Source of the DNA: Dokdonella sp.
Lineage (GTDB): Bacteria > Pseudomonadota > Gammaproteobacteria > Xanthomonadales > Rhodanobacteraceae
Direction: 5' to 3'
Length of the DNA: 64,000 nt
Assembly: GCA_024707225.1 (NCBI GenBank)
Contig: JANQAE010000004.1
Coordinates: 744,001 to 808,000, forward strand
The position numbers and the translations under genes were made by a program. The notes under the pieces were generated by a model. That model worked only from the letters and a program-made list of their open reading frames with translations. It was not told the DNA's origin and did not search any database. Numbering within the stretch: the stretch's first letter is position 1; each line of letters starts with the position of its first letter. Below, piece by piece: positions 1 to 64,000 of the stretch.

Positions 1-914
1 GCGGAACCGAAGTCCATGTCGGTCGAGGTCGGCGAGCCGACCAGCTTCTGCGTCTCGCGCCAGCGCGGATTGCAGCGTCCGGCATGACACTCGCGCGAGT
101 AGACGTAGACGGCGCCGACGCTGTAGTAGCCGAACTGGTACGCCCAGCGGCTGCCGACCATCGCGGTATCGTCGCTGATCCCGACCGAGACGCCGTACTG
201 CTCGTAGCGGCCGCCGTCGCTCGCGGTCAGTTTCTGCGCGAACGTCCAGACGCCGTCGACGCCGCGCGTGAACCGGTAGGCCGCACCGCGGCCGTCGTCA
301 CCGTCGACGCCGGCCGTGTAAGCACCGACCACGGCGTTGCCGCCGGACACCGCGACCGAGACGCCGAAGCGGTCTTCGGCCGCGCCGTCGAACGCGGTCA
401 GCTTCTGCGTCTGCGTCCACACACCGTCGTTCCAGGTGAAGACGTAGACCGCGCCCTGCGCGGTCCGTCCGCCGATCGCCGCGCCGGTGGCGCCGACCAG
501 CAGCGTCGTACCGTCGAATGCGAGCGATGCGCCGAAGCGATCGTAGGCCGCACCGTCCGACGCGAGCAGCGTGTCGTAGACCGACGGCATGCACAGCGAC
601 TCGCATACGTACGGCGCGATCACGTGGACGGCGCCGCGGAACGTGTCGGTATTGGGCGCGGCGAAGAACGCCGTATCGTCCTTGATCGCGACCGCACTGC
701 CGACGCCGGTGCCGCTCAGACCGACGACCTGTTCGAGCCAGGTTTCGGACAGCAGCGTCGCGATCGGCAGCGGCTCGGCGCCGCCCTTTCCGGTCGTCGC
801 GGCGCCATCGAGGTAGGTCTGTGCCGCGGCAGGCTGCGCTGCCGCCGTCGACGTCCAGGCCGCCATGCAGAGCCCGGCGAGCGCCAGGCCGATCTTGCTC
901 GACATCATCATCAT
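1..914 (-). CDS. FG-GAP repeat secreted protein (3' part outside window)
   Basis: About 304 codons are visible and the reading frame runs off the left edge. The N-terminus opens with four consecutive ATG codons (914 down to 903), then a signal peptide with a hydrophobic core (IGLALAGLCMAAW) and an Ala-rich cleavage region. An AAGGAG ribosome site at 919-924 lies 4 bases from the first ATG and 7 from the second, so the second (911) may be the true start. The body carries repeated units such as DRFGASLAFDGTTLLVGA, and related units with GVSVAVSGG and GVSVGISDD. These are typical of FG-GAP/integrin-like beta-propellers, which fold extracellularly and often bind calcium or partners. The C-terminus is not visible, so it cannot be checked for the tail shared by other secreted proteins here. 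Confidence 0.85.
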   Translation of the reverse strand, partial: MMMMSSKIGLALAGLCMAAWTSTAAAQPAAAQTYLDGAATTGKGGAEPLPIATLLSETWLEQVVGLSGTGVGSAVAIKDDTAFFAAPNTDTFRGAVHVIAPYVCESLCMPSVYDTLLASDGAAYDRFGASLAFDGTTLLVGATGAAIGGRTAQGAVYVFTWNDGVWTQTQKLTAFDGAAEDRFGVSVAVSGGNAVVGAYTAGVDGDDGRGAAYRFTRGVDGVWTFAQKLTASDGGRYEQYGVSVGISDDTAMVGSRWAYQFGYYSVGAVYVYSRECHAGRCNPRWRETQKLVGSPTSTDMDFGS

Positions 915-1326
915 GAATCTCCTTGTCCTTGGGTGTTGCGTGAGCAACGAGAAAGCCGGCCGAGGGCCGGCGCGAAGGTCCTCTGCGAATCGCCCCTGAG
1001 CGTCCACGGTAGCGGCTGACCAGGGTCGGTCAAGACTTTTCGCATCGAGCGCGATACGCCGACCGCATCGCGGAAGCGCCTGCCCGCCCTGCGCCAGCAT
1101 GATTGGTTGCGTGGCGTCTGCCCGCGCACGCCGCGCTGCGGGCCGGTCCGCGCCGGCGCATGCGCGCAGACCCTTCCGGTCGAGCCGACGCGATGCCGCG
1201 AGCGCGGTCGCCGACGATCGCGTCCGGGCCCTCGGCGCAGGCCCCGGCGCCGCGGCCATGCGTGCACTGGCTTCGCCCCCGGCGAGCCGCGACAATGCGC
1301 CTCTTTTTCGACCCCTCAGGTGTTCC
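915..1326. other. Intergenic gap, divergent promoters expected
   Basis: This 412-base G/C-rich stretch separates the leftward FG-GAP gene from the rightward fbp gene, so promoters for both should lie here. I see no convincing RNA, repeat or additional gene. Open frames in it read as arginine/alanine-rich shadows. Confidence 0.5.
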
Positions 1327-2379
1327 ATGAGCGACGCTTCCGCTTCCGTCCCGGCCGATGCCTCGGTCAAGCCGATCTCGTTGAGCCGCTTCCTGATCGA
1401 GGAGCAGCGCGACAAGGGGCAGATCAATGCCGATCTGCGGCTGCTGATCGAGGTGGTCGCGCGCGCCTGCAAGCGGATCTCGATCGCGGTCGGCAAGGGC
1501 GCGCTCGGCGGCGTGCTCGGCTCGGCCGGCACCGAGAACGTGCAGGGCGAGACGCAGAAGAAGCTCGACGTGCTGTCCAACGAGATCCTGCTCGAGGCCA
1601 ACGAATGGGGCGGCCACCTCGCCGCGCTGGCATCGGAGGAGATGGACGATCCGCATCCGATCCCGAACCGTTATCCGAAGGGCGAATACCTGCTGGTGTT
1701 CGATCCGCTGGACGGCTCGTCGAACATCGACGTCAACATCTCGGTCGGCACGATCTTCTCGGTGCTGCGCTGCCCGGAAGGCGTCACCGATCCGGACGAG
1801 CGCGCGTTCCTGCAACCGGGCACGCGCCAGGTCGCGGCCGGCTATGCGGTCTACGGATCGAGCACGGTGCTGGTGCTGACGCTCGGCGACGGCGTCTACG
1901 CGTTCACGCTGGACCGCGAGCAGGGCGGCTTCGTGCTGACGCAGTCCCGGCTGACGATCCCCGCCGACACCGGCGAGTTCGCGATCAACATGTCCAACCT
2001 GCGCCACTGGGAACCGCCGATGCGGCGCTACATCGACGAGCTGCTGGCCGGCAAGACCGGTCCGCGCGGTCGCGACTTCAACATGCGCTGGGTCGCCTCG
2101 ATGGTGGCCGACGTGCACCGCATCCTGACCCGCGGCGGCATCTTCATCTACCCGCGCGACCTCAAGGACACCTCCAAACCCGGCAAGCTGCGCCTGATGT
2201 ACGAGGCCAATCCGATGGCGTTCGTCGTCGAGCAGGCGGGCGGCGCCGCGACGACCGGGCGCGAGCGCATCCTCGAGGTGATGCCGACCCAGCTGCATCA
2301 GCGCGTGCCGGTGTTTCTCGGATCGCGCAACGAGGTCGAGCGCGCGACGCGCTATCACCTCGACGCCGACGCGTCCTGA
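1327..2379 (+). CDS. fbp: Fructose-1,6-bisphosphatase class 1
   Basis: The predicted cytosolic enzyme hydrolyses fructose-1,6-bisphosphate to fructose-6-phosphate, the committed step of gluconeogenesis. The product is 350 residues, close to the usual ~335. The metal-binding signature [10 protein letters not shown] begins at residue 126, and the acidic pair in ALASEEMDD lies near residue 104. [11 protein letters not shown] and the [15 protein letters not shown] segment in the C-terminal half also match the family. The frame is open further upstream, but the ATG at 1327 is chosen because the family-like sequence begins just after it and the upstream residues look like G/C-rich noise. It stands alone, with no operon partner in view. 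I see nothing abnormal. Confidence 0.96.
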
Positions 2380-2535
2380 GTCCCTGTCGGCGACCGCAGG
2401 CGGACGGGCGGCGCCGTTGTGCGTCGTCCACGGCACCGGCGTTCGAGGCCGTCGCGCCGACAGCCGGCCGGCAGGTGTCCAGGCCCCGCCAGCGGACCTG
2501 CCGCGCGTGCACGTCCGGGTGACGGTCGCGGCGAT

Positions 2536-3570
2536 CTAGCGCGGCTGGGGACGGACGCGTCCTCGGGCGACGCCGCTGCGTCGGATCGCTGTCTTCGCGG
2601 CCACCTTCTTCACGGCTGCCTTCTTCACGGCTGCCTTCCCGGCAGCGGACGTCTTTGCGCCCGGCCGGGTTGCGCTGCGCTTCTTCGCACCGCCCGATCG
2701 GATGGCGGCCTTCTTCGCGGTGCCGGGGCCGGCGCCGGCCAGGACCGCATCGGCGGCCGGCACCCAGAACCGGTCGACCAGATGCTGGAAGCCCGGGCCC
2801 TTGGGGTGGATCTCGTTGTCCCAGCCGGCCGGATCGGTCAGCTCGCCGCGCGTGTCGAGCACGACGAACGCGCGCGTGCTCTTGGCGACGAACGTCAGCA
2901 TGCGGAAGAACGACTCGAGCAGCCAGCGTGACAGCGCGCGCTGTTCGCCGGCGTCGGTCAGGCCGAAGTCGCGCATCGGCTTCCACAGCCAGGGGCCGCT
3001 CGTGAAGCCGATGAACGTGTACGGCACGTCCATCGGCGTGACGTCGCCGTAGGTATGCGTCAGGATCGTCGCCTGCGGCGCATGCGTGTCGCGCAGCAGG
3101 ACGATGCCTTCGTAGAACGCCTGCACCTTCGCGAACGCGTGCTTGAGCGCATCGAGCCGGATGTGCCGCTGCACGACCGTCGGGATCGCCGGATGCCACG
3201 GCCAGCTCTGCCCGTCCGGCGGATCGTCCGCGCGCTTGAGATGAAGCGCGAAGTCCTGGCCGATGATGTCGTTGCCGCCCATCGAGACCAGGAACAGATC
3301 GAACGGCGTGCCGCGCTCGGCCAGGTCGCGCGCGACGCCGCTCCAGCGCGGCAGCAGCGCGAAGGCCTCCTTGGCGTCGCGGCCCGGATAGCTGTCGTCC
3401 AGCGTCAGCAGGCGTCGCCCGTAGTGCCGCGACAGCTTGGTCTCCAGATCGCCGTAGCGGCGCAGCGGATATTGGAACCACGAGTCGCCGAACGCCATCG
3501 CGCGCGCGGCATCGGGGCGCGCGACGACCTCGTCGAGATAGACCTGGAGACGGTTGTACGGTGTGCTCAT
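2536..3570 (-). CDS. SGNH/GDSL-like hydrolase with Lys/Ala-rich histone-H1-like tail
   Basis: The product is 344 residues. Its N-terminal part resembles an SGNH hydrolase: AFGDSWFQYP (block I GDS), VSMGGNDIIGQDF (GGND, block III) and EIHPKGPGF (block V with the catalytic His). It is therefore probably an esterase or lipase-like enzyme of unknown substrate. No signal peptide is visible, so a cytosolic location is likely. The last ~65 residues are dominated by Lys, Ala and Arg in AAVKKAAVKKVAAK-type repeats like the tails of histone-H1-like proteins, which normally bind DNA or other polyanions. The ATG at 3570 is preferred over a longer frame that would add ~47 Arg-rich residues. The hydrolase fold is fairly sure; the tail's role is unknown. 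Confidence 0.8.
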   Translation of the reverse strand: MSTPYNRLQVYLDEVVARPDAARAMAFGDSWFQYPLRRYGDLETKLSRHYGRRLLTLDDSYPGRDAKEAFALLPRWSGVARDLAERGTPFDLFLVSMGGNDIIGQDFALHLKRADDPPDGQSWPWHPAIPTVVQRHIRLDALKHAFAKVQAFYEGIVLLRDTHAPQATILTHTYGDVTPMDVPYTFIGFTSGPWLWKPMRDFGLTDAGEQRALSRWLLESFFRMLTFVAKSTRAFVVLDTRGELTDPAGWDNEIHPKGPGFQHLVDRFWVPAADAVLAGAGPGTAKKAAIRSGGAKKRSATRPGAKTSAAGKAAVKKAAVKKVAAKTAIRRSGVARGRVRPQPR

Positions 3571-3893
3571 CGCGCTGTCCTCCCTGATGCGAACCCGTGG
3601 CCGGCGCCGCGCTGCGGCGCCGCGGCCGGGCCGGGTGCGAAACGCCGCCCGGCCGGCGCGCCGCGACCGCGGCGCACGGCGATCATGCGGCGGCACCGGC
3701 GCGGCCTGCAAGCGCGCCGCGCCAACCTGCCGGTCGCCTTTCCTCGACCCGGGCTTTACCGATCGCAGCGGCGCCGTGGCCGATCGCGCATCGGCGGCGC
3801 CGCGGTCCGGGACCGCCTCGCGACCGTGCCGCCGGACGCGCGCTGCGGCGCGGCGGCGCGACTGCTACGATGCGATTTTTCGGCGGCGCAGCC
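3571..3893. other. Intergenic gap between divergent genes
   Basis: This 323-base stretch lies between the leftward hydrolase and the rightward oxygenase. It is extremely G/C-rich and I recognise no feature in it beyond the presumed promoters. Confidence 0.4.
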
Positions 3894-4616
3894 ATGACGG
3901 ACGATTTCATCGAGGTCTACGAGAACGCGATCGACGCGGCCACCTGCCAGGCGCTGATCCGGCGCTTCGATGCCAGCGGCAAGGCCGTGCGCGGCGCGAC
4001 CGGCGGCGGCGTCGACACCCAGCTCAAGGACAGCTGGGACATCTGCCTGGACGACTACGCCGAGTGGCAGGACGCGGTCAACGTGCTCAATACGGCGATG
4101 CTGCGCTGCCTGATGCAGTACCTGCGCAAGTATCCGTACACGGCGCTGGCGCCGCTGTCGCTGCGCATGCCCGACGGCAAGGGCGGCCTGCGCATGCTGA
4201 GCGCGGACGAGCTGCGTACGCTGCCCGACGCGCTGCTGCAGCAGCTGGCGGTCAAGGTGTTCCGGCCCGGCACGATCAACGTGCAGAAGTATCTCGCCGG
4301 CCAGGGCGGCTATCCGTACTGGCACTGCGAGCTGTATCCGAAGGTCGGCGATCCGGGCGGCGAGACCCTGCACCGCACGGTGCTGTGGACGGTCTATCTC
4401 AACGACGGCTTCGGCGAGGGCGAGACCGAATTCTTCCATCAGGCCCGCAAGATCACGCCGCGCACCGGCGCGATGCTGATCGCACCGGCCGCCTATACGC
4501 ACACCCATCGCGGCAACCGGCCGCGCGGCGGCGACAAGTACATCGCGACCTCGTGGGTGCTGTTCCAGCGCGCGGAGGTGCTGTTCGGCGCGCCGGCCGC
4601 GCCGGCGGCGGGCTGA
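3894..4616 (+). CDS. 2OG-Fe(II) oxygenase (prolyl 4-hydroxylase-like)
   Basis: The product is 240 residues. FRPGTINVQKYLAG, YWHCELYP, TVYLNDGFGEGETEFF and IAPAAYTHTHRGNRP follow the order seen in the 2-oxoglutarate/Fe(II) dioxygenase double-stranded beta-helix of prolyl 4-hydroxylases. In that family an HxD pair and a distal His bind iron, and a downstream basic residue binds 2OG. Here the first metal pair reads H-x-E (WHCE) instead of H-x-D, and the distal His is one of those in THTHRG. The start at 3894 follows a G/C-rich upstream frame that looks non-coding. The substrate is unknown; the family includes protein and small-molecule hydroxylases. Confidence 0.82.
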   Translation: MTDDFIEVYENAIDAATCQALIRRFDASGKAVRGATGGGVDTQLKDSWDICLDDYAEWQDAVNVLNTAMLRCLMQYLRKYPYTALAPLSLRMPDGKGGLRMLSADELRTLPDALLQQLAVKVFRPGTINVQKYLAGQGGYPYWHCELYPKVGDPGGETLHRTVLWTVYLNDGFGEGETEFFHQARKITPRTGAMLIAPAAYTHTHRGNRPRGGDKYIATSWVLFQRAEVLFGAPAAPAAG

Positions 4617-4737
4617 CACGGACGCGCGTCGTCCACGGCCTCCTGCCGGTCCGGGCCGGACGATCCGCGCGGGACCGGTCGCGACCGCGACCTGATGCCT
4701 GGATGCCGGCGCGCGCCGCAGCGCGCGCCGGGATGCC

Positions 4738-6303
4738 TCACAGGGTTTCGGCCTCGCCGGACTCGACGCCCTCGGCGATGTCGAGCTCCTCGCGCACGGT
4801 GCGCAGCAGGATCGGCACCGAGACCGGCTTCTCGACGAAACGAATGCGGTCGACCGGCGGCAGACCGTCGCGGTCGATCCGGCGCTCCGGACGCTCGAGC
4901 AGGACCAGCGGCCCGGTGAAGCCGCGCTCGAGCAGCGCCATCATCGTGCGCACGCCGGTCATCTGATTCAGATCAGAGTCCATGACCAGCAGCTGCGGCA
5001 CGCCGATCGCGTCGATCTTCTGCAGCGCCTCGGTGCCGCTCTGCGCGGTGGTGACCGCATAGCCGTTGAGGTCGAGGCAGTCGAACAGCATCGTCAGCTT
5101 GCCGGCCTTCTCGGCGACCACCATCACGCGCTCGCCGCGGCCGCGCGACAGCACGGTCGTCTCCGGCTCGCTCTGCGCCGTCGACAGCGGCAGATACAGG
5201 GCGAACGTGGTGCCCTGACCGAGTGCGCTCTCCACACGCAGGTAGCCGCGATGGTTGGTCAGGATGCGCTTGCACGACAGCAGGCCGAGGCCGGTACCGT
5301 CGCTCTTGGTCGTGAAGAACGGCCGGAACAGATTGCTGCGCACCTGCTCGCTCATGCCGATGCCGGTGTCGCGGACCTCGAGCTTCAGATACGTGCCCGG
5401 CGCCTGCGATTCCTCCTCGCCGAAGAACGTGGCGTCCAGCTGCGAGGACACGGCCGACAGCGTCAGCGTGCCGCCGTCGGGCATAGCCTGCAGCGCGTTG
5501 AGGCACAGGTTCAGCAGGCACTGCTGCAGTTCGGTCTGGTTGCCTTCCAGGACCAGGTCCTCGTCGGGCTTTTCGAAGTTCAATGTCACGTTGCGCGGCA
5601 CGCTGCCGCGCAGCAGCATCGCCAGCGCGTCGAACAGGGCCGCCAGACGCACGCGCTCGATCTCGACGCGCGCGCCGCGCGCGAACGACAGCATCGAGGC
5701 GACCATTTCCAGGCCGCGCCGCGCGCAGTCGCCGACCAGCTCGCCGTGCTTGCGCAGCTCCGGGTCGTCGCTGGAGGCGATCATCGAGGAGGTCAGCAGC
5801 AGCGGCTGCAGGATGTTGCGCAGATCGTGGCTGAGGCCGCCGGCGAGCAGGGCCAGACTCTCGAAGCGCTGCGCGCGCAGCAGCTCGGACTCGGCGCGAT
5901 CGCGCGCCTGGGCATCGGCCGCTTCGCGCAGCGCGCGGCGCACCGCGGTGGCCATGCGCGCCAGGCGTCCCTTGAGGATGTAGTCGGTCGCGCCGCGGCG
6001 CACCGCCTCGACGGCCGCGTCCTCGCCGATCGTGCCGGAGACGAAGATGAAGGGCGTGCCCGGCGACTGCTCGCGCAGGATGTCCAGCGCGCGATAGCCG
6101 CTGAAGCCGGGCATGCTCAGATCGGACAGCACCACGTCCGGCTCGAACGTGGTCAGCGCGTCGCGGAATGCCGCCTCGTCGTCGACCAGGCGCGACGCGA
6201 ACACCAGACCGTCGGCGCGCAACTGGTCCAGGACCAGTTCCGCGTCGAGCGGATCGTCCTCGACCACGAGGACACGCAGCTTCAGGCCGGGATCGGCGAC
6301 CAT
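4738..6303 (-). CDS. Hybrid histidine kinase: receiver - HisKA/HATPase - receiver
   Basis: The product is 521 residues with no transmembrane segment. Its order is an N-terminal receiver with phospho-acceptor Asp61 in VVLSDLSMPG and a Lys near 111 (DYILKG), then a dimerisation/phospho-acceptor helix with His159 in LSHDLRNILQPLL, then an ATPase domain with LCLNALQAM (N box), DTGIGM (G1) and GTGLGLLSC (G2). A C-terminal receiver-like domain has Asp in LLVMDSDLN and a late Lys in VEKPVS. It is a soluble two-component enzyme that probably takes phosphate through the first receiver. It starts 10 bases after the single-receiver gene ends on the same strand, so the three signalling genes look like one operon. 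The input signal is unknown. Confidence 0.93.
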   Translation of the reverse strand: MVADPGLKLRVLVVEDDPLDAELVLDQLRADGLVFASRLVDDEAAFRDALTTFEPDVVLSDLSMPGFSGYRALDILREQSPGTPFIFVSGTIGEDAAVEAVRRGATDYILKGRLARMATAVRRALREAADAQARDRAESELLRAQRFESLALLAGGLSHDLRNILQPLLLTSSMIASSDDPELRKHGELVGDCARRGLEMVASMLSFARGARVEIERVRLAALFDALAMLLRGSVPRNVTLNFEKPDEDLVLEGNQTELQQCLLNLCLNALQAMPDGGTLTLSAVSSQLDATFFGEEESQAPGTYLKLEVRDTGIGMSEQVRSNLFRPFFTTKSDGTGLGLLSCKRILTNHRGYLRVESALGQGTTFALYLPLSTAQSEPETTVLSRGRGERVMVVAEKAGKLTMLFDCLDLNGYAVTTAQSGTEALQKIDAIGVPQLLVMDSDLNQMTGVRTMMALLERGFTGPLVLLERPERRIDRDGLPPVDRIRFVEKPVSVPILLRTVREELDIAEGVESGEAETL

Positions 6304-6313
6304 AGGATGTTCC

Positions 6314-6757
6314 TCAGACCCTCTCGGGAAACTCGTTGAGCACGGCCCAGAACTGGCCGAGCGTCTGCACGGCCGCGAAGAACTGCGGCACGTCGACCGG
6401 CTTGACGACGTAGGCGTTGACGCCGAGGTTCCAGCTGTGGGCCAGGTCGCTCTCCTCGCGCGAGGAGGACAGGATCACGACCGGCACGCGCCGGAAGCGC
6501 TCGTCCTCCCGCATGCGCTTGAGCACCTCCAGGCCGTCCAGGCGCGGCATCTTGATGTCGAGCAGGACCACGGCCGGATTGCCGGGCGGACGGCCCTCGT
6601 AGGCGCCGCGCGCGAACAGGTAGTCCAGTGCCTCCACGCCGTCCTCGACGTGGATCACCGGATTGGCGAGCTTGGCCTCGCGCAGCGCGTCGAGCGCCAT
6701 CTCGGCGTCGGCGGCGCTGTCCTCGGCCAGCAGGATGGTACGGATCTCACGATTCAT
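6314..6757 (-). CDS. Rcp1-type single-domain response regulator
   Basis: The product is 147 residues forming one receiver domain and no output domain. The acidic patch is AEDS (E12, D13), the phospho-acceptor is Asp67 in VVLLDIKMPRLDG, and a late Lys lies in YVVKPVD. The insertion between beta-3 and alpha-3 regions (EGRPPGNPAVVLLDIKMP) is typical of Rcp1-like receivers that partner with phytochrome-type histidine kinases. The start overlaps the stop of the upstream kinase gene by four bases (ATGA at 6754-6757), which indicates translational coupling. It probably shuttles phosphate between the membrane kinase and the hybrid kinase. Confidence 0.93.
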   Translation of the reverse strand: MNREIRTILLAEDSAADAEMALDALREAKLANPVIHVEDGVEALDYLFARGAYEGRPPGNPAVVLLDIKMPRLDGLEVLKRMREDERFRRVPVVILSSSREESDLAHSWNLGVNAYVVKPVDVPQFFAAVQTLGQFWAVLNEFPERV

Positions 6758-8562
6758 ACGACGACACTCCCGGGTAGCATGCCCGCACCGGCCGGCGCGG
6801 GCAGCGAAAAGTAGAACGTAGCGCCCTTGTCGGGCGTGGCCTCGGCCCAGGTCCGGCCGCCGTGGCGCCCGACGATGCGGCGCACGTTGGCCAGCCCGAT
6901 GCCGGTGCCGGGGAAATCCGACGCCTTGTGCAGGCGCTGGAACACGCCGAACAGCTTGCCGGCGTACTCCATGTCGAAGCCGGTGCCGTTGTCCTTGACG
7001 AAGAAGATCGGCCCGTCGGTGGACGTCTGCACGCCGACCTCGATCAGCGCATGCGCGCGGCGCGCGGTGTACTTGACCGCGTTGCCGAGCAGGTTCTGCC
7101 AGACCTGGCGCAGCATGTTCTCGTCGCCGACGACGATCGGCAGCACGCCGATGCGCCATTCGATGTCGCGGCCGGCCGCCTCGGTGGTCAGCATCGACTG
7201 CATCTCGGCGACCAGGTTCTGCATGTCGACCGGCTGCAGACGCAGCGCGTTGCGGCCCAGGCGCGAATACAGCAGCAGATCCTCGATCAGCGATGACATG
7301 CGCTGCGCCGACTCGACGATGATCGACAGGTAGTGCCGCGTGGTGTCGTCGCCGCGCTCGCCGAGGTGGCGCTCGAGCTTGCCGGCGAAGCCGGCGATGT
7401 GGCGCAGCGGCGCGCGCAGGTCGTGCGAGACCGAGTAGCTGAAGGCCTCCAGCTCGCGGTTGACGTCCGAGACCTGCTCGATCTGCTGTTCGAGCTCGCG
7501 GTTGAGGTCGCGGATCTGCGTTTCGGCGCGCTTGACCGCGCTGACGTCGTTGACGGTCAGCAGGATCGCCGGCTCCTGCTCGGACAGCAGCATGCGCCGC
7601 GCATTGACGAAGACGATGCGCACGACATCCTCGCCGGTGCGCTGGGTCAGCTCGTAGTCCCACAGCTCGCGGTCGCGCACCGCGACGTCGACCAGGCGCT
7701 GATGCAGGGCCTGGTCGGACCAGGCGCCGCCGCCGATCTCCTCGAGCGCCGCGCCGGCCGGGTCCTCGCTCTCGACGCCGTAGACCTCCCGGAAGGCCTT
7801 GTTCATCATCAGCACGCGCAGCCCGTTGTCGAGCACGAGGATCGGCTCGCGCAGGCTCTGCACGATCGTGCGCGAGCGCACGATCGCCTGACGCGCGCGC
7901 GATTCGGCCTCCAGGCGATGGCGCACCTGGCGTTCGGACGCATAGATCACCGCGCCGAGCAGCACCAGCTGCACCACCAGCATGCCGAGCGCGGCCCAGG
8001 TCGCCTGGCGCTGACGCGCTTCGGTCTGCGCGCTGCGCTCGAGGTACAGATCCTCCTCGGCCGACAGCACCTGCATCGCCGAACCGCGGAACGGGAACAG
8101 GTCCGCCGCCTGACGCAGGGCCAGGCCGGCGGCGTCGCGATCGCCCTCGTCGAGATGGCGCATCGCGTCGTCGATCAGCTTGGCGCGGCCCTGGATCAGC
8201 GTCTCCAGATTGCCGATCCGGTTCTGCTGACCGGCGTTGTCGCGCGTCGATTCGGCGAGGCGGTCGAGCAGCGGCAGCAGGTGCGAACGGCGCGAGTCGT
8301 AGTCGTTGACGCCGTCGGGCGCGACCAGACCGCCGTAGCGCGTCAGCGCCAGGCTCTCCAGCTCGCCCATCGTCGACATCAGATCGTAGATCGCCTCCTT
8401 GATGCCGGCGCTGTGCACGACCCAGGCCGAGGCCTCGGCCGTGGCTTCGGCGTTGCGGCGCAGGATCAGGTACGGCAGGGTCAGGCTGGCAGCGACGGCC
8501 ACTGCGAGCATCACGGCTCGCAGCGGAAAATCCGCTTTGGCGGTCAGTTTCGACCAGGGCAT
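6754..8562 (-). CDS. Membrane sensor histidine kinase (CHASE3-like, PAS, HisKA, HATPase)
   Basis: The product is 602 residues. A first membrane segment lies at about residues 12-34, followed by a ~150-residue helical sensor region that resembles CHASE3. A second membrane segment follows (AALGMLVVQLVLLGAVIYA), then a PAS domain (PILVLDNGLRVLMMNKAF). The dimerisation helix carries the phospho-acceptor His in SYSVSHDLRAPLR, and the ATPase domain has NLLGNAVKYT, DNGTGFDM and GTGIGLANV. This is the arrangement of kinases paired with Rcp1-type receivers. An upstream ATG at 8604 exists, but 8562 is preferred because a GGAG sequence precedes it by about seven bases. It heads the three-gene signalling operon that runs to 4738. 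Confidence 0.92.
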   Translation of the reverse strand: MPWSKLTAKADFPLRAVMLAVAVAASLTLPYLILRRNAEATAEASAWVVHSAGIKEAIYDLMSTMGELESLALTRYGGLVAPDGVNDYDSRRSHLLPLLDRLAESTRDNAGQQNRIGNLETLIQGRAKLIDDAMRHLDEGDRDAAGLALRQAADLFPFRGSAMQVLSAEEDLYLERSAQTEARQRQATWAALGMLVVQLVLLGAVIYASERQVRHRLEAESRARQAIVRSRTIVQSLREPILVLDNGLRVLMMNKAFREVYGVESEDPAGAALEEIGGGAWSDQALHQRLVDVAVRDRELWDYELTQRTGEDVVRIVFVNARRMLLSEQEPAILLTVNDVSAVKRAETQIRDLNRELEQQIEQVSDVNRELEAFSYSVSHDLRAPLRHIAGFAGKLERHLGERGDDTTRHYLSIIVESAQRMSSLIEDLLLYSRLGRNALRLQPVDMQNLVAEMQSMLTTEAAGRDIEWRIGVLPIVVGDENMLRQVWQNLLGNAVKYTARRAHALIEVGVQTSTDGPIFFVKDNGTGFDMEYAGKLFGVFQRLHKASDFPGTGIGLANVRRIVGRHGGRTWAEATPDKGATFYFSLPAPAGAGMLPGSVVV

Positions 8563-8786
8563 GCACGCTCCAGTGGAAAAATGGACCGCTCGGCGCCCCG
8601 GCACCGGTCGCTGAACGACCGTCGGGCGTCCCGCCGGGCGGCGAACGCTCGGAGCATAGCACTCCCGTTTCGAGGGGCGTGGCCGTCCGGGCCGCCTCGT
8701 GCACCGGCCGGTGCGCTGGCGGCGGCCGCGGACGGGCTTGCTAGAATCGCGCGCCCTCCCATCCCACGCGAGCCGAGCCCGCTTCC

Positions 8787-9416
8787 ATGTCGCCCCCTAC
8801 CGCACCGTCCCCGATGCGTCCCCTGCCGCGCCTGATCTTCTTCTCGCGCTGGCTGCAGCTGCCGCTCTATCTCGGCCTGATCGTCGCGCAGGGCGTGTAC
8901 GTCGTGCTGTTCATCAAGGAGCTGTGGCATTTGATCCTCGGCGCCGCGAGTCTCGGCGAGCAGGAGATCATGCTGATCGTGCTCGGCCTGATCGACGTCG
9001 TGATGATCTCGAACCTGCTGGTCATGGTGATCGTCGGCGGCTACGAGACCTTCGTCTCGCGACTGCGTCTGGAAGGCCATCCGGACCAGCCCGAATGGCT
9101 GAGCCACGTCAACGCCTCGGTGCTCAAGGTCAAGCTGGCGATGGCGATCATCGGCATTTCCTCGATCCACCTGCTCAAGACCTTCATCGCCGCCGGCACG
9201 CTCGAGGGCCTGCCGTTCTGCACGCCCGAAGTGCTGGCCGCGCTGAAGGAGGCGGCGCTGAGCGCGTCCAACAGCCGCGGCTGCAGCACGCTGACGCCGA
9301 TCGGCGTGCTCTGGCAGACGGTGATCCACTGCGTGTTCATCCTGTCGGCGATCGGCATCGCCTACACCGACAAGCTGATGCAGGCCGCCAAGCCGGCCAA
9401 CGGCAAGGCGCACTGA
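8787..9416 (+). CDS. UPF0114/YqhA-family inner membrane protein
   Basis: The product is 209 residues with about four hydrophobic segments: [55 protein letters not shown] and [18 protein letters not shown]. The [10 protein letters not shown] and [18 protein letters not shown] stretches are characteristic of UPF0114. The function of this family is not established. The N-terminus may start at the ATG for MRPLPRL ten residues in. The sequence between the membrane segments includes two Cys residues (LPFCTPE, SRGCSTL). It is transcribed away from the signalling operon. Confidence 0.92.
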
Positions 9417-9606
9417 GCGCGGCGGCGGCGCCGCCACGGGCCGTCGTCGATCAGCCGGCATCGGTGGCCCGCCCAGGGTGCGCCGATCGCCGCAGCGGCC
9501 GCGGATCGGCACGCGGCCGGGCGCGCCCCGGTCACGACCGGATCGGCGCCGGGCCGCGCTGGCGACCAGAGCAGCCCGCCGGACGGCACGCCGGCCTCGC
9601 GACGCG

Positions 9607-10545
9607 TTACAGATGCGGCGGCCAGCGCCGTTCCGGCGGCCGCCAGTTGGCCAAGGCCTCGCGCGTGCGCTGGCGGCCGAGCTCGATCAGGTCGGCGGCG
9701 CGGTCGAACGCATAGAACGTCGCCGCGCTGCGCGGGATCGAGATCAGCAGGTCCGGCGGCTGCGCGGCCAGCTTGAAGCGGCTGATCGTGCCCTGCACGG
9801 TCTCCAGCGAGCGCGCGAACAGCTCGATCATGCCGAGCTCGCGCTCGCGCCGCGCCGGCACCGTCACCTCGCGTTCGAGCAGGCCGAACAGGCTGCTCAG
9901 ACGGGCGGCGAGGCTGCGCGCCGGCGCCGGCGGCGACGGCGCCACCGGTTCGAGCGGCATGTCGTCCGGCGCGTCGACGTCGACGGCGATCGTCAGATCG
10001 GTCAGGTCGCGCAGCGTCGCGGAGACCGGCAGCGGATTGAGCAGGCCGCCGTCGACCAGCAGCCGGCCCTGGTAGTGGTGCGGGCGGAAGATCGTCGGGA
10101 TCGCGATCGAGGCGCGGATCGCGTCGAACAGCGAGCCGCGCGAGAACCAGACCTCGCGTTGCGTGTCCAGGTCCACCGCGACGGCGGTGTAGGCGATCGG
10201 CAGGTCCTCGATCGCGACGTCGCCGATCAGCTCGCTGAGCACGCCGATGATGCGGTCGCCCTTGATGAAGCCGCCGCCGCTCAAGGTCCAGTCGAGCAGC
10301 CGCCACATGCCGATGCGCTGCAGCGGCAGTACGAAGTCGCGGTAGACCGGCAGCTTGCCGGCGGCATGGATACCGCCGACCAGAGCGCCCATCGAGCTGC
10401 CGGCGATCGAGGCGATCGTGAAGCCTTGCGCGGTCAGTTCCTCGATCGCGCCGATGTGCGCATAGCCGCGCGCGCCGCCGGAGCCGAGCACCAGCGAGAC
10501 CGAGCGGCCGGCCGCCGCCGCGCCGGTGGCCTCCAGCGCGCTCAT
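9607..10545 (-). CDS. Patatin-like phospholipase family protein
   Basis: The product is 312 residues. It has the patatin signatures: an oxyanion loop (LGSGGARGYAHIGAI), the nucleophile elbow GSSMGALVGG around residue 50, and the catalytic Asp in LLVDGGLLNPLP around residue 165. These give a Ser-Asp dyad lipid acyl hydrolase resembling the RssA group. No signal peptide is evident, so it is probably cytosolic or peripheral to the membrane. The start overlaps the stop of the WYL regulator gene by four bases (10542-10545), so the two are coupled. The C-terminal ~110 residues are a helical extension rather than a recognised domain. The substrate is unknown. Confidence 0.93.
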   Translation of the reverse strand: MSALEATGAAAAGRSVSLVLGSGGARGYAHIGAIEELTAQGFTIASIAGSSMGALVGGIHAAGKLPVYRDFVLPLQRIGMWRLLDWTLSGGGFIKGDRIIGVLSELIGDVAIEDLPIAYTAVAVDLDTQREVWFSRGSLFDAIRASIAIPTIFRPHHYQGRLLVDGGLLNPLPVSATLRDLTDLTIAVDVDAPDDMPLEPVAPSPPAPARSLAARLSSLFGLLEREVTVPARRERELGMIELFARSLETVQGTISRFKLAAQPPDLLISIPRSAATFYAFDRAADLIELGRQRTREALANWRPPERRWPPHL

Positions 10546-11519
10546 GCGCCGGCCTGGTAGGCGCCGAGCGAGAGCTGCAGCAGGATCTTCATTTCTTCGC
10601 GCAGCGAGACCGGCGCGACGACCTCGGCGTCCGGCCCGTACTTGAGCACGTCCATCAGCAGCTCGCGCGAGTTGGAGTACGGCAGCTTGAGTTCGTAGCG
10701 GCCGTCCGGCAGCCACTGGCCCTGCTGCTGCGAATGCCAGTGCTCGTCGGCGACCCAGCGCGCCGCGTGCGGCGAGAAGCGCAGCGTGGCCCAGGCCTTG
10801 GGCGGCCCGGAGAAGATGCCGTAGCTCGAGGCCAGGTGCGCATCGAGTTCGTCGGCGGGGCGGTCCAGTGCGGCCTCGTCGAGCACGACCGGCTCGCGGA
10901 TGCGGTCCAGCGCGAAGCTGCGCAGGCCGTCGCGGCCGTGGTCCCAGGCGTCGAGGTACCAGTTGTCGCGGTAATGGGCCAGGCGCTGCGGCGAGACCTG
11001 GCGGTCGGTCAACGCGTCGGTGGAACGCGCGCGGTAGCGAAAGCCCAGGCGCCGGCGGTTCAGCAGCGCGCCTGCCAGCACGCGGAACACGCCCTGGTCG
11101 AGCCGGCGCGCGCCGCTGGCGATCACGCGGATGCGCTCGATCGGCAGCGTGCGGCCGCTGTGCTGGTCCGACAGCAGGCGCTCGATGCGCGCGCGGAACG
11201 GCGCCAGCGCGCCGGCCAGCACGCCCGGATCGGAGCGCCCGAGCAGCTCGTTCAGGGCCAGCAGCGCGGCCAGCTCCTCGCTGGTCAGCCACAGGCCCGG
11301 CAATTCGAAGCGCTCGCCCTCGTCGGCGGCATAGCGGATCGCGGCCTGCTCGGCGTCGCTCTCGATCGGCGCGCCGAGGGCGTCGCGCAGGAAGGCCACG
11401 TCGCGATACAGCGTCGCGCGCGAGCAGGCCAGTTCGTCCTTGAGCCGCGCCATCGGAACCGGGTAGCGCGCGGACTTGAGGATGCGGTGCAGGGTCAGGA
11501 TGCGTTCGTAGCGATCCAT
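10542..11519 (-). CDS. HTH/WYL-domain transcriptional regulator (YafY-like)
   Basis: The product is 325 residues. Residues ~1-60 form a winged helix (ERILTLHRILKSARYPVP, then LACSRATLYRDVAFL), typical of DeoR/YafY-type regulators. A WYL domain follows (LGFRYRARS, HYRDNWYLDAWDH), and a C-terminal extension with PYSNSRELLMDVLKYG matches the WCX region. WYL proteins sense small molecules or nucleic acid and either repress or activate. The four-base overlap with the downstream patatin gene suggests it controls its own operon. It is transcribed toward the phospholipase and away from the neighbouring rnpB gene. Confidence 0.93.
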   Translation of the reverse strand: MDRYERILTLHRILKSARYPVPMARLKDELACSRATLYRDVAFLRDALGAPIESDAEQAAIRYAADEGERFELPGLWLTSEELAALLALNELLGRSDPGVLAGALAPFRARIERLLSDQHSGRTLPIERIRVIASGARRLDQGVFRVLAGALLNRRRLGFRYRARSTDALTDRQVSPQRLAHYRDNWYLDAWDHGRDGLRSFALDRIREPVVLDEAALDRPADELDAHLASSYGIFSGPPKAWATLRFSPHAARWVADEHWHSQQQGQWLPDGRYELKLPYSNSRELLMDVLKYGPDAEVVAPVSLREEMKILLQLSLGAYQAGA

Positions 11520-11635
11520 GGCGAGGGACGGCGGGCCGGTGAGGCCGGCAAGTGTGTCACAAGCCTCCGTCCGCTTTCGCGACCGGCACGCGCGGGCCCC
11601 GGCGGCCGATCAGCCGCCGGGGTGCATACCGGAAG

Positions 11636-11995
11636 AAGCGGAGCCGGCCGGTAAGCCGGGTTCTGTCGTGGACAGTCATTCCTCTGGGCCTTGCGTCGCC
11701 GCAAGGCTCGAGCGACCAACCCGGGGACGACGCGGGCCGCGCCATGGTCCCCCTATTTGGTCTTGCTCCGGGTGGGGTTTGCCGTGCCCTGCGGCGTTGG
11801 CCCCGCAGGCGGTGCGCTCTTACCGCACCGTTTCACCATCACCACGCGCGTCTTGCGACGCCGTTCGGCTGTCTGCTCTCTGTTGCACTGTCCGTCGGCT
11901 CGCGCCGCCCAGGCGTTACCTGGCACCCTGCCCTGTGGAGCCCGGACTTTCCTCGGCACGCGATGCGTGACGCGACTGTCTGGCCGACTCCGCCG
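11636..11995 (-). ncRNA. rnpB: RNase P RNA, bacterial type A
   Basis: On the minus strand the stretch contains the invariant GAGGAAAGTCCGGGCTC block near the 5' end, CCAGGTAACGCCTGG, ACAGTGCAACAGAGAG, the GGTAAGAGCGCACCG block and ACAGAACCCGGCTTAC near the 3' end. The 5' segment GCGGAGTCGGCC pairs with the 3' segment GGCCGGCTCCGC over 12 positions (one G-U) as helix P1, which sets the ends to within a few bases. This RNA is the catalytic subunit that trims tRNA 5' leaders. I judge the ~360-base length normal for the class. Confidence 0.96.
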
Positions 11996-12005
11996 ACCAG
12001 TCTAG

Positions 12006-12032
12006 CGAGTTAGGAACAATGTTCCTAACTCG
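12006..12032. promoter_or_regulatory. Perfect 12-bp inverted repeat just upstream of rnpB
   Basis: CGAGTTAGGAAC, a 3-base spacer and GTTCCTAACTCG form a perfect palindrome in otherwise very G/C-rich DNA. It lies 11-37 bases upstream of the inferred rnpB 5' end, where the promoter should be. A weak -10-like TAGACT (minus strand) sits between it and the RNA. No T-run follows on either strand, so a terminator is less likely than an operator. The binding protein is unknown. Confidence 0.55.
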
Positions 12033-12438
12033 GCGCACTCATGCGCGCCGCACGGACCGCCTTCCGCGTTGCCGCGATCGCCGACGGCGGCGATCAGCGG
12101 CTCGCCGGCCCGCAGCCGGACAGCTGACCGGCGCAGCGGATCGAGCGGCGGCACGCACGGCTCGCCGGGCGCCGCACGCCCTGCTCGAAACATGCGCAGC
12201 GCATGCGTATCGGGTCGCCGAGCCTTCAAACCGTGCGGTCCGCGTCGTGCCCGCGGCCGCGAGCGCGGCGGAGCCAGACCAAGTCGAAGATTCCCGGCAG
12301 GTGCCGCCACCTCATGCGGCGCGCGTCGCAACGTCGTCCGGCGCCGGAGACCGCCACCGCGCGGACCTCCGGCGCCGGCAACGCGCCAACGGAAACGAGG
12401 CGGAACGGGCGAAGCCGCCCTGTCCCGCGCCGGCTTCG
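12033..12438. other. Gap between rnpB and a convergently approaching gene
   Basis: About 400 bases lie between the palindrome upstream of rnpB and the end of the beta-helix protein gene. The open frames here are Arg/Ala/Pro-rich and lack ribosome sites or family resemblance. I see no supported gene. Confidence 0.4.
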
Positions 12439-13746
12439 TTACGGGTCGAAGCCGTCGCGGAACAGGACGTCACCGCCGACCTGTACCTCGAACGCACCGA
12501 TGTCGGCCGCGGCACCGGCCTCGCGCGGGAACGCAGCGCCGCGCTGGTCGCCGATCAGGCTGGCCGTATTGCTTCCGGCGTCGATCGCCGGACTGCCGGC
12601 AGCCAGCGCATGAGTCGGCGTGTAGCCGCCGTTGTCGGCCAGCGGCAGCAGCAACGGATCGGATTGCAGCGTATCGGGCGGCAGCGCCAGCGTGGCCTGC
12701 CGGATCAGGTTGTTCGCGCCGCTGACCGCAGCGCCGGCAGCGCCGCCGAGGTCGTTGTCGCCGTTGCCGGCGAGGATCGTGCTCTGGATGTCGGCGCCGG
12801 CGGCCAGATGCAGGCCGCCGGCTGCCTCGGTGTCGAGGTTGAACGCGATCGTGCTGCTGACCAGCATCAGCGGCGCGCCGATCCGCGCGCCGCCGACGCG
12901 CAGCGCGGCCTCGTTGCCGGAGATCGTGCTGTTGAGGATCACCACGCTGTCCTCGGCGGCCGAGCCGGCGCTGAGGCCGGCGGCCTCGCCGGCGCGATTG
13001 GCGCTGATCGCGCTGGACAGGACGACCGTCGACCCGACGATCGACGCGCCGCCGGCGCTCGAGACCGCGTAGTTGGACGTCGCCTCGTTGCCGCGGATCT
13101 GGCTGTAGAACGTCTGCAGGCTGCCGGCGCGGGCGCCACCGCCCTCCACGTTGCCGTCGGCGAGTGCGGTATTGCCGCTGATCGTGCTCCACAGCAGCGA
13201 CAGCTCACCGTCGACCGCGAGGCCGCCGCCACGGGCGGTGCCGCCCTCGCCGGCGATGACATTGCAGCCGGTGACCACCGCATGATCGAGCGTGACGCTG
13301 CCGGTGGACATGATGCAGCCACCGGAGGCGTCGCCGGCGGCGCTGTACTTGCCGTTGATCAGGCTGAGATCGGCGACCGTCAGCAGGCCGCCGCCATGGG
13401 CGAGGACGCGGCTGGCAAAGCCGGCATCGAGCGCGAGCGCGTCGGCACCGGGACCTTTCAACGTGACGTCGCCGCTCAGTGCGATCTCGCCGGAGCTCAG
13501 CGTGATCGTGCTGCAGGTCAGCGCGGACAGGTCGATCGTGTCGCCGGGGCCGGCGGACAGCGCGACCTCGCGCAGGCTGCCGGGACCGGCGTCGTCGCAG
13601 CTGGAGACCGGCAGCACCGCAGCGCCGGCCGGCATGGCCGTGGCCAGGGCCAGCGCGCAGCAGACCGCGGCCAGCGGATGGCGGCGCAGCCGCCGCAGGG
13701 CGAGATCGGACGAAGCGGGTCTCATCGCGCGGGCTGCGGGCGCCAT
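12439..13746 (-). CDS. Secreted beta-helix protein with choice-of-anchor-Q-like region and DGFDP tail
   Basis: The product is 435 residues from the ATG at 13746, or 428 if it starts at MRPASSD (13725), which gives a cleaner signal peptide (HPLAAVCCALALATAMPAGA). The middle is built of short repeats (STISGNTALADGN, SAISANRAGEA, NSTISGNEAAL) that predict a right-handed parallel beta-helix. The end contains SPAIDAGSNTASLIGDQRG, as in choice-of-anchor Q proteins. The final residues LFRDGFDP belong to a tail shared by many secreted proteins here. The start overlaps the upstream kelch gene stop by one base (TGATG), so the two are probably translated together. No enzymatic function can be inferred. 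Confidence 0.88.
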   Translation of the reverse strand: MAPAARAMRPASSDLALRRLRRHPLAAVCCALALATAMPAGAAVLPVSSCDDAGPGSLREVALSAGPGDTIDLSALTCSTITLSSGEIALSGDVTLKGPGADALALDAGFASRVLAHGGGLLTVADLSLINGKYSAAGDASGGCIMSTGSVTLDHAVVTGCNVIAGEGGTARGGGLAVDGELSLLWSTISGNTALADGNVEGGGARAGSLQTFYSQIRGNEATSNYAVSSAGGASIVGSTVVLSSAISANRAGEAAGLSAGSAAEDSVVILNSTISGNEAALRVGGARIGAPLMLVSSTIAFNLDTEAAGGLHLAAGADIQSTILAGNGDNDLGGAAGAAVSGANNLIRQATLALPPDTLQSDPLLLPLADNGGYTPTHALAAGSPAIDAGSNTASLIGDQRGAAFPREAGAAADIGAFEVQVGGDVLFRDGFDP

Positions 13747-14972
13747 CACGGCTCGAACCCGTCGGCGAACAGCGCGTCGGTGCGCGTGACCGTGATGCGC
13801 TGCGTGTCGGGGCGCGAGACGATGCCCGCGTCCAGCCCGCCGGCGATCAGCACGTCGCCGCCGCCGGTCAGCGCGGCGCTGTGGAACACCACCGGATGGG
13901 TCAGCTCGGCGATCACCTCGAAGGTGTCGCGCGCCGGGTCGTAGAGCTCGACCGGCGCGGCCGGCTGAGAGTTGCGGTTGCCGCCGGCGAACACGATGCG
14001 GCCGTCCGGCAGCGCCGTGGCGGTGTGGTAGTAGCGCGGAAACACCGGCTGCGCGGCCAGCGTCGAGAACTGGCCGGTCGCCGGATCGTAGACCTCGGCA
14101 ACGGCGACCTCGAGGTCGCCGTTGAAGCCGCCGACGATCAGCACGCGGCCGTCGGGCAGGCGCGTGGCGGTCGCCGCGATGCGCGCGATCGCCATCGATC
14201 CGGTCGCGCTGAACTGACCGGTCGCCGGATCGTAGAGCTCGGCCGCGGCCACCGCTTGGGCACCGGTGGTCTGGCCGCCGGCGATCAGTACACGGCCGTC
14301 GGCCAGCAGGGTCGCGGTCGCGTAGGCGCGGCCGATCGCCACCGCACCGGTCGGCGCGAACTGGCCGCTGGCCGGATCGTAGACCTCGGCGACCAGGATC
14401 CACTGCGGATCGGCGGGATTGGAGTCGGTGCCGGTCGCGACCAGCACACGACCGTCGGCGAGCCGCGTCGCGGTGTGCAGGTTGCGCGGAGCGGCCAGCG
14501 GGCCGGTCGCCGCGAACTGGCCGACGGCCGGATCGTAGATCTCCGAATGCGGCACGCCCTGGCAGACCTGGAAGCCGCCCGAGCTGCCGCCGAGGTTGAC
14601 GCAGCCGCCGCTGACCAGGACGCGGCCGTCGGCCATCACCACGGTGGCGGCGGCGGCGTACATGCGCCGGTACAGCATCGGCCCGGTGGCGGCGAAGGCG
14701 CCGGCCGCCGGATCGTAGATTTCGGCGGTGCGCAGAATCTCGGTGCCGTCGTTGCCGCCGGCGATCAGCACGCGACCGTCCGGCAGGGTCGAGGCGGCAT
14801 GGCCGTAGCGGCCGGTCCCGAGCATCGCGGTCGCGCCGCCGGCCGGCAGCGGCTCGGCGACGGCCGGCTGGACCTGCGCGGGCGTACCCGGCAGGAAGGT
14901 CACGACCGGAGCGGCGTAGGCCGGACCGGCGGTGGCGAGGACGGCGGCGATCAGAAAGCGTTTCGGATTCAT
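13746..14972 (-). CDS. Secreted kelch-repeat protein with LFADGFEP tail
   Basis: The product is 408 residues. A signal peptide (RFLIAAVLATAGPAYA) is followed by about seven ~50-residue repeats, each with a core like GRYGHAASTLPDGRVLIAGG and then AEIYDPAAGAFAATG. These are kelch motifs that fold into a beta-propeller. Each blade uses the DGRVL[IV]xGG strand and a YDPATGQF strand. The C-terminus ends ALFADGFEP. The downstream gene begins inside its stop codon, so the pair form an operon. The likely location is the periplasm or outside the cell. Kelch propellers bind proteins or sugars; the ligand is unknown. Confidence 0.92.
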   Translation of the reverse strand: MNPKRFLIAAVLATAGPAYAAPVVTFLPGTPAQVQPAVAEPLPAGGATAMLGTGRYGHAASTLPDGRVLIAGGNDGTEILRTAEIYDPAAGAFAATGPMLYRRMYAAAATVVMADGRVLVSGGCVNLGGSSGGFQVCQGVPHSEIYDPAVGQFAATGPLAAPRNLHTATRLADGRVLVATGTDSNPADPQWILVAEVYDPASGQFAPTGAVAIGRAYATATLLADGRVLIAGGQTTGAQAVAAAELYDPATGQFSATGSMAIARIAATATRLPDGRVLIVGGFNGDLEVAVAEVYDPATGQFSTLAAQPVFPRYYHTATALPDGRIVFAGGNRNSQPAAPVELYDPARDTFEVIAELTHPVVFHSAALTGGGDVLIAGGLDAGIVSRPDTQRITVTRTDALFADGFEP

Positions 14973-16542
14973 GGCGATGGCGGGCTCGAAGTGGAAGCGA
15001 TGATCACCCGCCGCGGCGGGCCGCCGGTACGCTGCAGCGCCCCGGCATCTTCATCAACGAGAACATGCGCCGAACCCTGACACGATCGTGACGACACGCA
15101 TCGCCGCGCGATGGACCCGGCTCAGCCCAGGCCGCTGAGACCGAAGAACGCCGGCGGCTGCGGCTCGCGCGCCAGCGTGCGCAGGCCGGCCTCGGCGCGA
15201 CGGCGGCGTTCGGCGTCGATGCCGGGGCCGCCGAGCCGGCGGTCGAGCGCGTCGAGCAGCAGGTCCAGCTGCCAGACCTGGACGACGTCCTCACTGCCGA
15301 GCGCGGCGACCAGGGCCGTGCGCTGCGCGGCCAGATCGGCGAGCCGGCCGCGATCGCCGCTCGCCAGTGCGGCCGCCCAGTCGCGATGGATGCGGCTGCG
15401 TACGATCGCCGGCGCAGCCGGATCCTGTGCGCCTTCGAGTTCGGCGACCGCACGGTCCAGATGCGCGATCGCGTCCTGCGCCTGGCCGCGCCGGATCAGG
15501 CAGCGGCCGAGCGTGTCCTCCAGATCGCCGCGCAAGGCGCTCGGCGTCGCGCCGAACATCGCCTGCACGTCGGCCAGGCCGCGCTCGATCAGCCCCATCG
15601 CCTCCCCGCAGCGATCGGCCTGCAGCAGGGCCTCGGCCAGCACCCAGCCGGCGCGCGGCACGTACGGCCACGGCGTGCCGAGCGCCTGGGCCGCGGCGAA
15701 GTTGTCGCGCGCGGCCGGCAGCGCACGCGCCAGGCGCAGCGCGTAGAGGTCCAGCCGGTTGCGCGTGTCCTGGAAATGCACGCGCTGCACCGGCGTCAGC
15801 ACGCCGCCGCCGGCCAGCGCGGTCGCGGCCGCATCCAGTTCGGCATCGGCCGCCGCCAGATCGCCGCGTCCGGCGCGACACAGCGCGAGCGAGACCTGGG
15901 TCATCACGGTGCGGTTGTTGGCACCGCCCAGGTGCTCGCGGAAATCGGCCAGCACCGCCTCCAGCGCACGCGCGCCGTCGGCCGCACGGCCGAGCTGGCA
16001 GGTCTGCCGCGCGATGATCTCGCGCGTGACCATGCGGTCCTTGCGCGTGGCGTCCGGCGTGCGCGCCTGGATCGCCGCGGACTGTTCGAACAGGCCCAGG
16101 GCGCGCCGGTACTCGCCGCGCTGGCTGGCCGACAGTGCACGGTAGAACAGCGCGAATGCGGTCTCGGCACCGGGCGGACCGCGGTGACGCGCGAACGCGG
16201 CCAGCGCGGCGTCCAGATCGGCCTCGGCAGCCGCCGCGTCGTCGCGCTGCAGCTGCGCATAGCCGCGGTGCATCAGCAGCATGCCGGTCCACGGCCGCTC
16301 GGCGTCGCCCTCGGCGCGCGCGACCGGCAGCGCATGGGCGATCAGCTTGAACTGCTCGTCGACGCGGCCCTGCTCACGCAGCGCGCCGATCAGCGCGTCG
16401 ACGCTCTCCAGGTAATCGCGGCGCTGGCGCTCGCGGACCGGCTCGAGCAGCGCGACCGCGCGCTCGGCCAGCGGCAGCATGCGGTCCTCGCGGCCGAGCG
16501 CGGCCATCACGCCGGCGATCTCGCGCAGCAGCGCGGCGCGCG

Positions 16543-17912
<1,370 letters not shown>

Positions 17913-17916
<4 letters not shown>

Positions 17917-18473
17917 GCTTCCAGGCGCGTGCGCAGCCAGCTGCGCGCGAGCGCCCAGTCGCGGTAGACGGTGCGTTCGTCGACGCCGAGCACGCCGGCG
18001 ACCTCGGGCACGCTGAGCCCGACGAAGTAGCGCAGCTCGACGATCCGCGCGAGGCGCTCGTCGATCTGCTCGAGCACGCCGATCGCCTCGTCGAGGTGGC
18101 CCAGGTCGGTGCGATCGGGCAGCGGCAGGTTCAGGGCCGCGGTGATGTCCTCGCGCTGCCAGTCGCCGCCGTGCTTGTCGGCCGCCGCGCGGCGCGCGCG
18201 GTCGACCAGGATCTGCCGCATCGTCCGGCCGGCCAGGCGGAACAGGTGCTCGCGGTCGGCGATCGCAAGGCGGTCGGCGTCGAACAGACGCAGGAACATC
18301 TCGTTGAGCAGCGCGGTCGGCTGCAGCGTGCGCTGGTCCGGATGATCGGCCAGACGGCGTGCCGCGAGCGCGCGCAGATCGCCGTAGATCGCCGGCAGCA
18401 GCGCATCGAGCGCATACGCGTCGCCGTCGCGCCAGCGCCGCAGCATCAAGGTCACGTCCGTCCCGTCGCCCAT
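17913..18473 (-). CDS. ECF sigma factor, kinase-coupled type (module 1)
   Basis: The product is 186 residues. Region 2 runs over ~residues 10-95 (YGDLRALAARRL, TLQPTALLNEMFLRLF, RTMRQILVDRAR), and region 4 includes IVELRYFVGLSVPEVAGVLG and the recognition helix near DERTVYRDWALARSWL. The sequence matches the ECF group often listed as TIGR02999, commonly encoded next to Hanks kinases. A conserved Thr (T53 in QPTALLNE) aligns with T54 and T50 of the other two sigma factors in this window. It could be the kinase target by analogy with EcfP; that is inference. No anti-sigma gene is adjacent, as expected for kinase-controlled ECFs. Confidence 0.93.
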
Positions 18474-18589
18474 CGATCGTTCAACCCGCTACCAGTGCGC
18501 CGCGCGCGCCGCGTCGCCGGCCGCGCGCGATTCGACGCGCCGGTCCGGGATGCCCGATCATGCCATCAAACCCCTGCCCGAGAGCGCCG

Positions 18590-19126
18590 ATGACCGACCC
18601 GACCGCCGCCCGCGAAGCCACCACCGCACGGTTCCGTTTCGTCGCGCACGGCGATGCGCCGGCTGTCGAGGACGTGGCTGCCGTGCTCGCGTTCTGGACG
18701 CGCGAGGGGGCGATCACCGATGCGGCCGTCCGCGAGGCGCGCGTGCGCGAGGTCGTGCTGCACGCCCGCGACGCCGGCGGCGAGGTCGCCGCCGTCTGCA
18801 CGGCACGGCCGGTCACGCTGCCGCAGCTCGGCCAGCCCTTGTACTACTGGCGCACGTTCGTCGGCACGCGCTGGCGCACGACGCGGCTGGCCTACGCGCT
18901 GCTGCAGCGCTCGTTCGCGCTGCTCGAGGCGCAGGCCGCGACGCGCGATCCGGCCTGCATCGGCGTATTGCTGGAGCTGGAGAATCCGCGTTTCCGCGAC
19001 CAGGGCCGCGCGCCGGTCTGGCGCAACGGCTACGTCTACGTCGGCCGCAGTCCGCGCGGCCTGGAGCTGCGCGTGCGCTACTTCCGCGGCGCGCGGCTGC
19101 TGCCGCCGATCCCGGACGGCGCCTGA
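18590..19126 (+). CDS. Hypothetical protein, possibly GNAT-like
   Basis: The product is 178 residues and soluble, with no signal peptide. FRFVAHGDAPAVEDVAAVLAFW, VCTARPVTLPQLGQPLYYWRTFV and TTRLAYALLQRSFALLEAQ give an alpha/beta layout reminiscent of acetyltransferases, where a strand is followed by a long helix. I do not see an unambiguous acetyl-CoA loop (Q/RxxGxG/A). The ATG at 18590 is supported by the start of consistent alpha/beta sequence, whereas the upstream frame is Arg-rich. It lies divergently from the sigma-factor gene. Function is not assigned. Confidence 0.7.
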   Translation: MTDPTAAREATTARFRFVAHGDAPAVEDVAAVLAFWTREGAITDAAVREARVREVVLHARDAGGEVAAVCTARPVTLPQLGQPLYYWRTFVGTRWRTTRLAYALLQRSFALLEAQAATRDPACIGVLLELENPRFRDQGRAPVWRNGYVYVGRSPRGLELRVRYFRGARLLPPIPDGA

Positions 19127-19145
19127 GGCATCGGCCGGCGCGAGC

Positions 19146-19440
19146 TCAGCGCGGTGCCGGGACACGCTCGCGCGCGAATGCGACGCCGCGCGTGCGAGTC
19201 CGGCTCGCCTCGAAACCCTCGATTCGACCGCCGGCGCCGCGCCGGAACGCGATCAGCCAGCCGCCATCGGTGGCGAACGTGTCGGCGTGGACCGGCGTTG
19301 CACGCAGCACCGCCAGATCCGGCCCGGTCACGGTCAGACCGCGACCGCCGACCGCGACGTTCTGCATCGCATCGACCTCCGCGCTGCGATAACGGCCCGC
19401 GAAGGCGGCCAGCGCGCGGCCTACGGCGTCCACGCGGCGA
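19146..19440 (-). pseudogene. C-terminal remnant of a beta-lactamase-related serine hydrolase
   Basis: About 90 codons read as the C-terminal beta domain found after the catalytic domain of class C beta-lactamase-like hydrolases: LAAFAGRYRSAEVDA, VGGRGLTVTGPDL, TPVHADTFATDGGWLIAF and TRGVAFARE. No serine-hydrolase catalytic motif (SxxK, YxN) is present. Upstream (19441-19600) the coherent sequence moves to another frame (RPDNAEQLLDPVAAW) that stops at 19421, suggesting a frameshift near 19430. The rest of the gene is missing before the rightward gene at 19801. It may be a decayed gene or could partly reflect sequence error. Confidence 0.42.
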
Positions 19441-19800
19441 CCGGATCGAGCAGCTGCTCGGCATTGTCGGGCCGCATCAGGCGCCGCTGCACGCGGCCCT
19501 GCGCTGGGTGCTCGATGCCGAGCGTGCGCCGGCCGTCCCTGCGCAGCCAGCGATCGCGGCCGTGCCGCCGATGGACGCTGCCGCCGGTGCGTCCCGGCTT
19601 CGATCGTGCGCACCGGTATCCTTGACGGCGGCGTGCGGCCGATTCACCGATGAGTGCCGCCGCCGGGCGCGGCTGCGGCGTATCGCTCGCACCGGCGCCC
19701 GTCCTTCCGCGCGGCTGCGATCGTTGCCGGGCTTGGGCCGGCGTTTGGGATCGAAGCGTCCGTTCTGCGTATAGGGTGGGACTGAACCGAAGGATTGAAC

Positions 19801-21099
19801 ATGTCGATTCGATCGTGCGGTCTGCTGCTGGTCGCGGTGACGGCGCCCGCTGCGGCGCAGACGGCATGGGCGCCGGTCTGGAGCACCACCTGGGCCGCCG
19901 AAGGCGCGGCGTCGACGCATGCCAGCGTGCTGCGTCGCGCCGGGGACGGCGCGCTGTTCGTCGGCATCGAGCCGAGCCGGGCCGGTTCGCAGCGCGCCGG
20001 CGTGCTGCGCATCGAAGCCGACGGCACGATCGGCTGGGCCCATGAGCGGCCGGGCGCCGGCGCCGCGGACGACGTGCTGCCATTGGCCGACGGACGCATC
20101 GCGCTGAACGGCGGCCCCGCGCCGTTCGTGCGCATGATCGATGCGGGCAGCGGCGATCCGGCCTGGGAGACCTCCGCCAGCGGTGCGACGCTGATGGTGC
20201 TGCGTTCGTTCGCGACGAACCAGATCGCACAGACGCCCGGCGGCGATCTGCTGGTGCGCGCGCAGGATGGCGACGCGTTCGTCGTGCTGCGCTTCGCGTC
20301 GGACGGACAGCTGCTGCCACCGTGGCGCTGGGCTTCGGGCCTCGACGAGATCTGGGCCAATTCGATCGTCGCGCTGGCCGACGGCGGCGCGATCGTCACC
20401 GGCCGCACGTTCAAGCCCGGCGGCGGATTCCGCACCGTGCGCTTCGCCGCCGACGGCGGCATCGTCTATGCCGACGTCGAACTCGGCAGCTTCGGCAGCC
20501 CGCTCGGCATGTCCTGGATCGCCGCGGCGGCCGACGGGGGTGCCTGGGTCGTCGCCTCGCCGGAGACGCCGCTCGGCATGCCCGGCGCGATGGCCTGGAG
20601 GATCGCCGCGAACGGCACGCGGGTGTGGACGCGCGTGCTGTCGGACCAGTCCAGCGGCGCGACCACGTTCTCGAACGGACCGGCCGCGCTCGGGCCCGGC
20701 GGCGACCTGTGGATCGCGACGGCGAGCACCTCGCCCAAGGCGCTCGGCCTGATCCGCGTCGACGGCGCGACCGGTGCCACGCGCTGGAACAGCCGCTCCT
20801 TGCTGCCGAGCGACGCCGACATGCTGGCGGTCGCACCGAACGGCCGCAGCCTGCTCGGCGGCTCCGCGCATGTCCCGGGCGGCGGCGGCCGCACCTACGC
20901 GATCCTCGCCGAGTTCGACGCGGACGGCGTGCTGTGCCGCGAGCACACGGTGAAGGACCTGTATGGTTTCCTATCCGCGGTCGGCGCCGCGGAAGGATGG
21001 ACCGTGCTCGGTGTCGGCGATGCCGGCGTCATCGTGCAGCGCTACGACGCCGACGGCGCCTGCGGCGATGCGCTGTTCGCGGATGGATTCGACGTCTGA
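19801..21099 (+). CDS. Secreted propeller-like protein, copy 1 of tandem pair, LFADGFDV tail
   Basis: The product is 432 residues. A short signal peptide (CGLLLVAVTAPAAAQ) precedes blades with recurring strands such as RIEADGTIGWAHERP, IAQTPGGDLLVRAQDGD, FRTVRFAADGGIVYA and GGGGRTYAILAEFDADG. This pattern suggests a beta-propeller of the delta-60 or PQQ-like kind. The C-terminal Cys pair lies in GVLCRE and GACGDALFADGFDV. ATG 19801 is preferred over TTG 19795. The next gene is a paralogue with the same layout, separated by about 110 bases and having its own ribosome site. The function is unknown and it is likely exported. Confidence 0.85.
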   Translation: MSIRSCGLLLVAVTAPAAAQTAWAPVWSTTWAAEGAASTHASVLRRAGDGALFVGIEPSRAGSQRAGVLRIEADGTIGWAHERPGAGAADDVLPLADGRIALNGGPAPFVRMIDAGSGDPAWETSASGATLMVLRSFATNQIAQTPGGDLLVRAQDGDAFVVLRFASDGQLLPPWRWASGLDEIWANSIVALADGGAIVTGRTFKPGGGFRTVRFAADGGIVYADVELGSFGSPLGMSWIAAAADGGAWVVASPETPLGMPGAMAWRIAANGTRVWTRVLSDQSSGATTFSNGPAALGPGGDLWIATASTSPKALGLIRVDGATGATRWNSRSLLPSDADMLAVAPNGRSLLGGSAHVPGGGGRTYAILAEFDADGVLCREHTVKDLYGFLSAVGAAEGWTVLGVGDAGVIVQRYDADGACGDALFADGFDV

Positions 21100-21212
21100 G
21101 CGATGCAGCGCCGCCGCGACCGCAGCGTGCCGGCCGCCACGCGCGATTCGCATTGTTGAGATCCGGCGGACCGTGTTGCGTATCGATGATCGACCAACGA
21201 GGAGAACACCGC

Positions 21213-22523
21213 ATGTCGATTCGCGCACGGGGCCTGATGCTGGCGCTGCTGACCGGCTCCGCCGGCGCCCATCCGGCCTGGGAGCCGGTCTGGACGACCA
21301 CATGGAACGCCACGGACGCGTCCGCGACGTTCCCGGGCGTGCTGCGCCGCGCCGACGACGGCGCGCTGTTCCTCGGCGTCGAGCCGTCGCGCAGCGGCAG
21401 TACGCGCGCCGGCGTGCTGCGGCTCGAAGCCGACGGTACGGTCGGCTGGGTCCACGAGCGTCCCGATCGGCCCGGCCCACCCGACGACGTCGTGCTGCTG
21501 GCCGATCATCGCGTGGCCCTGGTCGGCGGCTTCACGGCGCCGTTCGTGCGCACGATCGATGCCCTCAGCGGCGCCCTGGTCTGGGAGGCCGGCGCGAGCG
21601 ATGCCGTGCTCTGGGTCGAGCCGAGCTTCTTCCAGACCCGGCAGCTCGCGCAGACGCCAGCCGGCGAGCTGCTGATGCGCGCCGACGACGGCACCGACTT
21701 CGTCGTGCCGCGCTTCGACGCATCCGGCCAGACGCTGTCGGCCTGGCGCTGGACCGCCGCCGGCCAGGTCGCCACCGCCGATTCGATCGTCGCCCTGCCC
21801 GACGGCGGTGCGATCGTCGCCGGCCGCGGCGACACCATCGGCGGCGACTACCGGACCGTGCGCTTCGGCGCCGACGGCGGCATCGTCTACACCGACACCG
21901 AGCCCGGCGAGATCGGCAACCCGCTCGGCGCTGCCTGGCTGGCGACGATGGCGGACGGCGCAGCGTTGCTCGTCGGCTCGCCGGAGACGCACCTCGGCAC
22001 GCCCGGTGTGATGGCCTGGAAGATCGGGGCCGATGGCACCCGGCTGTGGACACGCACGCTGTCGAATCAGTCGCAGGTGCTGACCACGTTCACGGGCTGG
22101 GCGCCCGCGCTCGCGCCGAACGGCGATCTGCGTATCGCCGTGCATCCTCCGGAAATGCTGCGTCTGCTGCGCATCGACACGGCGACCGGCGACACGCTCA
22201 GCGACGTGGCCTCGGCGGTGCCCGGCTTGCCGATGGCCCAGGCCGTCGCGCCGAACGGACGCAGCCTGCTGGTCGGCTACGCATTCATCCCCGGCGGCGG
22301 CGGCCGCACCTACGCGACGATGGCCGAGTTCGACGCGGACGGCGCGCTGTGCCGGCAGCGCAGCAGGCTGCCGGACCTCGGCAGCCTGAGCGGCGCGGTC
22401 GCCGGTGCCGAAGGCTGGACCGTCGCCGGCACCAGCGACACCGGCAGCGTCGTCGTGCAGCGCTACGACGCGGACGGCGCCTGCGGCGAGAACCTGTTCG
22501 CCGACGACTTCGAGCCGCGCTGA
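21213..22523 (+). CDS. Secreted propeller-like protein, copy 2 of tandem pair, LFADDFEPR tail
   Basis: The product is 436 residues and a clear paralogue of the preceding gene over its whole length. Shared landmarks are MSIR at the start, APVW/EPVWxTTW, GALF[VL]G[IV]EPSR, GVLR[IL]EADGT[IV]GW, ADGGIVY, SPETxLGxPG and GGGGRTYA. A GGAGAACACCGC sequence precedes the ATG at 21213, giving a good ribosome site. The tail is LFADDFEPR, a variant in which Gly is replaced by Asp. It presumably arose by tandem duplication and then diverged. It is probably exported, function unknown. Confidence 0.86.
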   Translation: MSIRARGLMLALLTGSAGAHPAWEPVWTTTWNATDASATFPGVLRRADDGALFLGVEPSRSGSTRAGVLRLEADGTVGWVHERPDRPGPPDDVVLLADHRVALVGGFTAPFVRTIDALSGALVWEAGASDAVLWVEPSFFQTRQLAQTPAGELLMRADDGTDFVVPRFDASGQTLSAWRWTAAGQVATADSIVALPDGGAIVAGRGDTIGGDYRTVRFGADGGIVYTDTEPGEIGNPLGAAWLATMADGAALLVGSPETHLGTPGVMAWKIGADGTRLWTRTLSNQSQVLTTFTGWAPALAPNGDLRIAVHPPEMLRLLRIDTATGDTLSDVASAVPGLPMAQAVAPNGRSLLVGYAFIPGGGGRTYATMAEFDADGALCRQRSRLPDLGSLSGAVAGAEGWTVAGTSDTGSVVVQRYDADGACGENLFADDFEPR

Positions 22524-22755
22524 GCGGACGCACCCGGCCGCCGTCTGTCGGTATGCCGCGCGCCGGCGGCCGCACCGTTCACGACGTCCGCAGTACGCCG
22601 GCGGGGAGCGCCGAGGCGTGGCCCGCAGCGCCACGATCGCATGTCGGCCGACCGGATGCAGACGCATCTGCGCCGCGACCGGCACCTGCGGCCTCACGAG
22701 AACCGGACTGCTTGCTCGCCGCGCGCGTCGCCGCAAGGACGCGCGCGGCCTGTGC

Positions 22756-23112
22756 TCAGAGCGAAACGATCGGCTTGAACCCGCCCCAGAACATGCGCTT
22801 GCCGTCGAACGGCATCGTCTGCGGCGTCAGATGGGCCAGACGTGGATCGGCCATGACCTTCTTGTTGATGCGGTCGCGCTGCGCGCGCGAGGCATAGACG
22901 ATCCACGAGAACACGACGACCTCGTCCGGCTTGAGCTTGACCGCCTGCGGGAACGAGGTGTGCTTGCCGGGCTTGACGTCGTCGGCGACGCATTCGACGT
23001 ACTCCAATGCGCCGTGCTCCTTCCAGATCTTGCCGGCCTTGCGGGCCAGCGCGCGGTATTCGGCCAGCTTCTCCTTCGGCACCGGCAGCACGAAACCGTC
23101 GACGTAGCTCAT
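22756..23112 (-). CDS. DUF1428 family protein (YbaA-like)
   Basis: The product is 118 residues. YVDGFVLPVPKEKLAEYR, ECVADDVKPGKHTSFPQAV, DEVVVFSWIVYASRAQRD and MPFDGKRMFWGGF are characteristic of DUF1428, a small dimeric alpha-beta barrel family similar to ferredoxin-like stress proteins. It is a cytosolic protein whose biochemical role is not established. It lies convergently with the tandem propeller genes and divergently from yceH. Confidence 0.95.
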   Translation of the reverse strand: MSYVDGFVLPVPKEKLAEYRALARKAGKIWKEHGALEYVECVADDVKPGKHTSFPQAVKLKPDEVVVFSWIVYASRAQRDRINKKVMADPRLAHLTPQTMPFDGKRMFWGGFKPIVSL

Positions 23113-23276
23113 GACGCGCCTCCTCGTGATCGGATGTGCTCGCGATCATACGCCGCGCCGCCGGCGAAGAAAGCGCGGCGGCCGCGGCGCGGGACGGCCC
23201 GCCTGTCGCGGCCGCGCCGGTGTCGGGTCGCCCCGCTCGGTTACACTCCGGCCCCTTTTTCCGTTGCGAGGCTGCC

Positions 23277-23954
23277 GTGGACGAATCCACCACCGAAACC
23301 ACCGCCGGTCCCGCGCTGAACGCGATCGAGGCGCGCATCCTCGGCTGCCTGATCGAGAAGGCCGCGATCACGCCGGAGGTCTATCCGCTGACGCTCAACG
23401 CCCTGGTCGCCGCGTGCAACCAGAAGACCAGCCGCGAGCCGGTGCTGCAGCTCGAACCCGGCGCCGTCGCCCATGCGCTGCGCAACCTGGAGACGCGTGA
23501 ACTGGTGCGCGTCGCGCCGTCGTCGCAGCGCGTATCGCGCTACGAGCATCGCTTCGACACCGGCTTCAACGTCACCACCCGCCAGCGCGCGGTGCTCGGC
23601 CTGCTGCTGCTGCGCGGCCCGCAGACGCTCAACGAACTGCTGACGCGCAGCGAGCGTCTGGCCGAATTCCCCAGCGTCGAGGACGTCCGCGACACGCTCG
23701 ACCGTCTCGCCCAGCGCGAGCCGCCGCTGGTCGTGAACCTCGGCCGCGCATCGGGCCAGCGCGAGGACCGCTACATGCATCTGTTGTGCGGACCGGTCGA
23801 TGCGGACGCCTATGCGGCGACGGCGGCGGCCGATGCGTCCGGCGCGGCGCGCGGCGGGCTGGCCGAACGCGTGGCGCAGCTGGAGGGGGATCTGGAAGGT
23901 TTGCGCGCGGAGCTGGAGGAGATGCGTGCGCGGCTGGGGGCGGCGGGGATTTGA
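23277..23954 (+). CDS. yceH: YceH family protein (DUF480)
   Basis: The product is 225 residues starting at GTG 23277. LNAIEARILGCLIEKAAITPE, YPLTLNALVAACNQKTSREPV, RYEHRFDT and ELLTRSERLAEF are hallmark stretches of the YceH/DUF480 family, which contains two winged-helix domains. The C-terminal ~45 residues add a coiled-coil-like region (AERVAQLEGDLEGLRAELEEMRA). The family's molecular function remains unclear. It is the last rightward gene before the repeat-rich gap. Confidence 0.94.
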   Translation: MDESTTETTAGPALNAIEARILGCLIEKAAITPEVYPLTLNALVAACNQKTSREPVLQLEPGAVAHALRNLETRELVRVAPSSQRVSRYEHRFDTGFNVTTRQRAVLGLLLLRGPQTLNELLTRSERLAEFPSVEDVRDTLDRLAQREPPLVVNLGRASGQREDRYMHLLCGPVDADAYAATAAADASGAARGGLAERVAQLEGDLEGLRAELEEMRARLGAAGI

Positions 23955-24039
23955 GGTTGTTTGCTTTACGTTGGCCTGTGGGCGAGCGGGGGCGGGTTTC
24001 GGCTGTTACCCACGTGTAGGTTTCGATTCTCAGGTGTGC

Positions 24040-24110
24040 GGCATCCCTGCCTGTTTTTCCGCTCGCTCCGGCGAGCGGGTTACTTCTCTTTGCGTGCCCG
24101 CAGCGCCGTA
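24040..24110 (+). repeat. Intergenic repeat copy A
   Basis: Core order: GGCATCCCTGCCTGTTTTT, CCGCTCGC, a short hinge, GCGAGCGGGT, then a TTCTCTTTGCGTG segment. The GCTCGC/GCGAGC arms can form a hairpin. It has the same orientation as copy B. Confidence 0.75.
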
Positions 24111-24169
24111 GCACCGGCGCGACGGCATGGGCGGCTCGACGTTTGGGCCGCTGTTGCTAGTAGGTGGTC

Positions 24170-24262
24170 GGCATCCGTGCCTTTTTCCGCTCGCCTCCGG
24201 GCGAGCGGGTCACTTTTCTTTGCGTGGCCAAAGAAAAGTAACCAAAAGAAAGGCCACCCCGG
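24170..24262 (+). repeat. Intergenic repeat copy B with long palindrome
   Basis: Same core as copy A, followed by CTTTTCTTTG, a 6-base loop and CAAAGAAAAG, a perfect 10-base inverted repeat at about 24213-24238. A hairpin-prone GGTCAC/GTAACC extension surrounds it. Such sequences are recurrent in gammaproteobacterial gaps. Confidence 0.78.
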
Positions 24263-24769
24263 TGCGCGGTCTCCGGGCATCCTGCCCTACGACTGCGCGA
24301 AGGCGCTTCGGGGTCCGCTGACGGCGCCTCCTGCGCCGACAGCGGACTGGGCCACGTCCTGTGGCCCACCCTTCGGGCTTTTCCCTCCGCACCTTCGCCG
24401 CGCACAGGGGCCCCGTTGGCGCGCGTCCTGCGCGCTCAAGCAAGTGCAAGAGCGAGAAGCGAAGAAGCGACAGGCTGCGCATGGTCGCGCGATTGCGGAT
24501 GAAAGCAAGACTTGAATTGAAAGCGGTAGCGAAAGAGCAGAGGCAGGGCGCAATCGACGCCGCTTTTTTGCTTTTGCTTGATCTTCTGCGCGCAGGAAGC
24601 GCGCTCTCGGGTCCCGTCAGACGTGGTGGGTCGGGGCCGGAAAGCCCGCAGGGGCGCGGGCAGGGAGGCCCGCGCGTTCGTCGTCAGCACAGGAGGTGCT
24701 GTCGACGAACCTCGGTCCCGGCCCACGGACCCGCAGGGCAGGAGGCCCGGAGGGCACGTCTGTGGGGTG

Positions 24770-24868
24770 CCCTTCTCTTTGGTTACTTTCTCTTGGGCAC
24801 GCAAGAGAAAGTGACCCGCTCGCCTGGAGGCGAGCGGAAAACAGGCAGGGATGCCGACCGCCTACGAA
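24770..24868 (-). repeat. Intergenic repeat copy C (opposite orientation)
   Basis: This is the reverse-oriented counterpart of copy B: TCTCTTGGGCACGCAAGAGA, then GTGACCCGCTCGC, a hinge, GGCGAGCGG and GGCAGGGATGCCGACC. Copies B and C face each other and bound about 500 bases of non-coding DNA. Confidence 0.76.
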
Positions 24869-24915
24869 GCAACAACCACCCAAACATCAAACCGCCCCGC
24901 CGCTCCTGCGACACG

Positions 24916-24990
24916 GTGGGCAGGCAAGAGACAGTGACCCGCTCGCGGGAGCGAGCGGAAAACAGGCAGGGATGCCGACCGCCTACAAAG
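24916..24990 (-). repeat. Intergenic repeat copy D
   Basis: Contains GTGGGCAGGCAAGAG, AGTGACCCGCTCGC, GAGCGAGCGG and GGCAGGGATGCCGACC, with the same orientation as copy C. Confidence 0.75.
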
Positions 24991-25054
24991 TAAGAACCAC
25001 CAAGCGCCGAGCCGACTTAGACGCTCGCATCGCGCCTGCATCGATGTAGGAACG

Positions 25055-25120
25055 CTAAGGAAGTGACCCGCTCGCCGGAGCGAGCGGAATAAGGCACGGA
25101 TGCCGCCTACCTACGAAGCA
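25055..25120 (-). repeat. Intergenic repeat copy E
   Basis: Contains GGAAGTGACCCGCTCGC, GAGCGAGCGG and GGCACGGATGCCGCC. It is slightly shorter than the others. Confidence 0.7.
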
Positions 25121-25176
25121 ACAACCACGCAAACATCGGGCCGGCTTCGCCGTTCGCGCCGCTCCTGCGGCGCTGT

Positions 25177-25246
25177 GGGCACGCAAAGAGAAGTGACCCG
25201 CTCGCCCGGAGGCGAGCGGAAAAGGCAGGGACGCCGACCACATACA
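25177..25246 (-). repeat. Intergenic repeat copy F
   Basis: Contains GGGCACGCAAAGAGAAGTG, ACCCGCTCGCCCGGAGGCGA and GGCAGGGACGCCGACC. It abuts the rtcB-like remnant. Together with copies A-E it fills most of the 1.4 kb convergent gap between yceH and the aldo/keto reductase gene. Confidence 0.73.
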
Positions 25247-25247
25247 A

Positions 25248-25349
25248 GTCGGCGGCCGCCACGAGCCGATCAAGGCAGTGATCGCGGCACAGGACGACCT
25301 GATCGAGGTCGTCCATACGCTGCGTCGGGCGGTCCGCCGTCAAGGCTGA
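25248..25349 (+). pseudogene. C-terminal remnant of RtcB-type RNA ligase
   Basis: The frame ending with TGA at 25347-25349 reads EPIKAVIAAQDDLIEVVHTL and then RRAVRRQG. This matches the end of RtcB RNA ligases, which close with a helix of the form (I/M)xxQ-x-DLVEVVHTLRQV-x-VKG. Only about 34 codons remain. The normal terminal Lys-Gly is replaced by Arg-Gln-Gly and no upstream catalytic sequence precedes it. It directly follows repeat copy F, which suggests deletion of the rest of the gene during repeat rearrangement. Confidence 0.55.
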
Positions 25350-25373
25350 AACGCCGAACGCCGGCGCATCGGC

Positions 25374-26258
25374 TCACCCGCGCGCAAACGCCGCGCGGCC
25401 CTCCGCATCGAGCGCGGCGAACGCCGCATCGTCGAGCACGACGTCGACCGCGGCGACGTTCTGCTCCAGATGCGCAACCTTGCCGGTACCCGGAATCGGC
25501 AGCATCACCGGACTGCGCCGGAGGATCCAGGCCAGCGCGATCTGGCTCGGCGTCGCGCCGTGCTCGTGCGCGAGGCGGTCGAGCAGCGAACCGGGGCGCG
25601 CCAGATCGCCGGCGGCCAACGGATACCACGGAATGAAGCCGATGCCGTGGCGCTCGCAATGGTCGAGCACGGCCTCGCTGGTGCGGTCGACCAGGTTGTA
25701 GCGGTTCTGCACGGTCGCGACCGGAAATATCTTCGCGGCGGCCTCGATCTCGGCGACCGAGACTTCGCTGAGGCCCGCGTGGCGGATCACGCCGGTGTCG
25801 ATCAGCTCCTTGACCGCGCCGAACTGCTCGTCGTGCGGCACCTTCGGGTCGATGCGGTGCAACTGCCACAGGTCGATGCGCTCGACGCCGAGCAGACGGC
25901 GGCTCTTGTGCGCCTGCTGGATCAGGTATTCCGGACGGCCGAGCGGGATCCAGCGGTTCGGACCGGTGCGCGCGAGGCCGCCCTTGGTCGCGACGACGAG
26001 ATCGCCGTAAGGATGCAGCGCCTCGCGGATCAGCGGCTCGGACACGTCCGGTCCGTAGGAGTCGGCGGTGTCGATGAAGTCGATGCCGAGCTCGGGGACC
26101 CGGCGCAGCGTCGCCAATGCCTCGGCGCGGTCGGGCGGATCGCCCCAGATGCCCGCTCCGGTGACGCGCATCGCGCCGAAGCCCAGGCGGTTGACGGCGA
26201 GATCGCCGCCGATCGTGAAGCGGCCGGAACGGGCCGCGGTCGGCGTGGACATGAGCAT
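25374..26258 (-). CDS. Aldo/keto reductase
   Basis: The product is 294 residues from 26258 (292 if it starts at MSTPT, 26252). It is an NADPH-dependent carbonyl reductase of the TIM-barrel AKR family. The visible tetrad is Asp and Tyr in FIDTADSYG, Lys in VVATKGG and His in [13 protein letters not shown]-binding [13 protein letters not shown] is at the C-terminal end. [16 protein letters not shown] at the N-terminus is like the AKR subgroup that includes YdbC-like oxidoreductases. The gene is transcribed toward the repeat-rich gap, so it may depend on a distal terminator there. The substrate is unknown. Confidence 0.95.
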
Positions 26259-26400
26259 GTTCTCCGGACGGAAGCCCTCGACGTGGGCCGGCCGACGAGG
26301 AATTCAAGCCGATCCGGTCCATGAACGCGGGTCCGCGCCGCGTCCGTGCCCAGCGCACAAGGCGCTAAGCTGAGCGGCGATGCCGCCTGGGAGCACCGCG

Positions 26401-26958
26401 ATGAAACTGCCGGTCCGCACCGACTTCCCGCTCGCCGAGATTCGCCGCTACCTCGAGCCCGGACCGATCGTCCTGGTCAGTTCCGCATGGAAGGACCGCA
26501 CCAACATCATGACGATGGGCTGGCACATGATGCTCGGCTTCGAGCCGGCCCTGTTCGGCTGCTACATCTGGGAGGCCAACCACAGCTTCGGGCTGATCCG
26601 CCGCAGCCGCCAGTGCGTGATCAACCTGCCGACCGCGGCGATGGTCGACACCGTCGTGGACATCGGCAACTGCAGCGGTGCCGAGGTCGACAAGTTCGCG
26701 CGCTTCGGTCTGACCGCCGCGAAGGCGACCCATGTCGATGCGCCGCTGATCGCCGACTGCCACGCCAGCTTCGAATGCCGCCTCGCCGACGGCAGCCAGA
26801 TCGGCCGCCACGGCCTGTTCATCTGGGAGGTCGTCAAGGCGCACGTGGCGGCCCGGCCGCGCGTGCCCGAGACGCTGCACTACCGCGGCGACGGCGAGTT
26901 CCTGGTCGGCCGCCGCACGATCAGCCGGCGCGGACGCTTCAAGCCGGAGATGCTGTAG
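26401..26958 (+). CDS. Flavin reductase-like (FMN-binding split-barrel) protein
   Basis: The product is 185 residues from ATG 26401; an ATG at 26380 would add seven residues. LVSSAWKDRTNIMTMGWHMML, LFGCYIWEANHSFGLI, QCVINLPTAAMVDTVVDIGN and ECRLADG are characteristic of flavin reductase-like split-barrel proteins, which bind FMN and reduce flavin or act as small oxidoreductases. No signal peptide is visible. It is followed by an 87-base gap and then the mrfA-like gene on the same strand. A functional connection is possible but not shown. Confidence 0.88.
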   Translation: MKLPVRTDFPLAEIRRYLEPGPIVLVSSAWKDRTNIMTMGWHMMLGFEPALFGCYIWEANHSFGLIRRSRQCVINLPTAAMVDTVVDIGNCSGAEVDKFARFGLTAAKATHVDAPLIADCHASFECRLADGSQIGRHGLFIWEVVKAHVAARPRVPETLHYRGDGEFLVGRRTISRRGRFKPEML

Positions 26959-27045
26959 CGGGCGGCGCCGCCGCGGCGCAAGCGCCGTCTCATCCGGTGA
27001 GACGACCGCCGGCGATAAGCCGGGGTTTCGCCGAAGGCCCGCCGC

Positions 27046-29436
27046 ATGCTCCCCGAACGCGCCGTACTGACCGCCCAGCGGGCGGACCTGGGGGTCCGCT
27101 CCGCCGCCTCGCTGGCCGAACGGCTGCGCGAACGCTACGGCGACCGCATCACCGGCGCGTTCACGCTGCCGGCGCGCGCGGCGCGTTACGCGGCGTTTCC
27201 GGACGACCTCGGCGACGGCGTGCGCCGCGCACTGGCCGCGCGCGGCATCGAACGCCTCTACAGCCACCAGCGCGAGAGCTGGGACGCGCTGGCGCGCGGC
27301 GAGCACGTGGTCGTCGTCACGCCGACCGCGTCGGGCAAGTCGCTGTGCTATCACCTGCCGGTGCTCGAGACCGTGCGCCGGCGCGAGGGCAAGGCGCTGT
27401 ACCTGTTCCCGACCAAGGCGCTGGCGCAGGACCAGGTCGCCGAGCTGCTCGAGCTCAACCGCGCCGGCGATCTGGGCGTGCGCACGTTCACGTTCGACGG
27501 CGACACGCCGAGCGACGCGCGCCAGGCGATCCGCCTGCACGGCGACGTCGTCGTCAGCAATCCGGACATGCTGCACCAGGCGATCCTGCCCCATCACACC
27601 AAATGGGCGCAGTTCTTCGAGTCGCTGCGCTACGTCGTGATCGACGAGATACACACCTATCGCGGCGTGTTCGGCTCGCACGTGGCCAACGTGCTGCGCC
27701 GGCTGCGCCGGATCTGCGCGTTCTACGGCGTCTCGCCGCGATTCGTCGCGTGCTCGGCGACGATCGGCAACCCGCGCGAGCACGCCGAGGCGCTGCTCGG
27801 CGTGCCGGTGCAGGCGATCACCGAGAGCGGCGCCGGCTGCGGCGAGCGCCACGTCGTGCTGTGGAATCCGCCGGTGGTCAATCCGGATCTCGGCATCCGC
27901 GCCTCGGCGCGCTCGCAGTCCACGCGGCTGGCGCGCCACGCGATCCGCGCGCGGCTCAAGACGATCGTGTTCGCGTCGTCGCGGCTGATGGTCGAGGTGC
28001 TGACCAAGTACCTCAAGGACGTGTTCGACCACGACCCGCGCAAGCCCGAGCGGATCCGCGCATATCGCGGCGGCTATCTGCCGACCGAGCGCCGAGCGAC
28101 CGAGCGCGCCTTACGCGCCGGCGCGATCGACGGCGTCGTCAGCACCTCGGCGCTCGAGCTCGGCGTCGACATCGGCGCGCTCGACGTCGCGATCCTCAAC
28201 GGCTATCCGGGCTCGATCGCCGCCACCTGGCAGCGCCTGGGCCGGGCCGGCCGCCGCCAGCAGCCTTCGCTCGGCATCCTGGTCGCATCGAGCCAGGCGC
28301 TGGACCAGTACGTGGTGCGCCATCCGGAGTTCTTCGAACGGGCACCGCCGGAGACCGCGCGGATCGCGCCGGACCAGTTGCTGATCCTGCTCGACCACAT
28401 CCGCTGCGCGGCGTTCGAGCTGCCGTTCGGCGCCGGCGAGCGCTTCGGCGGCGAGAGCGCCGATCCGTTCCTGGAGGTGCTGGCCGAGTCGGGCGTGCTG
28501 CATCGCGAAGCGGACCGCTACGACTGGATCGCCGACAGCTATCCGGCGCAGGCGGTCAGCCTGCGCGCGGTCGCCGACGGAAACTTCGTCGTCGTCGACC
28601 GCACCGACGGACGGCAGACGATCCTGGCCGAGGTCGACTACAGCGCCGCCGCGCTGACGCTGTACGAGGGCGCGATCCACCTGATCCAGTCGCAGCCCTA
28701 CCAGGTCGAGCGGCTCGACTGGGACGGCCGCAAGGCGTTCGTGCGGCGCACCGAGGTCGACTACTACACCGATGCGATCGACCACACCAACCTCAAGGTG
28801 CTCGACCGCTTCGACGGCCGGCGCGCCGGCGCCGGCACCTGCCATCACGGCGAGGTGCACGTCGTGCGCCACGTCGCCGGCTACAAGAAAATCCGCTTCT
28901 ACTCGCACGAGAACATCGGCTACGGACCGGTCAACCTGCCCGACCAGGAGCTGCAGACGACCGCGGTCTGGTGGCAGCTGACGCAGGCCGCGCTGGCAGA
29001 CGTGCTACCGTCGCGGCAGCAGGCGCTGGACGGCTTTCTCGGCGCCGCGTACGCGCTGCACACGGTGGCCTCGCTGCGCGTGATGGCCGAGGCGCGCGAC
29101 CTGCGCCAGGCGGTCGGTTCCGGCGACGCGGCCTGGTTCGCCGGCCGCGACGGCGGCGGCCGTGCGCAGTGGCGCGCCGCTGCCGGCACCGATCCGGCCG
29201 CGGCCGCGTTCAATCCGACGGTCTATCTGTACGACAACCACCCCGGCGGCATCGGCCTCAGCGAACCGCTGTTCGCGCAGGCCGCGGCGATCCTCGCCGA
29301 CGCACAGGCCCTGGTCGCCGACTGCGCCTGCACCGCCGGCTGCCCGGCCTGCGTCGGACCGGTGCTGGCGATGCCGGACGCAGGGCCGACGCCGCGCGCG
29401 CTGGCCGCGACCGTACTGCGGCTGCTGGCACCGTGA
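27046..29436 (+). CDS. mrfA: MrfA-type DEAD/DEAH helicase with DUF1998
   Basis: The product is 796 residues. A superfamily 2 helicase core has motif I TPTASGKSLCYH near residue 92, LFPTKALAQDQ (Ia), DEIH near residue 200 (VIDEIHTYRG), CSATIGNP (III) and ELGVDIGALDV with QRLGRAGRR (V/VI). The C-terminal part is DUF1998, with the Cys cluster CACTAGCPAC near residues 758-768, probably binding zinc. This is the architecture of MrfA/YprA. In Bacillus subtilis MrfA acts with the exonuclease MrfB in repair of mitomycin C adducts. The next gene is an MrfB-like nuclease with a four-base overlap, which supports the same pathway here. Confidence 0.93.
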   Translation: MLPERAVLTAQRADLGVRSAASLAERLRERYGDRITGAFTLPARAARYAAFPDDLGDGVRRALAARGIERLYSHQRESWDALARGEHVVVVTPTASGKSLCYHLPVLETVRRREGKALYLFPTKALAQDQVAELLELNRAGDLGVRTFTFDGDTPSDARQAIRLHGDVVVSNPDMLHQAILPHHTKWAQFFESLRYVVIDEIHTYRGVFGSHVANVLRRLRRICAFYGVSPRFVACSATIGNPREHAEALLGVPVQAITESGAGCGERHVVLWNPPVVNPDLGIRASARSQSTRLARHAIRARLKTIVFASSRLMVEVLTKYLKDVFDHDPRKPERIRAYRGGYLPTERRATERALRAGAIDGVVSTSALELGVDIGALDVAILNGYPGSIAATWQRLGRAGRRQQPSLGILVASSQALDQYVVRHPEFFERAPPETARIAPDQLLILLDHIRCAAFELPFGAGERFGGESADPFLEVLAESGVLHREADRYDWIADSYPAQAVSLRAVADGNFVVVDRTDGRQTILAEVDYSAAALTLYEGAIHLIQSQPYQVERLDWDGRKAFVRRTEVDYYTDAIDHTNLKVLDRFDGRRAGAGTCHHGEVHVVRHVAGYKKIRFYSHENIGYGPVNLPDQELQTTAVWWQLTQAALADVLPSRQQALDGFLGAAYALHTVASLRVMAEARDLRQAVGSGDAAWFAGRDGGGRAQWRAAAGTDPAAAAFNPTVYLYDNHPGGIGLSEPLFAQAAAILADAQALVADCACTAGCPACVGPVLAMPDAGPTPRALAATVLRLLAP

Positions 29437-30242
29437 GCGCGCTGGCCGATCGCCTGCGCGCGCTGGCCGCGCAGGCCGGCTCGGCGGTGCCGGGACGGTC
29501 GCCCGACGCTGCGCCGACGGCGACCGCGGACCGTCTGCGCGCGCTGCTGGCCGGCCGTCAGCGGCGCAGCCGCGTCAGCCTCGCAGCGCCGGCCGGGCGC
29601 ATGCTCGCGCCGGGCGTGCAGGATGTCGCGGCGGACCATGCCTGGCCGGCGGCGCCGACCGTGCGGCTGCCGTGGGGTGATCACGGCGAGGTCGCGCGCG
29701 AACGCCTGGTCTGGTTCGATACCGAGACCACCGGTCTGGCCGGCGGCGTCGGCACGCGCGCGTTCATGATCGGCGCGGCGCGCTGGCACGGCGGCGTGCT
29801 GCGCATGCGCCAGTGGTACCTGACCGCGCTGGCCGGCGAGCCGGCGATGCTGGCCGCGTTCGCCGACTGGCTGCCGCCGGCGGCGATCCTGGTCTCCTAC
29901 AACGGCCGCTCCTACGACGCGCCGCTGCTGAAAGGCCGCTTCCGGCTCAACCGGCTGCCCTGTCCACTCGAGGGACGCGGCCACTGCGACCTGCTGTATC
30001 CGACACGGCGGCGCTACCGCGGCCGCTGGGAGAATTGCCGGCTGGCGACGATCGAGCGTCAGGCGCTCGGCGTCGTGCGCGAGGACGACCTGCCCGGCGC
30101 CGAAGCGCCGGCGGCCTGGCTGAGCTATCTGCGCGGCATCAGCGCGACACCGCTCGGCCGCGTGCTCGACCACAACGCGCAGGATCTGCGCAGCCTGGTG
30201 CTGCTGCTCGATCACCTGGCCGCGGTACCGGCGGCGGCCTGA
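29433..30242 (+). CDS. mrfB: MrfB-type DEDD exonuclease (ribonuclease H-like, YprB)
   Basis: The product is 269 residues starting at GTG 29433, where GTGA overlaps the mrfA stop. An RNase H-like exonuclease fold shows the first catalytic acidic pair in LVWFDTETTGLAGG near residue 95, a second segment with YNGRSYDAPLLKGR, and the final acidic residue in HNAQDLRSLVLLL. SYNGRSYD and CDLLYPTRRR are shared with YprB proteins. The first ~85 residues are a variable linker-like region. Paired with the helicase, it probably resects damaged DNA. The Shine-Dalgarno region lies inside mrfA, consistent with coupling. Confidence 0.92.
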   Translation: MSALADRLRALAAQAGSAVPGRSPDAAPTATADRLRALLAGRQRRSRVSLAAPAGRMLAPGVQDVAADHAWPAAPTVRLPWGDHGEVARERLVWFDTETTGLAGGVGTRAFMIGAARWHGGVLRMRQWYLTALAGEPAMLAAFADWLPPAAILVSYNGRSYDAPLLKGRFRLNRLPCPLEGRGHCDLLYPTRRRYRGRWENCRLATIERQALGVVREDDLPGAEAPAAWLSYLRGISATPLGRVLDHNAQDLRSLVLLLDHLAAVPAAA

Positions 30243-30373
30243 AGGCACGCGCGGGGGCGCTCGTCGCGTCAGCGCGTCAGCGCGTCGCGGCGACATGAGC
30301 CGGACGCCGGCGACCCTGTTCGCGAGCGAGGAGGTCCGCACCCGCGCCGCGCCCGGCCTGCCGCTGCGGTCGC

Positions 30374-31600
30374 TCAGTCGAAGCCGTCGGCGAAGATCGG
30401 TCCCTGCCGCGGCCGGAAGCCGGCGACGATCGGCGCGGTGACGTTGCCGACGCGATGGTTGTCGCGGCTGTCGGCCAGACCGGTCGGCACGCCGAGATAG
30501 CGGACGTCGGGATTGGAGACATGCGGGGCGCGCAAGCAGTTGCCGGCGCAGGCGTACGGATAGGACATGACCGTCGTGAAGCCGTGATCGACGTAGTGCC
30601 CGAACGCCCACGGGAACAGCGCCTGCGCCGGCGGCACGCCGTACAGCGGATCGTGCTGCATGCCCATGTTGTGGCCGTGCTCGTGCACGTAGACGAGATT
30701 GCCGATCGCGCACATGCGCAGCGTGATCTGCACGGCGTCGCCGGCGAAACCGGCGTCGAGCCGGTCCATGATGAAGCCCGCACCGCAATTGCTGAGGCTG
30801 CGCTCGACCCAGAGCGAGGCGAGGTCGGCGCCGACCTCGTCGCGCATCGCGACCGCGACCGGATCGGTGCGCAGCCATTCCAGGTCGAACACGTCCAGCT
30901 CGTCGCGCGGAAACGCGCGCACCGCGGCCAGTTCGAAGCGCGCGCTCATGTCGCTGTTGGCGAACGTGAGATTGGCCAGGTCCACCGCGGCCTGCGCCTG
31001 CGCCTCGACATTCGCGACCGATCCCATCGCCTCGAGCACTTGCGGCGAGTAGACGATCAGCACGTCGATCGGCTGACCGGCGGCGGCCGGCTGCACCGGC
31101 AGCGCGAGCGACGGCGACGAGACGGCTGGCCGTGCCGGATAACGCGCCAGTGCAGCGCGCTCGAGGCCGCCGCCGCAGTCGGGGAATGCAGTGCCGTCGA
31201 GCTCGACCAGGGCCGACCCGCCGGCCGGCAGCGGCACGATCTCGTAGCGGCCTTGGGGCGTGTCGATCAGGCCGGCCAGCACGCCGCGATGCATCGTCAG
31301 CGACAGCGCGTAGTCCGGCGCCGCGTCGAGCCGGCCCTGCCAGGTCCAGCCGTCACGGCGGCGCCGATACGCCGAGCGCGTCGCGCTGGCGATGCGATCG
31401 CCCAGGTCGATCGTCAGCGCGGTCTGCGTACGCACGTCCCAGTCGGCCGCCATCGACACGCGGCGCGCGGCGCGCGCCGCCGGCTGCACGGCCTGCGCGT
31501 CGACCGTCTCGGCCAGTTGCCAGGACGAGGCCGCGAAGGCCGGTGCCGCGGCGAGGTGGGCGGCCAGGCCGGAGGCGCACAGCAGCGAAAGACGAAACAT
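30374..31600 (-). CDS. Secreted metzincin (M12 reprolysin-like) metalloprotease with DGFD tail
   Basis: The product is 408 residues. A signal peptide (LLCASGLAAHLAAAPAFAA) is followed by a ~150-residue propeptide-like region. The catalytic domain has the zinc-binding HExxHxxGxxHD form (YVHEHGHNMGMQHD, near residues 303-315) and the Met-turn in TTVMSYPY, both definitive of metzincins. VDLANLTFANSDM and VLIVYSPQVLEAMG are typical preceding strands. The protein ends IFADGFD, sharing the tail seen in nearby secreted proteins. It is presumably released outside the cell or on the surface. It is transcribed toward mrfB, and the downstream gap shows no clear terminator. Confidence 0.93.
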   Translation of the reverse strand: MFRLSLLCASGLAAHLAAAPAFAASSWQLAETVDAQAVQPAARAARRVSMAADWDVRTQTALTIDLGDRIASATRSAYRRRRDGWTWQGRLDAAPDYALSLTMHRGVLAGLIDTPQGRYEIVPLPAGGSALVELDGTAFPDCGGGLERAALARYPARPAVSSPSLALPVQPAAAGQPIDVLIVYSPQVLEAMGSVANVEAQAQAAVDLANLTFANSDMSARFELAAVRAFPRDELDVFDLEWLRTDPVAVAMRDEVGADLASLWVERSLSNCGAGFIMDRLDAGFAGDAVQITLRMCAIGNLVYVHEHGHNMGMQHDPLYGVPPAQALFPWAFGHYVDHGFTTVMSYPYACAGNCLRAPHVSNPDVRYLGVPTGLADSRDNHRVGNVTAPIVAGFRPRQGPIFADGFD

Positions 31601-31985
31601 CGATGTTCCCCTGATCGATCGGCATGGAGCCGCTGATGGATGCCCGAACGTGCCGAACCGTCGCACGACCTCGGCACGGCAGCGAGCACGGACCGTCGCG
31701 GCCGATCCTCGGCAGTCGGTCCGGAGCCGCGGCGCGCAATCGGCGACTGCGCAGCGGGGCCGCTGCGGTCGCGACGCGGTCGACGTGCGGCCGGCATCGG
31801 TTCGGCGCTCGCTCGAAGCGGCGCCGCGCGGTCGCGCCGCGGCCGGCGCACGGGCGGCATCGTCGCCGATGCCGTCGCCGGGGTCGAGCCGGCGCCTCGT
31901 GCGCTGCCCGGCTTCTGCACAATCACCGGCTAGGGTCGTGCCGTTGCGCCCGCCGGGCGCTTTCGACGCCGCGTCACGAGGCCCC
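31601..31985. other. Gap between divergent genes
   Basis: This 385-base region separates the leftward metalloprotease and a rightward small secreted protein. Promoters for both should lie here. I recognise no RNA, repeat or gene. Confidence 0.4.
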
Positions 31986-32495
31986 ATGTCCGATCCACTG
32001 CCGTTCCGCCTTCGACTGCTCGCCTTCGTACTCGCCGCCGCGGCCGCCAGCCCGGCCGGCGCGCAGGGATTTCCCGGCGGCGGCGGCAACGGCCCGCCGC
32101 CCGCCGGCGGCATGCCGCGCCGCGGTGCACCGCCGGCCGCCGCGATCCCGCGCGAGAGCGCGGCGCCCGATCCGCTGGTCCGCCTGTTCGAGCAGCTGCG
32201 CGAGCTGCGCAGCGATCTGCTGATCCGCGAGGATCAGGCCGATACCTGGACCGCGCTGCGCGACGCTCTGCGCGCCTACGTCGACACGGCGCCCGCATCG
32301 GCCGCTGCGGGTGTCGGTCGCGCCGATCCGCGCCGAAGCCTTCGCGATCGGGCCACGCAGGCGCGCGAGCGCGCCGACGCGCTCGAACATGCCGTCGATC
32401 GGCTCGATGCGCTGGCCGCCCTGCTCGACGCGGACCAGCGGCGGCGTCTGGACGCACGGCTCGATGCGATCGTGCAGGCAACAGCGCCCCGCTGA
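31986..32495 (+). CDS. Secreted Spy/CpxP-like helical protein
   Basis: The product is 169 residues. A signal peptide (LLAFVLAAAAASPAGAQ) precedes a Gly/Pro-rich linker and then two amphipathic helices (RLFEQLRELRSDLLIREDQADTW and a longer one with LEHAVDRLDALAALLDADQRRRLDAR). The layout, with a late LDADQRRRLD motif close to LTxxQ, resembles periplasmic chaperones of the Spy/CpxP family. It is small, likely periplasmic and may take part in envelope stress. It precedes the sigma/kinase module by about 150 bases on the same strand, so a functional link to that signalling cassette is plausible but unproved. Confidence 0.72.
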   Translation: MSDPLPFRLRLLAFVLAAAAASPAGAQGFPGGGGNGPPPAGGMPRRGAPPAAAIPRESAAPDPLVRLFEQLRELRSDLLIREDQADTWTALRDALRAYVDTAPASAAAGVGRADPRRSLRDRATQARERADALEHAVDRLDALAALLDADQRRRLDARLDAIVQATAPR

Positions 32496-32642
32496 ACACG
32501 GCGCGCGGCCGACTTGCGTGACGCGGCCGGCGCAGCCGGCGTGATCCAACGCACAGCGCCGCGGTCGACCGACGCACGATCGGCGCGCGCAGGTCACTGC
32601 TAGACTGCGCCGAATCCTGACCTTCGCGATCCCGGAGCGCTG

Positions 32643-33206
32643 ATGGCCGACCCCGGCGAACACGACGTCACCCGGCTGATCGCGGCGTGGCGCGGCGGCG
32701 ACGACGGCGCCCGCGAACTGCTGATGCAGCGCGTCTACACCAACGTGCGCGCGATCGCCGCGCAGTCGATGCGGCGCATGCCGCAGGCGACGCTGAGCGC
32801 GACCGACATCGCCCACGAGGCGCTGATCCGGCTGCTCGGCACCGACGCGGACTGGGAGAACCGCCGTCATTTCTTCCATGTCGCGGCCCAGGCCACGCGC
32901 CAGGTGCTGGTCGACGCGGCGCGGCGGCGCCAGGCCGACAAGCGCGGCGGCGACGCCGAACGCGTCGAGCTCGACGCCGCGCGCGACGTGGCCCAGCCCG
33001 AGAACGACGCCGAGCTGATGCGCATCGACGCCGCGCTGCGCAAGCTGTCCGAGAGCGATCCGCGCCGCGCGCAGATCGTCGAGCTGGTCTATTTCGGGGG
33101 CTTGAGCCGCGCCGAGGTCGCCGCCGCGCTGGAGGTCTCCGAAGGCACCGTCGACCGCGACCTGCGGCTGGCGCGGGCCTGGCTGCGCACGGCACTGGAC
33201 GCGTGA
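32643..33206 (+). CDS. ECF sigma factor, kinase-coupled type (module 2)
   Basis: The product is 187 residues with region 2 (VYTNVRAIAAQSM, ATLSATDIAHEALIRLLG, QATRQVLVDAARRRQADKRGG) and region 4 (RRAQIVELVYFGGLSRAEVA, recognition helix near EGTVDRDLRLARAWL). It belongs to the same kinase-coupled ECF group as the sigma factors at 17913 and 43867. The candidate target Thr54 sits in LSATDIAHE. A GTG start of the kinase overlaps its stop (GTGA at 33203-33206), so the two are coupled. Region 2.2 differs in acidic content between the three copies, which may set the need for phosphorylation. Confidence 0.93.
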   Translation: MADPGEHDVTRLIAAWRGGDDGARELLMQRVYTNVRAIAAQSMRRMPQATLSATDIAHEALIRLLGTDADWENRRHFFHVAAQATRQVLVDAARRRQADKRGGDAERVELDAARDVAQPENDAELMRIDAALRKLSESDPRRAQIVELVYFGGLSRAEVAAALEVSEGTVDRDLRLARAWLRTALDA

Positions 33207-34204
33207 CGCCCTCGCCGCTCGACCGTTACGCGTCGCATTTCGAGCGGCTGCGCCTGCTGGCGCCCGACGCGCGCGATCAGGCGATGGACGCGTTGTCGCT
33301 GACCGCCGACGAGCGCGAGCAGCTGCGCCGGCTGCTCGCCGCCGACGCCGAGGACGATGCGATCGAGGCGACGATCGCGGCCGGTGCGGTGCGCCTGCGC
33401 CGCATCGGCGACGGCCGCCTCGGCGCCTGGCGCCTGCTGCGCGAGATCGGCGCCGGCGGCATGGGCACGGTGTTCCTGGCCGAGCGCGACGACGGCAGCT
33501 TCAGCCAGCAGGTCGCGATCAAGCTGCTGCGCGGCTTTCCGACCGAGGACGGCATGCGCCGGCTGCGTCAGGAGCGGCGCATCCTGGCCACGCTCGATCA
33601 TCCGCACATCGCGCGCCTGCTCGACGGCGGCGAGAGCGCCGACGGCCAGCCGTGGCTGGCGATCGAATACGTCGACGGCGTCGGTCTGCTCGAGTACGTG
33701 CGAACCGCCGCGCCGGCGCTCGATGCGCGCCTGCTGCTGTTCCGCGCGATGCTCGACGCGGTCGAGCATGCGCACCAGCGTCTGGTGATCCACCGCGACC
33801 TGAAGCCGGCCAACGTCGCCGTGACCCATCAGGGCGTGGTCAAGCTGCTCGATTTCGGCATCGCGCGCCTGGTCGAAACCGGCGACTCGGCGCGGCGCGA
33901 GACCTCCACGCGCGTGTTCAGCCAGGGCTATGCCAGCCCCGAACAGCGCGCCGGCGCGCCGATCACGACCGCCAGCGACCTCTACAGCCTCGGCGTACTG
34001 CTGCGCGAGACGCTGACCGGCCAGCGCGAAGCACGCGGCGACGGCGAGCCGAGCGTGCCGCCGCTGCCGCTCGACGTCGAGCTGGCCGGCGTGATCGCCA
34101 AGGCCTGCGCCGAGCGGCCCGAGGACCGCTATGCCGGCGCCGCCCAGCTGCGCGAGGACATCGACCGCTATCGCGAAGGCCGTCCGGTGCTGGCGCGGCG
34201 CTGA
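33203..34204 (+). CDS. Ser/Thr protein kinase half, module 2 (frame ends early)
   Basis: The product is 333 residues from GTG 33203. It is a Hanks kinase with a glycine loop EIGAGGMGTVFLAERD, HRDLKPANVAVTHQG (residue 197 at the His), LLDFGIARLV and QGYASPEQRAGAPITTASDLY. It ends cleanly at REGRPVLARR with TGA at 34202-34204, directly after the kinase domain. The next coherent sequence (membrane segment plus TPR) continues in the -1 frame at 34201. Inserting one base would give a single 916-residue kinase-TM-TPR protein like the intact 960-residue paralogue. Whether this is a genuine separate cytosolic kinase, a frameshift mutation or a sequence error is undecided. Confidence 0.83.
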   Translation: MTPSPLDRYASHFERLRLLAPDARDQAMDALSLTADEREQLRRLLAADAEDDAIEATIAAGAVRLRRIGDGRLGAWRLLREIGAGGMGTVFLAERDDGSFSQQVAIKLLRGFPTEDGMRRLRQERRILATLDHPHIARLLDGGESADGQPWLAIEYVDGVGLLEYVRTAAPALDARLLLFRAMLDAVEHAHQRLVIHRDLKPANVAVTHQGVVKLLDFGIARLVETGDSARRETSTRVFSQGYASPEQRAGAPITTASDLYSLGVLLRETLTGQREARGDGEPSVPPLPLDVELAGVIAKACAERPEDRYAGAAQLREDIDRYREGRPVLARR

Positions 34205-35952
34205 CGCGCCGGCGCCGGTTCGCGAAATTCGTCGCACGGCATCGGCTGGCGGTGACGCTGGCGCTGGCCGCGCTGGTCACGCTGGCCGCGTTCGTGGTCG
34301 GCCTGGAGCGCGAGCGCCAGCGCGCACGCGCGGCCGAGGCCGGCGCGCAGCGCGCACTGGCCGCGTCCGAGCGCGACGCCGCGACCGCACGCGCGTCGCT
34401 GGATTTCCTGACCGCCGCGTTCACGGCGGCCTCGCCCGACCACGCACTGAGCCAGCAGGTCAGCGTGCGCGACCTGCTCGACGCGGCACGCGCCCAGCTC
34501 GATCGCGAAGGCGCCCATACCGAGCTGCGCCAGTCGATGCAGCGGCTGCTGGCCGGCCTCTACAACCAGCTCGGCGAGGTCTCGACCGCACTGGACCTGA
34601 TGCAGCGCGGCGTCGACGGCGTCGTGCCGCGCGACGGCGTGGAGGCCCTGCGCCTGGCCGAGGACTACGACGAGCTGGCCAGCCTGCGCGGCCAGCGCTT
34701 CGACGGCGCCGGCGCGCTGGCCGCGGCCGAGCGCGCAGCCGCCTGGCGCGCGCAGTACGCACCGGACGATCCGCTGCAGCGCATGCGCAGCCTGCACACG
34801 CTGGCGATGGCGCAGCATCGCAGCGGCGACAACGACCGCGCCGTCGCGCTGCTGCGCGAGTCGTTGGCGCTGGCCAAGGCGCGCGACGTGCACGATGCCG
34901 ATGCGCTGATCCAGGCTTCGGCGACGCTGGCCTCGCTGCTCGGCGCACGCAGCGAGTGCGAGGAAGCACTCGAGGTGACCGCCGAAGGCTGGCGGCAGGG
35001 CGCCGAGCGCGCGGCCGACTCGCCCGATCGCGTGCTGCTGATGCGTGCCGAGGCCTCGGCGCTGAGCGCCTGCGGCCGGCTCGACGAGGCCGAGAGCCGG
35101 CTGCGCGAGGCGATGGCGGTGCAGGAGCGCGTGATCGGCCCGGGCGGCGCGCGCATGATGCTGCTCGCCAACGACCTGGCCCTGGTGCTCAACGACCTGG
35201 GCCGCTATCAAGAGGCGGTGCAGATGCTGGCGCGTTCCGAGGCGCTGACCGCCCAGATCGATCTCGGACCGGCCGACGTCGCGATCGGCCTCGGCAATCG
35301 CGGCGGCCTGCTCGAGAACGCCGGCGATTATCCGGGTGCGCTGGCCGCGTTCGCGGCCGCACGCGAGCGGCTCGACGCCGGCGGCGTCGAGGCCGATTCC
35401 GACGTGCGGCGCCGCATCGAGCGCTCCGAGGCGCGCACGATCGGCATCGCCGGCCGTCATGCCGAGGCGCGCCGGCGCCTGCAGGACCTGCGCGCGCGCG
35501 CGGCGCGCCTGGACGGCGTGGACTCGGCCGAGTACGCGCTGCTGACGCTGCAGCTGGCGATGCTCGCCACGCGCATGCACACGCCCGAGGAAGGCCTGGC
35601 CTGGCTCGCCGAAGCGCGCGAGCGCTTCGGCGCGCTGGTGCCGCCGACCCATCCGGTGTTCGCGCATCTGCATCGCGCCAGCGCCGCGTTCGCGATCCAG
35701 CGCGGCGACTATGCGCAGGCCGAGCGCGATCTCGATACCGCGATCGCCGCGTTCTCCGACGGCCAGACCTTGCCGATCGACCTGGCGGTCGCGCGTTCCG
35801 AGATGGCCCAGTTGCGGCTGCGCCAGGGCCGGCCCGAGCAGGCGCGCGCGTTGCTGACACAGGCCCTGCCGGTGCTGCGTGCGAGCCTGCTGCCCGAAGC
35901 GATCAACCGCGTACCGGCCGAAAAGCTGGCGCGCCAGCTCGGCGGGTTCTGA
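34201..35952 (+). CDS. TM-TPR half of module 2 kinase
   Basis: This frame (about 583 codons) begins RRRRFAKFVARHRLAVTLAL, followed by a membrane segment (ALAALVTLAAFVVGL). It then has ~500 residues of TPR-like helical repeats (LASLRGQRFDGAGALAAAERAA, LAMLATRMHTPEEGLAWLAEA, QRGDYAQAERDLDTAIAAF). It matches the region that follows the kinase domain in the intact paralogue. A possible independent start is the GTG at 34252, inside the membrane segment, with no clear ribosome site. It is most simply explained as the second part of a frameshifted kinase gene. TPR domains of such kinases may bind ligands or partners in the periplasm. Confidence 0.7.
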   Translation: MTRRRRFAKFVARHRLAVTLALAALVTLAAFVVGLERERQRARAAEAGAQRALAASERDAATARASLDFLTAAFTAASPDHALSQQVSVRDLLDAARAQLDREGAHTELRQSMQRLLAGLYNQLGEVSTALDLMQRGVDGVVPRDGVEALRLAEDYDELASLRGQRFDGAGALAAAERAAAWRAQYAPDDPLQRMRSLHTLAMAQHRSGDNDRAVALLRESLALAKARDVHDADALIQASATLASLLGARSECEEALEVTAEGWRQGAERAADSPDRVLLMRAEASALSACGRLDEAESRLREAMAVQERVIGPGGARMMLLANDLALVLNDLGRYQEAVQMLARSEALTAQIDLGPADVAIGLGNRGGLLENAGDYPGALAAFAAARERLDAGGVEADSDVRRRIERSEARTIGIAGRHAEARRRLQDLRARAARLDGVDSAEYALLTLQLAMLATRMHTPEEGLAWLAEARERFGALVPPTHPVFAHLHRASAAFAIQRGDYAQAERDLDTAIAAFSDGQTLPIDLAVARSEMAQLRLRQGRPEQARALLTQALPVLRASLLPEAINRVPAEKLARQLGGF

Positions 35953-36144
35953 GCCGCGGCACGCTCGCGGCGACCTGCCGGGGACGGCGTCCAGTGCGGC
36001 CTCGATTTCGGCGCCATCGCGTATCGGCTTCGCATCTTCGCCGGCGCGTTCTCACACGCGCCGGGCCTGGAATGCCGGTCGTGCCGAGCCGGGAACGATG
36101 GGCGATCGATGACATTGCAGCGGCACGGAGCGTCCGCTCGGCGC

Positions 36145-36726
36145 CTACGGCTCGAAACCGCTGACGAAGATCGCGTCGCCCGCGGCGACCAGCCGGATGT
36201 CGTCGATGAAGACCCATTGCGCATCGCCGCCGCCGATGCCGCTGGCGTCCTGCAGGTCGATACGGTCGAACGCGCCGGCATAGCCGAGCGGCGGCGCCGC
36301 GAACGGGATCACGACGGCCTGGTACGCGCCGTTGCCGATCGTGCCGCCGGCGACGAAGGCCTCCAGCGGTGCCGACGCGACGACGCTGCCGCCCGATTGC
36401 AGGTGCACGGTCAGACGCTCGCCGCCGGCGTCGCCTCGGATCCACGCCGTCAGCTGCGGATACTCGGCCGTCGACAGCGGCTGCCCGGGCCGGCCGAACG
36501 ACAGCCCATTCCAGTCGTGCGCCTTGTAGAAGATCGTGCAGGCGCCCTGATGCACGTGGAAGTTCGCGCAGTAGTTCATGTCGGGGTTCGGCAGCGGTCC
36601 GGGCCAGGACAGATCGACGAAACCGTTGCGCAACGCATCGTCGTAGATCACGAGATCGGCGGCCGCGTTATGAGCGGCAAAGGACAGGGCGAGCGCGAGC
36701 GCGGCGCGCAGCGGATGGACGGTCAT
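36145..36726 (-). CDS. Secreted protein, jelly-roll-like, IFVSGFEP tail
   Basis: The product is 193 residues. The signal peptide (RAALALALSFAAHNAAA) is followed by a beta-rich sequence (LVIYDDALRNGF, GACTIFYKAHDWNGL, ERLTVHLQSGGS, RIDLQDASGIGGGDAQWVFIDDI) that resembles a carbohydrate-binding or galactose-binding-like jelly roll. A single Cys pair lies in YCANFHVHQGAC. The tail is IFVSGFEP, an F-x-S-G-F-E variant of the tail shared by others in this window. No enzyme motif is visible. Divergent from the cupin gene, it probably shares a promoter region with it. Confidence 0.8.
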   Translation of the reverse strand: MTVHPLRAALALALSFAAHNAAADLVIYDDALRNGFVDLSWPGPLPNPDMNYCANFHVHQGACTIFYKAHDWNGLSFGRPGQPLSTAEYPQLTAWIRGDAGGERLTVHLQSGGSVVASAPLEAFVAGGTIGNGAYQAVVIPFAAPPLGYAGAFDRIDLQDASGIGGGDAQWVFIDDIRLVAAGDAIFVSGFEP

Positions 36727-36849
36727 GGGACGGCTCCGGATTGTGGGATCTTGGCAGGTGTACGAGAGAACGCCGTCGCAACGGACTTTGCGTCACGTGC
36801 GACGCCACGACGCAGCGCCGCCACGCCGGGCCGGACCTACACTGCCGCG

Positions 36850-37443
36850 GTGGACACCGCCTCCCTGCCGCATGGCGACTTTCCCGGCCGCCACCGCCTG
36901 ACCGACCGCATCGACGCGGCGATCGACGGCGCCGCCGGCGATGCGACGCGCACGGTCGCGGCGATCGGCGAGGTGCTGAGCGCGCTGCAGGCCGCGGATG
37001 GCCTGAGGCTGCCGGAGGCCGTCGCCGAGCCGCATCCGGACCACTACGCGCGGCGCGAGCTGTATCGCAGCGCGACGCGCGGCTACTGCATCGTCGCGAT
37101 GACCTGGGCGCCCGGCCAGGGCACGCCGCTGCACGATCACGACGGCCTCTGGGGCGTGGTCGCGGTCTGGCGCGGCCGGCTGACGATCACCGACTACACG
37201 CCGATCCGAAGCGACGGCGAGCGCGCCTGGTTCGCGCCGTCTCCGCTCGTGACCGGCACACCGGGCGCCGTCGGCAGCGTCGTGCCGCCGGCCGAGTACC
37301 ACGTCATCGCGAACCGCTCGGAGACCGAGCTGGCCGTGTCGGTTCACGTCTACCAGCGCGCCGCCGTTGCCTGCACGATCTTCGTGCCGCAGGCCGACGG
37401 CAGCTATGCGCGCGAACGCATGCGGCTGACCGCCGAAGGCTGA
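36850..37443 (+). CDS. Cysteine dioxygenase-like cupin
   Basis: The product is 197 residues from GTG 36850. A cupin domain has metal-binding His residues in GTPLHDHDGLWGVVAVWRG (HxH) and a later His in PAEYHVIANRS, matching the cysteine dioxygenase type I family. That family oxidises cysteine or 3-mercaptopropionate with molecular oxygen. The N-terminal helix-rich part (AIGEVLSALQAAD) is also typical. A Cys-Tyr crosslink partner cannot be confirmed by eye. No signal peptide is visible. It lies between secreted-protein genes and no partner enzyme is in view. Confidence 0.83.
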   Translation: MDTASLPHGDFPGRHRLTDRIDAAIDGAAGDATRTVAAIGEVLSALQAADGLRLPEAVAEPHPDHYARRELYRSATRGYCIVAMTWAPGQGTPLHDHDGLWGVVAVWRGRLTITDYTPIRSDGERAWFAPSPLVTGTPGAVGSVVPPAEYHVIANRSETELAVSVHVYQRAAVACTIFVPQADGSYARERMRLTAEG

Positions 37444-37635
37444 GTCGGGCCGAACGAAATTTCGTTTCCGGCCGCGCGCCGGTTCGAGGCGAGCCGGCGC
37501 CGTTTCATTCCGCATGATGCGTGAGGCGCCGCCGCAGCGGTGGCGTCGGGTTCGCAAATCGGGCCCTCGAACGATGACGTCGAACCATAGCCGCGTGTCA
37601 ACCGCGCGACGAAGCGTGGCTTCGTCGCGCGGTAC

Positions 37636-39216
37636 TCAGTTCGTCTCGTAGTCGTTGCCGAAAATGCGGTCGCCGATGAAGCGGCCCGACAGAAAGGCCA
37701 GGCGTCCGTCGCCGGTCTGCAGGTTGCCGGCGACCGCGACGCGACCGCCCGAGTCGACGCTGAGGCCGTAGACGATGCTGTCCTGCCGCGTGCCCGTATA
37801 TGGCGAGATCACGCGATGCGAACGCAGGTCGGCCAGCGCGCCGCCGTTGGCGCGCACCGCCCCGAACAGCACGTCGCCGCGCAGTTCGTTGGTGTCGAAC
37901 GTGCGCCACTGCCGCTGACCGGCGATCACCAGGTGTTCGCCGCTGATGCCGATGCCGCCGCTCGGCAGGTCGTCGCCGGACCCGATGAAGCAGACCGGGA
38001 CGCCGCCGCTGCCGCCGTTGCTGCCGCCGATCACCGTCGCACCGGTGCCGTTGCCGCCGAAGGTCGCGACCGCGCCGCCGGCGTCGGCCAGCTTGACGAT
38101 ACCGATGCCGTCGTCGCAGCGCTGCGAGACGCGGCCGGCCATGAAGACCTCGTCGTAATAGTCGGTGAGACCGCCCTGCCGGCGTGCGGCGATGCCGGTC
38201 AGCCGGTCGGTACCGGTGGCGTCGGCGTCGACCGCGAAGCGGCGGATACCGCCGCTGCCGAATCCGGTGACCAGATCGCCGGCGCGCGTCACGCGCATCG
38301 CGGCGAAATCCCAGTCGGACCCGTCCCAGCGGATCGAGCCGCCGATGTAGATCCGCTGCGGTGAGGTCGCCAGGAACGGACTGCCGGTGGTCGTGACGCC
38401 GGCCACGCTCATCGAGCACGGTCGTGCCGAGGTGGCGCAGAAGTCGTCGGGAATGTCGATCACCTTCAGCCCGACCGACTCGTCGCGGATGAGTGTCGTC
38501 GAACCGGTCCAGCTGGCGCGCGAGAACACCGGCCGGGTCCGGCCGGAGACCGTCTGCTCGCCGACGACGATCACGTAGTTGACGATCGGGATCGTCGTTT
38601 GCTGATAGAAGGCCAGACCGCCACCCCGCTCGGCCGCCGTCGTTCCCATCGCCGCGTAGCGGGTGATCCGATTGCCGTCCAGATCGAAGACGATCACGTC
38701 GACGTCGGTGTCGGTATCGGTCCAGAGGCGTGTCGCCAGCACGTAGAGGCGGCCGTCGAACAGCTTCAGGTCGTTGACCTCGCTGTAATTCCTGCCGCTG
38801 GCATCGGCGTGGATCGCGTAGATCTGGCCGGTCGCCGGCCAGTTGACGCCGACCCCGCCCGCGCTCTGGCGGTTGAGAACGACGTTGTAGGTGCCGCCGG
38901 AGGTCACCAGACCGGCCGTGACGACGTCGCCGTCGTCCAGCGTCACCGAGCGCGCCGCCACGGCGCCGCCGCCGATCAGTCCGCCGCGGATCGCGCCGAG
39001 GCCGCCGTTGCGATCGTTGCCGCCGAAACGCGCGTCCGGCGCGAACGGATAGTGCGTATAGGCAGCCGGTTCGTCGGCCGCTTCGACGCCGTCGGGGATC
39101 GACGGCAGCGCGAACGGATCGCCGCCGGGGCCGGCGCTGGCCGGCGACGCGGCGGCGGCGAAGGCAGCCACGGCCGACAGGCCGATTGAACGAACGGCGG
39201 ACGGGCGGAGGTTCAT
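37636..39216 (-). CDS. Secreted delta-60-repeat-like propeller protein
   Basis: The product is 526 residues with a clean start at 39216, where AAGGAG precedes the ATG. The signal peptide is IGLSAVAAFAAAASPASA. The body has propeller-type strands (TYNVVLNRQSAGGVG, VIVFDLDGNRITRY, RVTRAGDLVTGFGSGGIRR, GIGIVKLADAGGAVATFGG) reminiscent of delta-60 repeats. It ends IFGNDYETN, a divergent form of the tail found in nearby proteins. The start is close to and divergent from a related rightward gene, and the mature N-termini look alike (GPGGDPF versus GPADPFD). The function is unknown and it is likely exported. Confidence 0.85.
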   Translation of the reverse strand: MNLRPSAVRSIGLSAVAAFAAAASPASAGPGGDPFALPSIPDGVEAADEPAAYTHYPFAPDARFGGNDRNGGLGAIRGGLIGGGAVAARSVTLDDGDVVTAGLVTSGGTYNVVLNRQSAGGVGVNWPATGQIYAIHADASGRNYSEVNDLKLFDGRLYVLATRLWTDTDTDVDVIVFDLDGNRITRYAAMGTTAAERGGGLAFYQQTTIPIVNYVIVVGEQTVSGRTRPVFSRASWTGSTTLIRDESVGLKVIDIPDDFCATSARPCSMSVAGVTTTGSPFLATSPQRIYIGGSIRWDGSDWDFAAMRVTRAGDLVTGFGSGGIRRFAVDADATGTDRLTGIAARRQGGLTDYYDEVFMAGRVSQRCDDGIGIVKLADAGGAVATFGGNGTGATVIGGSNGGSGGVPVCFIGSGDDLPSGGIGISGEHLVIAGQRQWRTFDTNELRGDVLFGAVRANGGALADLRSHRVISPYTGTRQDSIVYGLSVDSGGRVAVAGNLQTGDGRLAFLSGRFIGDRIFGNDYETN

Positions 39217-39382
39217 GCGTGCTGCTCCTTGCGGCTCTGCGGCGGCATGCCCGCCTCCGATGGCGGGCTTCATGTCCGGGTACGGAAAACCGGCATCCGA
39301 ACGGACATCGCGGCATGTCCCGATCCGCGGCCGGACTGCGTGCTTCCGTCCTCACATCCCCCGCCCCGCTCGAGGAAGCACG

Positions 39383-40867
39383 ATGAAGACCTCCCTGTTC
39401 CGCGCCGGCCTGGCCTGCATCGCCGCGCTGGCGGCGTCCGCCGCGACGGCCGGACCGGCCGATCCGTTCGACGAGGTGCCGACGGCGCCGGCCGGCACGC
39501 TGCCGAACGACCTCAGCATGGATGCCGCGTTCTCCGGCGACGGCCTGCAGACGATCGACTTCAACGACGGCTTCAGCAACGCCGACGTGGCCAAGCGCGT
39601 GTTTCCGGCCGACGGCGGCGGCTACTGGGTCGTCGGCGTGCACGGCACCGGCATCAACGAGCCGCCGCGCGCGGCGATCGCCAAGCTGCTGCCCAACGGC
39701 AATCTCGATACCAGCTACAACGGCGGCGGACGCACCGTCGCGATGCCGATGGACCTGATCGAGGACGTCACGCAAGGGCCGTTCCAGACGCTCTACTTCA
39801 CCGGCCGCTACACCCATCCGCAGGCCGGGGACCTCGACTTCGGCGTGTTCTGCGTCGACGTCGACGGCGATCCGTGCCAGGGCTTCGGCAATAACGGCTT
39901 CAAGTCGGTCTCGTTCGATCTGGGCAGCGGCAGCGAGCATCACAACGACGTGCCGGCGCGGATCATCTACGCGTTCTCGAATCTGTACGTCGGCGGCAGC
40001 TGCGGATCGGGCTCGGGCACGAGCTACAACGACGCGGCCTGCGTGACCAAGCTCAGCGCCGCGACCGGCGCCCTCGACAGCGGCTTCGCCGAAGCCGGTC
40101 GCTACAGCCGCAACTTCGACTTCGGCGGCAACCGCCGTGACGCCGTGACCGATCTGCTGGCCTATTCACCTCAAGCCGGCCAGGTGCGTCTGGTCATGAT
40201 CGGCGACCTGATGGTCGGCGCACCGTCCGATAGCGACGGCTTCATCGCCAGCCTCGACGGCATCAGCGGCCAGGAAAGCTCCCAGTTCGGCGGTGCCGGC
40301 TTCTCGCGGCTGTTCTTCGACCTCGGCAGCAGTCGCGCCGACCATGCCACGCGCGTGATCCGCCGCGCCGGCGGCGGTTTCGTCGTCGCCGGCTACGCGG
40401 TCGACGACAGCGCCTCGCCGGCCCAGGAGCAGATGTTCCTGGCCGCGTTCGAGCCGTTCGGCAGCTTCGACACGCGCTTCGGCACCAATGGCACGCTGCA
40501 TCGCCTGGTCCTCAGCGGCACCAACCGCCCGTTCGCGCTGGCCGAGCGGCCGCGCACCGGCGACCTCGTGGTCGGCCTCAATGCACGCGCCGACCTGTTC
40601 GGCGACGGCCATCCGATCGCGACCGCGGTCCAGTTCAGCCGCCTCGGCAACAGCGCGCACGCCCTGGCCGCGCTCGACGTGCCGGGCAACGCCGGCAGCT
40701 ATCTGTCGACCGGCGGCGGCGACCTGCTGATCGACGGGTCGGACCGCGTCGTGGTCGTCGGCAACCGGCAATGGAGCGGCCTGGACTACGACATGGTCGC
40801 CGCGCGCTACATCGCGACCGACCGCATCTACGCCGACCATTTCGGCAGCGTGACCGCCGACCACTGA
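39383..40867 (+). CDS. Secreted delta-60-repeat protein
   Basis: The product is 494 residues from ATG 39383, preceded by GAGGAAG. The signal peptide (AGLACIAALAASAATA) leads to repeats with the delta-60 signature LD-x-x-F/Y-x-x-x-G: NLDTSYNGGGRT, LDSGFAEAGRYSRNF and FDTRFGTNGTLHR. The repeats suggest a beta-propeller. The C-terminal part contains RIYADHFG, a further-degenerated form of the FADGFE tail, followed by a short SVTADH extension. It is divergent from and related to the gene at 37636-39216, so the two probably share regulation. Confidence 0.86.
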   Translation: MKTSLFRAGLACIAALAASAATAGPADPFDEVPTAPAGTLPNDLSMDAAFSGDGLQTIDFNDGFSNADVAKRVFPADGGGYWVVGVHGTGINEPPRAAIAKLLPNGNLDTSYNGGGRTVAMPMDLIEDVTQGPFQTLYFTGRYTHPQAGDLDFGVFCVDVDGDPCQGFGNNGFKSVSFDLGSGSEHHNDVPARIIYAFSNLYVGGSCGSGSGTSYNDAACVTKLSAATGALDSGFAEAGRYSRNFDFGGNRRDAVTDLLAYSPQAGQVRLVMIGDLMVGAPSDSDGFIASLDGISGQESSQFGGAGFSRLFFDLGSSRADHATRVIRRAGGGFVVAGYAVDDSASPAQEQMFLAAFEPFGSFDTRFGTNGTLHRLVLSGTNRPFALAERPRTGDLVVGLNARADLFGDGHPIATAVQFSRLGNSAHALAALDVPGNAGSYLSTGGGDLLIDGSDRVVVVGNRQWSGLDYDMVAARYIATDRIYADHFGSVTADH

Positions 40868-40926
40868 CCCCTGTGCGGCGGCACGCGCGCATGCGACGCT
40901 GTGGCGAACCGACTGCAGCGACCGCC

Positions 40927-43809
40927 ATGGACCTCGACCGCAAGCGCCGCCTGTACGCCCTGGTCCGCAGCGCGCTCGATGCCGATCCAGCCGAGCGCGA
41001 GGCCCTGATCGGCGCGGTCACCGGCGAGGATCCGGCGCTCGCCGGGGAGGCCCGCGCCCTGCTCGGCGAGCAGACCGGCAGCGTGCTCGACCGCTGCGCC
41101 GCCGACGTCGCAGCGCGGCTCGCCGACGGCGGCAGCGACGGCGACGGCGAGGGCGCCCTGCCGCCGGACACCGTGATCGGCAGCTGGCGCATCGTGCGGC
41201 CGCTCGGCAGCGGCGGCATGGGCACCGTGCATCTGGCCGAGCGCGACGGCGACGGCTACGTGCAGCAGGGCGCGCTCAAGCTGATCCGGCGCGGCATGGA
41301 CAGCGATGCGGTGCTGGCGCGGTTCCGCCGCGAGCGGCAGATCCTGTCGCGGCTGGACCACCCGCACATCGCACGGCTGCTCGACGGCGGCGTCGCCGCC
41401 GACGGCCGGCCGTATCTGGTCATGGAATACGTCAACGGCGAGCCGCTCGCAGCCTGGAGCGCGCGCACCGGCGCCGGCGTGGCCGCGCACGTCGCGCTGT
41501 TCCGCGCGATCTGCGCGGCCGTGGCGCATGCCCATCGCCAGCTGATCGTCCACCGCGACATCAAGCCCGGCAACGTCCTGGTCGACGCCGACGGCCATCC
41601 GAAGCTGCTCGATTTCGGCATCGCCAAGGTGCTCGAGGACACCGCCGGCGAGGATCGCACGGCGACCGGCGTGCGATTCCTGTCGACCGCGTACGCCGCG
41701 CCCGAGCAGGCCGCCGGCGGCCTGGTCACGACCGCGGCCGACGTCTACCAGCTCGGCGTGCTGCTGTTCGAGCTGCTCGCCGGCGGCCGTCATCATGCGT
41801 TCGCCTCCTCGACGCGGCCGGCACTGCGGCTGGCGTCGGCACGCCAGCAGGCCGGCGGCGACGGCCCGCCCGGCATCGCGCCGCGCGCGCTGCGCGGCGA
41901 TCTGGCCATCATCGTCGCGCGCGCGACCGACCCGGAGCCGGCCCGGCGCTATGCCAGCGTCGAGGCGCTGTCCGACGATCTGGCGCGCTGGCAGGATGGA
42001 CAGCCGATCCTGGCGCGCGCCGACAGCGCGGCCTATCGCGCGCGCCGCTTCATCGGCCGCCATCGCGCCGCGGTCGCGCTCGGCGTGCTCGCGCTCGCCG
42101 GCCTGCTCGGCGGCACCGCGCTCGCGGTCTGGCAGGCCCATCGCGCCGAAGGCGAGGCGCGGCTGGCGCGTGCCGCGCAGTCGTTCCTGGCCGGCGTGTT
42201 CGACGCCTCGGCGCCGGACAGCACGGCCGGCGACCGCGTCACCGCGCGCGAGCTGCTCGACCGCGGCGCGATGCGCATCCGCAACGATCTGGGCGACCAG
42301 CCGCAGCTGCGCGGCGAGATGCTGCTGACGCTGGCGACGCTGTACCGCCAGCTCGGCCAGTTTCCGCAGGCCGCCGGCCTGCTCGCCGACGCGCGCGAAG
42401 GCGATGCCGCGCAGCGGCTGCCGACCTACTGGCCGGCGACGCTGGAGCTGGCGGTCGTCGAGCGCGAGCGCGGCCGGCTCGACGCCTCCGGCGCCCTGCT
42501 CGACGCGGTGCTGGCCGCCGACGTCGAGCCGGCGCTGCGCGCACGCGCGCTGACCGAGCGCGCGCTGCTGCGCGAGAAGCAGGGCGCGTTTCCCGACGGC
42601 ATCGAGGACGTGCGCGCGGCACTGGCGATCGACGGCGGGCGCGGACTCGAAGGCCGCGTCGATCGCGCGCGCGACCATCACGCCCACGCGCTGCTGCTGA
42701 CCCGGCTCGGCCGCTTCGACGAGGCCGCGGTCGCGTTCGGCGAGGCGATCGCGCTGGCCACCGCGGCGCTCGGCGAGGACGACACGCGCGTCGCGCAGAT
42801 CCACAACGACTACAGCGTGCTGCTGCTGAGCCGCTCGCAGCCGGCCGAGGGCGAGGCCGAGGCACGCAAGACGCTCGAGGCGCGGCGCCGCCGGCTCGGC
42901 GACCGTCACCCGGCGGTGGCCGAATCGCTGCAGGTGCTCGGCGCGGCGCTGCGCCAGCAGGGCAGGCTCGACCAGGCGCAGGCCGCGTTCGAGGAGGCGC
43001 TGGCGATCCAGCGCGCCACGCTCGGCGACGACCACGGCGACGTCGCCAATACGCTGAACTCGCTGGCGATCCTCGCCGCGAGCCGCTTCGACTTCGCCGC
43101 CGCCGAAGCGCCCATGCGCGAGTCGCTGGCGATCCAGCGCCGCATCGGCCAGGGCGAGACCACCGCGGCCGCCGCGACCGCGACCAATCTCGGCTCGGTG
43201 CTGATGCGGCAGGGCCGCTACGAGGAGGCGCAGAGCCTGCTGACCGATGCGCTGGCGGTGCAGCTGGAGGCGTTCGGCGAGCGCCACCCGGCGATCGTCA
43301 ACAGCACCCATACGCTGGCCCAGCTGGCGCTGCGCCGCGGCGACTTCGCCGAAGCCGAGCGCCAGGCGCGCCGCGCGGTCGAGATCGCGGTGGCGGTCCT
43401 GAAGCCGGGCCGCGAGATCGGTGCCGTCAACCAGACCCTGGCCGAGGTGCTGCTGCGCGCCGGCCGGCCGGCCGAGGCGCTCGAGGTCGCCCGGGCCGCG
43501 CAGGCACAGTTCGTCCGGATCGGCGCCGCGGCCGAGCCGCGCGCGCTGCAGATCCAGGGTGTCCAGGCCGATGCACTGGCCGCGCTCGGCCGCCTCGACG
43601 AGGCCCGGCCGCTGGCCGAACAGGTGCTGGCCGGACTGGCCGGTGCCGATCCGAACCGGCGCGCGGCCGCCTACGCGGTGCTCGGCCGGATCGCGCGGGC
43701 GCAGGGCCACGCCCAGGAAGCCGCCGCGTTCCGGCGCCGCGGCCACGAGGCGCTGGCCGGCGTCGCCGCGCCGGACCCGGAGCTGGTCCGCGACCTGGCC
43801 CGCGATTGA
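40927..43809 (+). CDS. Ser/Thr protein kinase with TM and TPR domains (intact, module 3)
   Basis: The product is 960 residues and is the complete version of the kinase architecture that is split elsewhere. The kinase domain covers ~85-365: glycine loop PLGSGGMGTVHLAERD, HRDIKPGNVLVD with His at residue 209, LLDFGIAKVL, and TAYAAPEQAAGG. A membrane segment follows near residue 380 (VALGVLALAGLLGGTALAVW). The rest is TPR-like: ALREKQGAFPDGIEDVRAALAI, LLTRLGRFDEAAVAFGEAIAL and ALRQQGRLDQAQAAFEEALAI. It is probably a membrane sensor kinase with a periplasmic TPR input. Unlike modules 1 and 2 the kinase precedes its sigma factor, with a gap of 57 bases. An upstream in-frame ATG (MRRCGEP...) is possible. 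Confidence 0.94.
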   Translation: MDLDRKRRLYALVRSALDADPAEREALIGAVTGEDPALAGEARALLGEQTGSVLDRCAADVAARLADGGSDGDGEGALPPDTVIGSWRIVRPLGSGGMGTVHLAERDGDGYVQQGALKLIRRGMDSDAVLARFRRERQILSRLDHPHIARLLDGGVAADGRPYLVMEYVNGEPLAAWSARTGAGVAAHVALFRAICAAVAHAHRQLIVHRDIKPGNVLVDADGHPKLLDFGIAKVLEDTAGEDRTATGVRFLSTAYAAPEQAAGGLVTTAADVYQLGVLLFELLAGGRHHAFASSTRPALRLASARQQAGGDGPPGIAPRALRGDLAIIVARATDPEPARRYASVEALSDDLARWQDGQPILARADSAAYRARRFIGRHRAAVALGVLALAGLLGGTALAVWQAHRAEGEARLARAAQSFLAGVFDASAPDSTAGDRVTARELLDRGAMRIRNDLGDQPQLRGEMLLTLATLYRQLGQFPQAAGLLADAREGDAAQRLPTYWPATLELAVVERERGRLDASGALLDAVLAADVEPALRARALTERALLREKQGAFPDGIEDVRAALAIDGGRGLEGRVDRARDHHAHALLLTRLGRFDEAAVAFGEAIALATAALGEDDTRVAQIHNDYSVLLLSRSQPAEGEAEARKTLEARRRRLGDRHPAVAESLQVLGAALRQQGRLDQAQAAFEEALAIQRATLGDDHGDVANTLNSLAILAASRFDFAAAEAPMRESLAIQRRIGQGETTAAAATATNLGSVLMRQGRYEEAQSLLTDALAVQLEAFGERHPAIVNSTHTLAQLALRRGDFAEAERQARRAVEIAVAVLKPGREIGAVNQTLAEVLLRAGRPAEALEVARAAQAQFVRIGAAAEPRALQIQGVQADALAALGRLDEARPLAEQVLAGLAGADPNRRAAAYAVLGRIARAQGHAQEAAAFRRRGHEALAGVAAPDPELVRDLARD

Positions 43810-43866
43810 CGGCGCGCGGCCGCTGCGGCCATGCTCGGCCGCACGCGACGCTGGCGAATCGGTCCG

Positions 43867-44445
43867 ATGGACGAAGGCTGTACCCAACTGCTGATCGCCG
43901 CCGGCCGCGGCGACGCCGAAGCGTCCGGACAGCTGTTCACGCGGCTCTACGAGGAGCTGCGCCACTGCGCGCGACGCCAGCTGCGCGGGCGTGCCGGATC
44001 GCTGGTCTCGACCACGGTCCTGGTCCACGAGACCTATCTGAAGCTGATCCACGCCGAGCGGCTCGAGGCCGGCAGCCGCGGCCATTTCATGGCGCTGGCC
44101 GCGCGCGCGATGCGCCAGGTGCTGGTCGACGACGCGCGCCGCGTCGGCGCCGAGAAGCGCGGCGGCCATGCGCTGTTCGTGACGCTCGACGAGCGCCTGC
44201 CCGACGCCGCCGACGAGGCGCTGGAGGTGCTCGCGCTCGACCGCGCGCTGACCACGCTCGAGGCGGTCGACGCACGCGCCGCGCGCGTGGTCCATCTGCA
44301 TTTCTTCGCCGGCCTGACGTTCCCGGAAATCGCCACGCTCGAGAACCTCAACGAGCGCACGATCAAGCGCGACTGGCAGGCCGCACGCGGACTGCTCGCG
44401 GCCGAGATGAAGGCCGACGGCGGCGGTGCCGCCGCCTCGGCATGA
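43867..44445 (+). CDS. ECF sigma factor, kinase-coupled type (module 3)
   Basis: The product is 192 residues from ATG 43867; an ATG at 43831 would add 12. Region 2 has YEELRHCARRQL, LVSTTVLVHETYLKLIHAE and ARAMRQVLVDDARR. Region 4 has RVVHLHFFAGLTFPEIATLE and the recognition helix near NERTIKRDWQAARGLL. Thr50 aligns with the conserved Thr of the other two sigma factors. It sits immediately after the intact kinase and its stop overlaps the next gene by four bases (ATGA, 44442-44445). That next gene encodes a secreted protein, an obvious candidate regulatory or output partner. Confidence 0.92.
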   Translation: MDEGCTQLLIAAGRGDAEASGQLFTRLYEELRHCARRQLRGRAGSLVSTTVLVHETYLKLIHAERLEAGSRGHFMALAARAMRQVLVDDARRVGAEKRGGHALFVTLDERLPDAADEALEVLALDRALTTLEAVDARAARVVHLHFFAGLTFPEIATLENLNERTIKRDWQAARGLLAAEMKADGGGAAASA

Positions 44446-45308
44446 GCTCCCGCGTGCGCAGACGCAGGCAGGCATGCCATGCCGGGTCGCCGGCCACCGC
44501 ACCGGTATCGACGCACGGACCGGTGCGGGCGGCGCGTCTCATCGGCACGCTCGCAGCGCTGGCATCGATCATGCCGGTCGCGCTCGCCGCGCTGCCCGGC
44601 GGTGCCGCGCCGGCCGCCGCGGCGCCGCGTATCGGCGAGACCGCCTGGGGCCGGCTCGCACTCGGCTATGACGCGTCCGGCCGCCCCGAGGTCGTGCACA
44701 CGCCGCTGCCGTGGCTGCTGCCGACGATCGGGCGGACCGTGCCCGGCAATCCGTACGGCACCGCCGCGCTCGCGTTCGGCGTCGCCGATGCGCCGCAGCC
44801 GCGCGGCGTGCACGGCCAGGCATTGAGCTTCCTGTTCTACTCCGACGGCTACTTCGCGCAGAACCCCGCCGCACACATCGCGATCGTGCTCAAGGGCCGC
44901 TGGGCGCACGACGATCCGGTCACGCCGGTCTACGAGGGCGACCTGTCCGGCCGCGGCCTCGTGATCGGCAACGTCAGCGCGCGCGCCGACGGCTGCCGGC
45001 TGGCGCCGACGGTCCAGGTCGAGAGCTTCTGGCGCGGCGGCAATGCGCTGTTTCCGGAGACCTGTTCGCAGCCGCTGCAGGATCGGCGCTGGTACCGCAT
45101 GCGGATCCTCGCCAGCAATGCGCGCGGCGTCGCCTACCAGATCACCGACCCGGACGGATCGACGGTCTACGCCGACCACGCGATGCAGGACCCCGGCGCG
45201 CACATCGACGAGACGCTCGGCGGCTTCGCGATCCTGCAGGTGTTCGAGAGCGTGCGCGCGCCGACCTGGCGGCTGTGGTTCGACGAGGTCACGACTTGGT
45301 GGTACTAG
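44442..45308 (+). CDS. Secreted protein of unknown function coupled to sigma/kinase module 3
   Basis: The product is 288 residues. An N-terminal basic stretch and hydrophobic core (LIGTLAALASIMPVALAAL) form a signal peptide or anchor. The mature region has a beta-rich, jelly-roll-like sequence (RGLVIGNVSARADG, RWYRMRILASNARGVAYQI, TLGGFAILQVFES, WRLWFDEVTTWWY) that ends without the FADGFE-type tail. A Cys pair lies in ADGCRLAP and PETCSQPL. The ATG overlaps the sigma stop, indicating cotranslation. I cannot assign a family with confidence; a lectin or concanavalin-like fold is possible. Confidence 0.78.
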   Translation: MSSRVRRRRQACHAGSPATAPVSTHGPVRAARLIGTLAALASIMPVALAALPGGAAPAAAAPRIGETAWGRLALGYDASGRPEVVHTPLPWLLPTIGRTVPGNPYGTAALAFGVADAPQPRGVHGQALSFLFYSDGYFAQNPAAHIAIVLKGRWAHDDPVTPVYEGDLSGRGLVIGNVSARADGCRLAPTVQVESFWRGGNALFPETCSQPLQDRRWYRMRILASNARGVAYQITDPDGSTVYADHAMQDPGAHIDETLGGFAILQVFESVRAPTWRLWFDEVTTWWY

Positions 45309-45651
45309 CGGCCGGCGAGCAATGGCGCCTGTCCGTTCGTCCGTCGAACGGCGCGAGCAACGCTCTCGCTCACCTGCTGCCGGAATCCAGCTCATCATCC
45401 ATATCGATCGCGCAGCGGAGCTGCCTGCACGATCGACGCTGCGGCGATCGCTCCCTGGATCGCAGCAGCGGACCGTTTCCCGACAGGCGCCGCCGGCCGG
45501 AGCAAAGAGCGAGCCGCAAGGCGGCCGCTGCCTGCGCAGGCGTAGCGCTCTTCGAGTGGACCGACGAAAGCGGCGACCGAGCGGCACGCGCTGCGCGACC
45601 ACGCGATCGCCGTGGCATGACACGGCGCGAGGCCGCCGGTAGCATGCGGGC
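45309..45651. other. Intergenic gap
   Basis: About 340 bases lie between two secreted-protein genes on the same strand. No ribosome site, RNA signature or repeat is evident. It probably contains the promoter of the downstream gene at 45652. Confidence 0.4.
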
Positions 45652-46584
45652 ATGATCGCGTTCACCTTGTCACGGCGCCTGCGCGGCGCGTCCACGCCGT
45701 TGCGGCTGGCCGTCGCGCTGAGCGCGCTGGCCGCCGGTCCTGCGTTCGCCGCCGAGCGGCTCGTCGCGAGCGTGCCCGGTGCCGATTTCGACGTCGGCGC
45801 CACGGCGGTCGTGCAGACCATCGCGTTCGATGCGTCCGTACCGATCAGCGGCGTCGGCTTCACCGCGCGCTGGACCGCCGTCGTCGCCGACGAGGAGAAC
45901 GGCCTGGCGCCGTGGTCGCTGGACCTTGCCGCGACGATCACCGCACCGGACGGCAGCTCGACGCTGAGCTGGCCGCGCTTCGGCGGTGACCGCACCTATG
46001 CCGACTATCCGCTGCAGGACTTCGTCGCCGGTTTCGCCGACGTCGCCGGCAGCGGCGACTTCCAGTGGCGCTTCACCTCGGTCGGCCCGCCGTGGGTGGC
46101 CGGCCTGCGCGACGTGACCTATCACCTGACGACGCGCGTCGACGACGTCGTCGGCGCCTATCCCGGCTCGGTCGCGAGCGGCCCGACCTGGAGCCGCCCG
46201 TACTACATCGGCGGTGTCTCCGGTCTCGGACCGGTGGTCTACCAGGCGACCGCGTTCGAGGTCCCGGTGTCCGGCGGCTACTACTTCGAAAGCATCGTGA
46301 CCCAGGGCGACCACTTCCTCGCGCTCTACCAGGACGCGTTCGATCCGGCCCAGCCGCTGGCGAATCTGCTCGACTACGAGGCCGGCAACGGCTCCTCGCC
46401 GAACGGCCCGCCGCGCGGCACCGCGCGCATCAGCGCGCTGCTGTTCGCCGGCCGCAGCTACCACCTGGTCGCCTCGCAATGGAGCGCGAGCTCGCCCGGC
46501 CAGAGCTACGTCACGACCGTGACCGGGCCGGCCGCGTTGATCCTCGACGGCGATGACACGCTGTTCGCCGACGGCTTCGATTGA
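45652..46584 (+). CDS. Secreted protein with LFADGFD tail
   Basis: The product is 310 residues. A signal peptide (LRLAVALSALAAGPAFAA) precedes beta-rich sequence (TIAFDASVPISGVGFTARW, DVTYHLTTRVDDVVG, GYYFESIVTQGDHFLALYQDAF). The middle resembles bacterial pre-peptidase or PKD-like beta-sandwich domains, with ISALLFAGRSYHLVASQWSA matching a beta-sandwich repeat of the form seen after secreted proteases. It ends TLFADGFD. The stop is followed directly by DNA of a degenerate IS element (from about 46587). It is presumably exported and its role is unknown. Confidence 0.8.
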   Translation: MIAFTLSRRLRGASTPLRLAVALSALAAGPAFAAERLVASVPGADFDVGATAVVQTIAFDASVPISGVGFTARWTAVVADEENGLAPWSLDLAATITAPDGSSTLSWPRFGGDRTYADYPLQDFVAGFADVAGSGDFQWRFTSVGPPWVAGLRDVTYHLTTRVDDVVGAYPGSVASGPTWSRPYYIGGVSGLGPVVYQATAFEVPVSGGYYFESIVTQGDHFLALYQDAFDPAQPLANLLDYEAGNGSSPNGPPRGTARISALLFAGRSYHLVASQWSASSPGQSYVTTVTGPAALILDGDDTLFADGFD

Positions 46585-46677
46585 TGAGCAGTTTGTGTCG
46601 TGTGCCGGCGACGTCCCCGCGCTTTTTGAGTAGCGCAGCGATTTGGAGTCCAATCCCCAACGAGAAGGAGATTGGAC

Positions 46678-46893
46678 GTGAAGAAGCGCTTTTCCGAGGA
46701 ACAAATCATCGGCTTCCTGCGTGAGGTCGAGGCGGGGCTGCCGGTCAAGGAGCTGTGCCGCAAACACGGCTTCAGCGGGGCGTCGTACTACCTGTGGCGG
46801 AGCAAGTTCGGCGGCATGAGCATGCCCGACGCCAAGCGCCTCGGGGAGCTCGAGACCGAGAACACGCGGCTGAAGAAGCTCTTGGCCGAGTAG
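46678..46893 (+). pseudogene. IS3-family transposase OrfA with premature stop
   Basis: The frame starts at GTG 46678 after a GAGAAGGAG ribosome site. KKRFSEEQIIGFLREVEAG, LCRKHGFSGASYYLWRSKFG and DAKRLGELETENTRLKKLLAE are the helix-turn-helix and leucine-zipper parts of the IS3 (IS407 group) OrfA. A TAG at 46891-46893 replaces the usual Ala codon. The same frame then continues VLENEVIRDVLRKKW to its natural stop at 46939-46941, so only a single nonsense change disables it. It would bind the transposon ends; it is not functional here. Confidence 0.8.
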
Positions 46894-46937
46894 GTGCTTG
46901 AGAACGAGGTCATCAGGGACGTCCTGCGAAAAAAGTG

Positions 46938-47087
46938 GTGAGCGCACCGGCTCGTCGGGAGCAGGTGCGCTACATGGTAGACAGGGGTTTGAGCGAGCGA
47001 CGGGCGCTGGCGGTGGTGCGGATGAGCGCCAACGCGCTGCGCTATGCACCACGCCCGGACCGGAACGTGGAGCTTCGGGCGCGCAGC
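46938..47087 (+). pseudogene. IS3-family OrfB (DDE transposase) N-terminal stump
   Basis: A GTG at 46938 overlaps the natural end of orfA. The first ~50 codons read APARREQVRYMVDRGLSERR, then ALAVVRMSANALRYAPRP, typical of IS3 OrfB N-termini (a helix-turn-helix domain). The catalytic DDE domain is absent. Coding similarity ends at about 47087, where sequence identical to the rhs gene begins. Confidence 0.7.
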
Positions 47088-47140
47088 CGACGGGTCGTGC
47101 CTTCCGTCATCCGCACTCGACGCCAATTGCCCTTGCACGG
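47086..47140 (-). pseudogene. Fragment of an rhs core (displaced copy)
   Basis: Thirty-four bases at about 47083-47116 are identical to 49097-49130 in the rhs gene, and the following ~16 bases are a diverged version of the same region. On the minus strand they read GNWRRVRMTEGTTRRL, compared with GNGRRVRMTEGTTRRL in the complete rhs gene. This is a remnant of a second rhs copy fused to the IS element. It probably arose by recombination or deletion involving the toxin locus. Confidence 0.7.
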
Positions 47141-47196
47141 TGGCGCAGATTACGCTGACTGCAGTGTGCATCATGCATCACGCGAATAGATTACTT

Positions 47197-47230
47197 ATGC
47201 GAAAGCTCGGCACAAGACCGGGCTTTGCAT
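47197..47230 (-). terminator. Hairpin downstream of an immunity gene
   Basis: ATGC, one unpaired base, AAAGCtCGG, a 7-base loop, CCGgGCTTT and GCAT form a 13-bp stem with a single bulge and one G-U type mismatch. It follows the leftward immunity-type gene that ends at 47263. No strong T-run follows on either strand, so its role as a factor-independent terminator is uncertain. Confidence 0.4.
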
Positions 47231-47262
47231 GACTCTCATACAAGAGAGTGTGACACCATTAT

Positions 47263-47583
47263 TTAATCTTGATCCAAGCTTATAATGTCTGAGAAAACTC
47301 CGGAATCTTTTATGTGATATACGAGGTGCTCTATCTCGTCTCTAAGAACCTGAATAAAATCGCAAGATGGCATATCTGACTGACCGTCACTTGTCTTACG
47401 CAAGAGATTCAAGATGTTCGCCATTTCCTCCGCGGACTCGCATATCTCGACAATGGAGTAAGCAACTCTATGCGCTCCCGGCTCGCCGTTTAGATCATAC
47501 TTGGAAATCTCATCGCCATACTGATGACTTAGAATGCCGGCCATTCTTACGACTAAATCGCCATAATCTTTGTCAACTAACAT
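47263..47583 (-). CDS. Small acidic protein, candidate Rhs immunity protein (second)
   Basis: The product is 106 residues and acidic (LVDKDYGDLVVRMAGI, VEICESAEEMANILN, QVLRDEIEHLVYHIKDSG). It has no signal peptide and no membrane segment. It lies in a noticeably AT-richer patch than the rest of the window, like the toxin tip of rhs and the adjacent immunity candidate, which indicates horizontal origin. It matches no family I can name. Placement just behind the rhs toxin and first immunity gene, on the same strand and with an IS fragment between, suggests an orphan immunity gene left from an earlier toxin tip. Confidence 0.6.
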   Translation of the reverse strand: MLVDKDYGDLVVRMAGILSHQYGDEISKYDLNGEPGAHRVAYSIVEICESAEEMANILNLLRKTSDGQSDMPSCDFIQVLRDEIEHLVYHIKDSGVFSDIISLDQD

Positions 47584-47651
47584 GATTTAATGTGAGATCC
47601 TATGGGGCGGCACGAGCTTTATCAATTACACTTCGAATCGCATTAAGGTCT

Positions 47652-47768
47652 TTAGTATGCGGCCACACTGATCCCTGGCCTGCCGGCAGATGTCCTTGAG
47701 CCGAACGCTAGCATCGCCCGCTTGAGGACCGAAACGATTTGCGTTTCTGTGAACTTTGAAGTGCGCAT
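47652..47768 (-). pseudogene. IS3-family OrfA fragment, frameshifted
   Basis: The frame starts at the ATG on 47768 (minus) and reads MRTSKFTETQIVSVLK, typical of IS3-group OrfA N-termini. It then continues with unrelated residues to a stop. In the alternative frame AGDASVRLKDICRQ follows, which is the expected continuation. So a short truncated and frameshifted transposase fragment separates the two immunity-type genes. Confidence 0.6.
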
Positions 47769-47778
47769 GGACCGAAGT

Positions 47779-48057
47779 TCACATTTTCGATGCGACTTCC
47801 GTATTTTCAATGAACTCCTTGATCTGAGCATTTTGCATTCCAGCGTACCGAGCATCCTTTAACCTGATATCCGCGTCATCTAAATAGTGCCATAGGAAAT
47901 GCGGGACATTGAGGTCTCCACATTCTTTACTAATTAAGTTCTTGACATTTCTTGCCATCTCATACCATTCGGGCAAATCCTCTTTTTTGCCAGGCTCGCT
48001 TTCCATAAGATTTAAAAGTGCTTCTCGCAGCTTCAAGACAACCTCTTCTTTCGACAT
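47779..48057 (-). CDS. Candidate immunity protein for the Rhs toxin (first)
   Basis: The product is 92 residues and helical (EEVVLKLREALLNLMESEP, EWYEMARNVKNLISKECG, HYLDDADIRLKDARYAG), acidic to neutral and without a signal peptide. Its ATG overlaps the rhs stop by one base (TAATG), and it is AT-rich like the rhs tip. Small genes placed directly after a polymorphic toxin normally encode its cognate immunity protein that blocks self-poisoning. No named immunity family is recognised. Confidence in the role comes from position and size only. Confidence 0.72.
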   Translation of the reverse strand: MSKEEVVLKLREALLNLMESEPGKKEDLPEWYEMARNVKNLISKECGDLNVPHFLWHYLDDADIRLKDARYAGMQNAQIKEFIENTEVASKM

Positions 48058-51000
48058 TAGTCTCTCCTTCCAAACCAGCGGGGATCAAATAAAACGATAT
48101 GATTCGCCTCTCCACGCCCCAGAGGTCCGATATTAATGTGAAGAATTGGTATATTTCCGCTATTTATTGGATGTAGATCGAGACGCGCACCCCACTGCCC
48201 TCCTTTCCAACGGACTCCTAACAAACGACCATTAGCGTGCGCTGCACCCGGTGATGGCCCATCAAAGGAAATATTCTTCCAAGCATTCTTGGCACCGGAT
48301 GCCATCGCACCAGATGCGAATATTGCGTATGGAGCAGCCACGTCAATCGCAACAGCCCCTCCACCAACGGCGGCTGCAGCGGCTATGAATTGCCCTTCTC
48401 TTTTAAGCTGCTCAGGCGTTCTAGTTGCGGTGTACTCACCCGTCTTCCATCCCACCACTCCTGGCACAGGAATGTTTCCGTCTGGCAGCGGCCGACCCGA
48501 CGTCGAATTAAGATTGTTCGTTTGTGAGTCTACTACTTTCCCATTTGCTCCATAAAAACCTGCAGAAGACCCCCCTCGATCACCTCTTTCCAGATTGCAA
48601 CCTGTATCACCGACCTTGCATGCCCCCTGCTTAAGCTCCTCCGCCTCCCGCCCATCCGGATCGATGTTGTTATAGGGATTGTTGTTGGCATACCAATATC
48701 GATTGAAGCTGCCCGCATCCGGTGCGACCGGATCCACGCTCATGAACCGGCCCATCAACTGATCGTAGTGGCGCGCCTGGGCGTAGGTGATGCGGGTCAG
48801 GTTGTCCAGCACATGGCCCGTGTACGCCATGCCCTGCGGCCACTGCGGGGCGCGCGTCGTCACTTCCAGCGATTCGCCGAACGGCTCGTAGACCCGGTCC
48901 TGCACCCGCACGCCCGAGGCGTCGGTCTTGCGCGTCACGCTGCCCAGCGCGTCGGTGTGCACGTACGTCAGCGTCGAGCCGTTCTTACGCTCGGCGATCA
49001 AATGACGCCCCAGGTACACGAACTCGGTCGTATCGCCCGGCACCCCGCCCACGTTCGTCGTCTCGTACACCAGCTGGCCAGCCTGGTTGTACATCTGCAG
49101 CCGACGGGTCGTGCCTTCCGTCATCCGCACCCGGCGACCGTTGCCGTCGTACTCGTACGTCGCCAGCGTCGCCAACGTGTTGTGGTCGCGCACTTCCTTC
49201 ATCTGATTGGCCAGGTTGTACAGATAGTCCTGGTCCACGTTGATCAGCCACGCCAGCTTGCGACGCGTCACGTTGCCGCGGTCGCCTCCGAACGAGGTGT
49301 TGTACGCGTAGCGGTGATAGCGGTCCTCGCCCGCCGGGTAGGCGTGATCCTCCACCTCATAGAGCCGGCCGCGGCTGTCGTACTTGTACTCGAAGTTCCG
49401 GCCCATCTGTGACGGATTGAAGTTGCTCGGCGTCCGCTGCCACTTGATGTTGTCCAGATCGTCGTACACGTACTCGAACGAAGAGCTCCAGTTCACGTAG
49501 TTGGCGATCGTCAGTCGATCCCGACCGTCGTAGCTCAGCCTGCGATCCTCGTTGCTCACCAGCTTGTCGTCGATCCATGTCACGTTGCCGTTGAGGTCGT
49601 ACCGGTACTCCCGGTCGATCTCCGAGCCGTCCGTCGTCTGCCACGGCAGGCCGCGCACGTTCTGCGTCGTGCCGTGGCCGATGTTGTTCCCGTACACGAA
49701 ACCGTTCAGGCCGCCGTTCGGGTGATAGATCACCTGCGTAGCGTACGTGCCCACCTGTGTCGGCTCGCCGAACAGGTTCGGCGCGTATGCCACCCACGTA
49801 CCGTTCGGGTAGCGCATCCGGTTCAGACTGCCGTTGACCGTGTACTCGTACTCCAGCTTGTTCGTGCCGCCGCCCGTGCCGCTCAGGCTCAGCGTCTCCT
49901 CCAGCAGCAGGCGCCGGCGGTTGTACTTGTACGTCCACGTCGACTGACCCGAGGTCGTCTGCAGCGGCCGGTTGTCAGGCGTCCAGCTCCGGCTCACCGT
50001 CGGACTGCCGTCACCGTAGGTCGTCTGCGTCAGCCGGTTGCGGCTGTCGTAGCCGTGGACGATCTTCGCCGAGGCCGCCACCGATGTCCGCGCGTTTTCG
50101 CACGTGGCGCTGCTCGACAGGTTCTGCCCCGAAGCCTGCCAGGCCAGGTTTCCGGCCGCGTCGTACGCGAACACCGTCGCCAGGCTCTCCGGATCGACGC
50201 GCATGCACAGACGGTGCTGCGCGTCGTACACGAAGTTGCGTACCCCTGCGGCCGTGCTGCCGCGCGTGAGCTGCGTCACCTTCCCGAACACGTCGCGCGT
50301 CAGCGTCGTCGATACCAGGTTGTCGGTGATCGCCGTCGGCGCATCCTCGCTCGGCGTGTCGTACGCCTGGAAATCCGTCGTCGTCACGAAGCCGTTCGGG
50401 CTTTGCACCCGCTTGCGGAAGCCGGTCAGGTACGTGATCGTCGTCGTCGACGCCCCGACCGTCGGGTACAGCTGCGTCTCCGTCGCCGCCGTGATCGTCC
50501 AGGCCCGGCCCAGCGCGTCGTAGGTCGTCGTCGTGCCCACCGCCGAGGCGTCCGTGATCGAGGCGATCGACGCGCGCGGATACGACTCGAACGTCGTGCG
50601 CCCGTTCGCGTCGTATTCCATCCGCGTCATCCGGCGGTTCGTGTTCACCGTTCCCGCACCATTCGTGCCGTGGCGGCTCGTCAGCACTGGACGCCACAGC
50701 GCGTCGAAGTACGTCACCGTTTCCAGGAAGCCGTTCACCGTGTCGCCGGTGCGGACCGTCTGGCGCCAGTGCGTGCCGGTCAGTCCGTACTCGCTCGCCG
50801 TTGTCGGCACGAACGTCAGGATCGTCGGGTTCCACGTCGTCGCGCCGTTCGGCAGCGTATCGCCGGCCGGCGGCGTGATCGTGTACAGACGGCCCAGGCC
50901 GTCGTACCCGTACGCGACCTCGTATTGCGTGAACGCGCCCACGTTGGAGTTGTCCGGCTGGCGGACCTTCTCGATCTCGCCGGTGTCGTTGACGTCTGCC

Positions 51001-52566
51001 TCGATCCAATCGTTCGTATTGTCCGGCCGTAGCGGATAGTCGATTCGTCGCGGCACGCCGCGCTTGTAGTTGCTGTAGCTGGTCTGCTGACTCAAGCCGT
51101 CACGGCTCCACGCCAGCGTGCCGTCCGTGTTCCACCCGTACGTGCGGTGGGTCTGGCCGAAACGCTTCTGCTGCGTCAGCACCGCCGTGGTGGCGTCGTA
51201 GGTGTTCTCGACCGGCACCTCCCAGGCGCCCGAGGAGATACTCTGACGCGCCTCCACCTTCGCCACCTGGCCCAGCACCCACTTGCTCGTATTGTCGTGA
51301 TACGTCGTCTTCTCGGTGATCGACGCCCCTGCCACCAGCACGCGGTTGCGTGCCACCTGCAGCGGCCGCGCCCGGCTGTCGAACAGCTGCACCACCCACT
51401 CGAACGACGAGCCGTCCTGCACCGTCAGGCGGCGCTTCTCCGGCAGGAGGTGCGTCGCCATGTACTGATTGCCGCGTGCCTGGATGCTCGTGCCGTACGG
51501 ACTCGGCCACGGAATCGAGAAGCCCAGACCGCCCGAATTCGCCTCCGACTGATACTCGCGCGCCACCGACTGCTTCACCACGCCGCCTCGCAGCACCTCG
51601 GTGTTCAGCAGCTGGCCGTCGTTCACCTCCGACCGGATGCCGTAGGTGTAACGCAGCACATCGCCGTGCGGATCGGTCACCTCCACCGTCTTGGTCGTCG
51701 GAGAACTGGACGTGCAGGCCAGCGTGTCGTTCGGCAGCACCACCGGCTGCGCCGTACCGGCCGGATCCCAGCAACTGGACGGATTGTTGCCCGTGCTCGT
51801 GTCGTAGGCATACACCCACGTGTAACCACCCGAGGGCAGGCCCGAGCCTTCGATCTTCTTGCGCGTCAGCGACAGCACCGGGAATTCCCGCGGGTCCAGG
51901 GACCACGTACCCGGAATGATGTTGCCGACTACGTTCTGGCAGGCGCGCTTCACCCAGGTGCGCCCGTGATTGAGCTCGGTTACCCGGAACGCGCCCGTTG
52001 CGCCGCTCGGATGCGTCATCGTTCCTTCGTGGTTCTCCCACGACGCCGGCGCCGGGCCGTTACAGCTCGACTGCGACGGCTGAGACATCTCCAACTGCTC
52101 GTACAGCGGCGCCAGATTGAACGTCCACGTCGAGGCATCCGGCTGCGTGATCGACGTCAGACCCGTGCCGTAGCTGTAGGTCCAGATGCGCGAACTGCCG
52201 AAACCGCCCGACTGCACCGTCGCGGTCACGTTCTTGATCAGGTTCGTACTGGGGTGATACGTGAACGTCAGCGTCCGGCCATCGGGCTTGCTCGCGTCGA
52301 TCGACGTCGCGACCATGCTCGTCAGCTGCCAGCCGTTCCAGTTGTAGGTCACGTAGTTCCCGTACCGGTCCGTCACCCGGCTCGGCACGATCCACACCTC
52401 CTGACGCGGCAGCACCACCTGCGTGCCTTCCGTCGGCGGCGGCGGCTCCTCATCGCCGTCTCCGCCCCGCTCGGTGCTCATGCCGCCCTTCAAACCCTGC
52501 GTGTCGCGCGAGAGCATCACGTCGAACCGGTACTGCGTCCCGTCCGGCGTCGTCAGCAGGAACCCC
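48057..52566 (-). CDS. Rhs-family polymorphic toxin: core and C-terminal tip
   Basis: About 1500 codons follow the frameshift near 52565. The body is a long series of YD/RHS repeats (TTYDALGRAWTIT, YDANGRTTFES, RLSYDGRDRLTI, EYEYTVNGSLNRM) that in known Rhs proteins form a hollow shell around the toxin. It ends with the conserved core signature near MGRFMSVDPVAPDAGS and NNPYNNIDPDGRE. After DPDGR comes a ~190-residue variable tip with GARLDLHPINSG, ILHINIGPLGRGEANHIVLF and a membrane-like AAAAVGGGAVAIDV stretch. The tip DNA is markedly AT-richer than the core. It could be a nuclease-like toxin given its His-rich ends, but no family is assigned. An immunity gene follows with a one-base overlap. 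Confidence 0.88.
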
Positions 52567-53253
52567 CTCGCCGGTACCGGACGCCAGCGGTATGCACTGG
52601 ATCATGCCGCCCGACTTGGTCACCAGCGGATAATTGCTCGGCACGCCGCCCGGCGCCTGCGTGTTGCCGGCCGCTCGCTGCAGGATCTCCTGATCGCCCG
52701 CACCCGGCAGATAGATGAAATTGCCCTGCCAGAAATTCCACGCATCGTAGCTGGCCGCCGTCCCGCCCGGCGGCGTATAGGACACCCGCGCCGGCGCCCC
52801 GTACTGGCTGCAGCGCTGCGCGCTGCCGTTGCTGTTCCACCCCGACAACAGCGTCCCCCGTGCGAACACGCCGTGCGCACGCGGAATCTCCAGATCCCAG
52901 TCGCCGAAATGACCGTTGCGCATGCCGTTGGCGCCCACCGTGAAACGGCGGCCCACCGACACCGGCAGCGCGTTGTTGCCCGGCAGGCTCACGTCCGTCT
53001 GCACGAATTCCAGGCTGCCCGTGTACAGGCTCACCTGGTCACCGAACAGGTCCGTGCCCAGCGTGCTCACCCGCTCGTTGCCGCGCAGCAGCTTGCCCTG
53101 CTCGTCGTAGATCGAAATGTCCTGCGCCAGCGACACCACCGGCAGCACCGTCAGCAGCGCGCCGGCCAGCCAGCACAACGGCTGCTTCCGATCCGACCGC
53201 CGATCACAACGACTTACGACGCGCGCGCGCTGCGCACGATCCAACACGGACAT
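52450..53253 (-). CDS. Rhs protein N-terminal part (frame separated from the core)
   Basis: The frame starts at ATG 53253 preceded by AAAGGAG, and has a signal peptide (WLAGALLTVLPVVSLAQ). It reads DISIYDEQGKLLRGNERVS, SLYTGSLEFVQTDVSLPGNN and RRFTVGANGMRNGHFGDWD, typical of the extracellular N-terminal region of large RHS-repeat proteins. At a run of five G (minus strand; 52563-52567 on plus) the frame must move by +1 to enter the long core frame (GFLLTTPDGTQYRFD). With four G the protein would be continuous, 1731 residues from 53253 to 48057. The part from 52562 down to 52450 in this frame is meaningless. The cause may be sequence error, mutation or slippage. Confidence 0.75.
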   Translation of the reverse strand: MSVLDRAQRARVVSRCDRRSDRKQPLCWLAGALLTVLPVVSLAQDISIYDEQGKLLRGNERVSTLGTDLFGDQVSLYTGSLEFVQTDVSLPGNNALPVSVGRRFTVGANGMRNGHFGDWDLEIPRAHGVFARGTLLSGWNSNGSAQRCSQYGAPARVSYTPPGGTAASYDAWNFWQGNFIYLPGAGDQEILQRAAGNTQAPGGVPSNYPLVTKSGGMIQCIPLASGTGEGVPADDAGRDAVPVRRDALARHAGFEGRHEHRAGRRRR

Positions 53254-53671
53254 GCAAGACTCCTTTGCAGGCCCCGGCCGAAATGCCTTCTCGGCGACAG
53301 AAACGAACGCCTTGCGCGTCCGTCCAGACGTCTTGCGGATCCGATCCGATACCCTGACTTGAGCGTCGGGGCCACCCCCTGCGGGCTTCCCTGCGACGTG
53401 AGGCAACCTTAACTCGACCGATCGGTTTTGAGAAGTACGAGGTGGTGACACATCGTCACAGCGGGCGCGCGAGTACGCGGATGGCACGCTTGTTCGCGCG
53501 GCGGCCGCTACTCGCGATCAGCGAGCATGCCAGTGAGAAACGACGCAGACGGATGGCGGATGTCATGCGCGACACCGGGGCAGCCTTCCGAGTACGTTTC
53601 GCCAATGGCAGCCCTCCAGCCATCCCGCCGCATGGCGCCGCACCGCGCGGCCGGCTAGCATTGCCGGCTCC
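53254..53671. other. Gap between divergent rhs and ccmA
   Basis: About 420 bases separate the leftward rhs start from the rightward ccmA start, so both promoters should lie here. A 10-base palindrome ACCGATCGGT is at 53417-53426 in a locally AT-richer pocket. No gene or RNA is supported. Confidence 0.4.
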
Positions 53672-54319
53672 ATGATCACCACGCCCGAACACGATCCGAT
53701 CCCGCTGCTCGAGGCGCGCCGCCTGGCGTTCTCGCGCAACGACGAGCCGATCTTCGGGCCGCTGGACTTTCGGCTGTATGCCGGTGACGTGGTGCTGATC
53801 GAGGGCGACAACGGTGCCGGCAAGACCACGCTGCTGCGCGTGCTGTCGGGCCTGCTCGAGGCCGACGGCGAGATCCTGCTCAACGGCGAGCCGCTGCGGC
53901 TGGACGCGCTGGCGCATCAGGTCGCGCTGCTCGGTCATCAGCCCGGCCTCAAGACCGATCTGACGCCGCTGGAGAACCTGCGCTTCGCGATCGGCGTGGC
54001 CGGTCTGCGCGCCGGCGTGTCGCCGCGGCTGGCGCTGGCCAGCGTCGGCCTCGAAGGCTACGAGGACGTGCCGGCGCGGCAGCTCTCGGCCGGCCAGAAG
54101 AAGCGCGTCTCGCTGGCGCGGCTGCTGCTGGTGCCGGCCGCGCTGTGGCTGCTCGACGAGCCCTACGCGAACCTCGATCGCGGCGGCATCGATCTGGTCA
54201 ACCGCCTGCTCGACACGCATGCGCGCCGCGGCGGCGCGGCGCTGGTGACCTCGCACGGCGCGTACGCGTTCACGTCCGGCACGCCGCGCCGGCTGCCGAT
54301 CCGGCCGCTGGCCGCATGA
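53672..54319 (+). CDS. ccmA: Heme exporter ATP-binding protein CcmA
   Basis: The product is 215 residues with a full ABC ATPase: Walker A GDNGAGKTTLLRVL, signature QLSAGQKKRVSLARLLL, Walker B LWLLDEPYANLD and switch His in ALVTSHGAY. This protein pairs with CcmB as the CcmAB exporter involved in release of heme-loaded CcmE in System I cytochrome c maturation. The stop overlaps the next start (ATGA at 54316-54319). It heads the first half of the ccm locus. Confidence 0.96.
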   Translation: MITTPEHDPIPLLEARRLAFSRNDEPIFGPLDFRLYAGDVVLIEGDNGAGKTTLLRVLSGLLEADGEILLNGEPLRLDALAHQVALLGHQPGLKTDLTPLENLRFAIGVAGLRAGVSPRLALASVGLEGYEDVPARQLSAGQKKRVSLARLLLVPAALWLLDEPYANLDRGGIDLVNRLLDTHARRGGAALVTSHGAYAFTSGTPRRLPIRPLAA

Positions 54320-54999
54320 AGCCCGGCACGACCGTCGCCGCCTGCGCCGCACTGATCCGGCGCGACCTGCTGCTGGCCTGGCGCCGCCGCGGCGATGCGC
54401 TGAACCCGGTGCTGTTTGCGCTGATGGTCGTCGCGCTGTTCCCGCTCGCGCTCGGGCCCGAGGCCGAGCGGCTGGCCTCGATCGCCGCCGGCGTGATCCT
54501 GGTCGCCGTGCTGCTGGCCGGCCTGATGGCGCTGGACACGCTGTTCCGCGGCGACTACGAGGACGGCTCGCTCGAGCAATTGGTGCTGTCGCCGCATCCG
54601 CTGCCGCTGCTGCTGGCCTGCAAGATCGCCACGCACTGGCTGATCGCGGCGGTGCCGCTGATCGTCGCGGCGCCGCTGCTCGGCGAGTTCCTGCATCTGC
54701 CGCGGCCGGTGCTGGGCGTGTTGCTGGCCGCGCTGGCGCTGGCGACGCCGCTGCTGAGCCTGATCGGCGCGGTCTGCGTCGCGCTGACGGTCGGCATGCG
54801 GCGCTCTGGTATGCTGCTGGCCCTGCTGGTGCTGCCGCTGTACGTACCGGTGCTGATCTTCGCCGCCGGCGCCTGCAATGCCGCCCAGGCCGGTCTGCCG
54901 TTCGCCGCGCCGCTGCTGTGGCTGGGTGCGGCGCTGGCGATGACCCTGGTGCTGGCGCCGCTGGCCTGCGCGGCGGCGCTGCGCATCTCGTTGAGCTAG
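54316..54999 (+). CDS. ccmB: Heme exporter permease CcmB
   Basis: The product is 227 residues with about six membrane segments. RRDLLLAWRRRGDALNPVLF is the usual N-terminal cytoplasmic region, and LALMALDTLFRGDYEDGSLEQL and LVLPLYVPVLIFAAGA are family-specific. It is the membrane partner of CcmA. The four-base overlap with ccmA and the short 23-base gap before ccmC indicate one transcript. Confidence 0.95.
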   Translation: MKPGTTVAACAALIRRDLLLAWRRRGDALNPVLFALMVVALFPLALGPEAERLASIAAGVILVAVLLAGLMALDTLFRGDYEDGSLEQLVLSPHPLPLLLACKIATHWLIAAVPLIVAAPLLGEFLHLPRPVLGVLLAALALATPLLSLIGAVCVALTVGMRRSGMLLALLVLPLYVPVLIFAAGACNAAQAGLPFAAPLLWLGAALAMTLVLAPLACAAALRISLS

Positions 55000-55022
55000 G
55001 CCGCACGGTCGACCCCGCCCCG

Positions 55023-55787
55023 ATGAACGCACTGACGCTGTGGTTCCACAAACTCGGATCGCCGCCGATCTTCGACCGCATCGCCGGCCGGATCCAGCCG
55101 TGGTGCTTCGCGCTGGCGATCGTGCTCGGCGCGGCCGGCCTGTACGGCGGCCTGGTCACGGCGCCGGCCGATTACCAGCAGGGCGATGCGTTCCGGATCA
55201 TCTACATCCACGTGCCGAGCGCATGGATGAGCCTGTTCATCTACTTCGTGATGGGCGTCAACGCGTTCATCGCGCTGGTCTGGCGGATCAAGCTCAGCGA
55301 GACGCTGGCGATGGCCTGCGCGCCGGTCGGTGCGGCGTTCACGTTCATATGCCTGGTCACCGGCTCGCTGTGGGGCAAGCCGACCTGGGGCACCTGGTGG
55401 GTCTGGGACGCGCGGCTGACCTCCGAGCTGGTGCTGCTGTTCCTGTATCTGGGCGTGATCGGTCTGTACGCGGCGATCGAAGACCGCCGCAAGGCCGCGC
55501 GTGCGGCCGGCTTTCTCGCGCTGATCGGCATCGTCAACGTGCCGATCGTGCATTTCTCGGTGACCTGGTGGAACACGCTGCATCAGGGCTCGACGGTGCG
55601 CATGTTCGGCAAGTCGACGATCACCGGCGACATGCTCTGGCCGCTGCTGGTGATGGCGCTGGCGACCAAGCTGTGGTTTCTCGGCAGCCTGCTGGCGCGT
55701 TCGCGCGTGGCCCTGCTCGAGCTCGAAGGCGGCAAGGACTGGGTCCGCGCCGCCGCACTGAAGGACGAAGGAGCCCGCGATGGCTGA
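55023..55787 (+). CDS. ccmC: Heme handling protein CcmC
   Basis: The product is 254 residues with six membrane segments. The tryptophan-rich WWD motif is seen as SLWGKPTWGTWWVWDARLTS, with conserved His residues in IYIHVPSAWMS and IVHFSVTWWNTLHQG. CcmC binds heme in the periplasm and attaches it to CcmE. The stop lies inside the first codons of ccmD. Confidence 0.96.
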   Translation: MNALTLWFHKLGSPPIFDRIAGRIQPWCFALAIVLGAAGLYGGLVTAPADYQQGDAFRIIYIHVPSAWMSLFIYFVMGVNAFIALVWRIKLSETLAMACAPVGAAFTFICLVTGSLWGKPTWGTWWVWDARLTSELVLLFLYLGVIGLYAAIEDRRKAARAAGFLALIGIVNVPIVHFSVTWWNTLHQGSTVRMFGKSTITGDMLWPLLVMALATKLWFLGSLLARSRVALLELEGGKDWVRAAALKDEGARDG

Positions 55788-55959
55788 TTTCCTCGAGATG
55801 GGCGGCTACGGCTTCTACGTCTGGCTGTCCTACGCCGTGTTCTTCGCGGTCCTGGCGATCGACTACGTGGCGCCGCTGCTGCGGCGCCGGTCGGTGCTGC
55901 GCGAGGTGGCCGCCCAGGCGCGCCGCCAGCAGCGCCGCAGCAGCGGAGCGGCGCCATGA
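55780..55959 (+). CDS. ccmD: CcmD, small membrane component
   Basis: The product is only 59 residues: a short N-terminal part ([20 protein letters not shown]) with a single membrane segment, followed by a basic tail ending in RRQQRRSS. Size, topology and order (after ccmC and before ccmE) fit CcmD, which helps release holo-CcmE from CcmC. The start is overlapped by the ccmC stop and the stop by the ccmE start. Confidence 0.92.
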
Positions 55960-56411
55960 CGCCGACCCGCAAGCGCCGCCTGATCGTGGTCAGCCTGCTG
56001 CTGCTGGCGGTCGGCGTGGCGACCACGCTGACCGTGTTCGCGCTGCAGTCGAACATGAACTACCTCTACACGCCGGTGCAGGTCTTGAACGGCGAGGCCG
56101 CGCGCCACGAGACGTTCCGGCTCGGCGGCATGGTCAAGAAGGGCTCGATCCAGCGCGCGGGCGATTCGCTGCGCGTGGATTTCGTCGTGCTCGACGGCGA
56201 CGCCGAGCTGCCGGTCGAGTACACCGGCATCCTGCCGGACCTGTTCCGCGAGAATCAGGCCGTGATCGCGACCGGCCAGTTGCGCGAGGGCCGCTTCTAC
56301 GCGCGCCAGGTGCTGGCCAAGCACGACGAGGGCTACATGCCCAAGGAACTGGCCGAGGCGATGGGCAAGGCCCACGTCAAGCACGACGTGGACACCGCCA
56401 AGGCGCAGTGA
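55956..56411 (+). CDS. ccmE: Heme chaperone CcmE
   Basis: The product is 151 residues, with an N-terminal membrane anchor ([19 protein letters not shown]) and an OB-fold periplasmic domain. The heme-attachment signature HDEGY is present with His123. [20 protein letters not shown] and [11 protein letters not shown] are family-typical. It carries heme from CcmC to CcmF. The downstream ccmF gene is not adjacent here but lies almost 4 kb away, beyond the bufferin cluster. Confidence 0.96.
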
Positions 56412-56430
56412 GCGGGCGGCGCGGCGCCCG

Positions 56431-56889
56431 TCATTCTCGGCGCGGCAAGCCGAGGCGGCCGGCCAGCCAGTGGTCGACGCTGGCCTTGCCGGGGCCGGCC
56501 AGCAGCAGCCAGACCAGGACCAGCACGTAGAGCACTTCGTCGAGCTCGACGAATTCGTCCAGCGTGCTCACGTCGCCGATCACGACCAGCGCGATCGCGA
56601 CGATCATGTTGAAGCCGAGCGCCGCGCTGGCCAGCCGCGTGAACAGGCCGATCATCAGCAGGGCGCCGCCGACCAGTTCGGTGCCGGCCGACAGCGCCGC
56701 GCTGGCCGGCGCGAACGGGATGCCCCAGTCGGCGAAGCGCGCGGCGAACGTGTCCAGGTTCATCAGCTTGGCCCAGCCGGTCTCGAGCCAGAAGTAGCCG
56801 AAGCCGAGCCGCAGCAGCAGCGGGCCGAGCCATTCGATCGAGGCGGCGAAGTTCAGCAGGCGGCGGCACAGCGCGATCACGGATTCCAT
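56431..56889 (-). CDS. DoxX family membrane protein
   Basis: The product is 152 residues with four membrane segments. WLGPLLLRLGFGYFWLETGWA, GTELVGGALLMIGLFTRL and ALGFNMIVAIALVVI are typical of DoxX. A DoxX protein is often encoded with DUF692/DUF2063 genes in copper-related bufferin/HvfABCD clusters (as HvfD in Haemophilus). Here it is on the opposite strand from bufA, sharing the divergent intergenic region. It is probably a membrane redox or metal-related component of that cluster. Confidence 0.88.
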   Translation of the reverse strand: MESVIALCRRLLNFAASIEWLGPLLLRLGFGYFWLETGWAKLMNLDTFAARFADWGIPFAPASAALSAGTELVGGALLMIGLFTRLASAALGFNMIVAIALVVIGDVSTLDEFVELDEVLYVLVLVWLLLAGPGKASVDHWLAGRLGLPRRE

Positions 56890-57177
56890 CGGTATTTCCA
56901 CGGCAGCGGACGGGACGATGCAGGCTAGACGGGCCCGCGCGGTGCGGACCATGCCCGCGCGTCCGGCATTTGCGGCCGGGCGTCCGCGCGCGGCGACGCG
57001 CCCTGCTCGTCGCTGAACCGCCGGACGCACGGACATATCCGCCGGATGCCTGGCCGCAGGCCGGCGCCGCGCCGCTGCGGACAATGGCCTTCGCCGTCGC
57101 AGCCGCACCCGGCCGCGCGGCATCGGCCGCGCGACGTCGCAGGCCGCTCCCCTTCCGCTGCACACAGGATCCACGCC

Positions 57178-57441
57178 ATGAACAAGCTCACCGGTATTGC
57201 CCTGGCCACCGCCGTCGCCGGCCTCTTCGCCGGCACCGTCGCCAGTCCGGCGTTCGCCGCCGACGGCGCCGACGCCAAGGTCAAATGCGAGAACTCCTCG
57301 GCCTGCAAGGGTCACGGCGCCTGCAAGAGTGCCAAGAACGCCTGCAAGGGACAGAACGCCTGCAAGGGCGAGGGCTTCACGATGCAGAAGTCCGCCGATG
57401 CCTGCAAAACGGCGCAGGACGCGGCCAAGAAGGCATCCTGA
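57178..57441 (+). CDS. bufA2: BufA2-type bufferin precursor peptide (HvfA-like)
   Basis: The product is 87 residues. A signal peptide (TGIALATAVAGLFAGTVASP, cleavage after AFA) is followed by a Cys-rich tail with recurring ACK units. Cys residues fall at 37, 43, 49, 56, 62 and 76, mostly in A-C-K-G or A-C-K-S context (SACKGHGACKS, NACKGQNACKG). The pattern matches bufferin-type metallophores, whose Cys residues are converted to thiooxazole-type groups by a DUF692 MNIO enzyme and which buffer copper in the periplasm. The next two genes supply that enzyme and its partner. It is short, so the family call rests on composition, signal peptide and context. Confidence 0.88.
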   Translation: MNKLTGIALATAVAGLFAGTVASPAFAADGADAKVKCENSSACKGHGACKSAKNACKGQNACKGEGFTMQKSADACKTAQDAAKKAS

Positions 57442-57492
57442 GGACCGGCGCGCGGCGACCGCCCGCAGCGATCGCCGCGCGACCTTCAGCCG

Positions 57493-58347
57493 ATGAACAC
57501 CCCTACCCGCTGCCATCCGCATCTGGGCCACGGCCTGGGCCTGCGCGTGGATCATTACGAGGCGATCCTGGCCGATCCGGCCGTGCCGATCGACTGGCTC
57601 GAGATCGTCACCGAGAACTACCTGGTACCCGGCGGCCGTCCGCTGGATTATCTGGAACGCTTCCGTGCGCGCTATCCGCTGGTCATGCACGGCGTCTCGC
57701 TGTCGATCGGCGGCGCCGATCCGCTGGACCGCCGCTATCTGCGCGATCTGTGCGCGCTGGCCGACCGCATCGAGCCGGCCTGGATCTCCGACCATCTGTG
57801 CTGGACGGCGGTCGACGGCGTGCAGCTGCACGACCTGCTGCCGCTGCCGTACACCGAGGAGGCCGTCGCGCATGTCGCCGCGCGCATCGCCCAGGTGCAG
57901 GACGCGATCGGCCGCCGGCTGGTGCTCGAGAACGTGTCCAGCTACGTCGCCTATCACGCCTCGCAGATGCCCGAATGGACGTTCCTGGCCGCCGTGGCCG
58001 AGGCGGCCGACTGCCTGATCCTGCTCGATCTCAACAATGTTTACGTCAGCGCGGCCAATCACGGCTTCGATCCGCTGGACTATCTGGCCGGTCTGCCGGC
58101 CGCGCGCATCCAGCAGATCCACCTGGCCGGTCACAGCACCGGCGGCGCGCTGCTGATCGACACCCATGACGCGGCCATCGCCGACCCGGTCTGGCAGCTC
58201 TACGCCGAGGCGGTGCGCCGCTACGGTGCGGTCACGACGATGATCGAACGCGACGATGCGATACCGCCGCTGGCCGAGCTGCTGGCGGAGCTGTCGATCG
58301 CGCGCGGCATCGCCGCCGATGCCATGCCGGTGCAGGCCGCGGCATGA
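57493..58347 (+). CDS. bufB2: DUF692 multinuclear non-heme iron oxidative enzyme BufB2
   Basis: The product is 284 residues. The TIM-barrel MNIO family is recognised by [89 protein letters not shown] and LIDTHD, which include the clustered His/Asp/Glu/Asn metal ligands. It is expected to modify Cys side chains of the bufferin precursor encoded immediately upstream (51-base gap). It belongs with MbnB and TglH as a RiPP-modifying oxidase. The start of bufC overlaps its stop by four bases. Confidence 0.94.
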
Positions 58348-59122
58348 ACGCGTTGCAGGCGCTGCAGCGGCAGTTCGCAGCCTGCCTGCTCGATGGCGAT
58401 ACCGCGCTGCGCGCCGCCGTGTGCACGACGCCGCAGGCCGACGCCGCGATGCGCCTGGAGGTCTACGCGCATGCATATCGCCAGCGCCTGCACGAGGTGC
58501 TGGCCGAGGAATTCCCGGCGCTGGCCGCGACGGCCGGTGCCGGACCGTTCGCCGCGTGGACCGCGCGATACGCGCGCGAGCGGCCCTCGCGCGATCCCAA
58601 CGTGCGCTGGTACGGCGCGGCGTTCGCCGACTGGCTGCGCGAGTCGACACCGGCGCAGCCGGCCGCCGCGGCGCTGGCCGGGTTCGAATGGGCGCTGTCG
58701 CTCGCATTCGACGCCGAGGACCTCCCGGCGCTGCAGGCCGAGCGGCTCGCGGCGCTGCCGGCCGCACACTGGCCGCACCTCCGGCTGGCCCTACATCCGC
58801 AACTGGTGCTGCTGCCGGTCGCCTGGAATCTCGAGGCGATCCGCCGCGCGGTCGACGCCGGGCAACCGCCGCCGCCGCTGTGCGAGGCGCCGGGCACGCT
58901 GGCGATCTGGCGCCGGCAACGGCGCGTGCGCTATCGGCGGCTCGACGCCGAAGAGGCCGCCACGCTCGACCTGCTGCGCCACGGCCGGCCGTTCGGCGCG
59001 TTGTGCGAGGCGCTCGCCGGGCGCCACGGGGCGGACGCCGCGCCGCGGCTGCGCAGGGCCTGCGCGACTGGATCGAAGCCGGCTGGATCGCCGAGCCGGA
59101 CGATGATGCCGCCCTCGCCTAG
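58344..59122 (+). CDS. bufC2: DUF2063 partner protein BufC2 (apparent one-base frameshift)
   Basis: The frame begins at ATG 58344. [42 protein letters not shown] and [15 protein letters not shown] are DUF2063 hallmarks. This protein recognises the bufferin leader and helps the DUF692 enzyme. Around 59051-59056 the meaningful reading frame moves: the ending [20 protein letters not shown] continues in the +2 frame to TAG at 59120-59122. One missing base (for example CGCAG for CGCCAG) explains this, and the repaired protein is 259 residues, which is the normal length. It may be a sequence error or a real disruption of the operon's last gene. Confidence 0.85.
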
Positions 59123-59207
59123 CGGCGGCCCGCATTCGATTGCGCATCGGCCTACACTGCGCGGGCCGGCCGCACGGTCGCCGCCACGCGCCACCGCGCT
59201 TTCGCTG

Positions 59208-60101
59208 ATGCGTCACCCTCCGATCGAACAGGTGCTGGAGTCGGCGTTGAACGGCGTGCAGCTGCGCGTCGAGATCGTCGACGACCTGCGCTACTGCGGC
59301 GCCTGGCTCGAGCGCGAGCCGGCGACGCGCCACGGCGCGTTCCATCTGATCGGCGAGGGCCGCTGCGTGATCGAAGCGCCGGCGCTGGGCGGCGCGCTCG
59401 TGCTCGAGGCCGGCGATCTGGTGATGTTTCCGCACGGCAGCGGCCATCTGCTGCGCGCCGTCGACGCCTGTGCGCCGGCCGCCGACGCCGACCCGGGCTA
59501 CACGAGCATGCTGTGCGGCGAGTTCGCGTTTCTGATCGGCGCGCACAATCCGGTGCTGCGTGCGCTGCCCGACTGCCTGATCGTCCGCGCACGCGACGGC
59601 GGCGCGGCATTCGCGCATCTGGCGGCGCTGCTGGTCGACACCTCGCGGCGCGGCGGCCTGGGCCGGCAGGTCATGCTCAATACGCTGGCCGCGAGCCTGT
59701 TCATCCTGGCGGTCTGCGAATACGCGACGCAGAACGCGCAGCCGCGCGGCCTGTTCGCGGGGCTGGCCGATCCGCGCATCGCGCGCGTGCTGCAGGCGAT
59801 CCACACCCGGCCCGACGAGGACTGGTCGATGGCGCGTCTGGCCGATCTGGCCGGCATGTCGCGCAGCGCGTTCGCCGAGCGTTTCACGACCCTGCTCGAT
59901 ACGCCGCCGATGCAGTATCTGGCGCAGTGGCGCGTCAGCCAGGCCTGGCAGCTGCTGAGGAACCCGCGCCTGTCGGTGGCCGCGATCGCCGAGCAGCTCG
60001 GCTACAAGAGCGAGCCGGCGTTCCGCAAGCTGTTCAAGCGCCTGACCGGCATCGGCCCCGGCAAGGTGCGCGCCGGCGGCGAGGACATCGGCGCGCCATA
60101 G
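59208..60101 (+). CDS. AraC-family transcriptional regulator with cupin-like N-terminus
   Basis: The product is 297 residues. The N-terminal ~150 residues are a cupin-like sensor (GAFHLIGEGRCVIEAP, LEAGDLVMFPHGSGHLL, MLCGEFAFLIGA). The C-terminal ~100 residues form the double helix-turn-helix of AraC proteins (SMARLADLAGMSRSAFAERF, LSVAAIAEQLGYKSEPAFRKLF). It lies 85 bases after bufC on the same strand and before ccmF. It is a good candidate regulator of the bufferin cluster, perhaps in response to copper or oxidative stress; inference only. Confidence 0.93.
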   Translation: MRHPPIEQVLESALNGVQLRVEIVDDLRYCGAWLEREPATRHGAFHLIGEGRCVIEAPALGGALVLEAGDLVMFPHGSGHLLRAVDACAPAADADPGYTSMLCGEFAFLIGAHNPVLRALPDCLIVRARDGGAAFAHLAALLVDTSRRGGLGRQVMLNTLAASLFILAVCEYATQNAQPRGLFAGLADPRIARVLQAIHTRPDEDWSMARLADLAGMSRSAFAERFTTLLDTPPMQYLAQWRVSQAWQLLRNPRLSVAAIAEQLGYKSEPAFRKLFKRLTGIGPGKVRAGGEDIGAP

Positions 60102-60357
60102 CCGGTCCGCCGGCGCCGCCGTCGATCGCGATCGCCGATCGCGGCACCAACCGGCGGCCGGGGGCGCGATCGGGACCGGTCGCGCCGGCCGGTTGCGAGC
60201 CGGCCGGCGGCAAATCGCCGCACGCATCGGCGGCGCCGCCCGGGAAAGCGCGCCGCGTCGCGTCGCAGCAGGGCCGGTCCGTCTTTTTTGGTAGTCTCGA
60301 CGGCTGCGCCCCGTTCCGTTCCGGAATCGGCGCCTCCCGCCGTCGCCGCGTGCCGCC

Positions 60358-62322
60358 ATGCTCCCCGAACTCGGACAATTCGCCCTGATCCTCGCGCTGC
60401 TGCTGGCGGTGCTGCAATGCGTGCTGCCGCTGCTCGGCGCCCAGCTCGGCAACCGCGCGCTGATCGCGACCGGCCGGCCGATCGCGGCCGGCCAGCTGGT
60501 GTTCGTCGCGATCGCCTACGCGATCCTGACCTACGCCTTCCTCGCGCAGGACTTCTCGGTCGCCTACGTCGCGCAGAACTCCAACCTGCTGCTGCCGTGG
60601 TACTACCGGTTCTCGGCGGTATGGGGCGCGCACGAGGGCTCGCTGCTGCTGTGGGTGCTGATCCTGAATCTGTGGATCGTCGCGGTGGCGGCGTTCTCGC
60701 GCCATCTGCCGGACGACTTCATCGCGCGCGTGCTCGGCGTGCTCGGCTTCGTCAGCGTCGGCTTCCTCGCGTTCACGGTGCTGACCTCCAATCCGTTCGC
60801 GCGCGAGCTGCCGGTACCGGCCGACGGCATGGATCTCAATCCGGTACTGCAGGACCCGGGCCTGATCATCCATCCGCCGATGCTCTACATGGGCTATGTC
60901 GGTTTTTCGATCGCGTTCGCGTTCGCGCTGGCGGCCCTGCTCGGCGGCAAGCTCGACCGGGAGTGGGTGCGCTGGTCGCGGCCGTGGACCAATGTCGCCT
61001 GGGGCTTTCTGACGCTCGGCATCGCGCTCGGCTCTTGGTGGGCGTATTCGGTACTCGGCTGGGGCGGCTGGTGGTTCTGGGATCCGGTCGAGAACGCGTC
61101 TTTCATGCCGTGGCTGGTCGGCACCGCGCTGATCCACTCACAGGCGGTCACCGAGAAGCGCGGCTCGTTCCGCGCCTGGACGCTGCTGCTGGCGATCTTC
61201 GCGTTCTCGCTGTCGCTGCTCGGCACGTTCCTGGTGCGCTCGGGCGTGATCACCTCGGTGCATTCGTTCGCGAGCGATCCGAGCCGCGGCACGTTCATCC
61301 TGGCGTTTCTCGCGGCCACGGTCGGCGGCTCGCTGCTGATCTACGCCTTGCGCGCGCCGAAGATCGCCGGCGGCGAGCCGTTCGCGGCGGTCTCGCGCGA
61401 GACCACGCTGCTGGTCAACAACCTGATGTTCGCGTGCGCGGCGGCGATGGTGCTGCTCGGCACGCTGTATCCGTTGATCGGCGAGGCGCTCGGCCTCGGC
61501 CGCGTCTCGGTCGGGCCGCCGTATTTCGGGCTGATGTTCGTGCTGCTGATGCTGCCGGTCGTGCTGCTGGTGCCGTTCGGGCCGTTCCTCAACTGGCGCC
61601 AGGGCGACATCGGTGCGGCGCTGCGCGCGCTGCGTCCGGCGCTGATCCTGGCCGTGCTGGCGATTCCGGCGGCGTGGCTGCTCGGCGACGGTCTGCCGGC
61701 CAAGGCGATCGCCGGCATCGCGCTGGCGATCTGGGTCGGCGCCGGCATCGTGCTGTTCGCGATCGCGCGCTGGCGGCGGCTGCCGGCCGGGCGCCGCTAC
61801 ACGCCGGAGATGTTCGGCATGATCCTGGCGCATCTGGGTATCGCGGTCTTCGTCGCCGGCGTCATGGTGACCGAGGCGACCAGCATCGAGAAGGACCTGC
61901 GCATGGCGCCGGGCGAGTCGGTCACGATCCGCGAGGCGACGTTCCGCTTCGACGGCGTCGGCCACCACGAGGGCCCGAACTTCAGCGCCGATCAGGGCAC
62001 GGTCACGGTGACCGCCGGCGGCCGCACGATTGCCGTGCTGCATCCGCAGAAGCGCCAGTACTCGCAGGGCACCCAGGTGCAGACCGAGGCGGCCGTGCAG
62101 GCCGGCGCGTTCCGCGATCTCTACGTCGCGCTCGGCGAGCCGCTCGGCGACGAGGGGGCCTGGGCCGTGCGCGTCTACCACAAGCCGTTCATCCGCTGGA
62201 TCTGGGCCGGCGCACTGCTGATGATGCTCGGCGGTTTCGTCGCCGCCGGCGACCGCCGCTTCCGTGCGGTCCGCGCCGCCAGGCCCGCGCCCGGCGCCGT
62301 CGTCGCGGAGGCGCAGGCATGA
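60358..62322 (+). CDS. ccmF: Cytochrome c heme lyase CcmF
   Basis: The product is 654 residues with about 14 membrane segments. NSNLLLPWYYRFSAVWGAHEG, HPPMLYMGYVGFSI, ALGSWWAYSVLGWGGWWFWD (WWD motif) and ENASFMPWLVGTALIHSQ are signature regions, including His ligands of the two heme-binding sites. It ligates heme to apocytochrome c together with CcmH. It resumes the ccm operon after the bufferin cluster and overlaps ccmG by four bases. Confidence 0.97.
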   Translation: MLPELGQFALILALLLAVLQCVLPLLGAQLGNRALIATGRPIAAGQLVFVAIAYAILTYAFLAQDFSVAYVAQNSNLLLPWYYRFSAVWGAHEGSLLLWVLILNLWIVAVAAFSRHLPDDFIARVLGVLGFVSVGFLAFTVLTSNPFARELPVPADGMDLNPVLQDPGLIIHPPMLYMGYVGFSIAFAFALAALLGGKLDREWVRWSRPWTNVAWGFLTLGIALGSWWAYSVLGWGGWWFWDPVENASFMPWLVGTALIHSQAVTEKRGSFRAWTLLLAIFAFSLSLLGTFLVRSGVITSVHSFASDPSRGTFILAFLAATVGGSLLIYALRAPKIAGGEPFAAVSRETTLLVNNLMFACAAAMVLLGTLYPLIGEALGLGRVSVGPPYFGLMFVLLMLPVVLLVPFGPFLNWRQGDIGAALRALRPALILAVLAIPAAWLLGDGLPAKAIAGIALAIWVGAGIVLFAIARWRRLPAGRRYTPEMFGMILAHLGIAVFVAGVMVTEATSIEKDLRMAPGESVTIREATFRFDGVGHHEGPNFSADQGTVTVTAGGRTIAVLHPQKRQYSQGTQVQTEAAVQAGAFRDLYVALGEPLGDEGAWAVRVYHKPFIRWIWAGALLMMLGGFVAAGDRRFRAVRAARPAPGAVVAEAQA

Positions 62323-62864
62323 GGCTCTCGCGTGTGCTGCCGCTGATCGCGTTCGCGCTGCTGGTCGTGCTGTTCGCGTTCGGCATCTACTGGAGCGCGA
62401 ACCACGACACGCGCGAGGTGCGCTCGCCGCTGGTCGGCAAGCCGGCGCCGGTCTATGCCTTGCCGCTGCTCGGCGATCCGGAGCGCCGCGTCGGCAGCGC
62501 CGAGCTCGCCGGCAAGCCGTATCTGCTCAACGTGTTCGCGAGCTGGTGCCAGGCCTGCCGTGTCGAGCATCCGCTGTTCATGAGCGAGATCCGCCAGCTG
62601 GGCGTGCCGCTGATCGGCTTCAACTACAAGGACGAGAGTGCCGACGCCAGGCGCTGGCTCGCGCAGTTCGGCGATCCGTACGATCAGATCCTGGTCGACT
62701 ACGACGGCCGCGTCGCGATCGACTTCGGCGTCTACGGCGCGCCGGAGACGTTCCTGATCGACGCCAACGGCGTCATCCGCTACAAGCGCATCGGCCCGTT
62801 CACGCCCGAATCGGTCCAGAGCGAACTCAAGCCGGCGATCGCCACACTGGGAGCCGCGCCGTGA
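62319..62864 (+). CDS. ccmG: Thiol:disulfide interchange protein CcmG (DsbE)
   Basis: The product is 181 residues: an N-terminal membrane anchor (VLPLIAFALLVVLFAFGIYW) and a thioredoxin fold with WCQAC (Cys77 and Cys80) and YGAPETFLIDANGVIRYK. It reduces disulfides of apocytochrome c or CcmH. Its stop overlaps the ccmH GTG start. Confidence 0.96.
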   Translation: MRLSRVLPLIAFALLVVLFAFGIYWSANHDTREVRSPLVGKPAPVYALPLLGDPERRVGSAELAGKPYLLNVFASWCQACRVEHPLFMSEIRQLGVPLIGFNYKDESADARRWLAQFGDPYDQILVDYDGRVAIDFGVYGAPETFLIDANGVIRYKRIGPFTPESVQSELKPAIATLGAAP

Positions 62865-63304
62865 TCGCTCGTCTGCGCCCGCTCGCGCTGGCGGCGCTGA
62901 TCGCGCTGGCACCGGCCGCCCACGCGATCGATCCGCTGCCGTTCACCGACGTCGCGCAGGAACAGCGCTTCCAGCAGCTGACGCGCCAGCTGCGCTGCCT
63001 GGTCTGCCAGAACGAGAATCTCGCCGACTCCCACGCGCCGCTCGCCCAGGATCTGCGCCAGCAGGTGTTCGAGCAGATGCAGGCCGGCAAGAGCGACGAG
63101 GAGATCAAGCGCTGGCTGACCGACCGCTACAGCGATTTCGTGCTGTACGACCCGCCGCTGCGCGGCGGCACCGTCGTGCTCTGGTTCGGCCCGGCCGTGG
63201 TGCTGGCGATCGGACTTTTCGCGGTGGTCACGATCGTGCGGCGGCGCAGCCGCGCGCTCGGCGCGGCGACCTCCACACGCCCACCCGACGGGGACGACTG
63301 GTGA
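62861..63304 (+). CDS. ccmH: Apocytochrome c thioreductase CcmH
   Basis: The product is 147 residues starting at GTG 62861. The signal peptide-like start is followed by the conserved LRCLVCQNENLADS, with Cys46 and Cys49 forming the redox pair, and then a C-terminal membrane segment (VVLWFGPAVVLAIGLFAVV). This is the short N-terminal CcmH type; the C-terminal TPR part is encoded separately as ccmI. GTGA overlaps both neighbours. Confidence 0.96.
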   Translation: MIARLRPLALAALIALAPAAHAIDPLPFTDVAQEQRFQQLTRQLRCLVCQNENLADSHAPLAQDLRQQVFEQMQAGKSDEEIKRWLTDRYSDFVLYDPPLRGGTVVLWFGPAVVLAIGLFAVVTIVRRRSRALGAATSTRPPDGDDW

Positions 63305-64000
63305 CGCTACGATTCTTCCTGCTGGCCGCGCTGATGACCGTGGCCGCCCTGGCGCTCGTCGTGGTGCCGCTGCTGCGGCGCCGCGGCACGACCGCCGGCC
63401 CCGACATGCGCTCGCTGCGCGCACTCGACCAGGCCCATGCCGCCGGCGTGATCAGCGCCGAGGAGTACGCCGCCAAGCGCGCCGCCCTGCCCGAGGTCGC
63501 AACCGCGGCCGGCACGCCGAACCGGCCCGCCTTCGTGACGGTGCTGCTGGTCGCGCTGCTGCTGCCGCTCAGCGCGATCGTGCTGTACCGGACGATCGGC
63601 ACGCCCGAGGCGCTCGATCCGGCCGCGCTTACCGTCGCCGCACCCGGCGGCGAACACGGCATCAGCATGGATCAGGCCGTCGCCGGCCTGGTCGCCAAGC
63701 TCCAGCAGAATCCCGACGACGCGACCGGCTGGGCGCTGCTCGGCCGCGCCTATCAGGCGATGCAGCGCTTCGCCGAATCGCGCGACGCGCTCGAGCGCGC
63801 GCGCCGGCTGCAGCCCGACGACCGGGACCTGCAGGTCGAATACGCGCAGGCGCTCGCGCTGGCGAGCCCCGAGCAGCGGATCGACGGCGAGTCGCGCCGC
63901 CTGCTCGACGAGGTGGTCGCGGCCGACCCCAACCATCAGCGCGCACTGTGGCTGATCGGCATCAGCGAGTACCAGGCCCAGCGCTACGCCGAGGCGATCG
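63301..64000 (+). CDS. ccmI: CcmI TPR-containing chaperone (3' end outside window)
   Basis: About 233 codons are visible from GTG 63301. Two N-terminal membrane segments (FFLLAALMTVAALALVVVPLL; VTVLLVALLLPLSAIVLYRT) flank a short cytoplasmic loop with the DMRSLRALDQAHAAG segment. A TPR-like region follows (MDQAVAGLVAKLQQNPDDAT, WALLGRAYQAMQRFAESRDAL). CcmI holds apocytochrome c C-termini for heme attachment. The frame runs off the right edge. Confidence 0.94.
   Translation, partial: MTLRFFLLAALMTVAALALVVVPLLRRRGTTAGPDMRSLRALDQAHAAGVISAEEYAAKRAALPEVATAAGTPNRPAFVTVLLVALLLPLSAIVLYRTIGTPEALDPAALTVAAPGGEHGISMDQAVAGLVAKLQQNPDDATGWALLGRAYQAMQRFAESRDALERARRLQPDDRDLQVEYAQALALASPEQRIDGESRRLLDEVVAADPNHQRALWLIGISEYQAQRYAEAI

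Follow-up and report, generated by a model that had tools for sequence, protein, structure and literature searches.

A Buf2-type bufferin cassette with a predicted AraC-type switch between ccmE and ccmF

The window analysed here (the whole stretch of 64,000 nucleotides) carries a Buf2-type bufferin cluster (bufA2, bufB, bufC), an AraC-family gene and a divergent doxX, all situated between ccmE and ccmF of a cytochrome c maturation locus (Table 1). We consider it likely that this is a Buf2 bufferin cassette with its own AraC-type circuit, residing at a junction where the ccm locus tolerates breaks. The most probable origin is a single insertion in an ancestor that the window species shares with one congener. 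The conserved predicted switch is more interesting than the position.

Table 1. Features of the cassette and of the surrounding ccm locus (window coordinates).
Feature	Position	Strand	Basis
ccmA, ccmB, ccmC, ccmE (first half of ccm locus)	53672..56411	+	Pfam matches
doxX (HvfX/DoxX-type membrane protein of bufferin clusters)	56431..56889	-	PF07681 62.7 bits, cut-off 23.6
Candidate -10-like element of doxX, weak	56922..56927	-	Position matches CATSATG block of relatives (predicted)
E1, first operator-like site, direct repeat, 21-bp period	56960..56985	+	Score 24.0
E2, second operator-like site, inverted relative to E1	57023..57048	-	Score 17.9
Candidate -10-like element of bufA2	57080..57085	+	AnAAT block (predicted)
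bufA2, 87-aa precursor	57178..57441	+	NCBIfam equivalog NF050166 69.4 bits, cut-off 60
bufB, MNIO (DUF692) maturase	57493..58347	+	NF050167 374.7 bits, cut-off 310; PF05114 366 bits
bufC, DUF2063 partner protein, apparent frameshift near 59055	58344..59122	+	PF09836 75.1 bits, cut-off 27.2
araC, Cupin_6 + HTH_18, putative regulator	59208..60101	+	PF12852 96.3 bits, PF12833 70.6 bits
araC-ccmF gap	60102..60357	+	60281-60299, block common to G005 (one T fewer there), by eye
ccmF	60358-62322	+	CcmF_C 386.2 bits (Pfam)
ccmG	62319-62864	+	WCQAC motif, read by eye
ccmH	within 62264-63304	+	CcmH-domain ORF, CcmH 159.5 bits (Pfam)
ccmI	63301 to past window end (64000)	+	TPR ORF, TPR_CcmH_CycH 86.8 bits (Pfam)

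The original prediction had placed a bufferin cluster between ccmA-E and ccmF-I, and family matches recovered every gene it named at that place; doxX, however, was found not to be in line with the cluster genes, since it lies on the minus strand and is transcribed away from bufA2 and towards ccmE (stop codons 19 bp apart). The gene content is that of a Buf2 cluster: a BufA2-family precursor with six conserved cysteines (Buf2 precursors being recognised by 6 or 12), a BufB-family MNIO, a DUF2063 protein and a DoxX. Each of the six cysteines is kept in 37 or 38 of 38 aligned rows, and the precursor N-terminus, judged by eye, resembles a Sec-type signal peptide (hydrophobic stretch followed by an AFA-AD site). 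BufB has relatives in the PDB (3bww, 8hci, 7dz9), while DoxX and BufC score below the cut-offs of the NCBIfam models HvfX (70.7 bits, cut-off 80) and HvfC (54.7 bits, cut-off 142), respectively. An in-frame TGA was flagged in three MNIO matches; in G020, the one checked, it is the terminal stop. The putative regulator combines an AraC-type HTH with a sensor domain, as expected of the AraC family. Among the first-half Ccm proteins, CcmB (224.4 bits) and CcmE (114.7 bits) matched their own Pfam families, CcmA was matched as an ABC ATPase (ABC_tran) and CcmC as Cytochrom_C_asm. We did not identify ccmD, which the 168-bp gap before ccmE could hold (55784-55957, scanned in one frame, gave no NCBIfam match).

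In the window genome the DUF2063 and AraC genes, given as separate in the original prediction, are read as a single 585-aa open frame (58344-60101): the bufC frame shifts near 59055 and continues into araC, and the expected BufC C-terminus is found in another frame, which ends at 59122. This could be taken to mean that the cluster has decayed, the frameshift having disabled maturation and left the insert as a remnant. We regard such decay as very unlikely, given that the remaining cassette genes are open, that the replacement affects only about the last 22 BufC residues, that bufC is intact in the congener G005 (where bufC and araC occupy separate frames) and that an assembly error is possible. 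The window copy may thus be impaired, or the shift may be a sequencing error.

The gap between doxX and bufA2 carries a 26-bp site twice, in inverted orientation, each copy being a direct repeat with a 21-bp period; the best unrelated site in the window scores 6.7 (vs 24.0 and 17.9). Among distinct divergent cassettes, 36 of the 38 that bear AraC have both copies (one copy in the other 2), and none of the 10 that lack AraC has the pair (two of these gaps contain one loose reverse match); both sites appeared in 4 of 9600 shuffles. The pattern behind these counts was drawn up after all loci had been seen, and the common ancestry of the AraC-bearing cassettes makes the link between sites and gene look stronger than it is. 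In its strict form the site occurs once per genome, in the cassette, in 12 of the 12 AraC-bearing genomes chosen, a backward control pattern giving one match in all 12 together. An earlier pattern (up to 3 mismatches) found the site in 19 of 20 held-out AraC-bearing loci (L033, a copy of training locus L130, being excluded) vs 1 of 96 AraC-less loci, with a one-base spacing offset that inflated its mismatch counts; it matched L198 at a wrong place, missed L182 and, among 17 AraC-bearing training loci, missed the window and G005. The E1 core reads TTTGCGGCC in these two, vs TTTCTTGCC in the family consensus. A search confined to the window was weak, as up to 3 mismatches were matched in 38 of 100 shuffles, though the real match had 0 mismatches.

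The surroundings of the sites are also conserved. At a fixed distance from E2, each position of the AnAAT block is conserved in 32-33 of the 36 cassettes. A CATSATG block is present in 25 of the 36, 32-33 bp away from E1, the window genome and G005 being among those without it. A consensus sigma-70 promoter was found neither at the cassette nor in the araC-ccmF gap, and an Rfam search returned nothing. Helical phasing of the two sites (p ~0.009 for 10 distinct distances at 10.5 bp, distances that are not independent by descent) is suggestive only.

We infer that the AraC/Cupin_6 protein binds the paired sites and activates both divergent promoters (doxX and bufA2). By analogy with the family literature, from which the chemistry, export and copper binding are carried over, BufB together with BufC would turn cysteines of the six-Cys precursor into thiooxazoles, and the product, a periplasmic copper-buffering RiPP, would be exported by Sec and chelate copper in the periplasm, with DoxX as a membrane partner. 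Regulation by this AraC protein is a prediction, and sites and gene could have been inherited together with no functional tie; araC would then be a neighbour unrelated to bufferin and the sites would belong to another regulator, e.g., a copper sensor encoded elsewhere. We deem this unlikely: the pair is absent from all 10 distinct AraC-less divergent cassettes, and a global regulator would not be expected to have just one strict site per genome, as seen in 12 of 12. AraC dimers bind direct repeats such as those with a 21-bp period, and AraC-family regulators do so near the promoters they control. In the two species with the differing site core, residues within the DNA-binding domain of AraC differ as well, though these species are in any case the more distant pair. 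A cassette with its own predicted AraC switch and a highly conserved operator-like pair represents a directly testable regulatory circuit, perhaps usable as a natural copper or thiol-stress reporter.

The cassette subtype (bufA2-bufB-bufC-araC with divergent doxX) was found here only in Rhodanobacteraceae. In a quick tree of BufB sequences, those of the window and G005 group together (support 94) inside a 26-row clade (support 97) made up of Rhodanobacteraceae members, except for one MAG labelled only Pseudomonadota, and the BufB of seven genus-mates are placed elsewhere. Nesting within ccm was found only in the window genome and G005. In the 8 other genus-mates ccmE adjoins ccmF, and 7 of the 8 carry a different bufB elsewhere; Dyella, Frateuria, Rhodanobacter and other Rhodanobacteraceae members carry the five-gene cassette itself at places outside ccm. 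According to the original prediction, contiguous ccm genes in relatives with the cluster elsewhere would make the position incidental, and this is the arrangement seen in those 7 genus-mates (with their different bufB type) as well as in family members carrying the same cassette type. A tblastn search of 80 named bufB loci with the window proteins CcmA, B, C, E, F, the CcmH ORF and CcmI (CcmG left out) gave no match to CcmB, C, E, F, H or I in the available flanks, and 53 of these loci had 4 kb or more of flank on each side; CcmA matches (24-40% identity) were taken as other ABC ATPases.

The accompanying statement that ccm genes are normally contiguous held in 35 of 39 genomes with both ccmE and ccmF hits (distances worked out by hand), but the ccmE-ccmF junction is also broken, by unrelated genes, in other genera of the family. 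Pfam matches (E 1e-10) for 20 chosen ORFs, taken from five of six inserts of one genus (g40) and one insert of another (g8), revealed an RND pump with a CusB/HlyD-type partner, an amino-acid synthesis block, MtrB/PioB, a cation ATPase beside a cytochrome b561 domain and a PLP enzyme, with 10 of the 20 ORFs having no family. It may be that the RND pump and its partner transport a metal. Examined for a relation to copper, the inserts are mixed in content, and because of this the junction looks permissive. The position of the cassette looks like a lineage-specific insertion.

Of the two alternatives offered originally, co-regulation with ccm and hitch-hiking insertion, the latter is favoured by the occurrence of the same cassette away from ccm in relatives and by the nesting in two congeners only. 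Co-regulation would have the nesting kept because copper, which poisons cytochrome c assembly, controls buf and ccm together. Cytochrome c biogenesis is indeed named, in the part of the source available, as a target of periplasmic copper (PMC7558416), and the arrangement has been kept in two species despite their divergence (BufB 83-85%, DoxX 75%). Moreover, no consensus terminator was found between araC and ccmF, so read-through from the buf operon into ccmF-I is possible. We nevertheless hold a functional nesting to be quite improbable. As doxX is convergent to ccmE, simple cotranscription of ccmE with buf is predicted to be unlikely; the cassette has its own paired sites, the like of which the search of the window did not find at ccmA or ccmF; ccmE adjoins ccmF in the other genus-mates, and the named bufB loci lack ccm neighbours in the flanks examined. 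The block upstream of ccmF common to the two nested species, which by eye was not seen in the 8 genus-mates with contiguous ccm, could possibly be a separate ccmF promoter. More speculatively, and with little likelihood in our view, the AraC/Cupin_6 protein might sense copper or thiol stress and drive bufferin from the two inverted operators on the same helix face, activated transcription continuing into ccmFGHI in the two nested species; cytochrome c assembly capacity would then rise along with the periplasmic copper buffer. For the insertion that we prefer, a functional link of the cassette to cytochrome c maturation is not supported and the position in ccm presumably has no function; striking as it is, more evidence would be needed before any functional connection is read into it.

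Compared with known systems, the window has ccmA, B, C, E, F, G, H and I in the order of System I loci (ccmG by eye), and differs by the cassette that interrupts them between ccmE and ccmF. The cassette regulator shares AraC HTH and Cupin_6 domains with RclR-type regulators (RclR being, we presume, itself of the Cupin_6 type); RclR, a reactive chlorine regulator, is its best NCBIfam match, but 110.6 bits lies far below the equivalog cut-off of 400, and we rejected this identity. The cassette also has the MNIO, DUF2063 and DoxX gene set in common with the gig operons, which in Cupriavidus and Legionella are connected with copper and gold, a likeness of gene content only; these operons are not known to include an AraC gene. 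Related thiooxazole metallophores are called captophorins, and the consulted sections mention frequent transcriptional regulators without naming their type (PMC13097082). With Buf2 clusters (BufA2-BufB-BufC, DoxX), as described in the portions consulted, the cassette shares the six-Cys precursor (here with a putative Sec-type signal), MNIO maturase, DUF2063 partner and DoxX gene, and it differs by its own AraC/Cupin_6 gene and paired conserved sites; sigma and anti-sigma genes are reported there for Buf1, not Buf2, clusters, other conserved genes occurring only in very low proportions (PMC12452194). Bufferins are a widespread class of copper-defence peptides, but no dedicated regulator of Buf2 clusters is described in the covered parts of this literature (PMC12452194, PMC13097082).

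The gene calls and family matches bore out the original prediction that bufferin genes lie inside the cytochrome c maturation locus of this 4.37 Mb genome (the window being situated on its contig C2). BufA2 and BufB passed their NCBIfam equivalog cut-offs (69.4 vs 60 and 374.7 vs 310, respectively), while the DUF2063 protein (BufC) and DoxX scored above the Pfam cut-offs and below those of NCBIfam HvfC and HvfX. The regulator combines Cupin_6 and AraC HTH domains; its identity as RclR was ruled out (score 110.6 vs a cut-off of 400). As doxX is encoded on the minus strand (divergently from bufA2), with 19 bp separating it from ccmE, transcription of the latter would run into doxX antisense. The orientation of ccmF is that of bufA2, bufB, bufC and araC, and it starts 256 bp past araC. 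An apparent frame shift joins bufC and araC into a single 585-aa open frame, which is either a sequencing error or a real fusion; in G005 (the congener with the same nesting) the two genes occupy separate frames and bufC ends as expected. About 60 bp upstream of ccmF we observed a T-run block (GTCTTTTTTGGTAGTCTCG), common to G005 (with one T fewer) and seen in none of the 8 genus-mates with contiguous ccm genes, that is possibly a new ccmF promoter.

Coordinates of the bufferin cassette and associated features (window positions unless stated otherwise)
Feature	Position	Strand	Remark
Buf2-type cassette	56431-60101	doxX -; bufA2, bufB, bufC, araC +	between ccmE and ccmF
E1	56960-56985	+	first 26-bp operator-like site, doxX-bufA2 gap
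E2	57023-57048	-	second 26-bp operator-like site, doxX-bufA2 gap
Apparent bufC frame shift	near 59055 (region 59040-59122)		
T-run block	60281-60299		
Second MNIO gene	L118 7591-8797		contig C1, about 637.6-638.8 kb

The ccm genes had been described as normally contiguous, which stood for ccmE and ccmF in 35 of 39 genomes and failed in several genera and genomes where the two are split (the set comprised the window genome and 39 relatives, CcmE and CcmF being both matched in 39 of the 40, with distances derived by hand from match positions). The cassette occupied the junction solely in the window genome and G005 (2/39); in G016 the ccm halves were on separate contigs, and G022 had about 0.75 kb extra between the genes. 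Within the window's genus all 10 genomes had an MNIO match, and only these two carried it inside ccm. In the remaining 8, ccmE adjoins ccmF (the G008 contig stops after ccmF); seven of them encode a BufB of 56-59% identity outside ccm, and G009 has only a 45% match. The cluster of these seven genus-mates differs: no AraC match was found, doxX and bufB share a strand in six, and three have two bufA2-like matches. The 147-genome family set (bufB matches at E 1e-50) added no recurrence, as no further bufB was seen by eye at distances up to 30 kb from either ccmE or ccmF, and matches to CcmB, C, E, F, H ORF or I were absent (0/80) from the examined flanks of the 80 best among more named bufB loci (53 of them with 4 kb or more in each direction).

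Cytochrome c biogenesis has been named as a copper target (PMC7558416, after Durand et al. 2015), and hence the proposed co-regulation of buf and ccm is chemically sensible, although the genome comparison speaks against a functional tie. The alternative of a hitch-hiking insertion is plausible, since the junction is broken elsewhere with mixed gene content: by eye, 8 of 10 genomes in genus g40 showed a split, six with 6-17 kb between ccmE and ccmF and two with the genes on separate contigs (which may be assembly gaps), genus g8 also showed splits (one of 553 kb, by eye), and all five inserts scanned, of six fetched from g40, held mixed genes. One g40 insert (L156) encodes an RND pump together with its CusB/HlyD-type partner.

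The gene order of the cassette recurs outside ccm across Rhodanobacteraceae, with doxX divergent in all 42 loci (38 distinct) that have an AraC gene near bufB. In a quick BufB tree (SH-aLRT support only), the window and G005 copies form a pair (94) that falls within a clade of 26 rows (97), made up of family members and one MAG labelled only Pseudomonadota; the BufB of the seven genus-mates form a separate group (97), adjoining two other family members (87). Among the best named matches, Frateuria, Rhodanobacter and Dyella are the nearest relatives by BufB (G023, a genome of the window's family, has a BufB identical to that of Frateuria defendens). Placement and recurrence thus identify the window cassette as the family type, which would have been acquired by the lineage of the two genomes, relocated within it, or retained there alone. 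The window genome has another MNIO gene, one of the HvfB type (415 bits vs a cut-off of 360), adjoining a 131-aa ORF with EGKCG motifs and apparent EF-hand repeats (by eye).

Conserved blocks are present in the doxX-bufA2 gap of AraC-bearing cassettes, where two inverted sites are each built from CRTCC-like half-sites, directly repeated at a 21-bp period. From 144 loci we removed 84 without a nearby doxX or bufA2 match and 6 with same-strand doxX (all AraC-less, defined as having no tblastn match >60 bits up to 4 kb from bufB), along with 5 duplicates and 1 without a usable gap, leaving 48 distinct gaps (genome sets and named loci partly overlap, and identical gaps were removed). Both sites occurred in 36 of 38 AraC-bearing gaps and the first alone in two (L190, L199), while 8 of 10 AraC-less gaps had neither and 2 a loose reverse match; the association of sites and gene is uncorrected for shared descent. 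Several of the counts given throughout were taken from tables by visual inspection. Gaps shuffled in two-base blocks gave both sites in 4 of 9600 cases (forward alone 196, reverse alone 166). Positions T10, T11 and C17 of E1 were invariant (36/36), though unfixed by the search pattern. The strict family pattern matched exactly once per genome, within about 600 bp of bufB, in all 12 chosen AraC-bearing genomes, as expected for a cassette-dedicated regulator. The window has both sites with an altered core, scoring 24.0 and 17.9 (next best 6.7), and G005 scored 20.2 and 16.8 (next best 9.3, within bufB), under a matrix whose training set contains these sites. Inter-site distances in the 36 cassettes clustered around multiples of roughly 10.5 bp (29, 42, 51-54, 61-63; one at 47), which suggests a fixed helix face.

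Toward doxX, an ATGG block occurs in 36/36 cassettes and a CATSATG block (32-33 bp away) in 25/36, the latter absent from the window and G005; toward bufA2 there are a CAG block (36, 36 and 35 of 36 per position) and, at 33-37 bp, an AnAAT block (32-33/36 per position). Judged from sequence, these blocks may represent two candidate -10 regions, each with predicted activator sites directly upstream; the AraC-bearing cassette would carry a predicted regulatory circuit.

Bufferins contain thiooxazoles that BufB and BufC together form from Cys residues, undergo Sec export and sequester periplasmic copper (PMC12452194); such pathways are often induced by copper, gold or oxidative stress and often co-occur with transcriptional regulators (PMC13097082). 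The term 'AraC' is absent from the main texts of PMC12452194, PMC13097082 and PMC12538549, and a term search found no literature pairing MNIO with 'AraC family'. Within the scope of these main texts and term searches, we found no prior description of the AraC-bearing subtype and its sites; the bufferin cluster itself is of a known kind.
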